Shown here piece by piece: positions 1 to 64,000 of a stretch of 64,000 nucleotides of DNA (its first letter is position 1; the number at the start of each line of letters is the position of its first letter). The translations under genes were made by a program, and so were the position numbers. This DNA comes from an uncultured Pelagibacteraceae bacterium (GTDB taxonomy: Bacteria > Pseudomonadota > Alphaproteobacteria > Pelagibacterales > AG-422-B15), in contig CACGAG010000002.1 of NCBI GenBank assembly GCA_902571005.1, positions 1-64,000 of the forward strand. The letters run 5' to 3'. Under the pieces are notes generated by a model. That model had not been told where the DNA came from. It searched no databases and saw nothing but the letters and a program-made list of their open reading frames with translations.

Positions 1-118
1 TAAGTTCTTTATTAATAAATATTAATTTATTTTCATCTTTTATCTTTGATTTTTTTATTTCAAGGATAGTTATTTTGTCAAAAAGCTCGCCAATTGATGC
101 TGGGATATTAATTTTCAT
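1..118 (-). CDS. DUF6165-like protein, N-terminal part (runs off window)
   Basis: Not in ORF track; minus-strand reading from ATG at 118: MKINIPASIGELFDKITILEIKKSKIKDENKLIFINKEL, matching the SIGEL-DKITILEIK signature I associate with DUF6165. Confidence 0.6.
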   Translation of the reverse strand, partial: MKINIPASIGELFDKITILEIKKSKIKDENKLIFINKEL

Positions 119-121
119 ATC

Positions 122-895
122 TTACGATGCTCTTTTAAATAAATTAAAAAAATTGTTACTAGTGATTGCTGAAAATTCACTATAATCAAGATTAAACATT
201 TTTGATACATATTCAACAGTATGAGTGATATATGCTGGCTCATTTGCCCTACCTCTAACAGGAACAGGTGCAAGAAAAGGTGCGTCTGTTTCGACTAGTA
301 TTTTGTTAATAGGTATCATTTTAATTGTTTCTCTAAGCTCCACAGAATTCTTAAATGTAACAATACCGCTTATTGAGAATAAAAAATTATATGGCAACAG
401 CTTTTGCATAAATTCTGTGGATCCTGTAAAGCAATGTACGACCCCGGAAAAATCCTTTTTTTTAATATATTTTTCAATTATCTCGATCATTTCACTTTCA
501 GCACTTCTCATATGAATAACAAGAGGCAGATTCAATTCTTGAGCTATTTCAATATGCATAATAAAGCTTTTTATTTGATTTTCTCTGTTGGAATTCTCAT
601 AATAATAATCCAATCCTGTTTCTCCTATGCCAATTACTTTTTTATTTGATGATAGCTCTGTTATTTTATTCCTTACTTCAGCAGTCATATTGTCGGACTC
701 ATGTGGATGAATGCCAAGCGTAGAATAAATATTTTTATTGGTATCTGATATTTTTAAAATAGGTATAAATTCATTTTCACACGTTGAAATGTTTAAAAAT
801 CTTTCAACTCCATTCTTTTGAGCATGTGTGATTATTTCATCTAATGATTTTTCATTATTTTCATGTAACAGATGGCAATGACTATCAATTACCAT
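122..895 (-). CDS. tatD: TatD family metal-dependent hydrolase
   Basis: MVIDSHCHL start, GETGLDYYY, VIHMRSA, ETDAPFLAP motifs. Confidence 0.93.
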   Translation of the reverse strand: MVIDSHCHLLHENNEKSLDEIITHAQKNGVERFLNISTCENEFIPILKISDTNKNIYSTLGIHPHESDNMTAEVRNKITELSSNKKVIGIGETGLDYYYENSNRENQIKSFIMHIEIAQELNLPLVIHMRSAESEMIEIIEKYIKKKDFSGVVHCFTGSTEFMQKLLPYNFLFSISGIVTFKNSVELRETIKMIPINKILVETDAPFLAPVPVRGRANEPAYITHTVEYVSKMFNLDYSEFSAITSNNFFNLFKRAS

Positions 896-2421
896 TATTG
901 AATCCTTGAAAATAAATGTTTTACTTGATTTAGTCTATTTCCACTTATAGAAATAGATTTTTCCATTTCGAAGTTTATATTTTCTAATTTTATATCAAGC
1001 ATATTGAAAATTTTTAATGAAGTGTCTGGCATAATTGGATTAATTAAAAAAGCTATTTTTTTAATACTATCGCTAGTTAAACCGAGGATGTCAGCAAATA
1101 ATTTTGGATCGCTATCAGATAATTCCCATGGTTTACTATCATTAAAGAATTTATTTACTTCATTTATATATAACCATACTAGCTTAATATAATCATGTAA
1201 TTTATAGTTTTCTACAAGGGTCAAGGATCTCTCAACTGTTTCGTCATACATTTTAAATAATTTACCTCCAGCTTCATTTGCATTATTTACTTGGGGTATT
1301 ATTGAATTTAGTTTTTTTTCAATCATGGTTAACGATCTTTGACATAAATTTCCTAAGTCATTTACTAAATCACTATTAATTCTATTTATTAAAGCATTTT
1401 TTGAGAAATCTCCATCATTGCCAAATGGAACTTCTCTTAGTAAGAAGTATCTAAACTGATCAAGTCCATAATTGTTAATAATCTCAATTGGATCAATAAC
1501 ATTGCCTAAAGATTTAGAAATTTTGTTACCCTCGTTTGTCCACCATCCGTGTGCAAATATTTTTTTTGGAAGATCCAAATCTGCTGCTAATAAAAATGCT
1601 GGCCAGTAAATAGCATGATGTCGTAAAATATCTTTTCCGACTATATGTACTACATTTTTCCAATATTCCTTTAATTCGTTTTCTTCATCATTTAGATAAC
1701 TAACCCCATTTGCATAACAAGTTAATGCATCTAACCATACATACATTATGTGAGCATCATCAGTTGGTGTTTTAATTCCCCATTCAAAAGATGTTCTTGA
1801 TACAGATAGATCATTTAAACCAGACTCGACAAATTTAACAACTTCATTTCTTTTTGAGGTCGGGCTAATGAAATTTGGATTATTTTTATATAAGTCTAAT
1901 AATTTATCGGACCATGCTGAGAGCTTGAAGAAATAAGATTTTTCTGTAATCCATTCGACAGGGCCGCCAGTTGTAGTTTTAAATGAACCATCATTCTGTT
2001 TTATTAAATCCTTTTCATTATAAAATGTTTCGTCATTTATTGAGTACCATCCGGTATATTCCCCTAAATAAATCTGATTTCTCTCATAAAGTCGTTTCCA
2101 TAAATATGAGGCGCCATCAATATGTCTTTCTTCAGTGGTTCTTATAAAATCATCATTTGATAAATTTAATGAGACAGTAAGATCTCTAAAGATTTGTGAG
2201 TTTTGATCACAAAGTTCTATAGGTTCTATTTTTTTTGCATCAGCTGCTTTTTGTATTTTCAATCCATGTTCGTCTGTTCCAGTTTGAAATCTAACATCAT
2301 ACCCTCTTAAACTCATAAATCTTGCAATAAAATCTGTAGCAACTGAAGTATATGCATGGCCTATATGAGGCTTGTCATTTACATAATAAATTGGTGTAGT
2401 TATATAATATTTGTTAGACAT
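895..2421 (-). CDS. metG: Methionyl-tRNA synthetase
   Basis: TTPIYYVNDKPHIGHAY, KISKSLGN motifs; 508 aa. Confidence 0.96.
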   Translation of the reverse strand: MSNKYYITTPIYYVNDKPHIGHAYTSVATDFIARFMSLRGYDVRFQTGTDEHGLKIQKAADAKKIEPIELCDQNSQIFRDLTVSLNLSNDDFIRTTEERHIDGASYLWKRLYERNQIYLGEYTGWYSINDETFYNEKDLIKQNDGSFKTTTGGPVEWITEKSYFFKLSAWSDKLLDLYKNNPNFISPTSKRNEVVKFVESGLNDLSVSRTSFEWGIKTPTDDAHIMYVWLDALTCYANGVSYLNDEENELKEYWKNVVHIVGKDILRHHAIYWPAFLLAADLDLPKKIFAHGWWTNEGNKISKSLGNVIDPIEIINNYGLDQFRYFLLREVPFGNDGDFSKNALINRINSDLVNDLGNLCQRSLTMIEKKLNSIIPQVNNANEAGGKLFKMYDETVERSLTLVENYKLHDYIKLVWLYINEVNKFFNDSKPWELSDSDPKLFADILGLTSDSIKKIAFLINPIMPDTSLKIFNMLDIKLENINFEMEKSISISGNRLNQVKHLFSRIQ

Positions 2422-3358
2422 TTTTCATTTTATAAAAAAGAGAAACTATAAGAGTGGTATAATCTAGATTTAATCTTTTAAAATAATTTCGATAAGTTTT
2501 AACAATTTCTGAGATTTTAAGCAAATTAAGAGCATCTTTTTCTTTTCCTTCTCTGGCCATAGACTTTACTTCGTAAGTCGTTAAAAGGTAGATATAATCA
2601 AAAAATATAGAAATATCGTCATCTTTACTAAATTTTTTTGAAATAAAATTAGAATAATGTGTTGCTGTATTTGATTTGATTAACTTACGATCATTTAATA
2701 ATTCTCTATAATGATTCTGAATTTCATATAGTTCATGATTTATAAAATTTTTTGAAAGACTCAAAGATCCATTAGTTAGATTGAAGAGGTCTCTATTAAT
2801 GGAAATATCACTGTTTAAATTTTTAAAAAATATTTCTTCGTTTAATTTAGAAAAATTTAAGAAGTAAGATCTTGATTTGATAGTTTGTAAAACTTTAGCT
2901 TTATTGTGATTTATGATTATGAAATGAGAATTTTTATTTGGCTCTTCTATTAATTTAAGTAGGGAATTACTGGCTTCTATTGAAAGATCGTCTATTGTTT
3001 TAATTATACATACTCTCTTTTGACCAATATCGTCTTTTGTTTGAAAAAACGTATGAACATTAGATATATCATCTCTATAGATTTGATTTTTAAATCTTTT
3101 TTTATCTTCTAAATATATTTTCGTAATCATATATATAAACGGTGAATTTATATGATTTTTATTTGAGCAAATATTAAGAAAATCTTCAAATGTATGAACA
3201 ATATTATTTTTAACAATTAATTCTGAAAACGATATCGCTATATCTGATAAAAGTTCGATTTCCCCTCCTGATAAAATAATAGATTGAGGTAAATTGTTTT
3301 TGTATAGACTGAAAAGCTTTTCCTTTTGGTTGAAATAAAATTGATCTAAACTGCTCAT
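2414..3358 (-). CDS. holB: DNA polymerase III delta prime subunit
   Basis: Gene context tmk-holB-metG; SLLKLIEEP motif of clamp-loader subunits. Confidence 0.85.
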   Translation of the reverse strand: MSSLDQFYFNQKEKLFSLYKNNLPQSIILSGGEIELLSDIAISFSELIVKNNIVHTFEDFLNICSNKNHINSPFIYMITKIYLEDKKRFKNQIYRDDISNVHTFFQTKDDIGQKRVCIIKTIDDLSIEASNSLLKLIEEPNKNSHFIIINHNKAKVLQTIKSRSYFLNFSKLNEEIFFKNLNSDISINRDLFNLTNGSLSLSKNFINHELYEIQNHYRELLNDRKLIKSNTATHYSNFISKKFSKDDDISIFFDYIYLLTTYEVKSMAREGKEKDALNLLKISEIVKTYRNYFKRLNLDYTTLIVSLFYKMKNV

Positions 3359-3981
3359 ATTCTTTTACTTTTCCCCAATATTTTCCATATATTTTCTGAA
3401 ATTTTATTTTTATCCTGACCAGCATCAATAATTTTAATTCTACTTTTGTTTGTTTTGGCAATTTTCAAAAAAGAGGATCTTACTTTTGTATGAAAGCTTA
3501 TATGCATATTCTCATACCTTAAATCATTATTACCTTTTCTTTTTGATCTAGTTAGACCTGTCTTAGGGTCAATATCAAGGAGAAATGTTACACTTGGTAC
3601 TAAGTTGTTAATTAATATTTTATTTAGTGAATTTATCAATTTAATGTCAACTTTTTTACCGTATCCCTGGTATGCCATGGTTGAGTCAATGTATCTATCA
3701 CATAATACCCAGTATCCCTTTTTTAGATTAGGCATAATGACCTTATCTATGTGGTCTTTGCGCGCAGCAAAAAGAAGTATTGTCTCAACTGTGCCAGACC
3801 ATTTCTGATTCTTATCTTTTACAATTAAATTTCTTATTTTTTCAGCATCTTTAGTCCCACCTGGCTCTCTAGTAATTATAACCTTCCTTTTTTTTGATAA
3901 TTTTTTAGCAAGGAGTTTTATTTGAGTTGATTTACCAGACCCTTCTCCGCCCTCAAAAGATATGAAACGTGAATTAATCAC
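3355..3981 (-). CDS. tmk: Thymidylate kinase
   Basis: FEGGEGSGKSTQ P-loop, TREPGGT, DRYIDSTMAYQG. Confidence 0.96.
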   Translation of the reverse strand: MINSRFISFEGGEGSGKSTQIKLLAKKLSKKRKVIITREPGGTKDAEKIRNLIVKDKNQKWSGTVETILLFAARKDHIDKVIMPNLKKGYWVLCDRYIDSTMAYQGYGKKVDIKLINSLNKILINNLVPSVTFLLDIDPKTGLTRSKRKGNNDLRYENMHISFHTKVRSSFLKIAKTNKSRIKIIDAGQDKNKISENIWKILGKSKRI

Positions 3982-3984
3982 TTA

Positions 3985-5121
3985 TCAGACAAATAAATTA
4001 ACAATAGATTGATAAATGTAGCTAAAAAATCTAGAAAAAATATTTGTCCTTTTTAGTTCATTTGTAGAATAAATATCAAAATACTCAGATGTCTCATTGG
4101 GTATGTTTACTTTTAATTGTCCAATTTTTGTCCCAGCGGCAACTGGGAAACTTATTTGACTGTCCAGCTCAATACTAAAATCCAAACTCTTATTTTTCGT
4201 TTTAGGGACTGTTAAAATTATATCTGACGAGGCACTAACTGATGATAAGGACTCATTTGAACCAGGAATTTTTATTTGATCAATTTCTTGAGATTTTTTA
4301 AATAGTTCAATATTTTCATATTCTCTAAATGCCCAAGTAATAAGTCTTGACGAGCCTTGGGACCTTTTTTGCTGCGAGCTAAAACCATTTGTAACTGAGA
4401 TTACTCTGCGATTTCCATCAACAGCAGATGCCGCAAGTCCATATCCTGAAATTGATAGATGACCTGTTTTAAGTCCATCAACACCCATTTTTTTATATAA
4501 TAATGGATTTCTATTTTTTTGTTTTATTCCAGACCATTCAAATTCAGTTTCAGCAAATAAATGATAATACTCTGGAAACTCATTGATTAAGTATTGAGAT
4601 AAAATTGCAATATCATAAACAGTTGAATAATTATCATTACTATGCATACCTGTTGAGTTAGTAAAATTTGTATTTAACATACCAATTTCTTCAGCTTTGG
4701 ATGTCATAATAATAGCAAACGCTTCTTCGGATCCTGCAATATTTTCAGCAATAACTATGCAAGCATCATTTCCAGATTGAACAATAATTCCCCGTAATAA
4801 GTCTTCAACTCTTATTTCTTTATCTACTTCGACAAACATTGACGAGCCTTCTCGTTCTCTCCAAGCTTTTTCTGAAACCAAAAATTTATCATCTAAAGAT
4901 AGGGTACCGTTAGATAATTTTTCAAATACTATTAATGTTGTCATGATTTTTGTCATTGAGGCGGGGTAAGTTTTCTTATTCATTTCTTTTTCAAAAAGAA
5001 CTTTACCTGTAGTAGCATCAATAATTACTGCTGTTTCAGCCTCAGTATCTATAAATGAAGCTTGCGCAAAAGAAATAGGAATAAATATCAGGTACAGAAT
5101 TACTAGTCTAAGTAAAAGCAT
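3985..5121 (-). CDS. dacC: D-alanyl-D-alanine carboxypeptidase (PBP5/6 family)
   Basis: SxxK (ASMTKIMT), SGND, KTG motifs, signal peptide. Confidence 0.92.
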   Translation of the reverse strand: MLLLRLVILYLIFIPISFAQASFIDTEAETAVIIDATTGKVLFEKEMNKKTYPASMTKIMTTLIVFEKLSNGTLSLDDKFLVSEKAWREREGSSMFVEVDKEIRVEDLLRGIIVQSGNDACIVIAENIAGSEEAFAIIMTSKAEEIGMLNTNFTNSTGMHSNDNYSTVYDIAILSQYLINEFPEYYHLFAETEFEWSGIKQKNRNPLLYKKMGVDGLKTGHLSISGYGLAASAVDGNRRVISVTNGFSSQQKRSQGSSRLITWAFREYENIELFKKSQEIDQIKIPGSNESLSSVSASSDIILTVPKTKNKSLDFSIELDSQISFPVAAGTKIGQLKVNIPNETSEYFDIYSTNELKRTNIFSRFFSYIYQSIVNLFV

Positions 5122-5130
5122 ATTATCTTT

Positions 5131-5985
5131 TTATATTAAAAATATTGATAAATCTTCATATTTTTTAAATGTGTCATCTTTGAGATCATTGATTAATTTA
5201 TTTACGTCTTCATATGGCCCAATAAGTACTCTAAATATTTGAGTACCCCCATTAGTTGTCATGTTATAGACTTTGGCTTTGAAATTCGAAAACTCATCTA
5301 AAACAATTTTTGCGTTTTCAAAAAATGAAAATGTTGCAATATTTAGATATATTTCTTTATATTGTCGTTTCTCTATAGTCTGTATTTCAGATACATTGGT
5401 AACAATTTCTAAATTAGAAATTTCATCATCTATCACAACAACATCTGAAATGGGTGCTTCTACCACCTTCTTCTCCTCTTCAAAAGTTTGCGTTTCAGAT
5501 AGAATAAAACTTTCGTTTGTATTAATTAGTTCTATCTTCACTAATCCACCTTCGCTATTCAACTTCAACTCTTTAAAAACTCCTGATGATAAATTTATTA
5601 TATGCGTAGATGAATATGCTCCTCTATTGTTAACTCTGACTTTTGTTGTTCTACCATTTTCTAAGTTTGTAACTAAAAGTATTGATGGCAATGGAAGTGA
5701 TCTATGAGATCCAGAATGTACGTCATTATGAAAAAATTCCTTATTTGTTGTCAAGTCGCCATTGTTTAATTCAATCTCAATTTCTGCAATTCCTACTTCT
5801 ATAAACGATTTATAATCTCTCGGATAAAACCATTTACCATCAACTTGGTAAGGTTCTTCAATATATTTTTCTATTAAAGAGATATTTTTGTTCTTATTGT
5901 TATCTTCAATTGCTAATGGAACGATATTAACAGCAGCGCATTGTGATAATAAAAGAATTAATAATAAACAAATATATTTCATCAA
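5131..5985 (-). CDS. RlpA-like lipoprotein with C-terminal SPOR-like domain; divergent active site
   Basis: Lipobox LLSQC; HRSLPLPSILLVTNLENGRTTKVRVNNRG double-psi beta-barrel signature; C-terminal repeat-like region. Confidence 0.8.
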   Translation of the reverse strand: MMKYICLLLILLLSQCAAVNIVPLAIEDNNKNKNISLIEKYIEEPYQVDGKWFYPRDYKSFIEVGIAEIEIELNNGDLTTNKEFFHNDVHSGSHRSLPLPSILLVTNLENGRTTKVRVNNRGAYSSTHIINLSSGVFKELKLNSEGGLVKIELINTNESFILSETQTFEEEKKVVEAPISDVVVIDDEISNLEIVTNVSEIQTIEKRQYKEIYLNIATFSFFENAKIVLDEFSNFKAKVYNMTTNGGTQIFRVLIGPYEDVNKLINDLKDDTFKKYEDLSIFLI

Positions 5986-7013
5986 TGATATTCTATCATA
6001 TCAGAAAGAGTACCAACTGATATTCCAAAAAACAGTGATCTATTCCACTTCATGATCACTTTGAAATTTTCATATACTAAGAATTTTTTTCCGTCTTCAC
6101 CTTCAGGAAATACTAAATATGCATCTAAGTTTTTATTTGGAAGTTTATCTCCATTTGCTTTTAAAACTCCTAATTCTGACCATTCAGATAATTTTCTTGA
6201 AATTTCTATTTTTTTTGCAGAAGTAGTAATAAGATCTTTGTTTACAGGCTTGGTAGTAATGACTTCCCTACCCCACGTAAGATTATTATCCCATCCTGAC
6301 CTGCTTAAATAATTAGCGGAAGATGCAAATACATCATCTAACGTGGTCCATATATCTTTTCTTTCATCATTATTGTAATCAATTGCATAACTTAAAAAAC
6401 TTGAAGGCATAAATTGGTTTTGACCCATTGCACCTGCCCAAGAACCCATCATGCTCTCTGCATCAATGTGTCCTTCATTAATAATTTTAAGTGCATTAAT
6501 AAGCTCCTCAGTAAAAAAATCTCTTCTACGAAGATCGTGTGATAATGTTGAAAGTGAACGTATTACATTAAACGATCCTGTAAATTTACCAAAACTTGTT
6601 TCTATGCCCCATAGAGCTAAAAGAAAGCGTGGTTGAACACCAAATTCATTTGAAACTTTTTCTAGAATATTTTTATTTTCTTTATAGAGCTTTTTTCCCT
6701 TTTTAACTCTACTTGCAGGAGTGGTATTAGATAAATATTTCTCAAGTGTAAGAGTAAATTCAGGTTGAGATCTATCGAGTTCTAATACTCTTTCATTCTG
6801 TGTAATATTCTTAATGCTATTATTTATTGTTTCTTTTGAGATCCCCTCTTTGAGTGCAAGATTTTCAATATAAATAAGCCAATCTTCAAAAGATCCTTGT
6901 TCATCTGCTTGCAATGAGGATAAATTAATTATAGTAAATACTGTTATTACAGTGAATAAACTAACTAATTTAGAAATATAAATAATTAAATTTGATGAAG
7001 AAAGTAAAGTCAT
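5982..7013 (-). CDS. Lytic murein transglycosylase, MltB family
   Basis: ALWGIETSFG catalytic motif, GSWAGAMGQNQFMPSSF. Confidence 0.9.
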   Translation of the reverse strand: MTLLSSSNLIIYISKLVSLFTVITVFTIINLSSLQADEQGSFEDWLIYIENLALKEGISKETINNSIKNITQNERVLELDRSQPEFTLTLEKYLSNTTPASRVKKGKKLYKENKNILEKVSNEFGVQPRFLLALWGIETSFGKFTGSFNVIRSLSTLSHDLRRRDFFTEELINALKIINEGHIDAESMMGSWAGAMGQNQFMPSSFLSYAIDYNNDERKDIWTTLDDVFASSANYLSRSGWDNNLTWGREVITTKPVNKDLITTSAKKIEISRKLSEWSELGVLKANGDKLPNKNLDAYLVFPEGEDGKKFLVYENFKVIMKWNRSLFFGISVGTLSDMIEYH

Positions 7014-7966
7014 TGGTTGATTTAATTGGTAATACTCCGATTGTTCAAGCTAAAAATTTAGACACCGGAAAATGTAATCTTTTTCTTAAAATGGAAAGCC
7101 TTAATCCAGGCTCATCCATAAAGGATAGAGTGGCTCTGAGAATCATTGAGGATGCTGAAGCTCAAGGAAAGTTAAAGAAGGGTTCGACAGTTGTGGAGGC
7201 AACAGCGGGTAATACTGGACTTGGCCTAGCTTTGATAGCTCTCTTAAAGGGATATAAGTCAAAAGTTGTAATTCTTGATAAGATGAACCATAACAAAATA
7301 CTTCATCTTAAATCTCTCGGCGCAGAAGTTATTTTGGCAAGAAGTGATGTGGGACCTGATAGTCCTGAGCATTATGTAAATGTGGCTAAAGAAGTTGCAA
7401 ATAATACTCCTGATTCATTTATGGCCAACCAGTTTACAAATATGTCAAATCCCCAGGCTCATGAATATTCAACTGGTCCAGAAATTCTTGATCAAATGAG
7501 TAATGATGTTGATGCTGTTGTTTGTGGGGTTGGTACAGGAGGGACAATTTCAGGCTTAGGTAAATTTTTTTCAGAGCATAGTCCAAAAACCGAAATGGTT
7601 CTTGCTGATCCAAAGGGTTCAATAGTTAAAGATGCTGTTGAAAATAAACCATTAAAAAAAGCTGACTACTCATGGCTTGTTGAGGGTATAGGTGAAGATT
7701 TCATCCCTGAGACTTTAGAATTAAAGTATATAAAAAAAGCTTATGAAGTTACGAACGAAGAAGCATTTAGCATGATTAGAGAATTGGCTTTGAAGGAGGG
7801 AATTTTGGGAGGCTCATCAAGTGGAACCCTTATTTCAGCGGCAATTAAATATTGCAAGGACCAAGATAAAGAAAAAAATGTAGTTACATTTGTTTGTGAT
7901 AATGGTGAAAAATATTTAAATACAGCATATAATGAAGAATGGTTAAAAGAAAAAAATCTTATATAA
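6995..7966 (+). CDS. PLP-dependent cysteine synthase / cystathionine beta-synthase-like enzyme
   Basis: IGNTPIV, SIKDRVA, GTGGTISG, GGSSSGT; adjacent CGL/CGS-like gene. Start set to ATG 6995 (track uses TTG 6992). Confidence 0.88.
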   Translation: MKKVKSLVDLIGNTPIVQAKNLDTGKCNLFLKMESLNPGSSIKDRVALRIIEDAEAQGKLKKGSTVVEATAGNTGLGLALIALLKGYKSKVVILDKMNHNKILHLKSLGAEVILARSDVGPDSPEHYVNVAKEVANNTPDSFMANQFTNMSNPQAHEYSTGPEILDQMSNDVDAVVCGVGTGGTISGLGKFFSEHSPKTEMVLADPKGSIVKDAVENKPLKKADYSWLVEGIGEDFIPETLELKYIKKAYEVTNEEAFSMIRELALKEGILGGSSSGTLISAAIKYCKDQDKEKNVVTFVCDNGEKYLNTAYNEEWLKEKNLI

Positions 7967-9105
7967 AGAAAATAAATCAGCTTGATACTTTATCAGTGCA
8001 TGCTGGGGTCAAAACAGATCCATTAACCGGAGCCGTAATGACTCCTATTTATGCAACATCCACTTATGCTCACGATAGACCTGGAGAGCATAAAGGATAT
8101 GAATATTCAAGAAGCCAAAATCCTACAAGAGAAGTTTTAGAAAATTCAATTGCTGAATTAGAAAGCGGACATAAAGCATTTGCATTTGCTTCAGGGGTTG
8201 CTGCTCAAACAGCGGTTTTAGATCTTTTAAAGCCTGGAGATCATGTAATTGCTTTTGATGACCTATATGGTGGTACTTTTAGGTTGTTTAATGAAATTAA
8301 GAGCAAGTCATCAAATATTGAATTCACATTCGTTGATTTAAATACAAATTTTTCAAAAGAAATTAAAAAGAATACAAAAATGATTTGGATTGAAACTCCA
8401 ACAAATCCACTGCTTAAAATTACGGACTTAAAAAGAATATCCCGTATTGCAAGAAAAAATAAGCTTATAACTGTATGTGATAATACATTTGCCACACCTT
8501 ACAATCAAAGACCGCTAGAGCATGGAATTGACATTGTTAATCACTCGACAACAAAATATATCAATGGCCACTCTGATGTTATTGGTGGAGCCTTGGTAAT
8601 TGGAAAGAATAAAAAACTTGAGAAAAAATTAGCCCTAATACAAAATTCTACGGGCGCCGTTCCAAGTCCTTTTGATTGTTTTCTTACTTTGAGAGGAATT
8701 AAAACACTAGCTATTAGAATGAAAAAACATAATGAAAATGGAATTAAAGTAGCTCGCTTTTTAAGATCACATAAAAAAGCGTTAAACGTAACGTATCCTG
8801 GGTTACCAAATCATAAACAGAAAGATATTGCGCTTAAACAAATGAACGGGTTTGGTGGAATGATCACTTTTATCTATGATGGAAATATGTCAGAAATATC
8901 CAAGTTTATGCGTAAATTAAGAATTTTTACTATAGCTGAGAGTTTGGGGGGAGTTGAGTCTTTAATTGAGTCCCCTGCTTTAATGACACATGCATATTTA
9001 GACGATAAATCCTTTAATCAAGTGCCCAAAAAGCTAGTCAGATTATCTGTCGGCATAGAAGACAGTGATGATCTTATAGAGGACTTAAATCAAGCTTTTA
9101 AATAA
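7939..9105 (+). CDS. Cys/Met metabolism PLP enzyme (cystathionine gamma-lyase/synthase family)
   Basis: TLSVHAG, YSRSQNPTRE, STTKYINGHSD VIGG PLP-Lys motif; overlaps upstream PLP enzyme gene. Confidence 0.92.
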   Translation: MVKRKKSYIKKINQLDTLSVHAGVKTDPLTGAVMTPIYATSTYAHDRPGEHKGYEYSRSQNPTREVLENSIAELESGHKAFAFASGVAAQTAVLDLLKPGDHVIAFDDLYGGTFRLFNEIKSKSSNIEFTFVDLNTNFSKEIKKNTKMIWIETPTNPLLKITDLKRISRIARKNKLITVCDNTFATPYNQRPLEHGIDIVNHSTTKYINGHSDVIGGALVIGKNKKLEKKLALIQNSTGAVPSPFDCFLTLRGIKTLAIRMKKHNENGIKVARFLRSHKKALNVTYPGLPNHKQKDIALKQMNGFGGMITFIYDGNMSEISKFMRKLRIFTIAESLGGVESLIESPALMTHAYLDDKSFNQVPKKLVRLSVGIEDSDDLIEDLNQAFK

Positions 9106-10005
9106 TTAATAGGTGCAAATTACAGCATTTATTATAGATGCCATTCTAGATTTTTCATCATCTGATCTACTTGTTATAACAACAGGACTTTTACCGCCAA
9201 TTACAAATCCTCCAGCAGTAGCGTTCGCAAAATGTACAAGGGATTTAACGAGTGCATTTCCTGTTTCTATATTTGGAACAATAATAACATTGGCATTTCC
9301 TGGAACTATCCCTAGTGTTCCTTTTATTTTTGCTGACTCTTGTGAAATAGCATTATCTAAAGCAAAAGGTCCTTCAACAGGAGTATCTGAATAATTAATT
9401 TTTGCCCATTCAACGAGATCATGTGCTTCAATAGAGCTTGGCATTTGCTTTAGTTGCTCTTCAGTTGCTGATAAAACGGCAACATATGGATTGAAAGATG
9501 GAATTTTTTTTGTGTACTCGAGAACATTCGATAAAATATATTTTTTAGTTTCTAAGCTTGGTGATATGTTCAAAGCACCATCAGTAATGATAATTGGCTG
9601 ACGCGTGTCATTTGGAAAAGTCATAAACCAAATGTGGCTTAAGCGCTTTCCCCTTATTCTTAAATTATATTCTTTTTTTATATACTCACCCATCAAAACA
9701 TCTGTATGAAGATGACCTTTTATGATTATATTGTTTTCTAAACTGGTGTCCCTACTCGCTACTTCACAGGCAATTTTTGATGACTCTTCTTCTGAATAAC
9801 TCTCAATTAATTTATCTTTTGATAATGACCATTTATGCTTATCAATAAAGGTAGTCATAAAATCAATATTTCCTATGAGTACTGGATTTATTAATTTTTG
9901 ACTTTCTGCATCCATAATTGTCTTCAGAATTAAATCATTATTGGCATTTGCAACAATACCTAAAGTAATTCTGTTTGTGTCAATATAATCAATGTTTTGT
10001 ATCAT
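9106..10005 (-). CDS. Phosphate acetyl/butyryltransferase family protein
   Basis: C-terminal EGPFALDNAIS...GNANVIIVPNIETGNALVKSL Pta/Ptb signature. Confidence 0.8.
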   Translation of the reverse strand: MIQNIDYIDTNRITLGIVANANNDLILKTIMDAESQKLINPVLIGNIDFMTTFIDKHKWSLSKDKLIESYSEEESSKIACEVASRDTSLENNIIIKGHLHTDVLMGEYIKKEYNLRIRGKRLSHIWFMTFPNDTRQPIIITDGALNISPSLETKKYILSNVLEYTKKIPSFNPYVAVLSATEEQLKQMPSSIEAHDLVEWAKINYSDTPVEGPFALDNAISQESAKIKGTLGIVPGNANVIIVPNIETGNALVKSLVHFANATAGGFVIGGKSPVVITSRSDDEKSRMASIINAVICTY

Positions 10006-10078
10006 TTTAATAATGTAAATTTTTAATAAAAGTAATCATTAAAGTATTTTTTTAATATAGTATTATAATATACTGATT

Positions 10079-10201
10079 TTACTTAATATTTTTAAATAAA
10101 TTAAATAAATACGCTCCCACTATCAAAATCAAAATAATGAATGAAAATGAATAAAATATAAGTGACAGGTCTTGAAATAATGAAATTAAAAATTCAATCA
10201 C
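10079..10201 (-). CDS. Candidate 40-aa single-TM micro-protein (GTG start)
   Basis: Not in ORF track; VIEFLISLFQDLSLIFYSFSFIILILIVGAYLFNLFKNIK; starts 1 nt after the stop of the next small ORF. Confidence 0.35.
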   Translation of the reverse strand: MIEFLISLFQDLSLIFYSFSFIILILIVGAYLFNLFKNIK

Positions 10202-10202
10202 T

Positions 10203-10286
10203 TTATGCAAAAATCAGTGTCAATGCCCAATAAAGTAGATATAAGAATGAGATCGTTACTAGGCCACCTATTATCCAGTCTAACAT
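10203..10286 (-). CDS. Candidate 27-aa single-TM micro-protein
   Basis: Not in ORF track; MLDWIIGGLVTISFLYLLYWALTLIFA. Confidence 0.4.
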   Translation of the reverse strand: MLDWIIGGLVTISFLYLLYWALTLIFA

Positions 10287-10325
10287 ACGATAATTTTAAC
10301 ATAATTTTGCAAATATTACATAAAT

Positions 10326-11516
10326 ATGAATAGAGAATACGATTTAATAATCTATGGGGCATCTGGTTTTACCGGAAGATTAGCTGTTGAGTACTTAGAT
10401 GAAAACTATAGGGACCTAAATTGGGCTATAGCGGGACGTAATGAGGATAAATTAGTCAACATATCCAATAATAGTAAATGTAAACCTGATTATTTTATTG
10501 CAGACAGTGGAGATAGTGAAAATTTACTAAAAATTGCTTCCAAAACGCGTGTTATTGCATCGTTAGCTGGCCCATTTAACAGTTATAGCGATAATTTAGT
10601 TACACAATGTGTTGAAGCTGGAACTCATTATTTAGACATTACTGGGGAAAATATTTGGGTGCGTGACCTTATTGATAAACATCATGAAGCAGCAGAAAAA
10701 AAGCAAATAAAAATCATTCCATCATGTGGTTACGATTCTATTCCATCAGATATGGGGTGCTTTTACTTGCAAAGAAGTCTCAATCAAGAGCTACAGAGAA
10801 TTGATGGTTATCATCGAGGTAATGGAGGTGTAAGTGGAGGCACAATTGAAAGTGCGTTTTCCATGCGTAACTACAAAAGCAAATATTCAATGGGGCACCC
10901 ATTTTTACTCAATTCAAAGGAATATATAAAAACTCAAAATATTTCTGAAAATAAGGATAATTTCAAAATAAAATACATCGATGATATTGAATCATGGTCT
11001 GCACCCTTTGTTATGGCAATTGCAAACACTAGGGTTGTCAGAAGAAGCTCTGAAATTCACGACAAAAATCAGGCAAGCTATGGAAGTGAATTTAAATATC
11101 AAGAATATATGATGTTAAAAAAATATAGCTCAGCATTTCTTGTAACAGCTGGACTTGCTGTTTTTGGGCTGATGTTAATAAGCCCAATAAGTGGCCTCTT
11201 TAGAAAATTATTTACTAAAGCTGGTAATGGACCTGATAAAAAAACAAGAGAAAATGGTTGGTTTGAGAGTATTTTTATCGGAAAAAATAAAAATAACGAA
11301 AAATATAAATTGAGGATGTTTTGCAAAGGTGATCCTGGTTATAAATCTACAGCTAAATTAATATGCGAGTCCGCTCTATGTCTTGCATTAAATACTGAAA
11401 ATCTTCCAAATACCAATGCTGGAGGCGTCTTAACCACTTCAACTGGCCTAGGTTTAACATTAATTGATAGATTAAAAAATGCTGACGTTTTATTTGATGG
11501 TCCGAGTAAAATTTAG
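10326..11516 (+). CDS. Saccharopine dehydrogenase-like / trans-acting enoyl reductase family protein
   Basis: N-terminal YDLIIYGASGFTGRLAVEYL Rossmann motif, SCGYDSIPSDMG. Confidence 0.85.
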   Translation: MNREYDLIIYGASGFTGRLAVEYLDENYRDLNWAIAGRNEDKLVNISNNSKCKPDYFIADSGDSENLLKIASKTRVIASLAGPFNSYSDNLVTQCVEAGTHYLDITGENIWVRDLIDKHHEAAEKKQIKIIPSCGYDSIPSDMGCFYLQRSLNQELQRIDGYHRGNGGVSGGTIESAFSMRNYKSKYSMGHPFLLNSKEYIKTQNISENKDNFKIKYIDDIESWSAPFVMAIANTRVVRRSSEIHDKNQASYGSEFKYQEYMMLKKYSSAFLVTAGLAVFGLMLISPISGLFRKLFTKAGNGPDKKTRENGWFESIFIGKNKNNEKYKLRMFCKGDPGYKSTAKLICESALCLALNTENLPNTNAGGVLTTSTGLGLTLIDRLKNADVLFDGPSKI

Positions 11517-11596
11517 ATTATTAATATAACCCAAAATGGGTATTTATAAACTTTAATTTTAAACCATATTATTAGATAATTAATATAAAGCCCAAT

Positions 11597-11621
11597 GTAG
11601 GTGCGGTTTTTCTGCACCTAC
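11597..11621. other. Strong hairpin in 5' region of HTH gene
   Basis: GTAGGTGCGG-TTTTT-CTGCACCTAC, about 10-bp stem (one G-T), 29 bp before ATG 11650. Confidence 0.7.
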
Positions 11622-11649
11622 AAATTAAACACTTGGAGAAATCACTAAT

Positions 11650-11934
11650 ATGGTACAGAATGAAACTGGAATGTTTGTCATGCCATATAAAAAACTTGAT
11701 AACAGCAAAACCGATATGGATGAAGAGTTAGTAAATAAAATCAAGGAAATTTCAAAACTTCGAAAATCTATCTCAATAGATTTAAAAACCATCGCTTCAA
11801 AAACAAAAATCTCTACAAATCAACTAAAGAACATTGAATCTTTTAAATTCGATCGCTTGCCTCCAAACCCAATGAGAACAGCTTTTATTGATCAGTATTG
11901 CTCTGAAGTAGAAAAGCTTAATAAAATTTCTTAA
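11650..11934 (+). CDS. Small helix-turn-helix (RodZ/HTH_25-like) protein
   Basis: LRKSISIDLKTIASKTKISTNQLKNIE...FDRLPPNPMRTAFIDQYC pattern. Confidence 0.6.
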   Translation: MVQNETGMFVMPYKKLDNSKTDMDEELVNKIKEISKLRKSISIDLKTIASKTKISTNQLKNIESFKFDRLPPNPMRTAFIDQYCSEVEKLNKIS

Positions 11935-12386
11935 ATATAATTTCTTTTGAGAAGCTTGTTATACAAGTAAGCAAAAGCCACAATTATAAAAGCCCCAACT
12001 GCAACAGGTAAGAAAACAAAGCTTAAAGTCTGACCAGTTAATATAACAATTATTGGATTTGCTCCAGCAGGCGGATGCACGGTATTAGTGATCATCATCA
12101 CAAAAACAGCTAAAGCGACTCCAAAGCCTAATGAGATAAACGTATTACCGAGAAGATGAAAAATAATTACCCCAGATAGTGCTGATAGTATATGGCCAAG
12201 TATTAAATTTTTAGGTTTCGCTAGAGGACTGTCATAAACAGCCATGACTAAAACCATTGATGCGCCAAAGGGCGGTATAAGCCATATCGCACCTTCAATT
12301 GAAGAATTTAAATAGGCTAGGAATCCAATGCATACAAAAGCTCCTAAAGAACTAAATAATGCATTGATCAAAGCTTGTTTATTCAT
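11931..12386 (-). CDS. HPP family membrane protein
   Basis: PFGASMVLV...NTVHPPAGANP signature. Confidence 0.85.
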   Translation of the reverse strand: MNKQALINALFSSLGAFVCIGFLAYLNSSIEGAIWLIPPFGASMVLVMAVYDSPLAKPKNLILGHILSALSGVIIFHLLGNTFISLGFGVALAVFVMMITNTVHPPAGANPIIVILTGQTLSFVFLPVAVGAFIIVAFAYLYNKLLKRNYI

Positions 12387-12400
12387 TAATTTAATTGTCT

Positions 12401-12799
12401 ATGATAAAACTCTATTTGACTACCCTATTTTACTTTTTGATAATCGATACAATCGGTATTCAAACATTTGTTGTACGTATTTATAATAAAAATCTACCAG
12501 ATAATTTAAAAATTAATCTCGATATAACCTCTGCTGTAATTTTTTATCTAATATTTGTACTCGGACTTGTTTATTTTGTAGTGGCTCCATTTAAGAATGC
12601 TTCATTAACAAGTGTAATAGTGCCAGCTGCTATGTATGGTCTTGCTACTTATGCAACATACGCACTAACTGTTAAAGCGGTGTTTAATGTATTTAACTGG
12701 ACTATTGTTATTTCAGATATCGCATGGGGTATGGCACTCTGCACTGCAATTTCACTACTGACTGTATATACAATCAGCAAGGTTGGATTTCTAAATTAA
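12401..12799 (+). CDS. DUF2177 family membrane protein
   Basis: Multi-TM; GLATYATYALT...WGMALCTAIS. Start taken as ATG 12401 rather than TTG 12395. Confidence 0.7.
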   Translation: MIKLYLTTLFYFLIIDTIGIQTFVVRIYNKNLPDNLKINLDITSAVIFYLIFVLGLVYFVVAPFKNASLTSVIVPAAMYGLATYATYALTVKAVFNVFNWTIVISDIAWGMALCTAISLLTVYTISKVGFLN

Positions 12800-12842
12800 T
12801 TATTGTTTTAAATAATAAATTCAATAAATTGATCTCTTCAAG

Positions 12843-12935
<93 letters not shown>

Positions 12936-12944
12936 GAATTTTTA

Positions 12945-13253
12945 TTAACCTGCTCTATCAGACCTTTTTTGACCAAGACTAGCATCAACCCATGTTTCAT
13001 CCATCACGCAAGATGCGGCATCACCTAAATCAAAAAATGCCTTCATTGCCTCTCCCGTAGGCTCAGCTCCAATTCCCCAAGAACCTGTTTCAGCTTCTAC
13101 TACAAATGCAACCATATTTGGATTTGGCCAATAGAATTTTGCTGAATGAACTCCATCAGTACTTTTTGCAACCTTACACAAATTCAATGCAGCTGTTCCC
13201 AGTTTATCTCTGCTTGCATTTTCTTGTCTTTCCCATTTGCTTATGTGTAACAT
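12945..13253 (-). CDS. Conserved hypothetical 102-aa protein
   Basis: Intact ORF with upstream shared 42-bp element; no catalytic motif recognised. Confidence 0.6.
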   Translation of the reverse strand: MLHISKWERQENASRDKLGTAALNLCKVAKSTDGVHSAKFYWPNPNMVAFVVEAETGSWGIGAEPTGEAMKAFFDLGDAASCVMDETWVDASLGQKRSDRAG

Positions 13254-13316
13254 GATGTCTCCTTTGTAAAAAAATTATTGATTGAATTTATGTTAAGTAT
13301 GAAATTTGAGTTAGTA

Positions 13317-13358
13317 ATTAGTATATTTTAATACTAATACTTATGTATTAATATTTTA
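13317..13358. repeat. 42-bp element copy 1 (upstream of 12945..13253)
   Basis: ATTAGTATATTTTAATACTAATACTTATGTATTAATATTTTA; 39/42 identical to 15115..15156; contains TAATAC-TTAT-GTATTA palindrome. Confidence 0.85.
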
Positions 13359-13370
13359 CGATCTAAATAC

Positions 13371-15041
13371 TTACCTTTGATAGATCTGATAGTTAGGACT
13401 TTGCCAGGTTTTTAATTCAATTCGAGGCAGAGGGTTATCACCCAATATGTTGTCACTTATTTTTTCAGCAATCATAATTGTTGGTGCATTTGTATTTCCA
13501 TTTGTAGCAAAAGGCATAATCGAAGCATCAACGACTCGCAAATTATTGAAGCCATGAACTCTGCCTTGATTATCAACAACTGCATGTTTATCTGTTTTTA
13601 GCCCCATGCGAGCCGTACAGCACAAGTGCCATTGACTCGTAATGTTGGAATTTAATTTTGCATCAAGTTCGTCATCTGATTTGTAGTTTTCACCAGGAAA
13701 GATTTCATCACCCTTTATGTTTGAAAAAGCAGGTTGATTAAGTAGTTCGCGCGCCAAATGAATGCCCTTACGTAACAATTCTCTATCACGTTTGTCTTTG
13801 AGATAATTAACAAGAATGCGAGGCGGATCAGCAGGATTTTTTGATCGTAATTCGATCTTACCACGACTGTGAGTTCGCATCAAACCGACGTGAACTTGAA
13901 ATGCATGTTCTTGAAGCAGTTCCCAACTATTGTCTTTCATGGCAATTGGTGAAATACATAATTGTAAGTCAGGGTACTCAACACCAGGTGCTGATCTTAC
14001 ACATGCAACAGTATCAAAATGATTGGATGCACACATACCCTCTTTAGTTAATAGCCATTGGATGCCAGATCCTATACTACTAAATCTCTTTGTTTTTGGC
14101 CAAAGTGAAACAGGTTTTAAGCATTTATATTTCATAATAAAATCAGGATGATCTTGAAGATTTTGTCCAACACCTTGTAAATCAGCTAATGTATTAACTC
14201 CTATTGAGTCTAAATGCTCTTTTGGCCCAATTCCTGAGAGCATAAGTATGTGTGGTGATCCAACTGCACCAGCACTCAGAATTACTTCTTTTTTAGCCTT
14301 TACATTTACTATTTCATTATTTTTATTTTTAAAACATATGCCTTCTGCTGTGTTATCTTCAAAATTTAAATTGCAAACAAGCGCATTTGTTAAAATTGTT
14401 AAATTTTTTCTATTACGTATCGGATCAAGGTAACCCTTTGATGCACTCCATCGTTCACCGTTGAATACTGTCCGATCAAATATACCAAAACCTTCTTGGC
14501 AAAATCCGCTTATATCATCAGTTTCTTTATATCCTGCTTCTTTTCCTGCATTAATAAAAGCCAGTGAAAGTGGGTCTTTGGGAATGCTTCTATGTACCTT
14601 TAATGGACCTGACTCACCTCGAAAATCATCCCCTCCTCCACTATAACATTCCATTTTCTTAAAATATGGCAAGACATCTGCGTATCCCCATCCATCGCAT
14701 CCCATTTGTCTCCAACCCTCATAATCAAGTGTGTTTCCTCTTATATAGACCATTCCATTTATTGATGATGAGCCACCAAGGGTTTTACCGCGGTCATGTT
14801 GAAGTTGACGACCATTTAGTTCGGGTTCTGGCTCACCTTTAAATGCCCAATTGTGTTTAGTACTTTTAAGATTCGATAAAACAGCAGCAGGCATCTTTAA
14901 TGTTAAGGATTTGTCTTCCCCACCCGCTTCAAGAAGAAGGACAGTATTCTTTGAATTTGAGGTCAATCTATTCGCTAATACACATCCAGCAGACCCAGCG
15001 CCAACAATTATATAGTCGTATTCAGTATCAATTTTTACCAT
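13371..15041 (-). CDS. GMC-family FAD oxidoreductase (choline dehydrogenase-like)
   Basis: YDYIIVGAGSAGCVLANRL; GGSSSINGMVYIRG; NTNAPTIMIAEK C-terminus. Confidence 0.93.
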   Translation of the reverse strand: MVKIDTEYDYIIVGAGSAGCVLANRLTSNSKNTVLLLEAGGEDKSLTLKMPAAVLSNLKSTKHNWAFKGEPEPELNGRQLQHDRGKTLGGSSSINGMVYIRGNTLDYEGWRQMGCDGWGYADVLPYFKKMECYSGGGDDFRGESGPLKVHRSIPKDPLSLAFINAGKEAGYKETDDISGFCQEGFGIFDRTVFNGERWSASKGYLDPIRNRKNLTILTNALVCNLNFEDNTAEGICFKNKNNEIVNVKAKKEVILSAGAVGSPHILMLSGIGPKEHLDSIGVNTLADLQGVGQNLQDHPDFIMKYKCLKPVSLWPKTKRFSSIGSGIQWLLTKEGMCASNHFDTVACVRSAPGVEYPDLQLCISPIAMKDNSWELLQEHAFQVHVGLMRTHSRGKIELRSKNPADPPRILVNYLKDKRDRELLRKGIHLARELLNQPAFSNIKGDEIFPGENYKSDDELDAKLNSNITSQWHLCCTARMGLKTDKHAVVDNQGRVHGFNNLRVVDASIMPFATNGNTNAPTIMIAEKISDNILGDNPLPRIELKTWQSPNYQIYQR

Positions 15042-15114
15042 AATAAATTACTTTTTTTATACTGCTCAATATTTTTTGACTAGCAGATTATTTAATATCA
15101 AATCTTATAGAACA

Positions 15115-15156
15115 ATTAATATATTTTATTACTAAAACTTATGTATTAATATTTTA
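15115..15156. repeat. 42-bp element copy 2 (between GMC oxidoreductase and EamA gene)
   Basis: ATTAATATATTTTATTACTAAAACTTATGTATTAATATTTTA; 39/42 identical to copy 1. Confidence 0.85.
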
Positions 15157-15159
15157 TTA

Positions 15160-16107
15160 ATGGCAAAAGAGAATAATTTTCTAGCAATAGCATATATTTT
15201 AATGGGCATGACTGCTTTTGCATTTCAAGATACTGCAGTAAGGTTATTAGCCGTTGACATATCAATACTTCAGGTCATGTTTGCAAGAAGCGTAATTGCT
15301 ATTGTTCTTCTTGTACTATTTTTTTATTTTACAGGCCAAAAACTAATTTGGACAACTCATTATCCAAAATTAACAATCTTTAGAACAATAATGTTTATAT
15401 TTGCGTTCGTATTTTATTATATTGGTCTTGCTTACTTGTCTTTTGCAGTTACAACCGCTCTTTTTTTTACAGCACCATTTTTTATAACTATATTTTCATC
15501 TATTTTTCTGAAAGAAAAAGTTGGTATCATTAGATGGCTAACAATTGTTTATGGTTTTGCAGGTGTAATGCTCATTGTTTCACCAGATTTCGAGACCATT
15601 AATATATTTATGATATTTCCAATACTATGTGCTGCAGGATATTCAGGAAGTATGATTATAATAAAATATACCTCAAATGAGGATAATGTTTACACTCAAA
15701 CACTTCATGTTTACATCGCTACTATAATTTTATGTCCCATAATTACCTATTCTGGTTTCTATTTAGATCTGGATAATTCTGGAAATGAAATTTTAGAATT
15801 TTTATTTAGATACTGGTCATTCAATGACACAACAACTCTCTTGATGTTATTTTTAGTTGGTGTTTGTGTAATTTTTGGTTTTGTATTTATTTTCAACGCA
15901 TATCGATACGGTAAACCTTATATTGTTGCACCGTTTGAGTATGTATTTTTAATTTGGGCCGTACTATTGGGATGGTTTATTTGGAGTGAAACTGTTTCAT
16001 TGAGAACAATAATAGGAATATTAATTATTGTTTCAGCAGGAATTTTTATTCTGTACAGAGAGAAAATTAAAGAACAAGAAATAACAACAGACCAACCGTT
16101 AAGATAA
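15160..16107 (+). CDS. EamA/DMT family transporter
   Basis: Ten predicted TM, duplicated EamA-like halves. Confidence 0.88.
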   Translation: MAKENNFLAIAYILMGMTAFAFQDTAVRLLAVDISILQVMFARSVIAIVLLVLFFYFTGQKLIWTTHYPKLTIFRTIMFIFAFVFYYIGLAYLSFAVTTALFFTAPFFITIFSSIFLKEKVGIIRWLTIVYGFAGVMLIVSPDFETINIFMIFPILCAAGYSGSMIIIKYTSNEDNVYTQTLHVYIATIILCPIITYSGFYLDLDNSGNEILEFLFRYWSFNDTTTLLMLFLVGVCVIFGFVFIFNAYRYGKPYIVAPFEYVFLIWAVLLGWFIWSETVSLRTIIGILIIVSAGIFILYREKIKEQEITTDQPLR

Positions 16108-16108
16108 C

Positions 16109-16594
16109 TCAGTCTCTAAAATTAATATATTGAAGAGGTAATTCTAATTTTAGCTCTTTAATTTTCGATATGGCTTCTTGTAAATTGTCTTTTTTTGCGC
16201 CACTTATTCTCAGCTCATTTCCTTGAATTTTTGCTTGCACTTTCAATTTTGACTCTTTGATTAATTTTGTAATTTTTTTACCTACCTCTTGATCAATACC
16301 CTCTAATAAATCGTAATTTTGTCTGATTGTATTGCCAGATGCACTTTCAGATGATTTTAGTTTTATTACCTTTGGGTCAACGTTACGTTTTATTAAATTT
16401 GAAATTAGAATATCTAATACCTGTTTAGCCTTCATTTCATCTTCAGATAATAAAATAATCCCTCCCTCAGTTCTCTCTAGCTTTGAAGCAGAACCTTTAA
16501 AGTCATATCTCTGTCCAATTTCCTTCATTGAATTAGATATAGCATTATCAACCTCCTGCATTTCAACTCTACTAACAACATCGAAACTAGGCAC
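16109..16594 (-). CDS. yajQ: YajQ family nucleotide-binding protein
   Basis: MPSFDVVSRVEMQEVDNAI start, RYDFKGS motif. Confidence 0.95.
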   Translation of the reverse strand: MPSFDVVSRVEMQEVDNAISNSMKEIGQRYDFKGSASKLERTEGGIILLSEDEMKAKQVLDILISNLIKRNVDPKVIKLKSSESASGNTIRQNYDLLEGIDQEVGKKITKLIKESKLKVQAKIQGNELRISGAKKDNLQEAISKIKELKLELPLQYINFRD

Positions 16595-17727
16595 TATAAT
16601 AGAACTCCTTTATTTTCTAATTCTTTGATTTGTTCCTCAGAAAAACCAATATCAAGCATTATGCTTTTGTTATCTTGACCAACTTCAGGTGCAGGAGATG
16701 GTTTTTCGGATGGCGTAACACTAAAACGTGGTGCTGGTGATGGTTGACGTACTTCGTTAATATTTACAAAATTATCACGCGCCTTCATGTGTTTATGATT
16801 AGCTGCCTCTTCGATAGAGAGAACTGGTGAATAACAAACATCAGACCCTTCAAAGATTTCATCCCATTCATCCCTTGTTTTGGTTTTAAATATTTCAGCT
16901 AATTTACTTTTCATATTATCCCACTGATCTAATTGCATTTGATTTTTAAATTCATCACCAAGATTTAATTTATCAATTAAGAGTTGATAAAATTGAGGCT
17001 CTAAAGAACCTATTGAGACGTGCATGTTGTCTTTTGTCTCATAGACTTGATAAAAGGGCGCGCCGCCATCAAATAAATTATTACCTCTGTTATTTACATT
17101 CCATACTCCTGACTGAGATAAACTATGAAATATTGATGTAAGAACCGAAACTCCATCAATCATAGCGGCATCAACTACTTGTCCTTTACCCGTTCTATTT
17201 GCTGACAGTAAAGCTGCGCATACACCGAATGCAAGAAACATGGTGCCTCCTCCATAATCACCAATTAAATTAAGTGGTATTGATGGTTTATTTTCACCCC
17301 AAATTGAATATAGAGCGCCTGCTAATGCGATATAATTAATATCGTGACCAGCTGCCTGTGCAAGAGGACCATTTTGACCCCAACCAGTGATTCTTCCATA
17401 AACTAACTTTTCATTTTGTTTTAAACATTCTTCAGGTCCAATCCCTAGTTTTTCAGTTACCCCTGGTCGATAACCTTCTATTAGCGCGTCTGCATTTTTA
17501 ATTAATTTAAATAAAACCTCTTTAGACTCGGGATCCTTTAAATTTAAACAAATAGATTTCTTACTTCTTCCTGTAATATCAAATTTTGGTTGTTGATTAG
17601 GCATAACGGTATTTTTTCTATCAACACGAATAACCTCAGCACCAAGATCGGCAAACAACATTCCACACAATGGCCCTGGCCCAATCCCTGATAATTCGAT
17701 TATCTTATATCCAGATAAAACACCCAT
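16594..17727 (-). CDS. CaiB/BaiF CoA-transferase (alpha-methylacyl-CoA racemase-like)
   Basis: LSGYKIIELSGIGPGPLCGMLFADLGAEVIRVDR; start refined to ATG at 17727. Confidence 0.92.
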   Translation of the reverse strand: MGVLSGYKIIELSGIGPGPLCGMLFADLGAEVIRVDRKNTVMPNQQPKFDITGRSKKSICLNLKDPESKEVLFKLIKNADALIEGYRPGVTEKLGIGPEECLKQNEKLVYGRITGWGQNGPLAQAAGHDINYIALAGALYSIWGENKPSIPLNLIGDYGGGTMFLAFGVCAALLSANRTGKGQVVDAAMIDGVSVLTSIFHSLSQSGVWNVNNRGNNLFDGGAPFYQVYETKDNMHVSIGSLEPQFYQLLIDKLNLGDEFKNQMQLDQWDNMKSKLAEIFKTKTRDEWDEIFEGSDVCYSPVLSIEEAANHKHMKARDNFVNINEVRQPSPAPRFSVTPSEKPSPAPEVGQDNKSIMLDIGFSEEQIKELENKGVLL

Positions 17728-17734
17728 GTTTCTA

Positions 17735-20101
17735 CTATAATGCCTGCAATTCCTTTGCAAAAGAAAAAGCTTTATATATTCGATCTTTATTTGATGTTTT
17801 TTGGTAATTATACACCAATGTTTGGTCTGATCTTAACTTTAAGTCATACTTATATTGAGACATAAATTCAACCAGTTGGTCTGTTTTTTCGAAATGATTA
17901 TTTTTAAATTTTATAGTTAAACCTTTATTTCCAATATCAAATTTTTCTATTTTCAACTGTTTACATATAATTCTAAGCTCAGTGATGTTATACAAATGTT
18001 CAACCTCTTTTGGAGCTTCGCCAAATCGCTCACTCATTTCTTCCTTAATTTTTCTTAATTCCTCACTCGAACTTAAGTAGGCAAGTTGCCGGTAATAAAA
18101 CAGTCTAGTGTTTAAATTTGGCATATACTTTTCAGGTATTAAGACGCTTAAACCAAGATTTATTTGTGGAGACCACTCATTATCAACTGTCGATGTATCT
18201 GATTTTAATTCCAATATCTTATCTTTTAGCAATTTATGGTAAAGTTCGAGACCAACTTCTCTAATATGCCCAGATTGAGCATCGCCTATAATGTTTCCTG
18301 ATCCTCTCATATCTAAATCATGACTCGAAAGATTAAAACTTGAGCCTCTAGAATTAAATTTTTTAAGAAGCATAAGTCTTTTGTAAGCATTTTCAGTTAT
18401 TCCATTGATGTCTTTAACTGTATAAAAACAAAATGCTTCAATATTAGATCTGCCAATTCGTCCTCTTAACTGATAAAGTTGAGATAATCCAAATTTATCA
18501 GAATTATGAATAATCATTGTGTTAGTTTTCTGCAAATCCAGACCCGACTCGACAATTGTGGTGCACAGTAATAATTGAAATTCATTATTATAAAAATCAA
18601 TCATCGTATTTTTAAGGTTTTTGGACGGCATTTGACCGTGGGCAATTTGATACTTTACATTTGGAAGTTTACTTTTTAAAAAATCCTCAACTTCTTTTAA
18701 TTCGTTAATTCTTGGGCAGACATAATACACCTGGCCATTACGACTTAATTCATATTCAATTGCAGAGATTATTTTTTCATCATTAAAATCAATAACTTCA
18801 GTATTTATATTTTGCCTATTTAATGGTGCTGTAGAAATAATTGACAAATCCCTGAGACCTACAAGTGACATTTGTAACGTGCGTGGTATTGGCGTAGCTG
18901 TTAAAGCAAGCACATGTACATTTGACCGCAATGACTTAATTTTTTCTTTTTGAGAAACTCCAAAGTGCTGCTCTTCATCAATAATCAGCATACCTAATTT
19001 TTTAAATTTAATTTTACTGTTAAGAAGTGCATGTGTCCCAACAACTACATCACTTTCTCCACTATTAATTCTTTCAATAATTTTATTGTTTTCAGAAGTT
19101 GAGTTTAATCTTGAGATTTGGTCTACTTTCAATGGAAAGTTTTTGAATCTTTTTGTAAAATTTTCATAGTGTTGACTGCATAGTAGTGTTGTCGGAACAA
19201 TAAATGCAACTTGAGCACCGCTCATGGCTACATTGAATGCTCCTCTTAATGCAACTTCTGTCTTACCAAAGCCAACATCACCGCATATCAAACGGTCCAT
19301 TGGAAGTCCACTGTTTAGATCAAACAGTAATTCTGATGTTACATTTGCTTGATCTTCGGTATCCTGAAATTCAAATTCATTTATAAAATTTGAATAATAA
19401 GGTTCTTGAACGGTATATTTTGTCGCTTCTTTTAGAGATCTTTCTGCCGCAACTTTTATTAAATCTTCGGCAATTTCATTTATTTTATTTTTTGCGCTAG
19501 CTTTTCTAAATTGCCAATTTGAACTTCCAAGTTTATCAATTTGTGCGAATTCACTATTCCCACCGTACTTTGACAAAAGTTCAATATTCTCAACAGGTAC
19601 ATAAAGTTTATCATTATTGAAATATGTTATTTCAATGCAATCATGATCGTTTTCTAGGACAGTAACATTTTTTAATCCATTAAATTTTCCTATTCCATGA
19701 TCAACATGAACAATTAGATCATCTTGTTCAAAAGTACTGAGATCAGTTAAAAAAGTATCTGCTTTAATTGTTCGTTTGCTTTGATTGAAAGAGAACTCAT
19801 TAAAGGGTTTGATTATGAGTCTGAACAGACTTTGTATCGATTTTTGATTTTTAGGATTAAATTCCTCAAATTTTTCGATCTCATCACCAAATATGTTAAT
19901 ACGAACTGGATTCTTGAAGTCTGTTGGAAAAATATCAATAACATCTCCTTTTACAGAGAATTCACCATTTTCACGAATTGAACTTACGCGTGCATAACCA
20001 TTGGCAGATAAATAGTTAATTGTTCTTTCATAATCAAATTTTTCATCAATGTTGATATTTAAATTCTCATTAACTTGAGTCTTTAAGCGTGGTTTCGTCA
20101 T
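17735..20101 (-). CDS. mfd: Transcription-repair coupling factor, compact form
   Basis: RID-like DLIVHVDHGIGKF, helicase motifs GDVGFGKTEVA, DEEQHFG, ALTATPIPRTLQ, QLRGRIGRS; C-terminal TRCF domain. 788 aa only. Confidence 0.92.
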   Translation of the reverse strand: MTKPRLKTQVNENLNINIDEKFDYERTINYLSANGYARVSSIRENGEFSVKGDVIDIFPTDFKNPVRINIFGDEIEKFEEFNPKNQKSIQSLFRLIIKPFNEFSFNQSKRTIKADTFLTDLSTFEQDDLIVHVDHGIGKFNGLKNVTVLENDHDCIEITYFNNDKLYVPVENIELLSKYGGNSEFAQIDKLGSSNWQFRKASAKNKINEIAEDLIKVAAERSLKEATKYTVQEPYYSNFINEFEFQDTEDQANVTSELLFDLNSGLPMDRLICGDVGFGKTEVALRGAFNVAMSGAQVAFIVPTTLLCSQHYENFTKRFKNFPLKVDQISRLNSTSENNKIIERINSGESDVVVGTHALLNSKIKFKKLGMLIIDEEQHFGVSQKEKIKSLRSNVHVLALTATPIPRTLQMSLVGLRDLSIISTAPLNRQNINTEVIDFNDEKIISAIEYELSRNGQVYYVCPRINELKEVEDFLKSKLPNVKYQIAHGQMPSKNLKNTMIDFYNNEFQLLLCTTIVESGLDLQKTNTMIIHNSDKFGLSQLYQLRGRIGRSNIEAFCFYTVKDINGITENAYKRLMLLKKFNSRGSSFNLSSHDLDMRGSGNIIGDAQSGHIREVGLELYHKLLKDKILELKSDTSTVDNEWSPQINLGLSVLIPEKYMPNLNTRLFYYRQLAYLSSSEELRKIKEEMSERFGEAPKEVEHLYNITELRIICKQLKIEKFDIGNKGLTIKFKNNHFEKTDQLVEFMSQYKYDLKLRSDQTLVYNYQKTSNKDRIYKAFSFAKELQAL

Positions 20102-20361
20102 TTTTTAAGCATCGTAAAATCTTTGAGTAAATGCATGACGCGATTGTCAATTTCTTTTGGAATTGTCACCTTATCTAGCGCATATCGATATATGTCATTA
20201 TCATCAAGTTCTAATATAGCCTCTAACATTTGAAGCTCACCTTCATTAAACAATTTGATGTATTTCTCAACAAAAGATCCCAAGAGAATATCCATTTCCT
20301 TTGACCCCCGATGGGAGGATTTGAACTGAAGCTTTTTTTGAAGTGTATGTAAATCGTTCAT
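20098..20361 (-). CDS. sdhE: FAD assembly factor SdhE
   Basis: RGSKEMDILLGSF motif; alphaproteobacterial recG-sdhE-mfd context. Confidence 0.9.
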   Translation of the reverse strand: MNDLHTLQKKLQFKSSHRGSKEMDILLGSFVEKYIKLFNEGELQMLEAILELDDNDIYRYALDKVTIPKEIDNRVMHLLKDFTMLKK

Positions 20362-20394
20362 ATTTTTTTTATCGATCTTTGATACAATACATAT

Positions 20395-22452
20395 ATGAGG
20401 CCAAAGATCTTATACAAGCTTTTTTCAAATATAATGACGATTAAAGGGATTGGACCAAAGAACGCTAAAATAATTGAGAGATTATGCGGTAAATACATTG
20501 TTGATTTATTATTCCATAAACCAGCCGCATACATAGACAGAAGAAACAGTCCTAAGATTGTTGATTTGGAAGAAGGAAGTATTGCAACTGTCGTTGTTAA
20601 AATTGATAGTCACGCACCGGCTTTTAATAGAAGAATGCCATATCGAGTAAATGTCTCGGATGACAGCGGACAAATGTCGGTCGTTTATTTTAATCTACGA
20701 GGTCCATACATAAAAAAAATCTTACCGATCGGAAGCACTAGGGTTATTAGTGGTAAAATTGAAAAATTTAACGATTTGTATCAAATTACACACCCACATC
20801 ATGTAGTTGATATTAAAAACTTAGATTCTGTTAAAAAGATTGAGTGTGTTTACCCATTAACGGCAGGAATGACATCTAAAATTATCCAAAAATCAATTAA
20901 TTCTGCACTAAGTATGGTTGATGAATTGCCTGAATGGATACCTGAGAAAGTTTTAGAAAGAAACAAATGGCCATCATGGAAAGACTCTATTTATCAAATG
21001 CATAACCCAAAAGATGTGAAAGAAAATGATGATAATAAATATATAGAACGGCTTGTTTTTGATGAGTTGTTCTCTCAACAGTTAACAATTAGATTAATTA
21101 AAAACAAAATTAGTCATAAAAATGGAATTTCACTTCCTAGAAAAAATAAATTATCAAAACAATTAAGAGATCAATTGAAATTTCAACTCACTGGTGATCA
21201 AGAAACAACTATTGAAGAAATTTCAAACGATCAAGAAGGTTCAAGTAAAATGTTAAGACTTCTACAAGGAGATGTAGGTAGCGGGAAAACCATTGTTGCA
21301 TTATTTGCTATGATGCAATGCATTGAAAATAATAAAAGATCAGTTTTGATGGCACCAACAGAAATTCTTGCTGAGCAGCATTTTAATACAATCAAAGAAT
21401 TTATTAGTGATTTAAACCTAACATGTTCACTAATTACATCCTCTAATAAAAATAATCATAATTTTGAAGCAGACATTATTATTGGAACACATGCATTATT
21501 TCAGCAAAAAGTAAACTTTGAAAATATAGGCTTGGTAGTCATTGATGAACAACATAAGTTTGGAGTGCACCAAAGGATTTTATTAAATGAAAAAGCAGGA
21601 GATAGTTGTGACATCTTATTGATGACTGCTACTCCCATACCTCGAACGATGGAATTGGCAGCGTATGGAGATATGGATATATCCAAAATTTCTGAAAAAC
21701 CTAAAAACAGAAAGGAAATAATTACCAAATCAATCAATATCAATAAAATTGACCAACTAAAAGAAAGCCTTACAAAAATATTAAATAAGAAACAAAAGAT
21801 TTACTGGGTCTGCCCTTTAATTGATGAGTCTGAAAAGCTTCAGTTGCAATCAGTCAATTCAAGGGTCAATGACTTAAAAAAATATTACTCATCAAACATT
21901 GTTGGTTTAGTTCACGGTCAAATGTCTCAAGATGAAAAAAATGATGTCATGTCAAAGTTTAAAGATAATAAAATAGATATTTTAGTCGCAACTTCAGTAA
22001 TAGAAGTAGGAATAGACGACCCTGATGCAACTGTAATGATTATTGAGAATTCTGAGAGGTATGGCCTATCACAACTTCATCAACTTCGAGGAAGAGTTGG
22101 CAGAGGAAATGCACAGTCAACATGCATATTACTTTTTGAAGGGCCACTCACCGATAATGCTAAACGAAGATTAAAAGTGATGAAGGAGACAAACGATGGT
22201 TTCTTAATCGCCGAAGAAGACCTTGATATTCGAGGTGCTGGGGAAATATTAGGCTCAAAACAAAGTGGTATTCCAAATTTTAGATTATCAAATCTAGATA
22301 AGCATAAGCATATACTCGAGGAAGCGAGAGGTGTTGCCATGGATATCGTTAAAGAAGATCCGGATTTAAAAAAATCTGCAGGCAAAGCACAAAGGACACT
22401 TTTGCATCTATTTAGAAATCAAGTTGCAATCGATTATTTGAAAACTGGCTAA
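20395..22452 (+). CDS. recG: ATP-dependent DNA helicase RecG
   Basis: LLQGDVGSGKTIVA, DEQHKFG, MTATPIPRT, QLRGRVGRG. Confidence 0.95.
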   Translation: MRPKILYKLFSNIMTIKGIGPKNAKIIERLCGKYIVDLLFHKPAAYIDRRNSPKIVDLEEGSIATVVVKIDSHAPAFNRRMPYRVNVSDDSGQMSVVYFNLRGPYIKKILPIGSTRVISGKIEKFNDLYQITHPHHVVDIKNLDSVKKIECVYPLTAGMTSKIIQKSINSALSMVDELPEWIPEKVLERNKWPSWKDSIYQMHNPKDVKENDDNKYIERLVFDELFSQQLTIRLIKNKISHKNGISLPRKNKLSKQLRDQLKFQLTGDQETTIEEISNDQEGSSKMLRLLQGDVGSGKTIVALFAMMQCIENNKRSVLMAPTEILAEQHFNTIKEFISDLNLTCSLITSSNKNNHNFEADIIIGTHALFQQKVNFENIGLVVIDEQHKFGVHQRILLNEKAGDSCDILLMTATPIPRTMELAAYGDMDISKISEKPKNRKEIITKSININKIDQLKESLTKILNKKQKIYWVCPLIDESEKLQLQSVNSRVNDLKKYYSSNIVGLVHGQMSQDEKNDVMSKFKDNKIDILVATSVIEVGIDDPDATVMIIENSERYGLSQLHQLRGRVGRGNAQSTCILLFEGPLTDNAKRRLKVMKETNDGFLIAEEDLDIRGAGEILGSKQSGIPNFRLSNLDKHKHILEEARGVAMDIVKEDPDLKKSAGKAQRTLLHLFRNQVAIDYLKTG

Positions 22453-23091
22453 CTACTTCCTTGGTGGAACCACCATACCGGCTGATACAACTAATTTAAT
22501 CGCATCTTCAACAGACATATCGAGTTCAACGATATCATCTTTAGGTATGAAGAGTAAAAACCCTGAGGTAGGATTTGGTGTGGTTGGAACAAATACATTG
22601 ACCATTTCTATTTTTTGTCTTTCCTTAATCTCACCTTTTGTCTCACCAGTCATAAAGCCAATTGCATATATATCTTTTCTTGGATACTCGATGAGAACAA
22701 CTTTTTGATACGCTGAATCTGTATTTGAGAATGTCTCAGTGATCTGTTTGATAGCTTTATAGACATTACCAGCTAATGGAATACGTGTAATAAGATTGTC
22801 AAAATAACCAAGAATGGCTTTTCCAAATAAGGTTGAAAATATTAGACCAATTAAGATAAAAGATAGAAATGCTATAATTAATTCTAGGCCAGGAATTTTA
22901 TAGCCAATGATCTCAGGTAGCAGCCCATTTGGGTTAAATCTGTCTGGAACCAGACCAGCAATAAATTCGACAATAAATATTGTAATGTAAATCGTCGCTC
23001 CAATTGGCGCCGATATTAAAAGACCTGTAAAAAAGTACCTTTTAATAAAATTAATGACTGGGTTTCCTTTTTTCTTATTTGCATCTGTCAT
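22453..23091 (-). CDS. DUF502 family membrane protein
   Basis: FFTGLLISAPIGATIYI, TPNPTSGFLLFIPKDDI. Confidence 0.88.
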   Translation of the reverse strand: MTDANKKKGNPVINFIKRYFFTGLLISAPIGATIYITIFIVEFIAGLVPDRFNPNGLLPEIIGYKIPGLELIIAFLSFILIGLIFSTLFGKAILGYFDNLITRIPLAGNVYKAIKQITETFSNTDSAYQKVVLIEYPRKDIYAIGFMTGETKGEIKERQKIEMVNVFVPTTPNPTSGFLLFIPKDDIVELDMSVEDAIKLVVSAGMVVPPRK

Positions 23092-23165
23092 AGGTTTTAA
23101 ATAGACTGAATCATTAAAAAAATTTTAAAGAGATTATCATATTTTTGGGGTTAATATAATCAATA

Positions 23166-24668
23166 ATGGCTATTTTCAAAGAATATACAAATTATGATGG
23201 TTTGGGCATAGCCGAATTAATTAGAAATAAAGAAATATCCCCTATTGATCCTCTTGATAGTGCCATTGATCTAATTGAAAAACTGAACCCTAAATTAAAT
23301 GCAGTGCATCGTACAATGTATCACTATGCATTCGAGTCAATAAATAGAAACAAAGATTTAAATGGAACTTTTATTGGAGTTCCATTTCTTATGAAAGACA
23401 TGGATAGTTCTTTAGCTAACTATCACATGATGCAAGGCAGCAAGTATTTAAAAAACACTAAAATGCCTTACGACAATCACCTCACAAGACAATTTAGAGA
23501 AACTGGTGCTGTTATATGTGGAAAATCTGCAACACCTGAATACGGTCTCATGGTTACAACTGAGCCAACTGAATTCGGCCCAACGAGAAATCCTTGGGAT
23601 ACCAATAGAACGACAGGTGGTTCAAGTGGTGGTGCAGCTTCAGCTGTTTCAAGTCGCATAGTTCCTATTGCACATGCAAGTGATGGTGGTGGATCAATTC
23701 GAATTCCCGCAGCATCATGTGGTCTGGTTGGATTAAAGCCTAATAGAGCAAGAACATCATTCGCACCTTCTCACGGTGATAAATGGGGAGGCCTTACCCA
23801 CTCCGGTATTGTTTCTCGAACAGTCAGAGACACAGCTTATATGTATGATTGTTTGTTCGGAAATGTTGTGGGTGATCCTTATGGCATTCCATACAAAAAA
23901 GGTTCTCTTGTTGAAGCCTTGAGTAAAAAAAATAAACTTAAGATTGGATTTAATCTTAAAAGTCCTGTTGGAATTGAACCCTCACCTGATGCAATTGAAG
24001 CAATTAAATTCAACGCCAAGTTATGTGAAGACTTAGGTCACGATGTTGAAGAAATGAATTTCAGTTATGACGGACTTCTTGCTGCAAGAGCATTTACAAT
24101 AACTATATCCTCTCATGTAACCCAGATGTTTAATGAATTGAAAGATGTTGTTGGCAGAGGATTTAAGAAAAACGAAGTTGAAACTGCAACTAGACTATTT
24201 AATTATTTGGGTAAAAGTTTCAGAGCGAGTGACTACACTTGGGCACGATATACTATGCAAAAGATTGCTCGATCGGTAATGGAAGAAACTGATAAGTATG
24301 ATGTAGTCTTGACTCCTATCATATCTCAGAAACCTCCTTTGATTGGCGAGATTAGACCAAACAAACAAGCAAGTATTTTAAGTGAAATTATCATGACTTT
24401 AAAATTGGGTTGGGTATTTCGTGTTCAATCAATCAGAGACTCAATTCTCAATAACTTAGCACCTGAGAGTTTATGGTACTCACCTGATGCAATGCTTCAA
24501 AACATCACCGGGCAACCTTCAATTTCATTACCAACATATTGGACTAGTGACAGTCTACCTTTAGGCGTACAATTTGCATCAAGATATGCAGATGAAGAAA
24601 CATTAATCTCTCTGGCTGCACAATTAGAGGAAATATCTCCTTGGATTAACAAAACTCCAAATTTATAA
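23166..24668 (+). CDS. Amidase-signature family protein
   Basis: GGSSGGAASAVSS, DGGGSIRIPAASCG. Confidence 0.93.
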   Translation: MAIFKEYTNYDGLGIAELIRNKEISPIDPLDSAIDLIEKLNPKLNAVHRTMYHYAFESINRNKDLNGTFIGVPFLMKDMDSSLANYHMMQGSKYLKNTKMPYDNHLTRQFRETGAVICGKSATPEYGLMVTTEPTEFGPTRNPWDTNRTTGGSSGGAASAVSSRIVPIAHASDGGGSIRIPAASCGLVGLKPNRARTSFAPSHGDKWGGLTHSGIVSRTVRDTAYMYDCLFGNVVGDPYGIPYKKGSLVEALSKKNKLKIGFNLKSPVGIEPSPDAIEAIKFNAKLCEDLGHDVEEMNFSYDGLLAARAFTITISSHVTQMFNELKDVVGRGFKKNEVETATRLFNYLGKSFRASDYTWARYTMQKIARSVMEETDKYDVVLTPIISQKPPLIGEIRPNKQASILSEIIMTLKLGWVFRVQSIRDSILNNLAPESLWYSPDAMLQNITGQPSISLPTYWTSDSLPLGVQFASRYADEETLISLAAQLEEISPWINKTPNL

Positions 24669-25346
24669 ATTTTTATTCTTTATTTGGCTGTTGAAGCAGA
24701 AGGTAAGAGAAAAAATACTGATAATATGGATTATTGCTATAGATTTTTGCATTAATACATTTTGCACTAATAGTTCTTCATTCAATCTTGGATCACCAGA
24801 GTATATTTGATAAATTACATAGATAACGGTTGATATAAGAAAAATAATATTCACAACAGTATACTTATTGTCCGCATTACTTAGAAAAAAGGCTATTACA
24901 AAGAATAATGATGCTGGTACTAACCAACGAAATGCATTTATTGCAAAAAATACATGTGCATCTCTATATAAATCGTGCGGCGTTAGGGCTACTCCAGCAA
25001 AAAATACCATTCCAATGAAAAAAAGTACTGCTGCTATGCACGCACAAAAATACGAAACTTTATTTTCTGTAAATAATGATGGAATGAAAAAACTTGATAT
25101 TCCGACCAATAAAAAACAAAAAAGTGCGGAGTTAAAAAAAAATGATGAAATACTGTTAATATCTCCCGCAAATGTAATATACCCACCCAGTTCACTTAAA
25201 AAATTATGACTAAATGAATAACCAATTTGATCAGGATTATGTATGTTTCCTCCTGGAAAAAAATATGAAGCAATAATTACTGAGACAACAAAAAAAATTG
25301 ATACAAATCGAATGATATAGACTGTCCAAAATTTAGTCATTTGCAT
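24663..25346 (-). CDS. Six-TM DUF998-like protein, paralog 3
   Basis: FFPGGNIHNPDQIGYSFSHNFLSELG shared with two neighbours. Confidence 0.65.
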   Translation of the reverse strand: MQMTKFWTVYIIRFVSIFFVVSVIIASYFFPGGNIHNPDQIGYSFSHNFLSELGGYITFAGDINSISSFFFNSALFCFLLVGISSFFIPSLFTENKVSYFCACIAAVLFFIGMVFFAGVALTPHDLYRDAHVFFAINAFRWLVPASLFFVIAFFLSNADNKYTVVNIIFLISTVIYVIYQIYSGDPRLNEELLVQNVLMQKSIAIIHIISIFSLTFCFNSQIKNKNL

Positions 25347-26049
25347 TTTTTTTTCCTATTAACTTATCGAGGCCAAACGTAAACATGATAATTGTTGTAA
25401 TCATTAGAATAATCATCACCTTCTGTAACACTACATTAAATATCAAGAAATCCATTGTGTACGTTTCTAAAAAACGAACACGGTCATTTATTGCATCAAT
25501 CGGTTGAAAGTCACCAAGATAATAGGCATAAACTCCTACTGCAATAAAAAGTAGCACACCTCCTGACGCATAATAGTTTGATAAAGGACTAAATAAAAAA
25601 GCAAGAACATAAAAGAGAATTGCTACAGAGTATAAATTAAATGCCATAGTTGTAGTAAATAGATGCGCATCAAAGTAAATATCACCTGGTGTTAAGGCAA
25701 CTCCTACAAAAAAAACACAAGCCGGAAACATAAATAATGTTCCTAAACAAGCAAATATAAACGAGTAACGATTTACCCTAAATAAACTCGGAATAAACAA
25801 AAAAGCTATGCCTTGTAATAAGAGCATGTACATTGCAGTATTCCAGAAAAAAGATGAAAAAAAATTTAAATCTCCAGACATTGTTTTATGAAAACCAAGC
25901 TCACTAAGAAAATTTTTATGAAATGAATAACCTACTTGATCTAGTTCTATATGATTACCGCCAGGGTATAGAAGCATAGCAATGATTACCGCAAAAATAT
26001 AGTAAGCAGATGCAATTCTTGGGATATGTACACACCAGAATCTAGTCAT
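25333..26049 (-). CDS. Six-TM DUF998-like protein, paralog 2
   Basis: LYPGGNHIELDQVGYSFHKNFLSELG. Confidence 0.65.
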   Translation of the reverse strand: MTRFWCVHIPRIASAYYIFAVIIAMLLYPGGNHIELDQVGYSFHKNFLSELGFHKTMSGDLNFFSSFFWNTAMYMLLLQGIAFLFIPSLFRVNRYSFIFACLGTLFMFPACVFFVGVALTPGDIYFDAHLFTTTMAFNLYSVAILFYVLAFLFSPLSNYYASGGVLLFIAVGVYAYYLGDFQPIDAINDRVRFLETYTMDFLIFNVVLQKVMIILMITTIIMFTFGLDKLIGKKNAND

Positions 26050-26752
26050 TTAAAAGTTTCTTGTAACCAAATGTAAAGATCAGAATACTGATCATAGAAA
26101 TAACTGTAATTATTTTTTGCCAAACAACTGATATCGTGAATCGGTTGTAATCTATGAACTCTTCAACATTTTCCAATTCAAATGGATTGAAGTCAGGTGG
26201 AGGCTCACTTGTTTCAAAGATTGTATAAAGAGCGACATTTATAAAATAGATAAAAGCAACAATAGTATATCTATTACTTATTTTGCTCAGTAAAAATGCG
26301 ATTGTCATAAAAAAAATACCAACAGTTTGAGCGTTAAAAGCTAAAATAACAAACCAAACATGCTCTTCAAAATAAATATCAGCTGGTGTTAAACCAACGC
26401 CAATGAAAGATATTCCAGAAATAACTAATAAAATTGATGCAATGACTGAAATCACATAAGTTTTCTTATTCTCTCTAAATAAATTTGGTACAAATACGTG
26501 AGAGACAGCGCATAGTCCCATTATCAACAAAGAGCTGTTAAATAAAAAGCTTGAGAGAAAGTTCTGAGTGCCATCACGAGTAAATGTGATTCCCAAGTCA
26601 CTAAAAAAATTTCCACTAAAAGAGTAAGAATTTAAATCTGGATTAAATAAAGTTCCTCCAGGAAATAAAATCATAGCCGCGGCATTCGTTACAATAAAAT
26701 ATGCAATCATGAATCTAAGCGCATATACAGGAATATAGGCAAAATTTGTCAT
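26042..26752 (-). CDS. Six-TM DUF998-like protein, paralog 1
   Basis: LFPGGTLFNPDLNSYSFSGNFFSDLG. Confidence 0.65.
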   Translation of the reverse strand: MTNFAYIPVYALRFMIAYFIVTNAAAMILFPGGTLFNPDLNSYSFSGNFFSDLGITFTRDGTQNFLSSFLFNSSLLIMGLCAVSHVFVPNLFRENKKTYVISVIASILLVISGISFIGVGLTPADIYFEEHVWFVILAFNAQTVGIFFMTIAFLLSKISNRYTIVAFIYFINVALYTIFETSEPPPDFNPFELENVEEFIDYNRFTISVVWQKIITVISMISILIFTFGYKKLLND

Positions 26753-26756
26753 GAAA

Positions 26757-26837
26757 TTATGCGCTGAAGCTGGATATCAGTATAAAGACCACAAAAGCAG
26801 CAACCATTATGTACATTATTTTGTTGTCTAGATTCAT
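26757..26837 (-). CDS. Candidate 26-aa single-TM micro-protein heading the DUF998-like operon
   Basis: Not in ORF track; MNLDNKIMYIMVAAFVVFILISSFSA, ends 5 bp before paralog 1 start. Confidence 0.45.
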   Translation of the reverse strand: MNLDNKIMYIMVAAFVVFILISSFSA

Positions 26838-26860
26838 GATCGAAATATAATGTTTATTAT

Positions 26861-27202
26861 ATGGAAAATCCAGCTAGATATACAAATTACAAAGATTTTT
26901 TTCCTTTCTATTTAAGGGAACACAGCAAAAAAAGCACAAGGATGCTGCATTATTTTGGAACGATTGGTTACCAAGTACTATTCTGGTCCCTGCTGCTAAC
27001 TCAAAATTACTTATTCCTGCCTTTAATCTTACTTGCAGGTTATGGTCCTGCATGGATTGGACATTTCTTTATAGAAAAAAATAAACCCGCTACATTTAAA
27101 TATCCTTTATGGTCTCTCATTGGTGATCATCATATGGCTTATTTAATGCTCACAGGCAAACTTAAGAAAAGATTATCTGATGCCGGGGTATCAGCTACTT
27201 AA
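26861..27202 (+). CDS. DUF962 / Mpo1-like protein
   Basis: YLREHSKKSTRMLHYFGT...GYGPAWIGHFFIEKNKPATFKYPLWSL. Confidence 0.88.
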   Translation: MENPARYTNYKDFFPFYLREHSKKSTRMLHYFGTIGYQVLFWSLLLTQNYLFLPLILLAGYGPAWIGHFFIEKNKPATFKYPLWSLIGDHHMAYLMLTGKLKKRLSDAGVSAT

Positions 27203-27613
27203 AACATAATACGCAGTTCCAAGAAACAATAACAACAAAGCAGTTTGAGAAAAAATCCAGATGGCACCTCTTGCTGAAGTATTATTGAAACAGATATGTA
27301 CAATGGAATGGATCACTCTAAATAATAAATATAACCATGCGCAAATTAGCAAAAAATTACTTTCAATTTCAATAAAAACGATGATCCCTATTAGAAAATA
27401 AAAAATAACTGAAAACTCAAATATATTTGAAATATTATTTTTTATAATTTTCAAATGTAGAGGAGCATCTTTATAAGGCTCAACAGGAATTCCACTTTCC
27501 TCCCAGTCCTTGCCTTTACCCATTAAATTAACTGATGCGATTGTATGAATTAATCCAATAACAAAAGTTAATAAAATAAGCCCAAGCGCTGGAACTAAAA
27601 TATTAGTTAACAT
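27191..27613 (-). CDS. MAPEG family membrane protein
   Basis: C-terminal WLYLLFRVIHSIVHICFNN MAPEG motif; start refined. Confidence 0.75.
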   Translation of the reverse strand: MLTNILVPALGLILLTFVIGLIHTIASVNLMGKGKDWEESGIPVEPYKDAPLHLKIIKNNISNIFEFSVIFYFLIGIIVFIEIESNFLLICAWLYLLFRVIHSIVHICFNNTSARGAIWIFSQTALLLLFLGTAYYVLSS

Positions 27614-28050
27614 CAGATCATTAAAGAGCAGGCTCGATAAGCCATCCACGCCAGGATAATCGTAGACGGTAACCAAAATAACGTTCTAACTGGCAAGGCA
27701 ACACCAGGTATGATTTTATTGTAAAATATGTGAACGATTGAGTGTAAAACTCTTAACCAAAAGAACCATGTTGCCAATAACATAAAATACTCATCGACTG
27801 TTCCCGTTACATAAATCATAATGCAAACCGCGTAAAAGAAGATTGGAAATTCGAATAAATTTGTCAAATTTCGCTGACTATTTTGAATTAATTCACTGCC
27901 GTTTTCAAATGTGGGTATTTTAAAATCATCTTCTGTATTCTTCTTATCGATGACAATAGCCTTAAGTCTGAGGACTGTCCCAAAGGCAAAAACAGCCAAA
28001 GAAAGCCATAGCATATTGATGACTGGCTCAAAAATTAATTCGGGTTGCAT
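27613..28050 (-). CDS. MAPEG family membrane protein (paralog)
   Basis: WFFWLRVLHSIVHIFYNK; start refined to ATG 28050 preceded by AAGGAG. Confidence 0.78.
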   Translation of the reverse strand: MQPELIFEPVINMLWLSLAVFAFGTVLRLKAIVIDKKNTEDDFKIPTFENGSELIQNSQRNLTNLFEFPIFFYAVCIMIYVTGTVDEYFMLLATWFFWLRVLHSIVHIFYNKIIPGVALPVRTLFWLPSTIILAWMAYRACSLMI

Positions 28051-28135
28051 AATAAACTCCTTGATTGAAATAAGAATCCAGTAAATTATATATACTAATA
28101 CAGTTTTAACCATATTTAATGAAAGGAGGTGGTCT

Positions 28136-28234
28136 ATGTCTATAGGTAGTATAGAGGAGCTTTGCTCGAGTAGTGAAATTCCATGTGATTGTAGATGTGG
28201 AAACCTCCACTTTTTGAGTGGAGCTCCGTTTTAA
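28136..28234 (+). CDS. Candidate 32-aa Cys-rich micro-protein on stand-alone transcript
   Basis: Not in ORF track; MSIGSIEELCSSSEIPCDCRCGNLHFLSGAPF after a very strong SD GAAAGGAGGTGGTC; own terminator. Confidence 0.5.
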   Translation: MSIGSIEELCSSSEIPCDCRCGNLHFLSGAPF

Positions 28235-28241
28235 CTACATT

Positions 28242-28270
28242 AAGCCCCCATTAATTTGGGGGCTTTTTTA
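28242..28270 (+). terminator. Rho-independent terminator
   Basis: AAGCCCCC-ATTAATTT-GGGGGCTT followed by T tract. Confidence 0.92.
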
Positions 28271-28636
28271 GATCTTTAAATTTGGTTTAAATTTTCTTGT
28301 TTTATTTTTGTCATTGATAGCAACGTAGGAAAACTCCCCAACCGCCACTTCAACTTCCTTTTGGTTCATTTCAGAACGCATCGCAGTAATTTTGAATATC
28401 ATTTTGGACTGCTTTACAGATACAATCGATCCGTAAACATTGATGAATTTACCAACATGCATCGGATTTTTATATTTAACTTTAGACTCAACTAATACGG
28501 CATTTCCTTTTGAAACAAGCTGAGTCATATAAATGCCTCCATGGGCCATTTGCTTTACAATCCAAGCTCCGTGAGCGGTGCCGTAAGGATTGCTATCCGG
28601 TGGTTGACATATATTTCTGATTAAAAGTTTACTCAT
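28268..28636 (-). CDS. Hotdog-fold acyl-CoA thioesterase-like protein
   Basis: YGTAHGAWIVKQMAHGGIYMT and SKVKYKNPMHVGKFINVYG. Confidence 0.75.
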   Translation of the reverse strand: MSKLLIRNICQPPDSNPYGTAHGAWIVKQMAHGGIYMTQLVSKGNAVLVESKVKYKNPMHVGKFINVYGSIVSVKQSKMIFKITAMRSEMNQKEVEVAVGEFSYVAINDKNKTRKFKPNLKI

Positions 28637-28991
28637 TTTTCTTTCTTAAATAACTTATTAGATAAATAGCTGATACACAACCAACTATATTTGCAAAACC
28701 TTCTATTATATCAAAAATACGAAATGGTATAAAAAAATGTATAAACTCAATGAAAACACTTGTGATCAGGGCTAAGCTGATACCAAATACAAAATCATTA
28801 TTTTTATTATTAGCCAATTGTGCCAAGGCGCCAAGTATGAAAAATGAAATAAAGTGTATTCCATAATCAGTAATAAAATTTGCTACTTCTCTTACTGTAG
28901 AGTCAGCGGGCACAGGTCGCACATATGAGTAATAAAGATAAAATAAATAAAAAAAGAAGATTAGTCGAAGAGGATTTGCTAAAATGCTCAT
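28629..28991 (-). CDS. VanZ-like membrane protein
   Basis: Four TM; DYGIHFISFFILGAL...FIEFIHFFIPFRIFDIIEGFANIVG. Confidence 0.75.
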   Translation of the reverse strand: MSILANPLRLIFFFYLFYLYYSYVRPVPADSTVREVANFITDYGIHFISFFILGALAQLANNKNNDFVFGISLALITSVFIEFIHFFIPFRIFDIIEGFANIVGCVSAIYLISYLRKKNE

Positions 28992-29017
28992 GAACGTACT
29001 ATAAGTTTATATGTAAA

Positions 29018-29695
29018 ATGAGCAATATATTAATCATAGGAGCCAATCGAGGTCTTGGGCTTGAGTTTGTAAAGCAATACAGCAATACAAACCATAACAT
29101 CATTGCAACCACTCGAAATAAAGATAGCTCAAAAGAGTTGAATGAAATTAACAATATCGACATCGCTGAACTTGACTTAACTTCTGATGCAAGCGTCAAT
29201 AATTTTGTAACAAGTATAGGGTCTCAAAAAATTGATATACTCATTCACAACGCAGGTATTTTTAGTGATGAACAATTAAAAGAAGATCTTGATATAGATG
29301 CCTGGATGAATGAAATGAGAATTAACGCTGTGATACCCATAATTCTCGCACGAAAATTAAAGAACAACTTAAAAATGGGATCTGATAAGAAAGTCGTTTT
29401 TATATCCAGTCAAATGGGAAGCATTGACGACAATTACTCTGGTAGATTTTATTTTTATCGCTCATCAAAATCAGCTCTTAATTCTGCAGCAAGAAGCTTA
29501 TCAATAGATTGGAAAGAAGATGGGATATCTGTCCTTATTTTGCACCCAGGATGGGTAAAAACCGATATGGGTGGCACAAGTGCGAAATTAGAGATACCTG
29601 AGAGCATTACCCGAATGATCAATGTTATAAATGAACTAAATCTTGATAACTCTGGCTCATTTTTAAATTATGAAGGAAAAAAACTCGAATGGTAA
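29018..29695 (+). CDS. Short-chain dehydrogenase/reductase
   Basis: IIGANRGLGLEFVKQY; YRSSKSALN active-site YxxxK. Confidence 0.92.
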   Translation: MSNILIIGANRGLGLEFVKQYSNTNHNIIATTRNKDSSKELNEINNIDIAELDLTSDASVNNFVTSIGSQKIDILIHNAGIFSDEQLKEDLDIDAWMNEMRINAVIPIILARKLKNNLKMGSDKKVVFISSQMGSIDDNYSGRFYFYRSSKSALNSAARSLSIDWKEDGISVLILHPGWVKTDMGGTSAKLEIPESITRMINVINELNLDNSGSFLNYEGKKLEW

Positions 29696-30315
29696 AAGAT
29701 CATACACACGATAAACCTGATTTCTATAATGATCTTGATAAGACTTATGAAAATATTTGGGATCAACTCATAATTGGTAAATCAAAATCAAAATCTGAAT
29801 TACATCAAGGGTATATTTCAACATTCAATGATACATTTCCATCTGTTAGAACAGTAGTCCTCAGGCATGTTGATAAGAAAAATAATACCATAAGTTTTCA
29901 TACGGATATCCGATCCAGTAAAATTGATGAAATAAAAAAAAATAATGCAGTAACCATGCTGTTTTACGATCATGGCAAAAAGATACAAATTAAAGTTTCA
30001 GGAAAAGCTGAAATCAATCATCAAAACAATAAAGCAAAATCAGCCTGGGATAACTCAAGGTCATTTAGCAAGAAATGTTATGTTGTTGAAAAGGCACCTG
30101 GAACCCCCTCAGATGAACCAACTTCAGGGTACTTACCAGAGCATGAAAACGAACTGCCGGACGATGATCTTTTACAAAACGGTTACAACAACTTTACTTT
30201 AGTGGAAATTCAAATTCACTCGATTGAGTGGCTTTATTTGCATCGTCAAGGTCATCGCCGAGCATTGTTTACATCCACAAATGGCAGTTTAAACAAAGAA
30301 TGGCTAACGCCATAA
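29689..30315 (+). CDS. Pyridoxamine 5'-phosphate oxidase-like FMN-binding protein
   Basis: PSVRTVVLRHVDKKNNTISFHTDIRSSKIDEIKKN. Confidence 0.85.
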   Translation: MVKDHTHDKPDFYNDLDKTYENIWDQLIIGKSKSKSELHQGYISTFNDTFPSVRTVVLRHVDKKNNTISFHTDIRSSKIDEIKKNNAVTMLFYDHGKKIQIKVSGKAEINHQNNKAKSAWDNSRSFSKKCYVVEKAPGTPSDEPTSGYLPEHENELPDDDLLQNGYNNFTLVEIQIHSIEWLYLHRQGHRRALFTSTNGSLNKEWLTP

Positions 30316-30351
30316 TAGTGTCTAAATAAAGCAAGAAAAGGTTAAATAGTT

Positions 30352-31188
30352 TTGAAATATTTGTCAGAAAATAGATATAAAGGAGAGATAAAAGGTTTGG
30401 TATTAGACTGGAGTGGAACTACTGCTGACGCATACGTGATTGCTCCAACTATAGTGTTTGTTGAGGTTTTTAAGAAACAAAAGGTTGTAATCTCCATGGA
30501 AGAGGCAAGAGAACCCATGGGTTTACGAAAAGATTTACATATAAAAGCACTCACAGAGAACGCTGAAATAAGAAAGCGCTGGAACATAGTACATGGTAAA
30601 GACCCACAAATGTCTGATGTTGAAAATATGTACGCAGATTTTGTTCCACTGCAGCTTAAATGCTTAAAACAATACTCAAAATTATTACCCGGAACAGCAG
30701 AAGTAATTAAACGGGTTCAAAATAGCGGTATAAAAGTTGGTTGCACAACTGGTTTTGTGCGGTCAATGGTTAATATTTTAGAGGAAGAATCAGCAAAACA
30801 GGGATATGTCCCCGATGCGTCAGTTGCAGGTGATGATGTTAAAAATGGCGTTCGGCCCCTTCCCCACATGTTATATAAAAATTTAGATATAATGAATATA
30901 GAATCCATTCAATCAGTTATAAAAGTTGATGATACTGTTTCAGGAATTGGAGAAGCAATTAATGCTGGTTGTTGGGGTGTTGGTGTAACGCGATATTCGA
31001 ATTATATGAATATAAATTCCTTAGAAGAAGCTGATGAACTGAGTAAAGAAGAAATTGATATGAAACAAGGATTTGCAAAAGATCTGCTTTATAAAGCAGG
31101 TGCGCATTACGTAATAGAAACTATTGCAGATATCGAGACCGTTATTGATGATATTAACAAAAGGCTTTCACGTGGTGAAGGGCCTTAA
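30352..31188 (+). CDS. phnX: Phosphonoacetaldehyde hydrolase (phosphonatase)-like HAD protein
   Basis: LVLDWSGTTAD nucleophile loop, EEAREPMGLRKDLHIKAL (aligns with Schiff-base Lys motif MGLLK of PhnX), GCTTGF, VIKVDDTVSGIGEA. TTG start. Confidence 0.85.
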   Translation: MKYLSENRYKGEIKGLVLDWSGTTADAYVIAPTIVFVEVFKKQKVVISMEEAREPMGLRKDLHIKALTENAEIRKRWNIVHGKDPQMSDVENMYADFVPLQLKCLKQYSKLLPGTAEVIKRVQNSGIKVGCTTGFVRSMVNILEEESAKQGYVPDASVAGDDVKNGVRPLPHMLYKNLDIMNIESIQSVIKVDDTVSGIGEAINAGCWGVGVTRYSNYMNINSLEEADELSKEEIDMKQGFAKDLLYKAGAHYVIETIADIETVIDDINKRLSRGEGP

Positions 31189-31700
31189 AAGTTGATTACA
31201 AATTTTTCTTGTTCCTCTGTTTCAATTGTACCTGGCCGGCAATTCCTTACATGATTTATGCATTGCTTTGAATCTAGTCCTAGTGCCTTTAAAATAAGTG
31301 AAGCAAACATTCCAGATCTACCTAATCCAGCATAACAATGCAGGTAAACATTTTTATTGAGTTCTAACTGAGTAACACAATCTCTGATAATTTGACTATA
31401 TTCATTTTTTTTAATCTGAGCTGGAATACCATAGTTTTTTATGGGCATGCTGTAGGCCCTAACATTCTTCTCCTCTAGATCTTTATGGAACTGATTAATT
31501 TCAAAATTTCTAATTTCATTAAGTTCTATCAATGAAACAACGAGTGATATATTTAAGTCGATGATAATGGTTAAATCTTTTTTATAAGTAAATTTATCAA
31601 ATCTAGAATTACTGATACCTGGACAACTGGATATAACCAAATTACCAAGATTTTTTTTTGCTTTAACAATTTTCGAAAGCTTTATTTTAGTAAAGTTCAA
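31185..31700 (-). CDS. Dual-specificity/tyrosine phosphatase-like protein
   Basis: CX5R signature HCYAGLGRSG. Confidence 0.85.
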   Translation of the reverse strand: MNFTKIKLSKIVKAKKNLGNLVISSCPGISNSRFDKFTYKKDLTIIIDLNISLVVSLIELNEIRNFEINQFHKDLEEKNVRAYSMPIKNYGIPAQIKKNEYSQIIRDCVTQLELNKNVYLHCYAGLGRSGMFASLILKALGLDSKQCINHVRNCRPGTIETEEQEKFVINF

Positions 31701-32296
31701 ATATAGGACTTTTGAATAAAAGGATGAAAGAATGAAATAGTTTCAGTTTTCTTTCCCCTAATTTTTGCATTGTCATCATACTTTCGAAGTCTTACTGCAT
31801 CTTCAAAATATTTATGACTTTCCAGTTTTCGAATAGCATCTTTGTTTAAATATCCGCCTTGAAGTTTAAAACTTCTTTTGGAGCCATCTGAAAGACCGTC
31901 ATAATAATCTGATTGAACGGAACATAGATATCTCTTTGCAATAACGTGCATTTTAATTGGGTAAGTAACTTCTTCAGGGAAATACTTGGATAAAAAAGAT
32001 GCAGCAACGTTTTCATGATACTTGTCATTGTTTAAAAAATCATGGCTATTTACATCTTCGCCAGTCAACATATGCCCTAAATCGTGAAATAATGAAGCAG
32101 TAATAAATTTATCACTTTCATTATTTTCTTTAGCTAAGGTTGCGCACTGAAGAGCATGTTGTAATTGAGTAATCTCTTCGTCATAAAAACTGCATGAACC
32201 TCTTTGATCAATAATTTCACATAAAACATTGGTACGCTCAATAATTGAAGCTGAATTTAATTTATTTTCTAGAGATTGGATTTTATCTAATTGCAT
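31697..32296 (-). CDS. HD-domain protein of the phosphonate-associated (PhnZ-like) family
   Basis: QHALQCATLA, HDLGHM, YHENVAASFL, MHVIAKRYLC, FEDAVRLRKYDDNAK: metal-ligand pattern as in PhnZ/MIOX-like HD oxygenases. Confidence 0.75.
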   Translation of the reverse strand: MQLDKIQSLENKLNSASIIERTNVLCEIIDQRGSCSFYDEEITQLQHALQCATLAKENNESDKFITASLFHDLGHMLTGEDVNSHDFLNNDKYHENVAASFLSKYFPEEVTYPIKMHVIAKRYLCSVQSDYYDGLSDGSKRSFKLQGGYLNKDAIRKLESHKYFEDAVRLRKYDDNAKIRGKKTETISFFHPFIQKSYI

Positions 32297-32341
32297 GATT
32301 TAAATGATTAATTATATTTTTTTTAATGTCAATAATTTGAG

Positions 32342-32391
32342 CTGTAACATTAGTGTAATAAATTGCAAAATATCTGTCATAAAAATGCAAC
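32342..32391 (+). promoter_or_regulatory. Five-unit Pho-box-like array upstream of phnC
   Basis: CTGTAAC(32342) GTGTAAT(32353) TTGCAAA(32363) CTGTCAT(32374) ATGCAAC(32385), ~11-bp spacing. Confidence 0.8.
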
Positions 32392-32430
32392 TTTGATTTA
32401 ATTTTTTTGTATTACTTTTCATTCATACTA

Positions 32431-33234
32431 ATGATCAAAGTAGAGAAATTAAATAAGTATTTTGGTGACAACCGTGCAGTAAACGATGTCACATTTGAAA
32501 TTAATAAACCTGAAATGATTGGTATCATTGGCAGATCTGGTGCTGGAAAGTCAACATTACTGAGAATAATGAATCGTCTAACCGACGCAACTAGTGGATC
32601 TATTTTTATTGAAGGCAGAAATATACTTTCATTAACAAAGAAAGACAAACGAGCATGGCAAAAAGATTGTGCCATGATATTTCAGCAATTCAATCTTGTG
32701 CCCCGTTTAGATGTTTTAACAAATGTAATTCTTGGAAGATCAAATATTCAAGGTACTTTACGATCAAGCTTAAAACTTTTCACTAAAGATGAACGCGTTG
32801 ATGCATTGATGGCTCTGGATAAATTGGGAATGGCTGAAACCGCGCTGCAAAGAGCAGAGACTTTATCTGGTGGACAGCAACAAAGGGTTGCAATTTGTAG
32901 AGCTATGATGCAGCAACCAAAAATGATTTTAGCCGACGAGCCTATTGCATCGCTAGACCCTCTTAATGCCCGACTTGTAATGGAATCACTTAGAAATATT
33001 CATAGAGAAAAGCAGATTACTGTTCTTGCAAATCTTCATACTCTTGATACCGCTAAAAATTATTGTGACAGAGTCATTGGCATGAGACTTGGGGAAATTG
33101 TTTTTGATGATGTACCTTCAAGTTTAAAAGATGATGTTGCTAGAGAAATTTATGGCGCTGAAGCTGAAGAAGCATTTGAACCAACAGTTACTTCAACTTC
33201 ACTTGGTGACGAACAGTTTGCAGAGGCAGGATAA
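32431..33234 (+). CDS. phnC: Phosphonate ABC transporter ATP-binding protein
   Basis: [26 protein letters not shown]; operon with phnD/phnE. Start refined to ATG 32431. Confidence 0.93.
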
Positions 33235-33286
33235 TGTTAGCCTTTTCAAAAAAAAACTTAACAACTAACAAGGAGATATACTAAAA

Positions 33287-34246
33287 ATGATTAAAAATTT
33301 AGTAAGGTCTATTATTGCTTGTTCATTCCTTTTTGTGTCTGCAAATGCATACGCATGGGATGTATCTGGCTATAAAGGGCCAACAATGGACTTGAGTAAA
33401 TATCAACCTGAAATGAGACTTGGATTTTTAGGCGATGAATCAGCTCAAGACATTATTAAGAATAATGCATGTCTAAAGGAATATGCGGAAGTTGCATATG
33501 GAGTACCAGCTAAAATTTATACTTTTAAAGATTATGCAGGAACAATGGAGTCAATGCTTGGTGGCAGCTTAGACTATGCTTGGTTTGGCTCATCAGGATA
33601 TGCGGGTATATATCTAGAAGATCCTACCGCTACTGTACCAATTTTAACCAGAATGCAGCCAACAGGAGATATGGGCTATTATTCAGTCATGGTTACAAGA
33701 TCAGACTCGGGTATCAATTCACTTGATGATTTAAAAGGTAAATCTTTTGGATGGGCTGATCCTAATTCAACATCTGGTTATCTAATACCATCAATCGAAT
33801 TAAAAGCTGCAGGAATGGATCCAGACTCATACTTTGGCTCTACACAATTTTCAGGTGGTCATGAAAATAACGTTTTGGCAGTTCTTAATGGTGATATCGA
33901 TGCAGGTGTGACATGGGTATCTGGAGTTGGTGAATGGAGCGAAGGTTACTCTTCTGGAAATCTGAGAAAAATGGTTGATAAAGGACTATTAAATATGGAT
34001 GACATCAAACAGATTTGGTCATCTGCTTTGATACCAAATGGACCGATTGTAATGCCAACTAATATGCCTGTGAGAGCGCATCAGGTCATGGTAGGCATGA
34101 AGCAGTGGATCCATGAAAATGACCCACAATGCAGCGAGAATGTTGCAAATGGAGTTGTTAAAGCTTGGGTGCCAGTCGACCATAGTTTCTATGAAACTAT
34201 TGTAGCTGCTCGTAAAGCTAAAATTGAAGCTAAAAAAGCCGAATAA
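33287..34246 (+). CDS. phnD: Phosphonate ABC transporter substrate-binding protein
   Basis: Signal peptide; LDYAWFGSSGY, GKSFGWADPNSTSGYLIP. Confidence 0.93.
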   Translation: MIKNLVRSIIACSFLFVSANAYAWDVSGYKGPTMDLSKYQPEMRLGFLGDESAQDIIKNNACLKEYAEVAYGVPAKIYTFKDYAGTMESMLGGSLDYAWFGSSGYAGIYLEDPTATVPILTRMQPTGDMGYYSVMVTRSDSGINSLDDLKGKSFGWADPNSTSGYLIPSIELKAAGMDPDSYFGSTQFSGGHENNVLAVLNGDIDAGVTWVSGVGEWSEGYSSGNLRKMVDKGLLNMDDIKQIWSSALIPNGPIVMPTNMPVRAHQVMVGMKQWIHENDPQCSENVANGVVKAWVPVDHSFYETIVAARKAKIEAKKAE

Positions 34247-34270
34247 ATTTCGGTAGTTGCTTGCTAACTT

Positions 34271-34296
34271 AAGAGGATGGCATGCCCCATCCTCTT
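34271..34296 (+). other. phnD-phnE intercistronic hairpin
   Basis: AAGAGGATGG-CATGCC-CCATCCTCTT, perfect 10-bp stem. Confidence 0.85.
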
Positions 34297-34322
34297 AATT
34301 AGCAGTTTATTTGGAGGAAACA

Positions 34323-35177
34323 GTGCAATCATCATTGCCAGAAAATTTAATTAAAATTGAAAATAATTTAAAATCTCTTACAAGAACAAGATCAATTTAT
34401 TCTTTTCTCTCAATTGCGGCATTGATAGCAGTTATTTATTCGGGTTTAATTGTAGCAGAAACAGGAAATGCGACTAGCATCTGGGTTGGATTACCTAAAT
34501 TTTTCGATTACCCAGTTGATCTATTTGTTGGGTCATGGGAATACGGCTATAGATGGAATTTATTGTTACTTGAATACCTTCCAGATTTAATAAGCACTAT
34601 TAATATGGCTCTATTTTCAACAGCAATGGGTACGTTGCTAGCCTTTTTTTTAAGTATTTTTTCAAGTCGTAATCTAATCAAAAGTAAAACTACTGTATTA
34701 ATATTTCGACGCATCATGGATATATGCAGATCGTTTCCAGAATTAGTTATTGCGCTTGTTTTGTTGTATCTACTGGGAAAGTCAGCACTGCCTGCTGTAA
34801 TTGCCATCATAATTCATACCGCAGGAGCTCTTGGCAAATTGTTTTCAGAAGCTATTGAGAATGTCGACAAAAATCCAATTGAAGGTCTTGAGTCCTGTGG
34901 AGCTTCATGGTTTACCAGAATAAGATTTGGTGTGGTAACTCAGGCACTCCCTCTATTTCTAACTTACACAATTTTAAGATTTGAAATTAATATAAGGGCT
35001 TCAACTATTTTGGGATTTGTTGGCGCTGGAGGTATCGGTGAGCAACTTTACACTAATATACAGTGGAAATATGAAGCTGACACTATTGCAATAATGTTTT
35101 TACTTGTGTCTACGATCATTGCATTGGATTACTTATCAAGTTATTGGCGAAAATCATTAATAGGATTGAAATCATGA
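34323..35177 (+). CDS. phnE: Phosphonate ABC transporter permease
   Basis: PhnE-type permease with ESCGASWFTR, GAGGIGEQL; GTG 34323 preceded by TTGGAGGAAACA, so the track's TTG 34311 lies in the RBS. Confidence 0.92.
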   Translation: MQSSLPENLIKIENNLKSLTRTRSIYSFLSIAALIAVIYSGLIVAETGNATSIWVGLPKFFDYPVDLFVGSWEYGYRWNLLLLEYLPDLISTINMALFSTAMGTLLAFFLSIFSSRNLIKSKTTVLIFRRIMDICRSFPELVIALVLLYLLGKSALPAVIAIIIHTAGALGKLFSEAIENVDKNPIEGLESCGASWFTRIRFGVVTQALPLFLTYTILRFEINIRASTILGFVGAGGIGEQLYTNIQWKYEADTIAIMFLLVSTIIALDYLSSYWRKSLIGLKS

Positions 35178-36583
35178 ACAGGTCTGAAATTATTAAAAAT
35201 TATTCAGATATAGTAGTTACTAAATTTTCATCTAAAATGTGGTCAACTTTTTTAGTGCTCGGGATTATAGTGTATTTAATCATAGCAATTTTAAGCCTCG
35301 ACATATTTCAGATTCATAAAAAATGGAGTCCTGAAAGAGCTTCATTGTTTGCCCTCGACACATATGCACATAAAGACCATGTCACAATGAAATGGAGTGA
35401 ACCAGATGATATAATTATATCCTTTGAAGGAAGCAGATGGTCTCAGTATGTTGGCCCCTATCAAAAAAGTGACGGTCTTCCAGAAAGGTATCCTGAATGG
35501 ACTTCCATAGGTCCAGAGGGTGAAACAAAAATAAGTTTTAAAAATGGAGGGTTTGCAAATCTATACGATGATAAAGTTACAATAGAAAACTGGCCAGACA
35601 CCAAAGAAACACTTGTTTTTCGTCTTGATGCACAAGGTAAGCCTTACGTTGAAAATGTAGATAATCTCCCAAAATGGATAAGGGTAACGGAAAATAAAAT
35701 AGAGGTTAGACCATCTCTTTACGAAAGAGTTCAAGTTTATTCAAAAAAAGTTGAAGTACATAGGTACAATCTTGGTTGGAACTATTTCTGGTTTGACTTT
35801 GACAGTCCTTTAGAACCATATGGAATTTGGAATGCTATTTCACTTTCATTCTCAGGCGATAGAGTTGACCCCAATATTTCAAATTTTTCGCTTCTAATTC
35901 AAGAATTTCTAAATAATGATATGTGGCATCATGGACAAATATTGTGGGCTTTATTAGAGACAATTTTTATGGCTCTATTGGGCACCCTACTAGCAGCTCT
36001 TCTGGGTTTTCCTCTGGCATTTTTTGCAGCTTACAATGTAACGCCTTTTAAATTTGTTCGAACGATATTAAGACGGTTATTTGATACATTAAGAGGCATC
36101 GATTTTTTGATTTGGAGCTTAATTTTTTTAAGAGCCTTCGGACCAGGACCATTTACTGGAATATTTGCTATTGCAATTACAGATACAGGAACTCTTGGAA
36201 AATTAATGTCTGAAGCAATAGAAAACACTGAAGAAAAGCAACAAGAAGGTGTAGAGTCTACGGGAGCGAATAAAACTCTTCAACACAGATTTGGAATTAT
36301 ACCTCAAATACTTCCTATTTTTATTTCCCAAACTCTTTACTACTTAGAATCAAACACGAGAGGAGCTGTTATTATAGGTGCCATGGGCGCAGGCGGCATA
36401 GGTTTACAATTACTTGGAGCAATAAATACGGGTACCAGTTGGGAAAATGTTATGTATATGTCATTATTGATTTTAGGAGTTGTTATTTTCATGGATACAA
36501 TGTCCGCAAAAGTAAGAAGAGCTTTGATTGGTGATGAAACGCTAGGAGCAGAATTACAATTGGCAAAAATGGCAAAAAAATAA
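35174..36583 (+). CDS. phnE: Phosphonate ABC transporter permease 2, with large extra domain
   Basis: C-terminal PhnE permease with GAMGAGGIGLQL; ~200-aa non-TM insertion after TM1. Start refined to ATG 35174. Confidence 0.88.
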   Translation: MNRSEIIKNYSDIVVTKFSSKMWSTFLVLGIIVYLIIAILSLDIFQIHKKWSPERASLFALDTYAHKDHVTMKWSEPDDIIISFEGSRWSQYVGPYQKSDGLPERYPEWTSIGPEGETKISFKNGGFANLYDDKVTIENWPDTKETLVFRLDAQGKPYVENVDNLPKWIRVTENKIEVRPSLYERVQVYSKKVEVHRYNLGWNYFWFDFDSPLEPYGIWNAISLSFSGDRVDPNISNFSLLIQEFLNNDMWHHGQILWALLETIFMALLGTLLAALLGFPLAFFAAYNVTPFKFVRTILRRLFDTLRGIDFLIWSLIFLRAFGPGPFTGIFAIAITDTGTLGKLMSEAIENTEEKQQEGVESTGANKTLQHRFGIIPQILPIFISQTLYYLESNTRGAVIIGAMGAGGIGLQLLGAINTGTSWENVMYMSLLILGVVIFMDTMSAKVRRALIGDETLGAELQLAKMAKK

Positions 36584-36636
36584 TTTTTTTTTTGAGATCT
36601 TAATATTTTTTTAACAATCTATTTGTATCATTAATT

Positions 36637-37074
36637 ATGATCAAATTTATTCAATTCTTTTTAATAACGTCGTACATGTTATCATTTCTTGCTCTTGCAG
36701 ACAGTCATGAAGACAATACAATTGGGCAAGCTGGAAATGACTATTCTACCAATACTGAAAGTACATACGAGAGCAATATAGGAAACTGTGAAGATTTAAG
36801 TGTATTAACGCTCCGTGGATCAGTTAAAAACGATATACAGCGAGCTGACCCAGATTCAGCAACGAAAGCACATAATTTAATGCTTGAAGGAATGGAATTG
36901 TGTAATAAAAATCAAAACGTCCTTGCAAAAATGAAATTGAAAGAGGCTCAAACTATAGCGAGAGAAGGCAATGTTGCCGGACAAGATATGAGAATTGGAA
37001 TTGTTAATGAGTTAGACGAACTGCAAGAAGAGACAGAAAATGAAAAAGAAAAGTCATGGTGGCAGATTTTTTAA
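36637..37074 (+). CDS. Secreted hypothetical protein
   Basis: Signal peptide ending LALADS; no family recognised. Confidence 0.65.
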   Translation: MIKFIQFFLITSYMLSFLALADSHEDNTIGQAGNDYSTNTESTYESNIGNCEDLSVLTLRGSVKNDIQRADPDSATKAHNLMLEGMELCNKNQNVLAKMKLKEAQTIAREGNVAGQDMRIGIVNELDELQEETENEKEKSWWQIF

Positions 37075-37419
37075 CTACACCTCTTCTAATAACGTACAAA
37101 AGCCAGGATCACTACCATTAAAAAAAGTTTCTAAATTAGAAGAACAGTGATTAATCACACATTGGTCTGACTCATAAAAATAATCATCAATATTTTTAGC
37201 TGATTTAATATTCTGCAACATACAAAGACTATACTCATTGAAGTTACTGCTAGGATGAGTATTAAAATATATTTCACAATTAATTATTGTCTCATCGTAC
37301 CCTATTTCTAGAGATGAAGTGTTTTGAAAGTAAGCTATACAACTCTTAAAGTCGTCAGCATAGATGTTTGTGCTCAGCAGAATTTTAAAAATGAACATTA
37401 AAAGCACGAATCGTTTCAT
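37075..37419 (-). CDS. Secreted Cys-containing hypothetical protein
   Basis: Signal peptide MKRFVLLMFIFKILLSTNIYA; six cysteines after it. Confidence 0.6.
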   Translation of the reverse strand: MKRFVLLMFIFKILLSTNIYADDFKSCIAYFQNTSSLEIGYDETIINCEIYFNTHPSSNFNEYSLCMLQNIKSAKNIDDYFYESDQCVINHCSSNLETFFNGSDPGFCTLLEEV

Positions 37420-37456
37420 GTAATATTATTGTAATATTTCTTAACATTTTTGTAAT
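37418..37456 (+). promoter_or_regulatory. Pho-box-like array between secreted ORF and MFS gene
   Basis: ATGTAAT-ATTA-TTGTAAT-ATTT-CTTAACA-TTT-TTGTAAT. Confidence 0.6.
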
Positions 37457-37551
37457 ATTTAAAAATTGGTAAACAATCTATTTTTTAACTATTGTAAAAA
37501 TAACAAATTTATTCAATGACTTATAAAAATAAATACTAAACAGGCATCAAG

Positions 37552-38766
37552 TTGAAAGAAAATAATAGTTTATTTCCTGTTCATACTATTGGAATTGTAA
37601 CAATCATTGGTTACGGATTTTTATTCTATACTATTGCCCCATTAAAAGAGTATATCTCACTGCACACCAATTTAAGTGAGGAATTAATTCTCACAATGTT
37701 TAGTTTAGCACTGTTATTTCAAGCCCTATTAGCGCCTCGGATTGGAAAATGGTCAGACCATCATGGAAGCCTAATCGTAATTAAATATGGCCTGTTATTA
37801 GGTATGATAGGCTCAATTTTTATTGGAATAACAGAGGTTGATTTATTTATTTTCAAAAATGTATTGTGGGTGTTTATTTCTATGTTTCTAATTACCTTGG
37901 GGCTTGGTATGTCAACCTATGAAGTAGCGTTTAATGCAGCAGTCCAAATGGATGAAATCAATTCTAGAAAAAATATTTCAATAATTACTTTTTATGGAGC
38001 GGTAGCAAGCACTATTACCTGGCTTTCAATTTATCCACTTATTTACAATGTAGGCTTATTCTATACGTGTTTATTTATTTCAATTATTTTATTAATTGGC
38101 TATGTACTTGTGTCCTCAAAGGAAATGAAATACAAATCAAATATAGAATACTTAAATGAAAGTAAGTTATTATTTAATTGGAATGAGCTAAATAAGACTC
38201 AAAAAAAATCATTTTTTTACATTACAATATCCTCTTCTTTACAAAATTTTTTTTTTGTAGCATTCACCCTAGCATTGGTAAATTTTTTTACAGAAACATT
38301 TAATGACATTAGTATCGCGGTTTTACTTGCGAGTATATATGGCCCGTTTCAACTTGTAGGAAGATACTTGGAGATGAAAATTGGAAAGCATTACGACGCA
38401 AGATATACAGGCTTAATAGCCTTTTTGTTTGTAATTTTTTCAATTTTTACAGCTCAATTTACAAATAATATTTCTGTTGCCGCAATTAGTATGGCTTTTT
38501 TCGGGATGGGTCACGGTGTTTTAACAATAACATATGGTTATGTCACCAATATGTATTTTGAGTCACAAATTTATGGCCAAGCTAAAGGGTGGATGGCCCT
38601 TTCAAGGAGCATTAGCTTTGCCGTAGGTCCAGCAGTAGGTGCATTTCTTTTTGCGTATAATTTAAACTTATTTACGATTACGATTGTAATAACTGCAATC
38701 TTATCAGCGTTTTCTTTCTTACTAATAATTTTCGAGAAACCTACAAATCAAATGCACGAATTATAA
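37552..38766 (+). CDS. MFS transporter
   Basis: About 12 TM, RIGKWSDHHGS loop motif; TTG start. Confidence 0.9.
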   Translation: MKENNSLFPVHTIGIVTIIGYGFLFYTIAPLKEYISLHTNLSEELILTMFSLALLFQALLAPRIGKWSDHHGSLIVIKYGLLLGMIGSIFIGITEVDLFIFKNVLWVFISMFLITLGLGMSTYEVAFNAAVQMDEINSRKNISIITFYGAVASTITWLSIYPLIYNVGLFYTCLFISIILLIGYVLVSSKEMKYKSNIEYLNESKLLFNWNELNKTQKKSFFYITISSSLQNFFFVAFTLALVNFFTETFNDISIAVLLASIYGPFQLVGRYLEMKIGKHYDARYTGLIAFLFVIFSIFTAQFTNNISVAAISMAFFGMGHGVLTITYGYVTNMYFESQIYGQAKGWMALSRSISFAVGPAVGAFLFAYNLNLFTITIVITAILSAFSFLLIIFEKPTNQMHEL

Positions 38767-39462
38767 TTTGCTTATTTCTAACTGAATTTTACTTCCAACA
38801 AAATAACTATCACTTATCTCAATTGGTTTGTTATTAATATCTGTATTTATTGCTTTTGTATGTATTAATGGGTCTCCGACATTAATTTTTAAATATTTGG
38901 ATTGTACATTATTCGCGCTCTCTGCTGATACTGTTGTTTTTTTTCTATATATTTTTTTTAATCCATATTTATTAAAGGACAATGTCATAGAGCCAGTTTT
39001 ACGAAAAAATAAATCAAAATTTTTAAATCTTTTTTCTGGGACTAATCTTTCTGTTAAAATAAGTGGAATACCATTAGCTTTAGAGATTGTATAAATATAG
39101 AAAACTGAATCATTTTTTTTTAAATTAAATTCTCTTATTTCATTGCTGTACCCTTTTCTCTTATCTATAGAAATAATATCTACAGCAATATCAGTAGTCT
39201 CTTGATTTAAATTCTGTGATGCCCTTACTGTTTTTCCGATTTTATAATTTATTTTCTTAGAGTTAAGAAAATATCCTAAACCTCTTCTCGAATAAATGAT
39301 ATTTTCTTTTTTAAGGGCCTCGATTCCACGTCTAACTGTATGCCTATTCACCTTAAAAAGCTTAGCATAATAGTTTTCAGAATAGATTTTTTCCCCTAAT
39401 CGAAGCTTACGATTAATAATATCTTTTTTTATTGAGTCCCTTATTTCTTCCCAGGCAAACAT
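38761..39462 (-). CDS. phnF: GntR/HutC-family regulator, PhnF-like
   Basis: N-terminal wHTH with KVNRHTVRRGIEALKKENIIYSRRGLGYF; UTRA domain; divergent from phnG. Confidence 0.9.
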   Translation of the reverse strand: MFAWEEIRDSIKKDIINRKLRLGEKIYSENYYAKLFKVNRHTVRRGIEALKKENIIYSRRGLGYFLNSKKINYKIGKTVRASQNLNQETTDIAVDIISIDKRKGYSNEIREFNLKKNDSVFYIYTISKANGIPLILTERLVPEKRFKNFDLFFRKTGSMTLSFNKYGLKKIYRKKTTVSAESANNVQSKYLKINVGDPLIHTKAINTDINNKPIEISDSYFVGSKIQLEISKL

Positions 39463-39469
39463 TTAGTTA

Positions 39470-39511
39470 TTGTAACATAATTTTAATAAATAAATTGAAA
39501 CGAATCGTCAT
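39470..39511 (+). promoter_or_regulatory. Pho-box-like sequences in phnF/phnG intergenic region
   Basis: TTGTAAC-ATAA-TTTTAAT followed by weaker periodic units ending TCGTCAT. Confidence 0.55.
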
Positions 39512-39522
39512 AATTATTATAG

Positions 39523-39543
39523 TATACTTGTATAGTTGTATAG
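39523..39543. promoter_or_regulatory. Candidate PhnF operator
   Basis: TATAC-TT-GTATA inverted repeat overlapping tandem TTGTATAG-TTGTATAG, immediately upstream of phnG ATG 39550. Confidence 0.6.
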
Positions 39544-39549
39544 ATTAAT

Positions 39550-39981
39550 ATGGAAAGAAAATTTTGGCTTAGTACATTGGCTACATGCAATGATGCCCAC
39601 CTAACTTCTCTTTGGGAAAAATTTGGTATTGAGGTAAATTTCACATGGCTTAGAAAACCGGAAATAGGCAGTATAATGTGTCAAGGAAAAATTGGAGTAA
39701 CAGGAAATAATTTCAATTTTGGTGAAGTTACTATTACCCGTTGTCAATTGAAAACCTCACAAGGAAAAATTGGTCACGGATACGTGCAAGGAAGAAATAA
39801 ATATAAGGCTGAAATTGTTGCTATATGCGATGCTTTACTGCAAACAAATAAAAGAGATTTTTTAATCAAAAATATAATACGCCCTCTAGTTGTAAGCGAT
39901 AAAAATTTAAAAAAAGATGTAATGTCAAAATCAGAGTCAACAGCTGTCGATTTCTTTACATTGGTGCGAGGTGAAACTTGA
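39550..39981 (+). CDS. phnG: C-P lyase subunit PhnG
   Basis: Position and sequence (LRKPEIGSIMCQGKIGVTGNNFNFGEVTITRCQ, GHGYVQGRNKYKAE). Confidence 0.93.
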   Translation: MERKFWLSTLATCNDAHLTSLWEKFGIEVNFTWLRKPEIGSIMCQGKIGVTGNNFNFGEVTITRCQLKTSQGKIGHGYVQGRNKYKAEIVAICDALLQTNKRDFLIKNIIRPLVVSDKNLKKDVMSKSESTAVDFFTLVRGET

Positions 39982-40537
39982 AATGATTAATACAAATGAA
40001 AACGAGTCTATTATAAAAGCCGATGCATTCAGAGCTATATTGTTTGCAACTTCTTATCCTGGATCAATTGAAAAGTTTTTAGAGATAAATAAACCTAAAC
40101 AAATTTCTACATCTTCAGCTACTATTTTGTCCACTATGTGCGATCACACCAGCGCCATTTATATTGGAAAATCATTAGACACTAAATCCTTAAGAGATTG
40201 GGTAGCCTTTCATACAAACTCTAAAATAGTAGATAAAAAATTTGCAAATTTTGCAATTGGTACTTTCAATGACATGTTGCCCCTTACAGAATTCTCTAGA
40301 GGATCAGACGAGTTTCCGGATAGATCATGTACATTAATAATTGAGACACCATTTAAATCAGACAATGTAAGTATTTCGGGGCCCGGTATCAAAGGTAGCA
40401 AAGATATCTACTTACCTCATGCGAATAAAATAAGTGATGTAAATAACTACTTCCCCCTTGGTATAGATTTCTATTTTACCAATAAAAGCAATTTTTTTTG
40501 CATTCCAAGATCAATAAAAATTAAAAAGAAAGGATAG
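39971..40537 (+). CDS. phnH: C-P lyase subunit PhnH
   Basis: Between phnG and phnI; RGSDEFPDRSCTLIIE, GPGIKGS. Confidence 0.92.
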   Translation: MKLEMINTNENESIIKADAFRAILFATSYPGSIEKFLEINKPKQISTSSATILSTMCDHTSAIYIGKSLDTKSLRDWVAFHTNSKIVDKKFANFAIGTFNDMLPLTEFSRGSDEFPDRSCTLIIETPFKSDNVSISGPGIKGSKDIYLPHANKISDVNNYFPLGIDFYFTNKSNFFCIPRSIKIKKKG

Positions 40538-40542
40538 TTTCT

Positions 40543-41613
40543 ATGTATGTAGCTGTTAAAGGTGGTGAAAAAGCAATTGAAAATGCTCATAATTGGCTTT
40601 CAGAAATAAGGAGGGGTGATGTTAATGTTCCCAACCTCGAAATTGATCAAATTAAAGAACAGTTGACATTGTCTGTTGAAAGGGTCATGTCAGAAGGATC
40701 ATTATATGATACTGATCTAGCAGCTCTCGCCATAAAACAATCAAGAGGTGACCTTATTGAAGCCATCTTCTTAATCAGGGCCTATCGTACAACTCTACCA
40801 AGATTTGGAACATCCCCCCCTATTAAAACAGAAGATATGGTATGCATGAGAAGAATCTCAGCAACTTATAAAGATATTCCCGGAAAACAAAAATTGGGGC
40901 CTACATTTGATTATACACACAGACTTTTAGACTTTAGTTTACTGGCTGAAGGCAATATACCTAAGGCAGAAAAACGAAAAGTATTAAAGGAAAAAATACC
41001 TCACGTACTGAGATTTTTAAATAAAGAAGGCCTTATTCAAAAAGAAAAAAATAATAATTATCAGCCAAAAGACATCACAAGAAATCCACTTGAGTTTCCA
41101 GCTAATAGAAGTGAGAGGTTACAATCACTTTCTAGAGCCGATGAAGGATTTCTTCTTGCTTTAGCTTATTCAACTCAAAGAGGCTACGCTAGAAATCATG
41201 CTTTTGTAGGTGAATTAAGAATTGGTTATGTAAAAGTTAAGTACAACATTCCAGAATTAGACATTGAGATCGATATTGCAGAAATAATTGTTACTGAGTG
41301 CGAGAGTGTAAATCAATTTCAAGGAAGCAAAAAAACACCCGCACAATTTACACGAGGATATGGATTGACATTTGGTCAATTAGAAAGAAAGGCAGTATCA
41401 ATGGCCCTAGTCGATAGGGCATTAAGGTGGAAAGAAATTGGTGAAGAGTTTGTCGGAGCTCCTGCTCAGGATGAAGAGTTTGTATTGTCACATTGTGATA
41501 ATATACAGGCAACTGGGTTTTTGGAACATTTAAAGTTACCCCATTATGTTGATTTTCAATCAGAGCTGGAATTGGTTAGAAGAATTCGTAAAGAGTATGA
41601 GAAAAACAAATAA
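40543..41613 (+). CDS. phnI: C-P lyase subunit PhnI
   Basis: MYVAVKGGEKAIENAH, RTTLPRFG, RISATYKDIPGKQKLGPTFDYTHRLLDF. Confidence 0.96.
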   Translation: MYVAVKGGEKAIENAHNWLSEIRRGDVNVPNLEIDQIKEQLTLSVERVMSEGSLYDTDLAALAIKQSRGDLIEAIFLIRAYRTTLPRFGTSPPIKTEDMVCMRRISATYKDIPGKQKLGPTFDYTHRLLDFSLLAEGNIPKAEKRKVLKEKIPHVLRFLNKEGLIQKEKNNNYQPKDITRNPLEFPANRSERLQSLSRADEGFLLALAYSTQRGYARNHAFVGELRIGYVKVKYNIPELDIEIDIAEIIVTECESVNQFQGSKKTPAQFTRGYGLTFGQLERKAVSMALVDRALRWKEIGEEFVGAPAQDEEFVLSHCDNIQATGFLEHLKLPHYVDFQSELELVRRIRKEYEKNK

Positions 41614-42487
41614 CGTAATTAAGATTAAAGATTTCAAAGTAGACAAAGGTCTACCTTTTGATCAAGAATATAATTTTGCGTATTTAGATGAGAATACAAA
41701 AAAAATGATAAGACGTGCAATAATAAAAGCTTTATGTATTCCAGGTTATCAGGTTCCTTTTGCCTCTAGAGAAATGCCTATGCCATATGGATGGGGAACA
41801 GGTGGAGTCCAAGTTACTGCGAGCTGCTTAACAAAAAGAGACACTTTAAAAATAATAGATCAGGGAGCTGACGATACTACCAACGCTGTATCAATAAGAA
41901 ATTTTTTCAAAAAAACTTCAAATATTAAAACTACTGAAATTACTGAAAAAGCAACACTGATACAAACTAGACATAGAATTCCTGAAACACCATTAAAAAA
42001 GAAACAAATATTTGTTTATCAGGTACCCATCCCTGAACCCTTGGCCTTTCTAGAACCTAAAGTATCTGAAACAATAAAAATGCACTCTCTTTCCGAATAT
42101 GGCGCAATGCACGTAAAGCTCTATGAAGATATATCAAAAAATGGGCATATAGAAACCGCTTACGCTTATCCAGTAAAAACTAATGATCGTTATATAATGG
42201 ATCCATCCCCAATACCAAAATTTGATAATCCTAAAATGAATAACTCACCAGCGATACAGCTATTTGGTGCTGGAAGAGAACAAAGAATTTATGCTATTCC
42301 ACCATATACAAAAGTTAAAAGTCTCGATTTTGAAGACTACCCATTTGACCCATTTAAAGCTGAACACGCGTGTGATATTTGTGGATCAAAGAATACATAT
42401 TTAGATGAGATTATTGTTGATGATGCGGGAAATAAATCTTTTATTTGCTCAGATACAGATTTTTGTAATAAAAGAAAAAATAAATGA
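41597..42487 (+). CDS. phnJ: C-P lyase radical-SAM subunit PhnJ
   Basis: CIPGYQVPFASREMPMPYGWGTGG; C-terminal CDIC...CSDTDFC cysteines. Start refined to ATG 41597. Confidence 0.96.
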   Translation: MRKTNNVIKIKDFKVDKGLPFDQEYNFAYLDENTKKMIRRAIIKALCIPGYQVPFASREMPMPYGWGTGGVQVTASCLTKRDTLKIIDQGADDTTNAVSIRNFFKKTSNIKTTEITEKATLIQTRHRIPETPLKKKQIFVYQVPIPEPLAFLEPKVSETIKMHSLSEYGAMHVKLYEDISKNGHIETAYAYPVKTNDRYIMDPSPIPKFDNPKMNNSPAIQLFGAGREQRIYAIPPYTKVKSLDFEDYPFDPFKAEHACDICGSKNTYLDEIIVDDAGNKSFICSDTDFCNKRKNK

Positions 42488-43254
42488 TAATCCCTCTTTT
42501 AAAAGTTACAAATTTAAGCAAATCTTATGATAATATTGTTGGATGTAAAAATATTTCAATGTCACTATATCCAGGTGAAGTATTGGGCATTGTCGGTGAG
42601 TCTGGTTCCGGTAAAACAACCTTAATTAACTGCTTATCCGGCAATCTTGAGCCTGATAGAGGAAAAATAATTTTCAGTATTAACAACAAAGAAACCGACT
42701 TTTTAAATATATCAGAGTCAGAGAAAAGAAAATTTATTAGAACAGATTTAGCTTTTGTTCATCAAAACCCACGTGACGGATTAAGATTAAATGTATCAGC
42801 AGGTGGTAATATAGGCGAAAAATTAATGTCTGTTGGCTATAGACATTATGGAAATATAAGAAGCTTAGCAACAAAATGGATGAATAAAGTTGAAATAGAC
42901 AAAAGTAGAATTGATGATCTACCCATTACTTTCTCAGGTGGAATGCTTCAAAGACTTCAAATAGCAAAAAATCTAATAACAAGCCCAAATGTTATTTTTA
43001 TGGATGAACCAACTGGTGGGCTAGATGTTTCAGTTCAAGCTCGTGTTCTTGATTTGATAAGATCACTTGTTAATGAGTTGAACCTTACAGTAATTATTGT
43101 ATCACATGATTTAGCCGTTATCAGATTACTTGCAGATAAAATGATTGTCATGAAAAACGGTACTGTAATCGAGTCTGGTTTAAGCGATCAGGTACTTGAA
43201 GATCCTCAGCAAGAATATACACAGCTATTAGTAAGTTCGGTGTTACACGTTTAG
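42484..43254 (+). CDS. phnK: C-P lyase ATPase-like subunit PhnK
   Basis: ABC ATPase motifs GESGSGKTTL, FSGGMLQRLQIAKNL; operon position. Confidence 0.94.
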   Translation: MIIPLLKVTNLSKSYDNIVGCKNISMSLYPGEVLGIVGESGSGKTTLINCLSGNLEPDRGKIIFSINNKETDFLNISESEKRKFIRTDLAFVHQNPRDGLRLNVSAGGNIGEKLMSVGYRHYGNIRSLATKWMNKVEIDKSRIDDLPITFSGGMLQRLQIAKNLITSPNVIFMDEPTGGLDVSVQARVLDLIRSLVNELNLTVIIVSHDLAVIRLLADKMIVMKNGTVIESGLSDQVLEDPQQEYTQLLVSSVLHV

Positions 43255-43255
43255 T

Positions 43256-43930
43256 ATGATTGAGGTAAAAAAAGTTAATAAATCGTTTACTTTATTTAAC
43301 CAAAATAACGCGAAGATAACAGTTTTTAAAAATTTAAATTTTGAGGTTAATCCAGGTGAAATTGTAGCCCTTAAAGGACCATCAGGCATAGGTAAATCAA
43401 GTATTTTAAAGATGATTTATGGAAGTTATATAATTGATAAGGGTGCTATAATTATAAATAATAAAAATATTGCCACTCTATCGGCTCAGGAAATACTTAA
43501 ACTTAGAAAAACTTCAATTGGGTATGTGAGCCAATTTTTAAAAGTGATACCCCGTATTTCTGCTTTAGATGTAATAATGGAACCATTATTAAATTCAGGT
43601 GATAATAAAAATAATGCTTATAAAAAATCGATAAAACTTTTAAAGGACTTAAATATTGAGAAGAATTTGTGGCACTTATCTCCGCTAACTTTTTCTGGGG
43701 GCGAGCAACAGAGAATTAATATCGCACGAGGTTTTATAAAAGACCTTCCTTACTTGTTACTCGATGAGCCAACTGCAAGTCTTGACAGTAGAAATCGTGA
43801 TATAATTATCAATTTAATTAAAGCGAAATCTAATAGAGGCGTATCAATTATTGGAATCTTTCATGACGAATATTCTCGAAAAAAGTTGAATGTAAGAGAG
43901 ATTGATCTAAACATTGAAACAAAGCATTAA
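43256..43930 (+). CDS. phnL: ABC-like PhnL
   Basis: GPSGIGKSSILK, FSGGEQQRINIARG; operon position. Confidence 0.93.
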   Translation: MIEVKKVNKSFTLFNQNNAKITVFKNLNFEVNPGEIVALKGPSGIGKSSILKMIYGSYIIDKGAIIINNKNIATLSAQEILKLRKTSIGYVSQFLKVIPRISALDVIMEPLLNSGDNKNNAYKKSIKLLKDLNIEKNLWHLSPLTFSGGEQQRINIARGFIKDLPYLLLDEPTASLDSRNRDIIINLIKAKSNRGVSIIGIFHDEYSRKKLNVREIDLNIETKH

Positions 43931-44465
43931 AAGAAACGGCAAGGCTTTTATCGTCTTAGGTCCATCAGGATCTGGTAAAAATACCCTTATAAATGGAGCC
44001 TGTAAAAATATCGATAATCTAAAGGCGATCAAAAGATACATTACAAGAACTAAAATAGATATTAATGAAGACTATAACCCTATTGATGAAAAAATATTTA
44101 CGCAAATGAAGAGTGAAAATTTATTTTGTACAACATGGAATGCAAATAATTGCAATTATGGTATTCACAAAGATGCAATTGATGATCTTAAAGATGGAAA
44201 AAACATAATATTTGCTGGATCTAGAGAATATATAAATAATATATTATATGATATATCCTCTTCTATCGTTATACACATAAATGCTACTAGCAATTTATTG
44301 AGTCAACGAATTTTTGATAGAAAAAGAGAGAACGAATTCGAAATCAACTCTCGAATAAAAAGAGAAAATTATAATTTACCAACAAGTACAAAATTTGTAG
44401 AAAATAATAGCAGTATTGATCAAGGTATTATGAATTTAACTGCATTAATTAAAAGTTTAATTTAA
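43914..44465 (+). CDS. phnN: Ribose 1,5-bisphosphokinase PhnN
   Basis: GPSGSGKNTLINGA, guanylate-kinase-like fold; operon position. Confidence 0.9.
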   Translation: MKQSIKRNGKAFIVLGPSGSGKNTLINGACKNIDNLKAIKRYITRTKIDINEDYNPIDEKIFTQMKSENLFCTTWNANNCNYGIHKDAIDDLKDGKNIIFAGSREYINNILYDISSSIVIHINATSNLLSQRIFDRKRENEFEINSRIKRENYNLPTSTKFVENNSSIDQGIMNLTALIKSLI

Positions 44466-45165
44466 ACCTTTTTATTTCCTCAAAATGGCCATTTTTATTT
44501 TCACCAAGTAAACTAATTTCATTAAATTCAATTACATTATTTGATATTTTGTAAATTAATTTTTCTAGTTCTAATTTTTGTTTGTTAGATAATTTATTGT
44601 TATTTTGGTTCATTAGCGTCATATGAAATTTAAACTGATCAAAGACGAATGGATATCCCCACTCTTTTAAATATTTGTTTTGCTTAATAGTTAAAGAATC
44701 AGGGATCCTTTTTTTTATTTCTGTTTTATTTAGCTCTGCCCTAAAAGTATCTAGATGTTTAACAAGATCATTCTCAAGGTTTATTAATAATTTGTTTGGT
44801 TTTCTGCTAGTTATGAAAGTAAATTTTTTACTATAAACTATTTTTAAACCTTGTATCTTAAATCTACTATGTTGTGCTGCTATATGGCTAATAACATCAT
44901 AAAAATTTTTTGTTTTAACATTTCTTTTAAGTCTAAATGGTGCCTTTAATGTTGCGTGAAACCCATACTTTGCAGGCTGTTCACAATAGTCTTTAAGTTC
45001 ATCAAAGAATGTAAAACCTCTATTAATAAAATATTTTTGACGTCTTGTTAGTGATATTTTTTTCTTTTTATTGATATCTCTACCTAAAAGGTTTTTTCCG
45101 AAGTTTTCTAAACTCGAGTTTTTTTTAGGCAAAAAGTAAATTGCCACTCTTTTGTAATTAGTCAT
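44449..45165 (-). CDS. DUF1045 phosphonate-metabolism protein, 2H phosphoesterase
   Basis: YGFHATLKAPF and FKFHMTLM: two HxTL motifs; antisense-oriented within phn cluster. Confidence 0.88.
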   Translation of the reverse strand: MTNYKRVAIYFLPKKNSSLENFGKNLLGRDINKKKKISLTRRQKYFINRGFTFFDELKDYCEQPAKYGFHATLKAPFRLKRNVKTKNFYDVISHIAAQHSRFKIQGLKIVYSKKFTFITSRKPNKLLINLENDLVKHLDTFRAELNKTEIKKRIPDSLTIKQNKYLKEWGYPFVFDQFKFHMTLMNQNNNKLSNKQKLELEKLIYKISNNVIEFNEISLLGENKNGHFEEIKRFKLNF

Positions 45166-45214
45166 AATACTTTAACAATAATCTAATAAATTAGTAATAT
45201 CTTGTTAAATAAAT

Positions 45215-46357
45215 ATGAATGAATTTGTAATAAAAAATGCCCATATTGTTTGTCCGGACGAATCTTTTATGGGCCATGTTTACATTGCAAACGGTATAAT
45301 AAAGGATTTAAGTAAAGGAAATTATACAGGAAATTCTGCTTTCGATTTAAACAAGGATTTCTTAATTCCTGGTTTAATCGAACTTCATACAGATAATATC
45401 GAAAGACATTTAACACCCAGGCCAAAAGTAGAATGGCCAATTATAAACGCATTGCTAGCTCATGATAGAGAATTGTCTTCCGTCGGTATAACCACGGTAT
45501 TTGATGCACTTAGAGTTGGATCGATACCAAAAGGGAACCTTCAAGGTGAATATAAAAAATATGCTAAAGCAACAGCTGACCAAATTTCAACTTTAAAAAA
45601 AAATAAACTTTTTAAAATTGACCATTATATTCACTTGCGTGCAGAAACCGCATCTGAAACGTTAGCAAATGAACTTGATGAGTTTGATGAATCAAGCAAC
45701 GTTAAAATGATAAGCATTATGGACCATACACCGGGACAAAGACAATTTAGAAATACAGATAAATATAAGGAATACTTAGCGGGTAAATATCAACTATCCG
45801 ATGAAGAAATGGAAAATCACTTCTCTAAATTAAAAGCACTGCAGTCAAAAAATAGTGAAATACATATAAAGAAAATATCTGAAGCACAAATGAGATTTCA
45901 ATGTGTTCTTGCGAGTCATGATGACACTACTATAGAAGATGTATTAAGTTCAAAAAATCTAGGAGTTTCAATAGCAGAATTTCCAACCACAATCGAAGCA
46001 GCAAAAGAGTCGCAAAAAGAAGACATGAAAATTATCATGGGTTCGCCAAATTTAATGAGAGGTGGGTCACATTCTGGAAATATTTCAGCTCAAGAACTCA
46101 TAGACGAAAATTGCCTTGATATTTTTAGCTCTGACTATATCCCGTCATCCCTACTTTCTTCAGCTGTCAAATGGGGTTTAGAGTCCGGTAATATGCCAAA
46201 AGCAATTGCCTCTATTTCAAGAAACCCAGCAATAGCTACACAGCTTCTAGACCGAGGTAGTATACAGTGCGGCATGAAGGCGGACCTAGTTAGTTTCAGT
46301 ATTTATAACAATTTACCAATAGTAAAAAAAGTATGGGTATCTGGACAAGCGATATAA
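45215..46357 (+). CDS. phnM: Triphosphoribosyl-phosphonate diphosphatase PhnM
   Basis: PGLIELHTDNIERHLTPRP, MDHTPGQRQF, FSSDYIPSSLL. Confidence 0.95.
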   Translation: MNEFVIKNAHIVCPDESFMGHVYIANGIIKDLSKGNYTGNSAFDLNKDFLIPGLIELHTDNIERHLTPRPKVEWPIINALLAHDRELSSVGITTVFDALRVGSIPKGNLQGEYKKYAKATADQISTLKKNKLFKIDHYIHLRAETASETLANELDEFDESSNVKMISIMDHTPGQRQFRNTDKYKEYLAGKYQLSDEEMENHFSKLKALQSKNSEIHIKKISEAQMRFQCVLASHDDTTIEDVLSSKNLGVSIAEFPTTIEAAKESQKEDMKIIMGSPNLMRGGSHSGNISAQELIDENCLDIFSSDYIPSSLLSSAVKWGLESGNMPKAIASISRNPAIATQLLDRGSIQCGMKADLVSFSIYNNLPIVKKVWVSGQAI

Positions 46358-46996
46358 TTAATCGTAAAATCGAAGAATAAAATATGCAATTAAGAGTCCA
46401 ATTAATTGCATAAAAATAAACATCAACACGTGCTGTGGATCTATACCGGTAAATGTGTTGGTGAATGATCTACTGATCGTGACAGCTGGATTGGCAAATG
46501 ACGTTGAAGATGTGAACCAATAAGCCCCAGTTATATATAAAGCCACCGCTATTGCTGGATCTCTTTTTGCCTTTAGTGTGAGCACAATTGTAATTAATAA
46601 GCCTATTGTTGCAACCACTTCAGAGACATGAATATTAATTCCTGTTCTTTCTTTAGTTGAAAATTCAATAAATAAATCATCAAAAATATAATTTGCTAAA
46701 ATGACGCCAGAAGTGCCACCCACTAGTTGAAAAATGATAAATAATATCATCGTTACGTTATTAATATCTGATTTAAATCTAAAATAAAGTGTAACAACTG
46801 GATTAAAATGAGCTCCAGATATAGGACCAAATATTGATATTATCACGTAAAGCATTGCTCCTGTTGCTATTGCATTAGCAAGCAATACAACACCTTCATT
46901 TGTAGGAGATAGATTTTCGGCCATTATCCCTGATCCTACTACCGAGAAAACAAGTAAGAGTGTACCCAGATATTCAGAAAGTATTTTTTTAGGCAT
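46358..46996 (-). CDS. MIP-family aquaglyceroporin (AqpS-like)
   Basis: GAHFNPVVTLYFR and SFANPAVTISRSF (two NP boxes); adjacent arsC. Confidence 0.9.
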   Translation of the reverse strand: MPKKILSEYLGTLLLVFSVVGSGIMAENLSPTNEGVVLLANAIATGAMLYVIISIFGPISGAHFNPVVTLYFRFKSDINNVTMILFIIFQLVGGTSGVILANYIFDDLFIEFSTKERTGINIHVSEVVATIGLLITIVLTLKAKRDPAIAVALYITGAYWFTSSTSFANPAVTISRSFTNTFTGIDPQHVLMFIFMQLIGLLIAYFILRFYD

Positions 46997-47425
46997 TTAT
47001 TTAAGCAAATTTTCTTTTATTAATTGATCAATATAATCAAATGTAGATCTAAAAAACTTTTTGTGATCGACTTCGTTTAAGTTCTGTTTAACGGGGTCTT
47101 CAATATTGAAATGAAATGTTTTTGGAGCACCCGGCCAGATCGGACATGTTTCTTTAGCGGCATTTCCACACACAGTAACGACATAATCCATAGAGGGAGA
47201 GTTGGGCTCACCAAATACGTCCCAACTTTTACTATAGAGTTTCTCAGTCGGTATTTTCATATCATCTAATAAATCGAGTGTTTTAGGATTTATTATTCCT
47301 GAAGGTGTGCTACCAGCGCTATAGCCTTTCAGACTTTCACTATATTTATAATTGGTAATTGCCTCAGCTATAATGCTTCTGGCTGAATTTTGCGTACATA
47401 AATATAAAACATTTTTAATGCTCAT
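46997..47425 (-). CDS. arsC: Arsenate reductase (LMW-PTP type)
   Basis: LYLCTQNSARSIIAEA CX5R motif; VVTVCGNAAKETCPIWPG. Confidence 0.92.
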   Translation of the reverse strand: MSIKNVLYLCTQNSARSIIAEAITNYKYSESLKGYSAGSTPSGIINPKTLDLLDDMKIPTEKLYSKSWDVFGEPNSPSMDYVVTVCGNAAKETCPIWPGAPKTFHFNIEDPVKQNLNEVDHKKFFRSTFDYIDQLIKENLLK

Positions 47426-48108
47426 ATACCAAGAGAATATCCAGCAGATCTAATTGTTCTAATTGGGTCGTATTCAAATCCTTCGTTTAATGCTTTTCTT
47501 AATCTTCTGATATGAACATCAACTGTTCTAGGCTCGACATATGGACTTGTAGTCCATACATAATCTAATAATTGTTGTCTTGAAAATACTTTACCTTGAT
47601 TTTCCATTAAAAAACGCAATAAATTAAATTCCGTAGGTCCAAGACTTATTTCTGTTTTATCCCTGGTGACACGATGCGTTGAAACATCTAATTGAATTCC
47701 CTTATAAGTAAGAACTTCATTATAAAAAATAGGTCTTAAGCGTTTGAGTACTGCTTTAATTCTTGCTACTAACTCATTGACTGAAAATGGTTTTGTTATG
47801 TAGTCATCAATTTCAGTTTCAAATGCTCTTAATTTATCTTCTTCTTCTCCTTTAGCTGTGAGCATAATTAAAGGAATGTTCTTTGTAGTTTTATCTTTAC
47901 GTACTCGTCTACACAATTCTAACCCAGAAATATTTGGGAGCATCCAGTCAACGATTATGAGATCGTATTTAATATCACCAAATATACTATCCAATGCGCT
48001 ATCGCCATCAAAGCATACGTCTACATCAAATCCACTAGCTGTGAGATTGTATTTTAATAATTCAACTATTGAGACTTCATCCTCAATTACTAGGATTTTA
48101 GGTTTCAT
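47422..48108 (-). CDS. phoB: Phosphate regulon response regulator
   Basis: OmpR-family receiver+wHTH; ILVIEDEVSIVELLKYNL, SRQQLLDYVW; operon with phoU. Start refined to 48108. Confidence 0.95.
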   Translation of the reverse strand: MKPKILVIEDEVSIVELLKYNLTASGFDVDVCFDGDSALDSIFGDIKYDLIIVDWMLPNISGLELCRRVRKDKTTKNIPLIMLTAKGEEEDKLRAFETEIDDYITKPFSVNELVARIKAVLKRLRPIFYNEVLTYKGIQLDVSTHRVTRDKTEISLGPTEFNLLRFLMENQGKVFSRQQLLDYVWTTSPYVEPRTVDVHIRRLRKALNEGFEYDPIRTIRSAGYSLGI

Positions 48109-48800
48109 TACACCTTTTCCCACTTAATTCTTTTTTCCGACTTACGTTCTAAGGCTTGACCAGTTGTAATGAAGTGAATGTCTTCAGCAATATTTTGAAC
48201 ATAATCTCCTATTCTCTCTATGTTTTTAGCAATCGACAATAAGTGTGAACAGCCTGTAATTGTATCTGGGTCTTCTGCCATCGTCTTAAGAAGATCCCTG
48301 TAAATTGATAAATACAATTCATCAATATCGCCGTCTAAATCCCAAGCATTAATTGCTAGCGTATCTGATTTTTGAACGAAGGCATCTAAAACATTTTTTA
48401 TCATTCTTTGAACGTTCTCACCCATATTGACAATTTCTGAAACCGGCGTGTCGGGCATATTTATTTTTACATTTGCAACTCTTTTAGCAATATTGGTAGC
48501 GTGATCACCCATTCTCTCGAGATCGTTTGCAATGCTTAGTGCCGAAAGTACGGTTCTTAAATCATTAGCAAGCGGTTGCCTCATTGCAATTACTTTGTAT
48601 GTTAAAGCATCAATTTCCTTTTCTAAGGCATCTATTTTATTATCATCTCTTAAAATTTCTTCTGCAAAAGCAGTATCTTTATCACCCAAAGCAACAAGAG
48701 AATTGTGAAGCTGTGTTTCAACCAATCCTCCCATTTTAATTAATGTACTATTTATTAAATCTAATTGCTCATCATAAGATGAAACTATGTGTTCACTCAT
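48108..48800 (-). CDS. phoU: Phosphate transport regulator PhoU
   Basis: ALSIANDLERMGDHATNIAKRV, IERIGDYVQNIAEDI. Confidence 0.96.
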   Translation of the reverse strand: MSEHIVSSYDEQLDLINSTLIKMGGLVETQLHNSLVALGDKDTAFAEEILRDDNKIDALEKEIDALTYKVIAMRQPLANDLRTVLSALSIANDLERMGDHATNIAKRVANVKINMPDTPVSEIVNMGENVQRMIKNVLDAFVQKSDTLAINAWDLDGDIDELYLSIYRDLLKTMAEDPDTITGCSHLLSIAKNIERIGDYVQNIAEDIHFITTGQALERKSEKRIKWEKV

Positions 48801-49561
48801 TAACCAAACCTCCCTGTTATATAATCTTGCGTTCTCTGATCTGATGGATTTGAAAAGATTGTTTCAGTCTTATCAACTTCAACTAATTTACCTAAATGAA
48901 AAAAACCTGTCCTTGATGAAACTCTAGCGGCTTGTTGCATCGAGTGTGTAACAATAATTATTGTATATTCTGTTTTAAGATCTCCCATTAATTCTTCAAT
49001 TCTAGCCGTAGCAATTGGGTCTAAAGCTGAACAAGGCTCATCCATTAGAATAATATCTGGATTTACGGATATAGCTCTTGCAATACACAATCTTTGTTGC
49101 TGTCCACCCGAGAGGCCTGTTCCCGCATCGTATAATCTATCTTTAACCTCATCAAAGAGAGCCGCTTTTTTTAGACTGGTAACAACAATTTCTTCTAAAT
49201 CAGATTTATGTTCTGCTATTCCATGTATTCTTGGACCATAAGCTACATTTTCAAAAATAGATTTTGGAAAGGGGTTCGGCTTTTGAAAAACCATGCCCAC
49301 CCGTTCTCTTAGTTGTTCAACTTGCATGTCTGGTGCATAAATATCGTTGCCATCGATTTCTATTTTTCCTTGTACTTTGCATATATCAATAACATCGTTC
49401 ATTCTATTTAAGCATCTAATAAAGGTTGATTTACCACAACCTGATGGACCTATTAAAGCAGTGACTTGTTTTTCTTCCATGTACATGGAAACATCGAAGA
49501 GTGCCTGTTTCTCTCCATAATAAACATTCAAGTTGTCTGCTTTTATTTTTATACTTTTCAT
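48800..49561 (-). CDS. pstB: Phosphate ABC transporter ATP-binding protein
   Basis: [33 protein letters not shown]. Confidence 0.97.
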
Positions 49562-49569
49562 ATTCTATT

Positions 49570-50853
49570 TTACCATTTTGTTTCAAATTTTCTTCTAATT
49601 AATACTGCAGCTAAATTCATTAAAATTAAAAATCCAAGTAACATCATAATTGTAGCTGAAGTTTTTTCAACATAACCTCTTTCTGCGCTTTCTGACCATA
49701 AATAAACCTGAACTGGCAAAGAGGCAGAAGCATCCAGCGGTGTTTGTGGAACATCTACAACAAATGCCACCATACCAATTAATAATAATGGCGCAGTTTC
49801 TCCAAGTGCTTGAGCAAGGCCTATAATTGTACCTGTTAATGCACCAGGCATTGCTACAGGAACTACATGATGCATTACTGCTTGCATTTTGGTTGCTCCG
49901 ACTGCTAATGCTCCTTCTCTTATTGATGGTGGCACCGCCCTTAATGAGGCTCTAGTTGCAATAATTATTGTTGGTAGGGTCATTAAAGATAAGACTATGC
50001 CTCCAACCAGTGGTGTTGACCTTGGCAATCCAAATGTATTTAAAATAATACCAAGCCCCAATAAGCCAAATACAATAGAAGGTACCGCTGCTAAATTATT
50101 AATATTAATTTCAATAAAATCGGTAACTCTATTTTTTGGTGCAAATTCCTCAAGATAAATAGCTGCAAAAATTCCAATAGGAAAAGACAAAATCAAAACT
50201 ACCAAAATTGTGAATAAAGAACCTACTATTGAACCTCCTACTCCTGCCAGTTCAGGTTCTCGGCTGTCACCCCTCATTAAAAATGGTAGATTGAATTCAT
50301 AGCTGACAAGTCCCCTATCTACAAGGTCATCAAAAAATAAAAGTTGAATATCTTTAATTCTTCTTTTGTCTTCATCTAAGTCCCTTGGGTAGTTTCCTTT
50401 ATTAACCTGATCTACATCGTCGGAGGCAGTTAAATATATTGTTTCTGTTTCATTTATATTTGACTTATTCGATTTTAAAAATTCTCTTATTTCTTGCTCA
50501 AATTCAATACTGAATAATCGTATCAACATTTTCTTATCTTTTTTCTCTTCAATATCTGGGAAAAGTCCATAAATAGCCTTTTTGGAAAAAGAATACATTG
50601 ACAGGTTGTTAATATCCTCTGAACTCATTTCAGAAAATTGTGTCGTGTCTTCAATAAGATTTAAAAAAGGTACATCTACCTGGATAACAGTTCTATAAAA
50701 TGCTGAATAGCCAGATGAAAATATATTTAGAAATAAAATAAGCACCCATGCAAGCGCAAAGCTCATTGCACCAATACAATAAATCCTAAATCTTTTCTCT
50801 GAATTTAGCCTTTTATTTAAACTATTTATTCTTTGTTCTATTCTATCAGTCAT
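49570..50853 (-). CDS. pstA: Phosphate ABC transporter permease
   Basis: AVPSIVFGLLGLGI, ALGETAPLLLIG. Confidence 0.95.
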   Translation of the reverse strand: MTDRIEQRINSLNKRLNSEKRFRIYCIGAMSFALAWVLILFLNIFSSGYSAFYRTVIQVDVPFLNLIEDTTQFSEMSSEDINNLSMYSFSKKAIYGLFPDIEEKKDKKMLIRLFSIEFEQEIREFLKSNKSNINETETIYLTASDDVDQVNKGNYPRDLDEDKRRIKDIQLLFFDDLVDRGLVSYEFNLPFLMRGDSREPELAGVGGSIVGSLFTILVVLILSFPIGIFAAIYLEEFAPKNRVTDFIEININNLAAVPSIVFGLLGLGIILNTFGLPRSTPLVGGIVLSLMTLPTIIIATRASLRAVPPSIREGALAVGATKMQAVMHHVVPVAMPGALTGTIIGLAQALGETAPLLLIGMVAFVVDVPQTPLDASASLPVQVYLWSESAERGYVEKTSATIMMLLGFLILMNLAAVLIRRKFETKW

Positions 50854-52237
50854 ATCTCTCCGTATATTTTTTTACGACCTGTAAAGCTATAAAATTTAGA
50901 GCCAATGTAACAACGAACAAGGTTAAACCCAAAGCAAAAGCTGACTGTGTTTTTGGGCTATCAAATTCTTGATCACCGATTAAAATAACAACAATCTGAG
51001 TAGTAATTGTAGTTGCCGCATCAAGCGGATTAGCTGTTAATTTTGCATTTAATCCTGCAGCCATAACAACAATCATTGTCTCCCCAATCGCTCTTGAGAC
51101 AGCTAATAAAAAAGAACCTACAATACCTGGCAACGCAGCTGGCAATAATACTTTAACAATTGTTTCCCTTTTGGTTGCTCCCATGGCATAAGAGCCTTCT
51201 CTTAAACTTTGAGGTACAGATTTTATTACATCATCAGAAAGTGATGAAATAAATGGTATTATCATTATTCCCATAACAAATCCCGCAGCTAGAGCGCTTT
51301 CAGAAGAAACAGTTAGTCCAGCACCCTGACCGATATCTCTCACTAAAGGTGCTACAGTTAACGCTGCAAAAAATCCGTATACAACCGTTGGGATACCAGC
51401 AAGAATTTCAATAATTGGCTTAGCCCAATCTCTGACTTTTGGAGAAGCGTATTCAGACATATAAATGGCTGTGAGTAAACCAACTGGGACTGAGACACAC
51501 ATTGCAATTAATGCAATAAGAAATGTTCCAGCAAATAATGGAACAGCGCCAAATGCATTGGCCAAGTCTCTTGTATCAAGATCTCCAGCTTCTCTTACAA
51601 AAACTCTTTGAGGACTCCAATTTAATCCAAATAAAAAATCGGTTATTGGAACTTGAGAAAAAAAACGCAACGTTTCATATAATAAAGAAAAAATTATTCC
51701 AACAGTGGTCATTATAGCGACAAGTGAGCATGTAAAATACAAGACTAGTAAAAATTTCTCGACAATCTTTCTAGAATTAAGTTTGTTATTAATATTGAAT
51801 AATGAGTAAAGAACCAGTAAACCTGACAACCCAAGAACTGTAACATAAGTTAAGTTTTCACTCGTCTTATTAATATAATTTAATTTATTTACGGCACCAT
51901 TTATAAGAATAGTATTTTCATCAAAAAGTTTTATGCCCAATGCAGTGTTTTCGATTTGGGTAAATAATAAACTTAGTTCTGTTTCTGTATAACTGCCAAG
52001 TGCTATGAAATCACTTAATACATATTGCTCAATAAAAAATGATTTAAACGAAGTAATCATCAACAGTATCAATAACGCTGGCACAACAGCCCATAGAGCT
52101 ACGTAGTACCCATAATAATGACTAAGTGATTTAAGATTTTTTTGATTTGAAGTCCTAAGATTTTTTGCTCTTAAATTTCCTAGAAAATAGCTGGCGATAC
52201 CAATTAGAATAATTAAAGAAATTAATATAAATCCCAT
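50846..52237 (-). CDS. pstC: Phosphate ABC transporter permease
   Basis: GIPTVVYGFFAAL, SRAIGETMIVVMAAG. Confidence 0.95.
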   Translation of the reverse strand: MGFILISLIILIGIASYFLGNLRAKNLRTSNQKNLKSLSHYYGYYVALWAVVPALLILLMITSFKSFFIEQYVLSDFIALGSYTETELSLLFTQIENTALGIKLFDENTILINGAVNKLNYINKTSENLTYVTVLGLSGLLVLYSLFNINNKLNSRKIVEKFLLVLYFTCSLVAIMTTVGIIFSLLYETLRFFSQVPITDFLFGLNWSPQRVFVREAGDLDTRDLANAFGAVPLFAGTFLIALIAMCVSVPVGLLTAIYMSEYASPKVRDWAKPIIEILAGIPTVVYGFFAALTVAPLVRDIGQGAGLTVSSESALAAGFVMGIMIIPFISSLSDDVIKSVPQSLREGSYAMGATKRETIVKVLLPAALPGIVGSFLLAVSRAIGETMIVVMAAGLNAKLTANPLDAATTITTQIVVILIGDQEFDSPKTQSAFALGLTLFVVTLALNFIALQVVKKYTERYD

Positions 52238-52259
52238 GCTTCACCATAATGCTTATTTA

Positions 52260-52292
52260 ACAACTGAGACAAGCGTAACTTGCCTCAGTTGT
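52260..52292 (-). other. pstS-pstC intercistronic hairpin
   Basis: ACAACTGAG(a)CAAG-CGTAA-CTTG(c)CTCAGTTGT, 13 bp with one mismatch. Confidence 0.85.
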
Positions 52293-52308
52293 GGATTAAT
52301 CAAGTATT

Positions 52309-53370
52309 TTAGTCCAGATCGAGTGTTTCTAAGTTAGCAACTCTTGATCTTATATCAGATGCATCACCATCAGATAATGCAACTAAACCGATATCAGTTA
52401 GATATCCATCTTCACCCATTGCATCAGGACTTGTGAAAGCTGCAAGAAACTCTTCAATTCCTGGCACAACACCTACGTGAGCTTTTTTCACATAGAACTG
52501 TAATGGTCGTGCAATTGGGTAAGAATAATCCTGGATACCAGCAAGCGTTGGCTGAATTCCAGTGATCGAAGCAGATTTAATTTTATCTTCGTTAGCTAGA
52601 AGGTAGCTGTAACCAAAGTAACCAAATCTTTCTGGATCCTCTGATAATTTTTGAACTATTAAAGTGTCGTTTTCACCAGCTTCAATAACTCTTCCATCTT
52701 CTCGCACTACTGCACATTTTTTCTTTGCCTTTTCACCGGCATTTTCCCAAAGTGTGTATGCGCCTGCTGCTTTGCAACCTTTTTTCATAATAAGTGAATT
52801 CCAAGCATCTCTTGTACCAGATGTCGGCGGTGCAACTAGGATTTCAATTTTATGATCAGGTAATGAAGCATCAATGTCAGACCATTTTTCATATGGGTTA
52901 TCAATTAAATTTCCAGCAATGACATTACCCTCGCCATCTTTTGCAACATTAGCGGGTACTTTTTCTGCAATTGCTAAAAATAAATGCTCTTGCGTAAAGT
53001 CTGCATCGGCAGCATCTAAGCTATGAGCAAGCGTCAAGCCGTCATTACCAATTGTAATTTCAATTATATCAGTAACACCATTTTTAGCGCATAATGCCTT
53101 TTCCTTACTTTTAATTTTACGAGACGCATTGGTAATATCGGGGTGATCGGTACCAACTCCAGCACAGAATAATTTCATTCCACCGCCCGTACCAGTACTC
53201 TCAATCACTGGTGTATTAAATCCAGTCTTACCAAATCTCTCAGCAACTACGGTTGCATAAGGGTATACAGTCGACGAACCAACGATTTTTATAGTATCTC
53301 TAGCTTGAGAACTGAATGTAAAAATTGATGAAGCGAAAACTGCAATAATCATTATTTTGATTAATCTCAT
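52309..53370 (-). CDS. pstS: Phosphate-binding protein
   Basis: Signal peptide; IVGSSTVYPY, STGTGGGMKLFC, PPTSGTRDAW; start refined to internal ATG after GGAGAAAATA. Confidence 0.95.
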   Translation of the reverse strand: MRLIKIMIIAVFASSIFTFSSQARDTIKIVGSSTVYPYATVVAERFGKTGFNTPVIESTGTGGGMKLFCAGVGTDHPDITNASRKIKSKEKALCAKNGVTDIIEITIGNDGLTLAHSLDAADADFTQEHLFLAIAEKVPANVAKDGEGNVIAGNLIDNPYEKWSDIDASLPDHKIEILVAPPTSGTRDAWNSLIMKKGCKAAGAYTLWENAGEKAKKKCAVVREDGRVIEAGENDTLIVQKLSEDPERFGYFGYSYLLANEDKIKSASITGIQPTLAGIQDYSYPIARPLQFYVKKAHVGVVPGIEEFLAAFTSPDAMGEDGYLTDIGLVALSDGDASDIRSRVANLETLDLD

Positions 53371-53418
53371 TATTTTCTCCATTAAGGTTTAGAATCATTG
53401 CTAATTTATTTTGCCTTG

Positions 53419-53458
53419 ATTACAAAATTATAACGTTTTTGTTACATTTTTATGAACG
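53419..53458 (-). promoter_or_regulatory. Four-unit Pho-box-like array upstream of pstS
   Basis: Minus strand: CGTTCAT-AAAA-ATGTAAC-AAAA-ACGTTAT-AATT-TTGTAAT, exact 11-bp spacing. Confidence 0.82.
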
Positions 53459-54185
53459 TCGGTTTCTCGTTAAAATTTAAATAACTGATTTTATTAAGAT
53501 ATTTAAAGGGAAGGTAAATTAGTGAGAATATAATAACTGTTAACACAGCCAAATAAGGAATATGCATTGGAGGAGATGGAAATATATCCAAAAGTGTGTT
53601 CGCGGCAGGCGTAATCATTAAATACCAATAATTTACATCTTTAAAGAATTGCGAAATATAAATATTTAATCCATAAATTATAGGTAATAAGCAAATGGCA
53701 AACAAAAGAACTCGTAAAACTGACCACCAGGTTAATTGAACCTTCGTGCATACACAGGCATATATTACACCAAGCAGTAATAAACCATGGCCAAAATAAT
53801 AAGTAATATATTCTGCATCAGGAAATGAGAAATCCAAATCTGGTGTAATGATTGCAAGGAAATTTCCACTTAATCCAAAAAAATAACCTACTTCGAAAAA
53901 GAATTTAATATTTGTAAACACATATAACCCCATTGATATTGCGGCTATATGGCAAATGTGTAATGGCAATACGTCGTAAATAGAATGATCATAAAATATC
54001 ACTCGATAAAATGGTTTTATTATCTCATGAGAAATTAATATAAAACCAATTAACAAAAAAATTGATCTAGTTACATTTTTATTATTTATAAATCGAACAA
54101 AGAAAGGAAATAAAATTGAAATAGTCACAATTGTGAAAATTGTTGCCAAATGATGATAACCAAACAAAACAAATTGAGTCGCCAT
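53442..54185 (-). CDS. YwaF/TIGR02206-like membrane protein
   Basis: Multi-TM, LPLHICHIAAI..., YFGHGLLLLGV. Confidence 0.75.
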   Translation of the reverse strand: MATQFVLFGYHHLATIFTIVTISILFPFFVRFINNKNVTRSIFLLIGFILISHEIIKPFYRVIFYDHSIYDVLPLHICHIAAISMGLYVFTNIKFFFEVGYFFGLSGNFLAIITPDLDFSFPDAEYITYYFGHGLLLLGVIYACVCTKVQLTWWSVLRVLLFAICLLPIIYGLNIYISQFFKDVNYWYLMITPAANTLLDIFPSPPMHIPYLAVLTVIIFSLIYLPFKYLNKISYLNFNEKPTFIKM

Positions 54186-54225
54186 ATCTTATTTTAACCA
54201 AGATTTGTTAAACTATTATTGCACC

Positions 54226-55320
54226 TTATGAAATGGGTGCAATAGGCAATTCTACTGAAAATGTACTGCCTTGATTTATTTCACTTTTTATATCTAAATG
54301 TCCTCTGTGCTTATTTAAAATATGTTTAACTATGGTTAACCCTAAACCCGTTCCACCGATTTCTTTTGATCTTGCTGCATCTACACGGTAAAAACGTTCA
54401 GTTAATCTTGTTAGATGTTTTGGGTGAATGCCTTCGCTTTCATCTTTAACGCTGATTTTTGATACAAGTTGTGGAAATAGCTTTTTATTATCACTATGAT
54501 CAGTTTGCTTTTTGATTTTTTCTGCCAATATGTCTATTGAGCTGTTTAGTTTTCCATATTTAATCGAATTATCTATAATATTTGTAAAGACCTGTACCAA
54601 CTCATCTTCATTGCCCAATACAAATAAACCCTCACTAAGTTGATGGTTGACTCTTATTTTAATATTCTTTGTCAATGCGTATTCTTTTAGACTTTCCGCC
54701 ACATTATCTATTGTTTTCAATAAATTAACTTTTTTGGTTGGATGAATATGCTCATCAGACTCTATTTTAGATACGACAATTAAATCATCTATCAGTCTTT
54801 TCATGCGAATTGTTTCTTTATCCATAATACCAAGAAACTTAGACATAGATTTTTGATCATCTTTTGCTGGACCTCTTATAGTCTCCAAAAAACCCATGAT
54901 TGTAGCAAGTGGTGTTTTCAGCTCATGACTTACGTTTGCAATGAAAGAAGAGCGTACTCTTTCAATATTTTTTAAAGGAGTTATATTTTTCATGAGAATA
55001 ACATAATTGTCTCTTGTGTTAGTTAATTGGAGATGATTTTTCTCATAACTAATCTCCACATTGTAAAAATTTGTTGATCTAGGTGATAAACTTCCGTACT
55101 CACTATTATATTCAATTATTTCTGTTTCTTTATTTTTATATACATTTTCTAATGCCTCTAAAACTATCGGGCTTCTAATTAAGTTTGTTATATTTTGACC
55201 AGTATAATTATTTTCAAATAAATCTATTGAATGGGAATTTTGAAAAACAATTTTTTGATCGGAATCAAGAACGATGATTGCATCTTCTAGCTTATTAAGA
55301 ATAAAACTGATATTTTCCAT
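54226..55320 (-). CDS. phoR: PhoR-like sensor histidine kinase (PAS-HisKA-HATPase), no TM segment
   Basis: NVSHELKTPLATIMGFLETI H-box; GTGLGLTIVKHILNKHRG; linked to pst/pho genes. Confidence 0.88.
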   Translation of the reverse strand: MENISFILNKLEDAIIVLDSDQKIVFQNSHSIDLFENNYTGQNITNLIRSPIVLEALENVYKNKETEIIEYNSEYGSLSPRSTNFYNVEISYEKNHLQLTNTRDNYVILMKNITPLKNIERVRSSFIANVSHELKTPLATIMGFLETIRGPAKDDQKSMSKFLGIMDKETIRMKRLIDDLIVVSKIESDEHIHPTKKVNLLKTIDNVAESLKEYALTKNIKIRVNHQLSEGLFVLGNEDELVQVFTNIIDNSIKYGKLNSSIDILAEKIKKQTDHSDNKKLFPQLVSKISVKDESEGIHPKHLTRLTERFYRVDAARSKEIGGTGLGLTIVKHILNKHRGHLDIKSEINQGSTFSVELPIAPIS

Positions 55321-55323
55321 TGA

Positions 55324-56817
55324 TCAAACAAATATAATCTTTTGTGATAATTTTTTGTGCTTTGAAAGCATTAAAATAAATTTATTAAATCTACTGTTTA
55401 AAAGTTCTGAATAGTTTTTTGGGATAGAAAATATCAAATTTGAATCTTTTACATAAATACTGATATTGCTGTAATTAAAATTAGATAATTTTCCAATTTC
55501 ATATACAATTCTTAAGAATAATCCAAGCTCAATACTGCTTAATAATTTATTTTTATTTACAACTTTTCTATAATCTTTTATCTCATTTAGATCTATTCCA
55601 TTGTGAAAAACATAAATAACAGTAGCGAGTGTAACTCTGTCAGAATGGCTAAACTTTAATATTTCTGATTTTAATATTTGTTTAAATACAAACAATCCCC
55701 TCTCGTCACGAGCTATACTGTCTCCCGTTGATAAATAACTTATAGAGGACACTCTTATTCTTTTATTTAAATAGGATTTTCTTTTAAAAAAATTATTTGT
55801 GAATAATTTAATATTCTCATAATTTACGGTGCTAGGATTTAATTCGTTAGAAATTGCAGCAACTTTTAATGATTGATATTCAAGCGGATCGCTATTTGAG
55901 CTTAAGTTTATTTTATTAGAAATGTAGCCTTCTCTGATAGCTGTGTATGAAATAACTACTTGCCTAGCAGAGGTCTTATTTATTATTTCCAACGCGACCT
56001 TGGCTGCGTATCGTATAAATGGTGTTTTATCTTTTGTAATTAATGAATATTGTAGCAAGTCCTTTTTTTTAAAATTTGAAACTTCTTCAAGCATCGATAC
56101 AAAGTTATCAAAATCAGGTTTGAAATGATGAATGACTTTGAGAGGATAGCTGTACTTATCAAAATATAATTTAACTAAAGCTCTCCACGTACCGCCCGTA
56201 AGGATTACCCTTTTAAACTTATTTTCATTAAGCCATTCAGTATTTTGTAGAGAGTTTTTGAATTTTTCTATTATTTTTCTATTTTTAGTTTTTGCTCTGT
56301 GAACACCTAGTGGCAAGGACAATGTATTCATTATTTCTTTCTTTTTAACTTCTGCGAGTTCTAAGCTGCCACCGCCGAGATCGGCAACGAGACCACTTGA
56401 TTTTTTTAGACCGACAATACATCCCATGGCAGAAAACTTTGCTTCTTCATTACCATTTAATACATGTATTTTCTTTTTAAAAATATTTTCTACATCAGCA
56501 ATAAATGCCTCTCTATTTTTAGCAACACGGACGGCTTCTGTTGCAAATATTTCATAATTTTTAATATTTGATGAGTCTATCAATTCCTTTATATAATAGA
56601 ACGCATTCATTGCTTTTTTTATGGAGTCTTTATTAAGCTTATTGTTTTTAATTAGATCTTTACCTAGCCCACATGAAATTTTTTTGTTAAAAATAGCTAT
56701 CTGATTAAACCTAAAGTTTTCAAAAATTTGAAAACGAACTGTGTCAGAGCCAATATCAATTATTGCAATGCGTTCGTCTTTAAAAAATAATTTTTTTTTG
56801 GGAATTAAATTATTCAT
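55324..56817 (-). CDS. ppx: Exopolyphosphatase
   Basis: IAIIDIGSDTVRFQIFE, GLVADLGGGSLEL. Confidence 0.92.
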   Translation of the reverse strand: MNNLIPKKKLFFKDERIAIIDIGSDTVRFQIFENFRFNQIAIFNKKISCGLGKDLIKNNKLNKDSIKKAMNAFYYIKELIDSSNIKNYEIFATEAVRVAKNREAFIADVENIFKKKIHVLNGNEEAKFSAMGCIVGLKKSSGLVADLGGGSLELAEVKKKEIMNTLSLPLGVHRAKTKNRKIIEKFKNSLQNTEWLNENKFKRVILTGGTWRALVKLYFDKYSYPLKVIHHFKPDFDNFVSMLEEVSNFKKKDLLQYSLITKDKTPFIRYAAKVALEIINKTSARQVVISYTAIREGYISNKINLSSNSDPLEYQSLKVAAISNELNPSTVNYENIKLFTNNFFKRKSYLNKRIRVSSISYLSTGDSIARDERGLFVFKQILKSEILKFSHSDRVTLATVIYVFHNGIDLNEIKDYRKVVNKNKLLSSIELGLFLRIVYEIGKLSNFNYSNISIYVKDSNLIFSIPKNYSELLNSRFNKFILMLSKHKKLSQKIIFV

Positions 56818-58939
56818 AATGCATCAGAGAGAGTAGTTTCTTAGGCTTTCTATTTCCTTTTAATTTTCCTCTACCTGACAAACTTGGATTTGACATGAAG
56901 TATTTATGTGCATTAAACGTCTTACCTTTTTGTTTAACTCTTTTGTATGTGCCATCATCGTTCATTATCCACGTTTGCTCATTATCTAGAAAATTGGCAA
57001 CCATTATTTGATTCAATATTTGCTCATGGACAGTGGAGTTCTTTATGGGGGTTAATATTTCAACTCTTCTATCCAGATTTCTAGGCATAAGATCAGCTGA
57101 TCCAATTAAAACGGTGTTGTTTTTTGATGGTATATTAGATTCGTTTGCAAAACAGAAGATTCTAGCATGCTCTAAATACCGGCCAATGATACTTTTAACA
57201 ACAATATTTTCAGAAAGTTTTTTAACTCCTGGTCTTAAGCAGCAAATTCCTCTAATGAACAATTCAATTTTTACTCCCGCTGCAGAAGCCTCATAAAGCT
57301 TGGAGATCATTTGAGGGTCAACCAAAGAGTTCATTTTAAGCCAGATACCAGATGGTTTACTTTTCTTTGCATTTTTAATTTCATTATCAATCATTGCATT
57401 AATTTGATTTCGCATTGCGGGTGGAGAGAGCACTATATCATTTAATTTCATTGGAGAAGCATACCCAGTCATGTAATTAAAGATTCTCTCAATGTCTTTG
57501 CAGATTTTTTCATCTGCCGTAAATAATGACAGGTCTTCATAAGTTTTAGCATTTTTTGGATGATAGTTTCCTGTGCCTACATGTACATAGCTTTTTAATT
57601 TGCCTGCTTCTCTTCTGATAATTAGACTTGCCTTTGCATGCGTCTTCAATTGAGCGAAACCATATACAATTTGAACTCCTGATTTCTCCATTTGATTGGC
57701 AAGAGCTAAATTAGATTCCTCATCAAATCTTGCTTTGATTTCAACAACAGCTGTAACACTCTTGCCGTTATCTGCTGCTTTTGTAAGGGCTTTTATAATA
57801 GGACTATCAGCAGTGGTTCTGTAAATCGTTTGTTTAATAGCTACTACTTTTGGATCTATAGCAGCCTGATTTAAATAATCAACTACAACATCAAAAGTTT
57901 CATATGGATGATGGACAACAAAATCTTTTGATCTGATGGCAGCAAAACAATTATTATCAAATTGCTTTAACCTTTCAACAGGTCTTGATATGAATTTTTT
58001 AAATTTTAATTTTGGTCTATTTAAATTATGAATCTGCGATAAATCTTGTAAACCAACATGCTTTGATAGAGCAATGACTTGCGCATCTTTAAGATTCAAA
58101 TTTTTTTTTAAAAAGTTTTTCTTTTTAGATGATATGTTTTTTAAAACTTCTAGCCTTACTATTTCCCCTCTTTTTCTTTTTGTTAAAGCTTTTTCAAAAT
58201 ATTTAATAACATCTTCATCATCCTCATATTCGTAATCGATATCACTGTCTCTTATAACTCTGAATATTGCACTATCCAACAATTTAGAATTTGGGAATAG
58301 ATCTTTAAAAAAATATCTAATAATATCTTCAACAAATAAATAGTATTCTTTTTTACCTTCTTGAATAAACACAAGTCTGTTTAATGCTCGCGGAACAATG
58401 ATTACCGAATTAAACGGTTTATTTGAACCTCCTGCCACTAAACTCAATGAAATACACAGTCCTTCATTTGGAATAAATGGAAATGGATGCACTGGGTCAA
58501 TTGAAATTGGCGTTAATATAGGCAGTATTTCTTCATTAAAAAGTTTCTTTAGATTTTTTCTCAATCTTATATTTAATTTATTAGGCGTAATATGAATTAT
58601 TTTTTCTGCATTTAATTCTCTAACAAGCTTTCTAAAAGAAACATCCTGACTCTTAAATATTTTTGCAGATGCATTTTGTGCTGCTTTTAATTGCTGATGT
58701 CCAGTCATGCCGTCATGGCTTATTTTGTTTGGATTATTTTCTATTTCATCCAAAAGACTTGGTATTCTTACCATATAAAATTCGTCCAGATTACTTGCAG
58801 AAATTGAGAGAAAATTAACTCTTTCGATTAACGGCACTTTAGCATCATTAGCCTCATCTAAAACTCTTTGGTTAAAAAGAAGCCATGATAATTCTCTGTT
58901 TAAGAACTTATTGTCTGAATTTGTATTTTTTCTTATCAT
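56810..58939 (-). CDS. ppk: Polyphosphate kinase 1
   Basis: FLNRELSWLLFNQRVLDEA, DPKVVAIKQTIYRT, HAKASLIIRRE, HVGTGNYHPKNAK; start refined to ATG 58939. Confidence 0.96.
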   Translation of the reverse strand: MIRKNTNSDNKFLNRELSWLLFNQRVLDEANDAKVPLIERVNFLSISASNLDEFYMVRIPSLLDEIENNPNKISHDGMTGHQQLKAAQNASAKIFKSQDVSFRKLVRELNAEKIIHITPNKLNIRLRKNLKKLFNEEILPILTPISIDPVHPFPFIPNEGLCISLSLVAGGSNKPFNSVIIVPRALNRLVFIQEGKKEYYLFVEDIIRYFFKDLFPNSKLLDSAIFRVIRDSDIDYEYEDDEDVIKYFEKALTKRKRGEIVRLEVLKNISSKKKNFLKKNLNLKDAQVIALSKHVGLQDLSQIHNLNRPKLKFKKFISRPVERLKQFDNNCFAAIRSKDFVVHHPYETFDVVVDYLNQAAIDPKVVAIKQTIYRTTADSPIIKALTKAADNGKSVTAVVEIKARFDEESNLALANQMEKSGVQIVYGFAQLKTHAKASLIIRREAGKLKSYVHVGTGNYHPKNAKTYEDLSLFTADEKICKDIERIFNYMTGYASPMKLNDIVLSPPAMRNQINAMIDNEIKNAKKSKPSGIWLKMNSLVDPQMISKLYEASAAGVKIELFIRGICCLRPGVKKLSENIVVKSIIGRYLEHARIFCFANESNIPSKNNTVLIGSADLMPRNLDRRVEILTPIKNSTVHEQILNQIMVANFLDNEQTWIMNDDGTYKRVKQKGKTFNAHKYFMSNPSLSGRGKLKGNRKPKKLLSLMHYE

Positions 58940-58949
58940 TATTAAAGTG

Positions 58950-59465
58950 ATGAAGCATTTATATCTATTGAGACACGCTAAATCAAGTTGGGATGATCCT
59001 AGTTTAACTGATTTTGAGAGACCTCTTTCAAAAAGAGGAAAAAACAATTGTAATAAAATTGAAACATTTCTTTCACAAAAAAAAATAATACCTGATATTT
59101 CCTATGTTTCATCTGCAAGAAGAACTGTCGACACATTTAATTTAGTTCTTGGAAAAACACTAAGGACAAGCTCGAAGGTTGTTTTTAGCAAGAAATTATA
59201 TTTATGTGACGAAATCTACCTTTTTGACTTAATCAAAAACACTGAAAATAATTATTCAAATCTTTTAATTGTTAATCATGAACCAACAATTCGAAATTTA
59301 ACAATTGATTTAAGTGCGCCCTCTCAAGATGAGAAATATTTAAATATTAAAAATAAATTTCCTACAGGAAGTCTTGCAATACTCAAATCTGATTTAAAAG
59401 ATTGGAGTGAATTAAAATATAATTCATTTAAAGTTACAGATTTTGTTCGACCTAGATTCTTATAG
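58950..59465 (+). CDS. SixA-like histidine phosphatase
   Basis: LYLLRHAKSSWDDPSLTDFERPLSKRG; start refined to ATG 58950. Confidence 0.9.
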   Translation: MKHLYLLRHAKSSWDDPSLTDFERPLSKRGKNNCNKIETFLSQKKIIPDISYVSSARRTVDTFNLVLGKTLRTSSKVVFSKKLYLCDEIYLFDLIKNTENNYSNLLIVNHEPTIRNLTIDLSAPSQDEKYLNIKNKFPTGSLAILKSDLKDWSELKYNSFKVTDFVRPRFL

Positions 59466-59466
59466 A

Positions 59467-59967
59467 TTATATTGATGCAGCGTAATCAATTATGCTATTT
59501 TGAATTTTTATTAATACATCGTTATCGGAGGTTGATTTTATCCAATTATTATTTTTTAATTCTTGAATGAATATTCTTATGTCTAAGGAATCTGCTGTTA
59601 AATCATCACCAACAATATAAACATCAATTTTAATGCGGCTGTTTATATCTTTTTCAATTGAAAACCAATCAGTCAATATAAAGTAGTCTTCTTTGTTGGC
59701 TTCCAACACCGGCATGAATGACAACTTTGCAAGTGAAGCCTTCCATAGCTTTTCTTTATTATTAATTAAATTGTCATTGTTGATTGAGAGTGATTTACTT
59801 ATTTCATCGTTTATCCATTTATTAAGGCTTATCCCCCTTGAGTTAGGATCTGCTGCGTCTTCTCCTCTTATATGGCCAGAGTCTGCCCTTTCTATGCTTA
59901 ATGGAAGTTGAGCGCAGTTAGTGAGAGTGACTAAAATAAAAATGAAAAAAAAATATGCTTTCATCAC
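59467..59967 (-). CDS. DUF3576-like lipoprotein
   Basis: Lipobox LTNC; LWKASLAKLSFMPVLEANKEDYFILTDWFS. Confidence 0.75.
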   Translation of the reverse strand: MMKAYFFFIFILVTLTNCAQLPLSIERADSGHIRGEDAADPNSRGISLNKWINDEISKSLSINNDNLINNKEKLWKASLAKLSFMPVLEANKEDYFILTDWFSIEKDINSRIKIDVYIVGDDLTADSLDIRIFIQELKNNNWIKSTSDNDVLIKIQNSIIDYAASI

Positions 59968-60003
59968 TTATTAATATTACAAGATTGTTACATATTTATT
60001 AAA

Positions 60004-60036
60004 ATAACCAGAGTGCATTATTTGCACTCTGGTTAT
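60004..60036 (-). terminator. Terminator of porin gene
   Basis: ATAACCAGAGTGCA-TTATT-TGCACTCTGGTTAT, perfect 14-bp stem. Confidence 0.9.
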
Positions 60037-60073
60037 CATGATCAATTAACTTGAAAGGATTAAAAAAAGTTAA

Positions 60074-61006
60074 TTAAAAGCCAATTTTGTAGCCAATGAA
60101 GAAGTTTTCAACATCCTCATTTGAACCCACAGAAGCAACATGATATTCAAGTGATGCTTTTACGCCTCCACCGAATGACTTTTGCAAGGAAGCAATAGAG
60201 CCATCGTCATCAGCCGTTGCGCCAGGATTATCTACATCAAAATACTCGTATTGAAAAGTTGCACCCAATCCAGGAATCTTTGGCGTTTTCACACCTACTA
60301 CTGTATAGCTGTCACCGCTATCTGAATCGTATAGACCATAACCAATCGTGTAACCTGCAAGTTTAGGTGCTTTAATACCAATCATATAGTTTTCATCCCC
60401 AGTTCTAGAGTCCGTATTGCCTTCATCGACAATGCCTCCTTTGACTGAAAAACCGGCGATCTTTCCAGATATTGAATAAGCCATTGTGTCGTCATAACCA
60501 GCCGTTGTTCCAAATCCGATACCCGCTTTAACAGTAAATCCATTTATCTTAGGTGATGTGTAGACAATTTGGTTGCTATCATCAAAACCTGCTGCACCAG
60601 TAACGCCATCACCATCTTCATAATCAGCGCTTAGGCCTTGAGGTAATTTTCTAGAGCTTGCAAATGATGATTTTACAGGATGGCTATCCATACTATCAAC
60701 GGGGCCGCCTGAGAGACCATTACCAAAAGAAACTGTGCCCATGTCAGAAATGAATGAAATATCAAAATCACCACCTCCACCAGACTCGTAAGCCATGACA
60801 CCTTCTATACCTATACCATTGTCTAATGTATCTGTATAAGTCACGTATGCTGATTCTGTTATTGATATTCTTTCCTGAGACGCGTAAGAATCTCCAGATC
60901 CCCACAAGCCATTAAAAGTACCGCCAACAGTTACATCTGCTTGCGCACTTGAAAGAGCCATTATACTAGCAAGTGCAGTCGTCGCACTTAAGATTTTGTT
61001 GTTCAT
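60074..61006 (-). CDS. Outer-membrane porin
   Basis: Signal peptide MNNKILSATTALASIMALSSAQA, beta-strand-rich repeats, terminal aromatic FIGYKIGF. Confidence 0.9.
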   Translation of the reverse strand: MNNKILSATTALASIMALSSAQADVTVGGTFNGLWGSGDSYASQERISITESAYVTYTDTLDNGIGIEGVMAYESGGGGDFDISFISDMGTVSFGNGLSGGPVDSMDSHPVKSSFASSRKLPQGLSADYEDGDGVTGAAGFDDSNQIVYTSPKINGFTVKAGIGFGTTAGYDDTMAYSISGKIAGFSVKGGIVDEGNTDSRTGDENYMIGIKAPKLAGYTIGYGLYDSDSGDSYTVVGVKTPKIPGLGATFQYEYFDVDNPGATADDDGSIASLQKSFGGGVKASLEYHVASVGSNEDVENFFIGYKIGF

Positions 61007-61096
61007 ATATCACTCCATTAATTAATTAATGAGTGAAGTCATACATGAGATTTCATAAAATTTTAGTTAAGTAAATATTAACAATTATTAAGGTCT

Positions 61097-61156
61097 ATTA
61101 AAATTTTGTTACAGCTAAATTAATATTATTTCAATTTTGTTAAGATTATATAACAG
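61097..61156 (-). promoter_or_regulatory. Pho-box-like array upstream of porin
   Basis: Minus strand CTGTTAT(61150) TCTTAAC(61139) TTGAAAT(61128) ... CTGTAAC(61108) TTTTAAT(61097). Confidence 0.6.
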
Positions 61157-61287
61157 TTTATTTTTTTATATGTTTAAAAGTGTTTTTTTTATTTCAAAAT
61201 TATTTAAATATAATTTCTTATTATTAATTTTTTATTTAAAATTTATTAAGATGAATACTGTATAAAAAAATTTTTCTTCAAGTGTTG

Positions 61288-62295
61288 TTATTTTGCAACG
61301 CGTGATACAGTTTGATGTGACAAAAACAGCTTAGAAACCTCCTGCCAATCAAACTTTTTACTATAATTTATACAATCTGTACGACTCACTTTTCTCGCCT
61401 TATCAATTGAATTAATTAAATTATGATCAAGACAATTATGTTTAAAATTATCAAAAACATCAATTGGACCTGGAACAGGATATGCGGCCACAGGAAGTCC
61501 ACTGGCGAGAGCCTCGATCATGACCATTCCAAACGTATCTGTTTTACTTGGAAATACAAAGATATCTGAAGATGCATAGTACTGGGCCAGTTCATTTCCT
61601 TTCTTCGCTCCTACAAAAACTGCATCAGTATATTTTTTTTCTAATTTTTTCTTAGAGGGTCCATCACCTACAAGTAGTTTTGTGCCTTTTAAATTTAATT
61701 TAAGAAAATCTTCTAATGATTTTTCCTTAGATATTCTTCCTACATATAAATAAATTGGTTTTTCTAAATTGAGATCAATCTTGTTCTTCGGATTAAAAGC
61801 TTTTATATCAACGCCCCTGGACCATTTAACTGTCCTTTTAATTCCATGTGAATTAAGTTCATCTATAATTGAATTAGAGGATACCATTACTGCGCTAGAA
61901 TTTTTGTGAAACCATTTCAAAATTTTATATGTAAAAGATACAGGTATCTTAGCCATCGTGTTTATATATTCAGGAAATTTTGTACAATACGAGGTTGTAA
62001 ACGCATAATTATTCTTTGAACAATAATTCCTAACCGCTAAGCCAATAGGTCCCTCTGTAGCAACGTGTATAAAGTCAGGCTTAAACTTCTCAATGATCAC
62101 GCCAATTTTGAACCAATGATTAATCGCAAGTTTTATTTCAGGATAAATAATCAGTGGAATTGTAATAAATTTATCTGGAGTTATATACCTAACCTCATGT
62201 CCTTGACTTGTAAGTTCATCACCAAGTGTTTGATAAGTTCTAACAACACCATTTATTTGAGGGAGCCATGCGTCTGATGCGATGAGTATTTTCAA
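61288..62295 (-). CDS. GT4-family glycosyltransferase (Agt-like lipid glycosyltransferase)
   Basis: SDAWLPQINGVVRTYQTLGDEL, ATEGPIGLAVR, FPSKTDTFGMVMIEALASGLPVAAYPVPGPIDV; adjacent PlcP-like gene. Confidence 0.85.
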   Translation of the reverse strand: MKILIASDAWLPQINGVVRTYQTLGDELTSQGHEVRYITPDKFITIPLIIYPEIKLAINHWFKIGVIIEKFKPDFIHVATEGPIGLAVRNYCSKNNYAFTTSYCTKFPEYINTMAKIPVSFTYKILKWFHKNSSAVMVSSNSIIDELNSHGIKRTVKWSRGVDIKAFNPKNKIDLNLEKPIYLYVGRISKEKSLEDFLKLNLKGTKLLVGDGPSKKKLEKKYTDAVFVGAKKGNELAQYYASSDIFVFPSKTDTFGMVMIEALASGLPVAAYPVPGPIDVFDNFKHNCLDHNLINSIDKARKVSRTDCINYSKKFDWQEVSKLFLSHQTVSRVAK

Positions 62296-63114
62296 TTAAC
62301 TTAATACCTTTACGGAGTCCTTATGTTTGTTGATAATTTCATACTTTTCAGCGATATCTTTCCAGAAAAGAATTTCCATTGATCCATCAAAATTTTCTAT
62401 CATAAAGGAGCAACTTTCTACCCAGTCCCCATCATTATAGTAATGAACTCCATTTATTATTCGATGTGAAGCATGGTGAATATGTCCGCAAATAACTCCT
62501 TTTAGATTTTTCTTTTTTGCATAACCTGCAACTATTTCTTCGTACTTATTAATGTAAGAAACAGCATTTTTTACTTTTAATTTTAGATACTTTGAAAGCG
62601 ACCAATATTTCAAACCCAATAATAATCTTAATTGATTAAATCTTCTATTTAGCCATAAAGCTAAATCGTATGCGCTAGCGCCAAGATGGGCTAACCAGGG
62701 TGCGATATTGATAATTGAGTCAAATTTGTCTCCATGGAGTATAAGATATTCAGATCCATCTACTGTCTTATGTTTGATTTCATTAACTACTCTAATTTCG
62801 CCTAGTGTTATTGGCACAAATTTTCTAACAAGCTCATCATGATTTCCTGATACATAAAACACTTTAGTTCCATGTCGTGCTTTTCTTAGAATTTTTTGTA
62901 TTACATCACTGTGACTTTGTGGCCAGTACCATCTATTTTTAAGTCGCCACCCATCTATAATATCTCCAACTAAGTATAGGTAATCTGATCTGGTATTTTT
63001 TAAAAAATCAAGCAACTGTTCAGCTTGACAGCCTTTTGACCCTAAATGAATATCTGAAATAAATATGGAACGATATTTTAAGAGAGGAATAACATTATTT
63101 TTTTCGTTGACCAT
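62296..63114 (-). CDS. plcP: PlcP-like phospholipase C (metallophosphoesterase)
   Basis: FISDIHLGSKGCQAEQLLDFL, YLVGDIIDGWRLKNRWYWPQSHSDVIQKILRKAR, SGNHDE, CGHIHHA. Confidence 0.85.
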   Translation of the reverse strand: MVNEKNNVIPLLKYRSIFISDIHLGSKGCQAEQLLDFLKNTRSDYLYLVGDIIDGWRLKNRWYWPQSHSDVIQKILRKARHGTKVFYVSGNHDELVRKFVPITLGEIRVVNEIKHKTVDGSEYLILHGDKFDSIINIAPWLAHLGASAYDLALWLNRRFNQLRLLLGLKYWSLSKYLKLKVKNAVSYINKYEEIVAGYAKKKNLKGVICGHIHHASHRIINGVHYYNDGDWVESCSFMIENFDGSMEILFWKDIAEKYEIINKHKDSVKVLS

Positions 63115-63194
63115 AAATTTGGTAAAAAAGAATCAATCTTCATTACATTACCAATAATTTATGAAAGATTTGTTAAGCTATACTTTCTAGAAAT

Positions 63195-63250
63195 CTGTCA
63201 TAAAATTTTAATATTCTTGTAATTTTTATGACAAAATTAAAAATTATAAT
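63195..63250. promoter_or_regulatory. Four-unit Pho-box-like array with bidirectional layout and rightward -10
   Basis: CTGTCAT(63195) TTTTAAT(63206) TTGTAAT(63217) ATGACAA(63228), exact 11-bp steps; TATAAT at 63245; TATAGC on minus strand at 63182-63177. Confidence 0.75.
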
Positions 63251-63256
63251 TTAATC

Positions 63257-63340
63257 ATTGAGTAACTAGACAGAAGACTGAACTTCCTCATTTAATCCTC
63301 CACCCTTCCAAATATAAATGGGGAAGTTCTTCTCTTATTT
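63257..63340 (+). ncRNA. Candidate PhoB-dependent sRNA (predicted extent approximate)
   Basis: No ORF in region; GAACTTCC(63280)/GGAAGTTC(63322) stem with CCTCCACCC in loop, U-rich tail TTCTCTTATTTC; downstream of TATAAT + Pho boxes. Confidence 0.4.
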
Positions 63341-63412
63341 CAATTAGGGTAATTTGTATATTGGGATCATTATAAGAAAAAAGAGGAAAAATCAGGATTT
63401 TATAAAAAAAAA

Positions 63413-63441
63413 GACCCGTCCAAGTATAAATTGAACAGGTC
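63413..63441 (-). terminator. Rho-independent terminator of 63465..63884
   Basis: Minus strand GACCTGTTCAA-TTTATAC-TTGGACGGGTC then T run. Confidence 0.85.
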
Positions 63442-63464
63442 CTTAATTTATAGATTAAGTATGT

Positions 63465-63884
63465 TTAAAATGTTCTACCAATTCTCATTCCTGCCCTGTC
63501 GTACAAGACATTCATCAGAATGAAGACAAGTATACTAGCCACCATAGGAACTGGATTAGCGCCCCCATCTTCGCCCATAAATAAAACAATTTGCCTTATA
63601 GAAGTAACAAAGGATCCAACCAACATCATTCTAAAAAACACTGTAGATTGTTCAATTGGTGCCAGTAAACATGCAGTAAAACCTACTGCAAAAACTATAT
63701 AAACCCACCCGAGATTTGCAAACAGCTGAATATGTGCTGCATCAACATCGCTCGGATTTGTTCCTATTCGCTCTGCAAAGGCTAATACCGGCTCATTGTC
63801 TATAAACATAAAACCATAAAAGAGAAATAAAACTATTAAGAAACAAATTATTACTCTGCTTATTGTGTCTTCAACTTTAATCAT
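63465..63884 (-). CDS. DUF4345-like membrane protein
   Basis: Four TM, 139 aa, AERIGTNPSDVDAAHIQLFANLGWVY. Confidence 0.6.
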   Translation of the reverse strand: MIKVEDTISRVIICFLIVLFLFYGFMFIDNEPVLAFAERIGTNPSDVDAAHIQLFANLGWVYIVFAVGFTACLLAPIEQSTVFFRMMLVGSFVTSIRQIVLFMGEDGGANPVPMVASILVFILMNVLYDRAGMRIGRTF

Positions 63885-63894
63885 TTTGTTCCTC

Positions 63895-64000
63895 CTAAAA
63901 ATTACTTTGGTTTCTGAAAAAGATAGTCAAAAATACAATGAAATTTAGAACTATAAAAAATGCCAATAATGGATTACCACCATCGGGAAATGTCACACTT
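63895..64000 (-). CDS. Second small membrane protein, C-terminal part (runs off window)
   Basis: Minus-strand reading ...SVTFPDGGNPLLAFFIVLNFIVFLTIFFRNQSNF*; resembles the C-terminus of the neighbour (EDGGANPVPM...). Confidence 0.55.
   Translation of the reverse strand, partial: SVTFPDGGNPLLAFFIVLNFIVFLTIFFRNQSNF

Follow-up and report, generated by a model that had tools for sequence, protein, structure and literature searches.

Why should a gene that encodes a peptide of only 32 amino acids, and that has both of its neighbours on the opposite strand, begin with a Shine–Dalgarno (SD) sequence of near-maximal complementarity to the 3′ end of 16S rRNA? The question is raised by a locus in a 64-kb stretch of DNA (64 000 nucleotides; the window) that lies within a 1.26-Mb Pelagibacterales assembly, the homologous records being Pelagibacteraceae AG-xxx single-cell genomes, with AG-422-B15 itself among them. 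The locus is an autonomous RNA gene at ~28097–28270 on the plus strand, in the Pelagibacterales family AG-422-B15. The SD, the ORF, an ACCTCC within it, a hairpin and a terminator, all described in the original prediction, were each found at their positions, and the description of a self-contained unit also holds, with the micro-gene on the plus strand and both flanking genes on the minus strand:

27613–28053, minus strand: MAPEG gene, flanking the micro-gene
28065–28092, plus strand: putative sigma70 promoter, TTGAAA-N16-TATATA, read by eye, in the same DNA as the TATATAAT −10 element of the divergent MAPEG gene
28121–28134, plus strand: extended SD (super-SD), GAAAGGAGGTGGTC, able to pair along the 16S 3′ end GATCACCTCCTTTC with one G–U
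28136–28234, plus strand: micro-ORF of 32 codons, MSIGSIEELCSSSEIPCDCRCGNLHFLSGAPF and stop, with conserved parts MSxxS and C-terminal GNLHFxSGAPx
28242–28270, plus strand: intrinsic terminator, stem 28242–28265 and T-run to ~28270, with compensatory changes between genera
28268–28636, minus strand: thioesterase gene, flanking the micro-gene

A consensus promoter scan of the window did not list TTGAAA-N16-TATATA; TTGA and ATTATAT are kept in the promoter region of all aligned genera. The two divergent promoters, as read by eye with the scanner negative, overlap at 28060–28100 (TTGAAA-N16-TATATA on the plus strand, TATATAAT on the minus strand for MAPEG), and the minus-strand leader on the MAPEG side, GATTCTAATTTCAATCAAGGAG, is kept across genera. 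The gene order MAPEG(−), MAPEG(−), micro-gene(+), thioesterase(−), VanZ-like(−) is conserved and is followed in nearly all loci by an SDR gene(+). Further upstream (24663–26752, minus strand) lie three tandem DUF998-like membrane protein paralogs, of which relatives have two or three copies at the corresponding site. One reading of this arrangement is a leader-peptide attenuator, in which read-through would occur when a ribosome close to the stop codon opens up the terminator next to it; the AG-422-B15 stop codon lies ~7–16 nt from the terminator, and ribosomes at such a distance repress terminators in E. coli (PMC4824070). We nevertheless regard attenuation as highly improbable, because in no genus is there a co-directional gene for ~750 nt downstream of the micro-gene, the next two genes both being antisense, and because in other orders the stop–terminator distance is often 25–66 nt, with an opposed gene as the usual next neighbour downstream.

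At the gathering threshold, Rfam gave a single match in the whole window, a tRNA, and the 6S RNA and tmRNA models gave no match at the micro-gene locus; alpha_tmRNA is present elsewhere in all seven genomes tested. In scans of whole genomes (G000, G059, G019, G060, G063, G062 and G037), the Rfam 6S model RF00013 matched neither AG-422-B15 nor a single complete genome of Pelagibacteraceae, with Caulobacter positive, and the 6S RNA of the scanned AG-422-B15 and Pelagibacteraceae genomes is thus absent or very diverged.

The 16S rRNA of the window's own genome ends in GGATCACCTCCTTTCT, to which the super-SD is complementary over 14 nt with one G–U pair, or over 15 nt with a second; elsewhere in the 64 kb of the window the best complement to the 16S 3′ end extends over 9 nt, which bears out the near-maximal complementarity first proposed. 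In seven genomes of the family, exact GAAAGGAGGTGRTC was found only at the micro-gene and/or opposite the 16S 3′ end. The family consensus, GAAAGGAGGTG[G/A]TC, is identical in all homologs except at the one G/A position, where pairing to 16S is preserved, and the start codon follows 1 nt past the super-SD in the window. Such features might be expected of a non-coding decoy that titrates or parks 30S subunits through the whole 16S 3′ tail, the ORF being incidental: the complement reaches within a base or two of the expected mature 16S end, and the one SD base change leaves the pairing intact. A pure decoy, however, would have no need of a constrained stop codon or of a start codon 1–3 nt after the super-SD, as found in every member listed of the wider family described below, and titration from a single-copy gene would demand very high RNA levels; we consider this function quite unlikely.

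A covariance model of the region located the micro-gene in 40 of 53 AG-422-B15 genomes, in all four genera and at one syntenic site, and all relatives with assembly coverage of the locus have kept the micro-ORF. The other 13 genomes were also without the thioesterase next to it, which fits gaps in their assemblies, by a thioesterase check that had no positive control. Diverged homologs (71–88% nucleotide identity) keep the ATG and the TAA, and indels are of 3 nt only within the ORF and of 1–3 nt outside it; the frameshifts and stops that had been named as counting against the prediction did not appear. For a within-genus pair, pS was 0.11 in the micro-ORF compared with 0.77 in the adjacent thioesterase, the thioesterase sequence being that of a sister genome in the same subclade. 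Between genera, pN was 0.30–0.37 and pS 0.29–0.68 in the micro-ORF, compared with a pN of 0.11–0.28 and a pS of 0.56–0.87 in the thioesterase. The comparison shows what is, at the level of sequence, a constraint on the RNA of the micro-gene beyond that on the peptide.

These data bear on the simplest alternative, an ordinary, strongly translated small-protein gene whose super-SD maximises initiation, whose peptide is functional and in which RNA folding is secondary. The retained start and stop, the in-frame indels and the C-terminal GNLHFxSGAP, invariant in the family, are all in keeping with it, but its synonymous sites are frozen as much as the protein, unlike those of the thioesterase. Taken together with the class-wide evidence given below, this makes a conventional small-protein gene rather unlikely, although it is the strongest of the alternatives.

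Within the family, the C-terminal GNLHF[LMV]SGAPx of the peptide is conserved, with the last residue varying between F, V, N and K. A degenerate DNA pattern for GNLHFxSGAP, searched across 85,462 species, matched Pelagibacterales records only and had no match in viral contigs, so the peptide motif is lineage-restricted; Pfam and NCBIfam scans of the peptides gave no match. The cysteines are lost in three of the four genera and, within the genus of the window itself, in the outlying member, so the proposed Cys-rich, CxCxC metal-binding peptide has to be given up. Neither is there support for a RiPP, the second peptide function suggested: a modification enzyme is absent nearby, where the neighbours are MAPEG, thioesterase, VanZ-like and SDR genes, and so is a leader/core pattern. 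We also rejected an arrest peptide ending in SGAPx-stop, there being no downstream gene to control, no motif of the RAPP, RAPG or SecM type, and a variable last residue. Fragmentary matches in family f2 (E 0.005–0.1) were judged to be chance on inspection in five genomes, and phage DNA similarity to the locus came down to terminator-like chance matches.

The predicted fold of the window unit (z −5.2) involves, in addition to the terminator, the following elements:

28146–28150, plus strand: 5′ strand of closing helix P1, GTAGT; the helix position covaries across Alphaproteobacteria
28156–28159, plus strand: 5′ strand of P2, GGAG, pairing with CTCC at 28224–28227; invariant and 100% paired
28197–28208, plus strand: bipartite internal anti-SD/anti-start, a predicted pairing; ACCT[CT]C is kept in all genera
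28205–28223, plus strand: P3 hairpin, CTCCACT-TTTTG-AGTGGAG, mutually exclusive with the SD pairing
28224–28227, plus strand: 3′ strand of P2, CTCC, pairing with GGAG at 28156–28159
28234–28238, plus strand: 3′ strand of P1, ACTAC, immediately before the terminator

In the bipartite element, GTGGA (28197–28201) is predicted to pair with TCTAT (28133–28137) and ACCTCC (28203–28208) with GGAGGT (28125–28130); together with P1, this pairing would form a pseudoknot. P1 is fully paired in 12 of 13 AG-422-B15 sequences, this 5-bp helix not being significant by itself in a single sequence, while in P3 a C–G pair becomes U–G in six sequences and loop positions vary. In all 11 sequences tested the native fold was more stable than peptide-preserving synonymous recodings (z −2.6 to −5.5). 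Because P1, P2 and P3 are nearly invariant in AG-422-B15, covariation within the family is confined to the terminator, where the structural check set by the original prediction was positive between genera; for P1, P2 and the hairpin, the family data are compatible with pairing rather than proof of it.

When Rfam was scanned at high sensitivity, the locus aligned at full length (model positions 1–159) with RF01867, CC2171, a Caulobacter sRNA family annotated as non-coding. The score of 22.0 bits is far under the gathering score of 75 bits, and the case for kinship is therefore based on shared architecture. The locus and CC2171 have in common GAAAGGAGGUGRUC, then 1–3 nt (2 nt in CC2171) and (A/G)UGUCU, a short ORF and a 3′ terminator, and the locus, like CC2171, is a free-standing gene ending in an intrinsic terminator. 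They differ in that the CC2171 ORF has 20–26 codons and that of the window 32, in that the window is AT-rich, and in the sequence of P1, which is GUAGU/ACUAC in the window and UCAUUGUCA/UGACAAUGG in CC2171. CC2171 members from many alphaproteobacterial families show TCAACAAY, the super-SD, 2 nt, [A/G]TG TCT, an ORF of 14–35 codons and an intrinsic terminator. The pattern of super-SD, 1–2 nt and [A/G]TG-TCT was present in 82 of 387 Alphaproteobacteria genomes, compared with none of the 387 for a reversed-pattern control. The same plan occurs in named replicons of Methylobacterium, Azospirillum, Sphingobium and Skermanella, where the PLSDB gene table, which is incomplete, lists no CDS over these loci. 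Neighbouring genes differ between orders. We found no description of a super-SD micro-ORF architecture in the open-access literature.

That the AG-422-B15 unit belongs to a class-wide family including CC2171 appears well supported by these shared features. The alternative is convergence, in which selection for maximal initiation yields the 16S complement and the gene of this SAR11 relative has an origin of its own. The sub-threshold score would allow this, as would mainstream Pelagibacteraceae, in which an exact motif search was negative in all 287 genomes. We nevertheless think it unlikely, because the TCT second codon, P1 at the terminator edge, the terminator itself, the ORF size class, the autonomy and, with less certainty, the internal anti-SD are common to both, and because the exact super-SD is unused by other genes in the AG-422-B15 genomes tested.

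Among 58 distinct class members, 91% have an ORF of 20–35 codons, compared with 21% in shuffled sequence. Because the SD, and in most cases an RTG-TC start, had been a condition for recognising a member, neither of these counts as independent evidence. For P1, an underpowered unrestricted search was replaced by a positional permutation test of codons 2–6 against the terminator-abutting segment, which gave 13.3 for matched and 9.8 for permuted pairs (z 8.9); this and the other class-level z values overstate independence, since the members are related. Compensated versions of the helix include TCATTGTCA/TGACAATGG, ATGAGATT/AATCTCAT, CATGAAT/ATTCATG and CGAGATC/GATCTCG, alongside GTAGT/ACTAC in the window. 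Anti-SD/anti-start pairing in the class ORFs was commoner than under dinucleotide, synonymous and codon-order nulls (mean z −1.26, −1.39 and −1.50, respectively). In the AG-422-B15 family it gave z −0.5 to −0.9, with p ~0.05–0.1 in two genera and no signal in two, so that the internal anti-SD originally proposed is significant for the class and merely suggestive inside the family. Comparison across orders thus shows, as far as sequences can, a common architecture, its conservation, covariation of P1 and a constraint on ORF length. The constrained length would also suit a small-protein gene, for which there is a precedent in two Caulobacter RNAs that were predicted to be non-coding and turned out to be translated, although they are not said to include CC2171 (PMC4117421). 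Against it stand the covariation of P1 across the class and the peptides of different orders, which have only Met-Ser in common (some MSHCH).

We favour, as the probable reading, a translated small RNA able to occlude its own SD, with a conformation set by ribosome capture; its chief competitors are the plain small-protein gene and the 30S decoy. The family plan would be an autonomous RNA gene of ~150–190 nt with its own promoter region, super-SD, Met-Ser micro-ORF, P1, terminator and anti-SD. With the SD 5′ of P1 and the anti-SD enclosed by P1, closing both would give a pseudoknot-like fold; because the 3′ strand of P1 is made last, at the terminator, a 30S subunit could reach the nascent SD, which emerges first in transcription. 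Capture would lead to translation of the micro-ORF and hold the RNA open, whereas without capture the anti-SD and P1 would close, hiding the SD and start codon and leaving a folded small RNA. We infer from this geometry that ribosome availability may decide between translated and folded RNA. The peptide is hardly conserved between orders while the SD, start, length and P1 are strongly constrained, which suggests that what counts is being translated, more than which peptide results. A bolder extension, which we hold only tentatively and think more doubtful than not, is a vertically inherited, class-wide RNA switch that would read free 30S subunits by setting the 16S-tail complement against the anti-SD and terminator-anchored helix, with a largely arbitrary translated sequence and translation itself as the signal. 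Of the functions first suggested, a dual-function sRNA and a ribosome-interacting RNA survive.

A comparable case is rnTrpL/peTrpL of S. meliloti, a dual-function small RNA (PMC10117765; PMC7298713) that combines a translated micro-ORF with an intrinsic terminator, as the window gene probably does. The leaderless rnTrpL RNA has its origin in a trp attenuator, whereas the window gene is free-standing and would initiate through its super-SD. Cryo-EM of the S. aureus aur mRNA revealed an extended SD initiation site with only two extra pairs (PMC13009471), similar in having an SD helix beyond the canonical length and 16S pairing near the start codon; in the window the pairs number 14–15, are contiguous, stop 1 nt short of the start codon and are confined to one gene of the genome. 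SD-sequestering cis-regulatory RNAs resemble the unit in that its predicted internal anti-SD could occlude the SD and start, but here there is no gene downstream for it to regulate, the anti-SD is part of the micro-ORF itself, and closure would be through the terminator-anchored helix.

Ordinary initiation hardly accounts for a 14-nt exact complement of the 16S 3′ terminus that a single tiny gene of each genome uses and that is conserved throughout a class. If the switch model were true, the gene would be a small, naturally occurring device for sensing how available ribosomes are, in organisms as different as Caulobacter-like bacteria and streamlined marine ones; even on the plainest reading, unannotated translated micro-ORFs spanning the class would lie within an RNA family catalogued as non-coding. 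Pelagibacteraceae, which are without the exact motif, and the sister family AG-422-B15, which retains it, offer a natural comparison.

The super-SD also occurs in other settings. At three loci in some Alphaproteobacteria (L162, L165 and L201) it precedes a protein of 56–58 residues with a signal-peptide-like N-terminus and no micro-ORF. On one viral contig (L238; IMGVR_UViG_3300024344_003354, ~2607–2627, minus strand) it is followed by a very Cys-rich 35-residue ORF, MSSCNNPDCECDHCVCEDCSCSPDNLCPETCRTSN. Five IMG/VR contigs (L239, L240, L241, L249 and L254) carry versions of 14–16 residues, MSxxKRCHLA...AR, each with a TCACCTC complementary to its own SD and, in the four with enough sequence, a terminator at the end. 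Lastly, in four near-identical viral contigs (L247, L248, L251 and L253) the super-SD stands before a gene of 135 codons, MSTALVHLAIQSALAALTP..., so the full 16S complement also serves ordinary phage gene expression.

Follow-up and report, generated by a model that had tools for sequence, protein, structure and literature searches.

A candidate Pho-regulated small RNA gene with an anti-Shine-Dalgarno-type loop beside plcP in bacteria of the SAR11 order

In a 64,000-nucleotide stretch of DNA from a bacterium of the SAR11 order (genome of 1.26 Mb, 91% complete), which is called the window here, positions 63245-63334 of the plus strand are probably a Pho-regulon gene for a non-coding small RNA, which would carry an anti-Shine-Dalgarno-type loop. 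Comparison of the sequences gives good support to the core of this reading, namely that a Pho-type promoter reads rightward into a non-coding hairpin RNA and that the two are inherited together with plcP and agt. The architecture of the promoter, the hairpin and the restriction of the element to plcP-bearing genomes support it. The features are the following.

61288-62295, minus strand: agt, family-4 type glycosyltransferase (Pfam PF00534/PF13439)
62296-63114, minus strand: plcP, calcineurin-like phosphoesterase (Pfam PF00149), in the order plcP-agt
63145-63150, minus strand: probable plcP -10, TAATGT or TAATAT (conserved, followed by a hypervariable patch at 63135-63144)
63161-63178, minus strand: probable two-unit Pho box of plcP, GCTTAAC-AAAT-CTTTCAT (10 bp upstream of the plcP -10; weak matrix score)
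63195-63234, plus strand: Pho-box-like array of four 7-mers in 11-bp steps (sequence, alignments, pstS-trained matrix)
63245-63250, plus strand: -10 hexamer TATAAT of the putative RNA gene
63251-63259, plus strand: hypervariable spacer (discriminator) up to the presumed start near 63257-63260
63260-63334, plus strand: presumed small RNA body, with the cassette ending at 63334 (alignment, covariance model, empty-site comparison)
63280-63294, plus strand: 5' arm of the hairpin (fold, alignment)
63315-63329, plus strand: 3' arm of the hairpin (fold, alignment)
63297-63305, plus strand: unpaired loop motif CCUCCACCC

The left part of the window is what we take to be a phosphorus island, in which genes were named from sequence family and gene order. 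It presumably comprises phnC and other phn genes (C-P lyase) between about 32 and 46 kb, phoB at 47422-48123, phoU, pstB, pstA and pstC between phoB and pstS, pstS itself at 52309-53382 and phoR at 54226-55320, and is completed after phoR by ppx, ppk, a porin gene, agt and plcP. That phoB, phoR and the pst, ppk and phn genes share an island with the element supports the reading of the latter as a Pho-regulated RNA gene. Two further Pho-like arrays lie on the minus strand, at 60004-59976 upstream of a small lipoprotein gene and at 61125-61083 upstream of the porin gene beside agt. Furthermore, a gene for a TMEM164-family membrane protein (53442-54185) is located between phoR and pstS, and genomes that lack plcP also carry related genes on the right flank of the cassette site.

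An earlier note, made from the sequence alone, had pointed to four 7-mers in 11-bp steps with a TATAAT 10 bp to the right of them, and both descriptions hold. The units are CTGTCAT at 63195, TTTTAAT at 63206, TTGTAAT at 63217 and ATGACAA at 63228 (TTGTCAT on the minus strand), and the hexamer at 63245 sits exactly 10 bp beyond the end of the array, as it does in the pstS promoters. A simple pattern of three Pho units gave hardly more matches than the same pattern reversed, such that a matrix including the -10 was used instead. For this, a 7-mer matrix was built solely from the pstS promoter alleles of the genus, and 164 kb (327,260 positions) were scanned for four units in 11-bp steps followed by 10 bp and TAnnnT. 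The array at 63195 obtained a score of 13.8 and rank 5 of all positions, and the four positions above it belong, two registers each, to pstS, which had been used for training, and to a site lying upstream of phnC. It therefore is the third distinct site in the 164 kb, behind pstS and phnC, and among the sites not used for training only phnC outranks it; 0.2-0.3 such sites per 164 kb would be expected in composition-matched random sequence. The proximal unit, ATGACAA, has a poor matrix score in the plus orientation.

Within clade A, 2 of the 40 columns of the array are variable. The -10 hexamer occurs in the 21 genomes that carry the element as TATAAT, TAGAAT, TATAGT, TACAAT, TATTAT, TATCAT or TATGAT, i.e., T1, A2 and T6 are kept throughout while positions 3 to 5 have changed at least eight times. 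The discriminator that follows is variable in 7 of 9 columns, with indels; among the fourfold sites of plcP, 14 of 85 vary (p = 0.0003). The -10 region of pstS is comparable in pattern (TAAATT, TAATTT, TAAGTT and TATTTT, 10 bp after the last unit). The retention of T1, A2 and T6 amid variable neighbours suggests that this is a working promoter. The hypervariable patches, at 63247-63259 for the RNA and at 63135-63146 for plcP, lie at the -10 and discriminator inside a cassette that is otherwise nearly identical, and they could reflect either a hot spot of mutation in the open complex or a retuning of promoter strength.

It had further been proposed that the array is bidirectional and serves plcP and agt through a TATAGC on the minus strand (63183-63178). 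The rightward half of this proposal stands, whereas the leftward half has become doubtful. TATAGC is present in the window, but it is not kept: TATGGC or TGTGGC takes its place in 16 of 18 clade-A genomes, and TATAGT in clade B. The only other hypervariable patch within 1.15 kb is found at about 63135-63146, and the -10 of plcP is probably the TAATGT at 63150-63145 rather than TATAGC; upstream of it on the minus strand are CTTTCAT (63167-63161) and, 11 bp further, GCTTAAC. As plcP thus seems to own a -10 and a weaker Pho box of two units, it is probably the RNA that the strong array mainly serves.

To the right of the promoter, the plus strand contains no open reading frame, as had been noticed before. 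The right-hand neighbour differs between genomes, yet it is always encoded on the minus strand and points toward the element, and hence a rightward transcript would lead no gene. The stem had been described with 8 bp, and while its presence was borne out, its length is 15 bp (63280-63294 with 63315-63329, including one U.G pair); the loop does contain CCTCCACCC at 63297-63305. On the plus strand, the hairpin (63276-63345) has a folding z of -5.1 and leaves the loop bases unpaired, and for the 89-nt span 63257-63345 the values are z = -2.75 on the plus strand and -0.5 on the minus strand. CCUCCAC is invariant and unpaired in 21 of 21 genomes. Four of five stem substitutions preserve pairing, and the G.U states pair on the plus strand only, being A.C mismatches on the minus strand; the covariation measures were equalled by 17-155 of 500 shuffles, and the covariation of the stem appears thin but strand-consistent. 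With 5 of 70 columns variable in clade A, the RNA body shows no significant constraint relative to neutral divergence (p = 0.09); between the clades, divergence in the leader and in the flanks of the loop exceeds that at the synonymous sites of plcP. The conservation of the RNA does not clearly exceed what the low neutral divergence of the cassette would leave.

The hairpin is single-copy in the genome. A search of Rfam 15 gave no family at the gathering threshold and nothing meaningful at relaxed thresholds, and a search of viral contigs for the element gave no match. A canonical U-tract after the stem is absent from the sequence. Among the papers that literature searches returned, none reports this element or an RNA beside plcP.

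Within the genus, the element is found in 21 of 44 genomes, which are exactly those with a full-length plcP, and it always adjoins this gene; in a 22nd genome, plcP is present only as a fragment at the end of a contig. A covariance model of the element recovered the same 21, and no others, among 298 genomes of the order, and the stem and CCUCC loop lie beside plcP in all of them, as the earlier note would have it. This one-to-one occurrence with full plcP supports the reading as a Pho-regulated RNA gene, as does the block boundary, which falls just after the hairpin. The boundary was located because the right flank starting at 63335 is carried by three genomes without plcP: the agt-plcP-RNA block therefore ends at about 63334, and the part beyond it of a pyrimidine-rich tail, formerly ascribed to the RNA, is flank that also occurs without the cassette. 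In clade B, the element is present at a different insertion site.

Among block-carrying genomes in which pstS was found, pstS is 97-100% identical, and plcP differs at about 5% of fourfold sites within clade A and at 10.6% between the clades. By these sequence measures, the agt-plcP-RNA block has spread recently. Since the cassette is young and its neutral divergence low, conservation alone is weak evidence for the RNA. Across the genus, no pstS match was obtained in 15 of 44 genomes, and plcP is missing from about half. The Pho island seems to be passed on whole from one species to another.

Most other plcP genes inspected in the Pelagibacterales face a diacylglycerol-kinase-like gene across a short spacer without a hairpin. 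In CP.15, another genus of the order, a hairpin of 16 bp is located between plcP and an arsC-like gene (L048, 2648-2738, minus strand, and the same in L159); its large loop contains C but no CCUCC, and the hairpin is followed by T8. This hairpin is possibly another small RNA beside plcP.

As to function, we infer transcription, PhoB control and both ends of the RNA from the features above, and consider it likely that the RNA gene is under Pho control. Upon phosphate starvation, PhoB would bind the array at 63195-63234 and recruit RNA polymerase to the -10 at 63245, and transcription would start near 63257-63260 to yield an RNA of about 75-100 nt with an unpaired leader, the 15-bp hairpin and a 20-nt unpaired loop containing CCUCCACCC. 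The C-rich loop may then, as its likeliest mode of action, pair with the G-rich initiation regions (Shine-Dalgarno-like GGAGG or GGUGG) of some mRNAs and lower their translation, while PlcP and Agt would be swapping phospholipids for glycolipids. The proposal of a Pho-driven small RNA tied to plcP is thus sustained as far as promoter, hairpin and co-inheritance are concerned, and an anti-Shine-Dalgarno role of CCUCC is plausible but lacks a target signal. In a target prediction over the start regions of 176 genes on one contig, the energies equalled those of shuffled loops, without enrichment, and a genome scan for the loop complement gave 19 matches versus 13 for the reversed control. Anti-Shine-Dalgarno targeting by the loop is a conjecture, which we hold to be possible rather than probable. 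The best predicted target, sufC (-22.2), was discarded, since it pairs equally well in genomes without the RNA and the pairing is lost in several genomes with it. Hfq was not found in the 91%-complete genome, while a control search did find it in Caulobacter.

The case for a Pho-regulated RNA is weakened by the poor proximal unit, the insignificant constraint on the body, the differences of leader and loop flanks between the clades, covariation that shuffles can equal, the lack of target enrichment, the failure to find Hfq and the missing U-tract, and other explanations of the element must be weighed. There could be a real rightward transcript that acts in cis only, with no trans role for the CCUCC loop: either the hairpin ends transcription arriving from one side, or the RNA, being antisense to the right-hand genes at their 3' ends, insulates plcP from them. 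We regard this as unlikely, although the orientation of the right-hand gene toward the element in every genome, the lack of a trans target signal and the failure to find Hfq would all fit. However, the same RNA is present even though the right-hand genes are unrelated between genomes, the right-hand gene in the window owns a terminator at 63444-63410, it would be odd for a terminator to be made with an activator array of four units, and the invariance of an unpaired CCUCCAC is left unaccounted for. It is improbable that array and hairpin are a by-product of the recent cassette spread, conserved through youth, with the hairpin a border or recombination relic that has no RNA function. The low synonymous divergence of plcP and a cassette border about five bases past the hairpin would be in line with such an origin, but this does not explain why T1, A2 and T6 of the -10 were kept while its other positions changed repeatedly, why the hairpin is single-copy and recurs at the other insertion site of clade B, or why the array fits an independent Pho matrix.

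On the minus strand, GGAGG-ATTAA-ATG (63301-63288) opens a small upstream open reading frame (MRKFSLLSSYSMIKL), and the element might accordingly be a leader of plcP in which the CCUCC loop merely is the complement of a Shine-Dalgarno sequence. The good spacing of GGAGG from ATG in most genomes would favour this, yet we consider it highly improbable: the frame is not conserved, with 15 codons here, seven in L102 and frameshifted ends in L095, L096 and L100, and the inferred plcP promoters lie downstream of it, which would place the mini-ORF outside the plcP mRNA. Moreover, folding of the minus strand is ordinary, and what pairs as G.U in the stem is a mismatch there.

The Pho-regulated RNA proposed here has partial counterparts. 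SmelA075 and SmelA099 of Rhizobiales are alphaproteobacterial small RNAs for which a C-rich anti-Shine-Dalgarno motif in hairpin loops (CCUCCUCCC) was likewise proposed; however, they have three or four such hairpins where the element has one hairpin with a large loop containing CCUCCACCC, and the available part of the source describes no link to Pho and plcP for them (PMC3927594). The alphaR8 family, SisA-D of Caulobacter, shares an anti-Shine-Dalgarno-like, C-rich single-stranded motif (UUUCCUCCCU), but there the motif lies outside the loop, and the family further has a Rho-independent terminator, binds Hfq and keeps a typical neighbour in the genome; none of this was seen for the element (PMC12559287). 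EsrL of E. coli is a similar case of a phosphate-induced small RNA reported to be under PhoB, though its PhoB binding is disputed in the paper that cites it and organism and context differ (PMC10294691). Phosphate-responsive small RNAs are also known in Sinorhizobium (PMC8829014). Putative Pho boxes beside plcP are already known in marine bacteria, where they serve protein genes, whereas here the strongest array is directed away from plcP and toward a non-coding hairpin (PMC4796936).

A bolder version of the proposal is that a mobile lipid-remodelling cassette of the SAR11 order brings along its own PhoB-driven anti-Shine-Dalgarno RNA, which would act without Hfq, lower the translation of phosphorus-costly genes in each new host and have its promoter strength retuned via the hypervariable -10 and discriminator; taken as a whole, we think this rather unlikely to be correct. 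Bacteria of the SAR11 order possess few transcription factors, and their intergenic regions are very short. If the proposed role of the RNA is true, it would link phosphorus sensing, the replacement of membrane phospholipids and the control of translation in very abundant ocean bacteria, and it would mean that a regulatory RNA travels within a nutrient-stress gene cassette.
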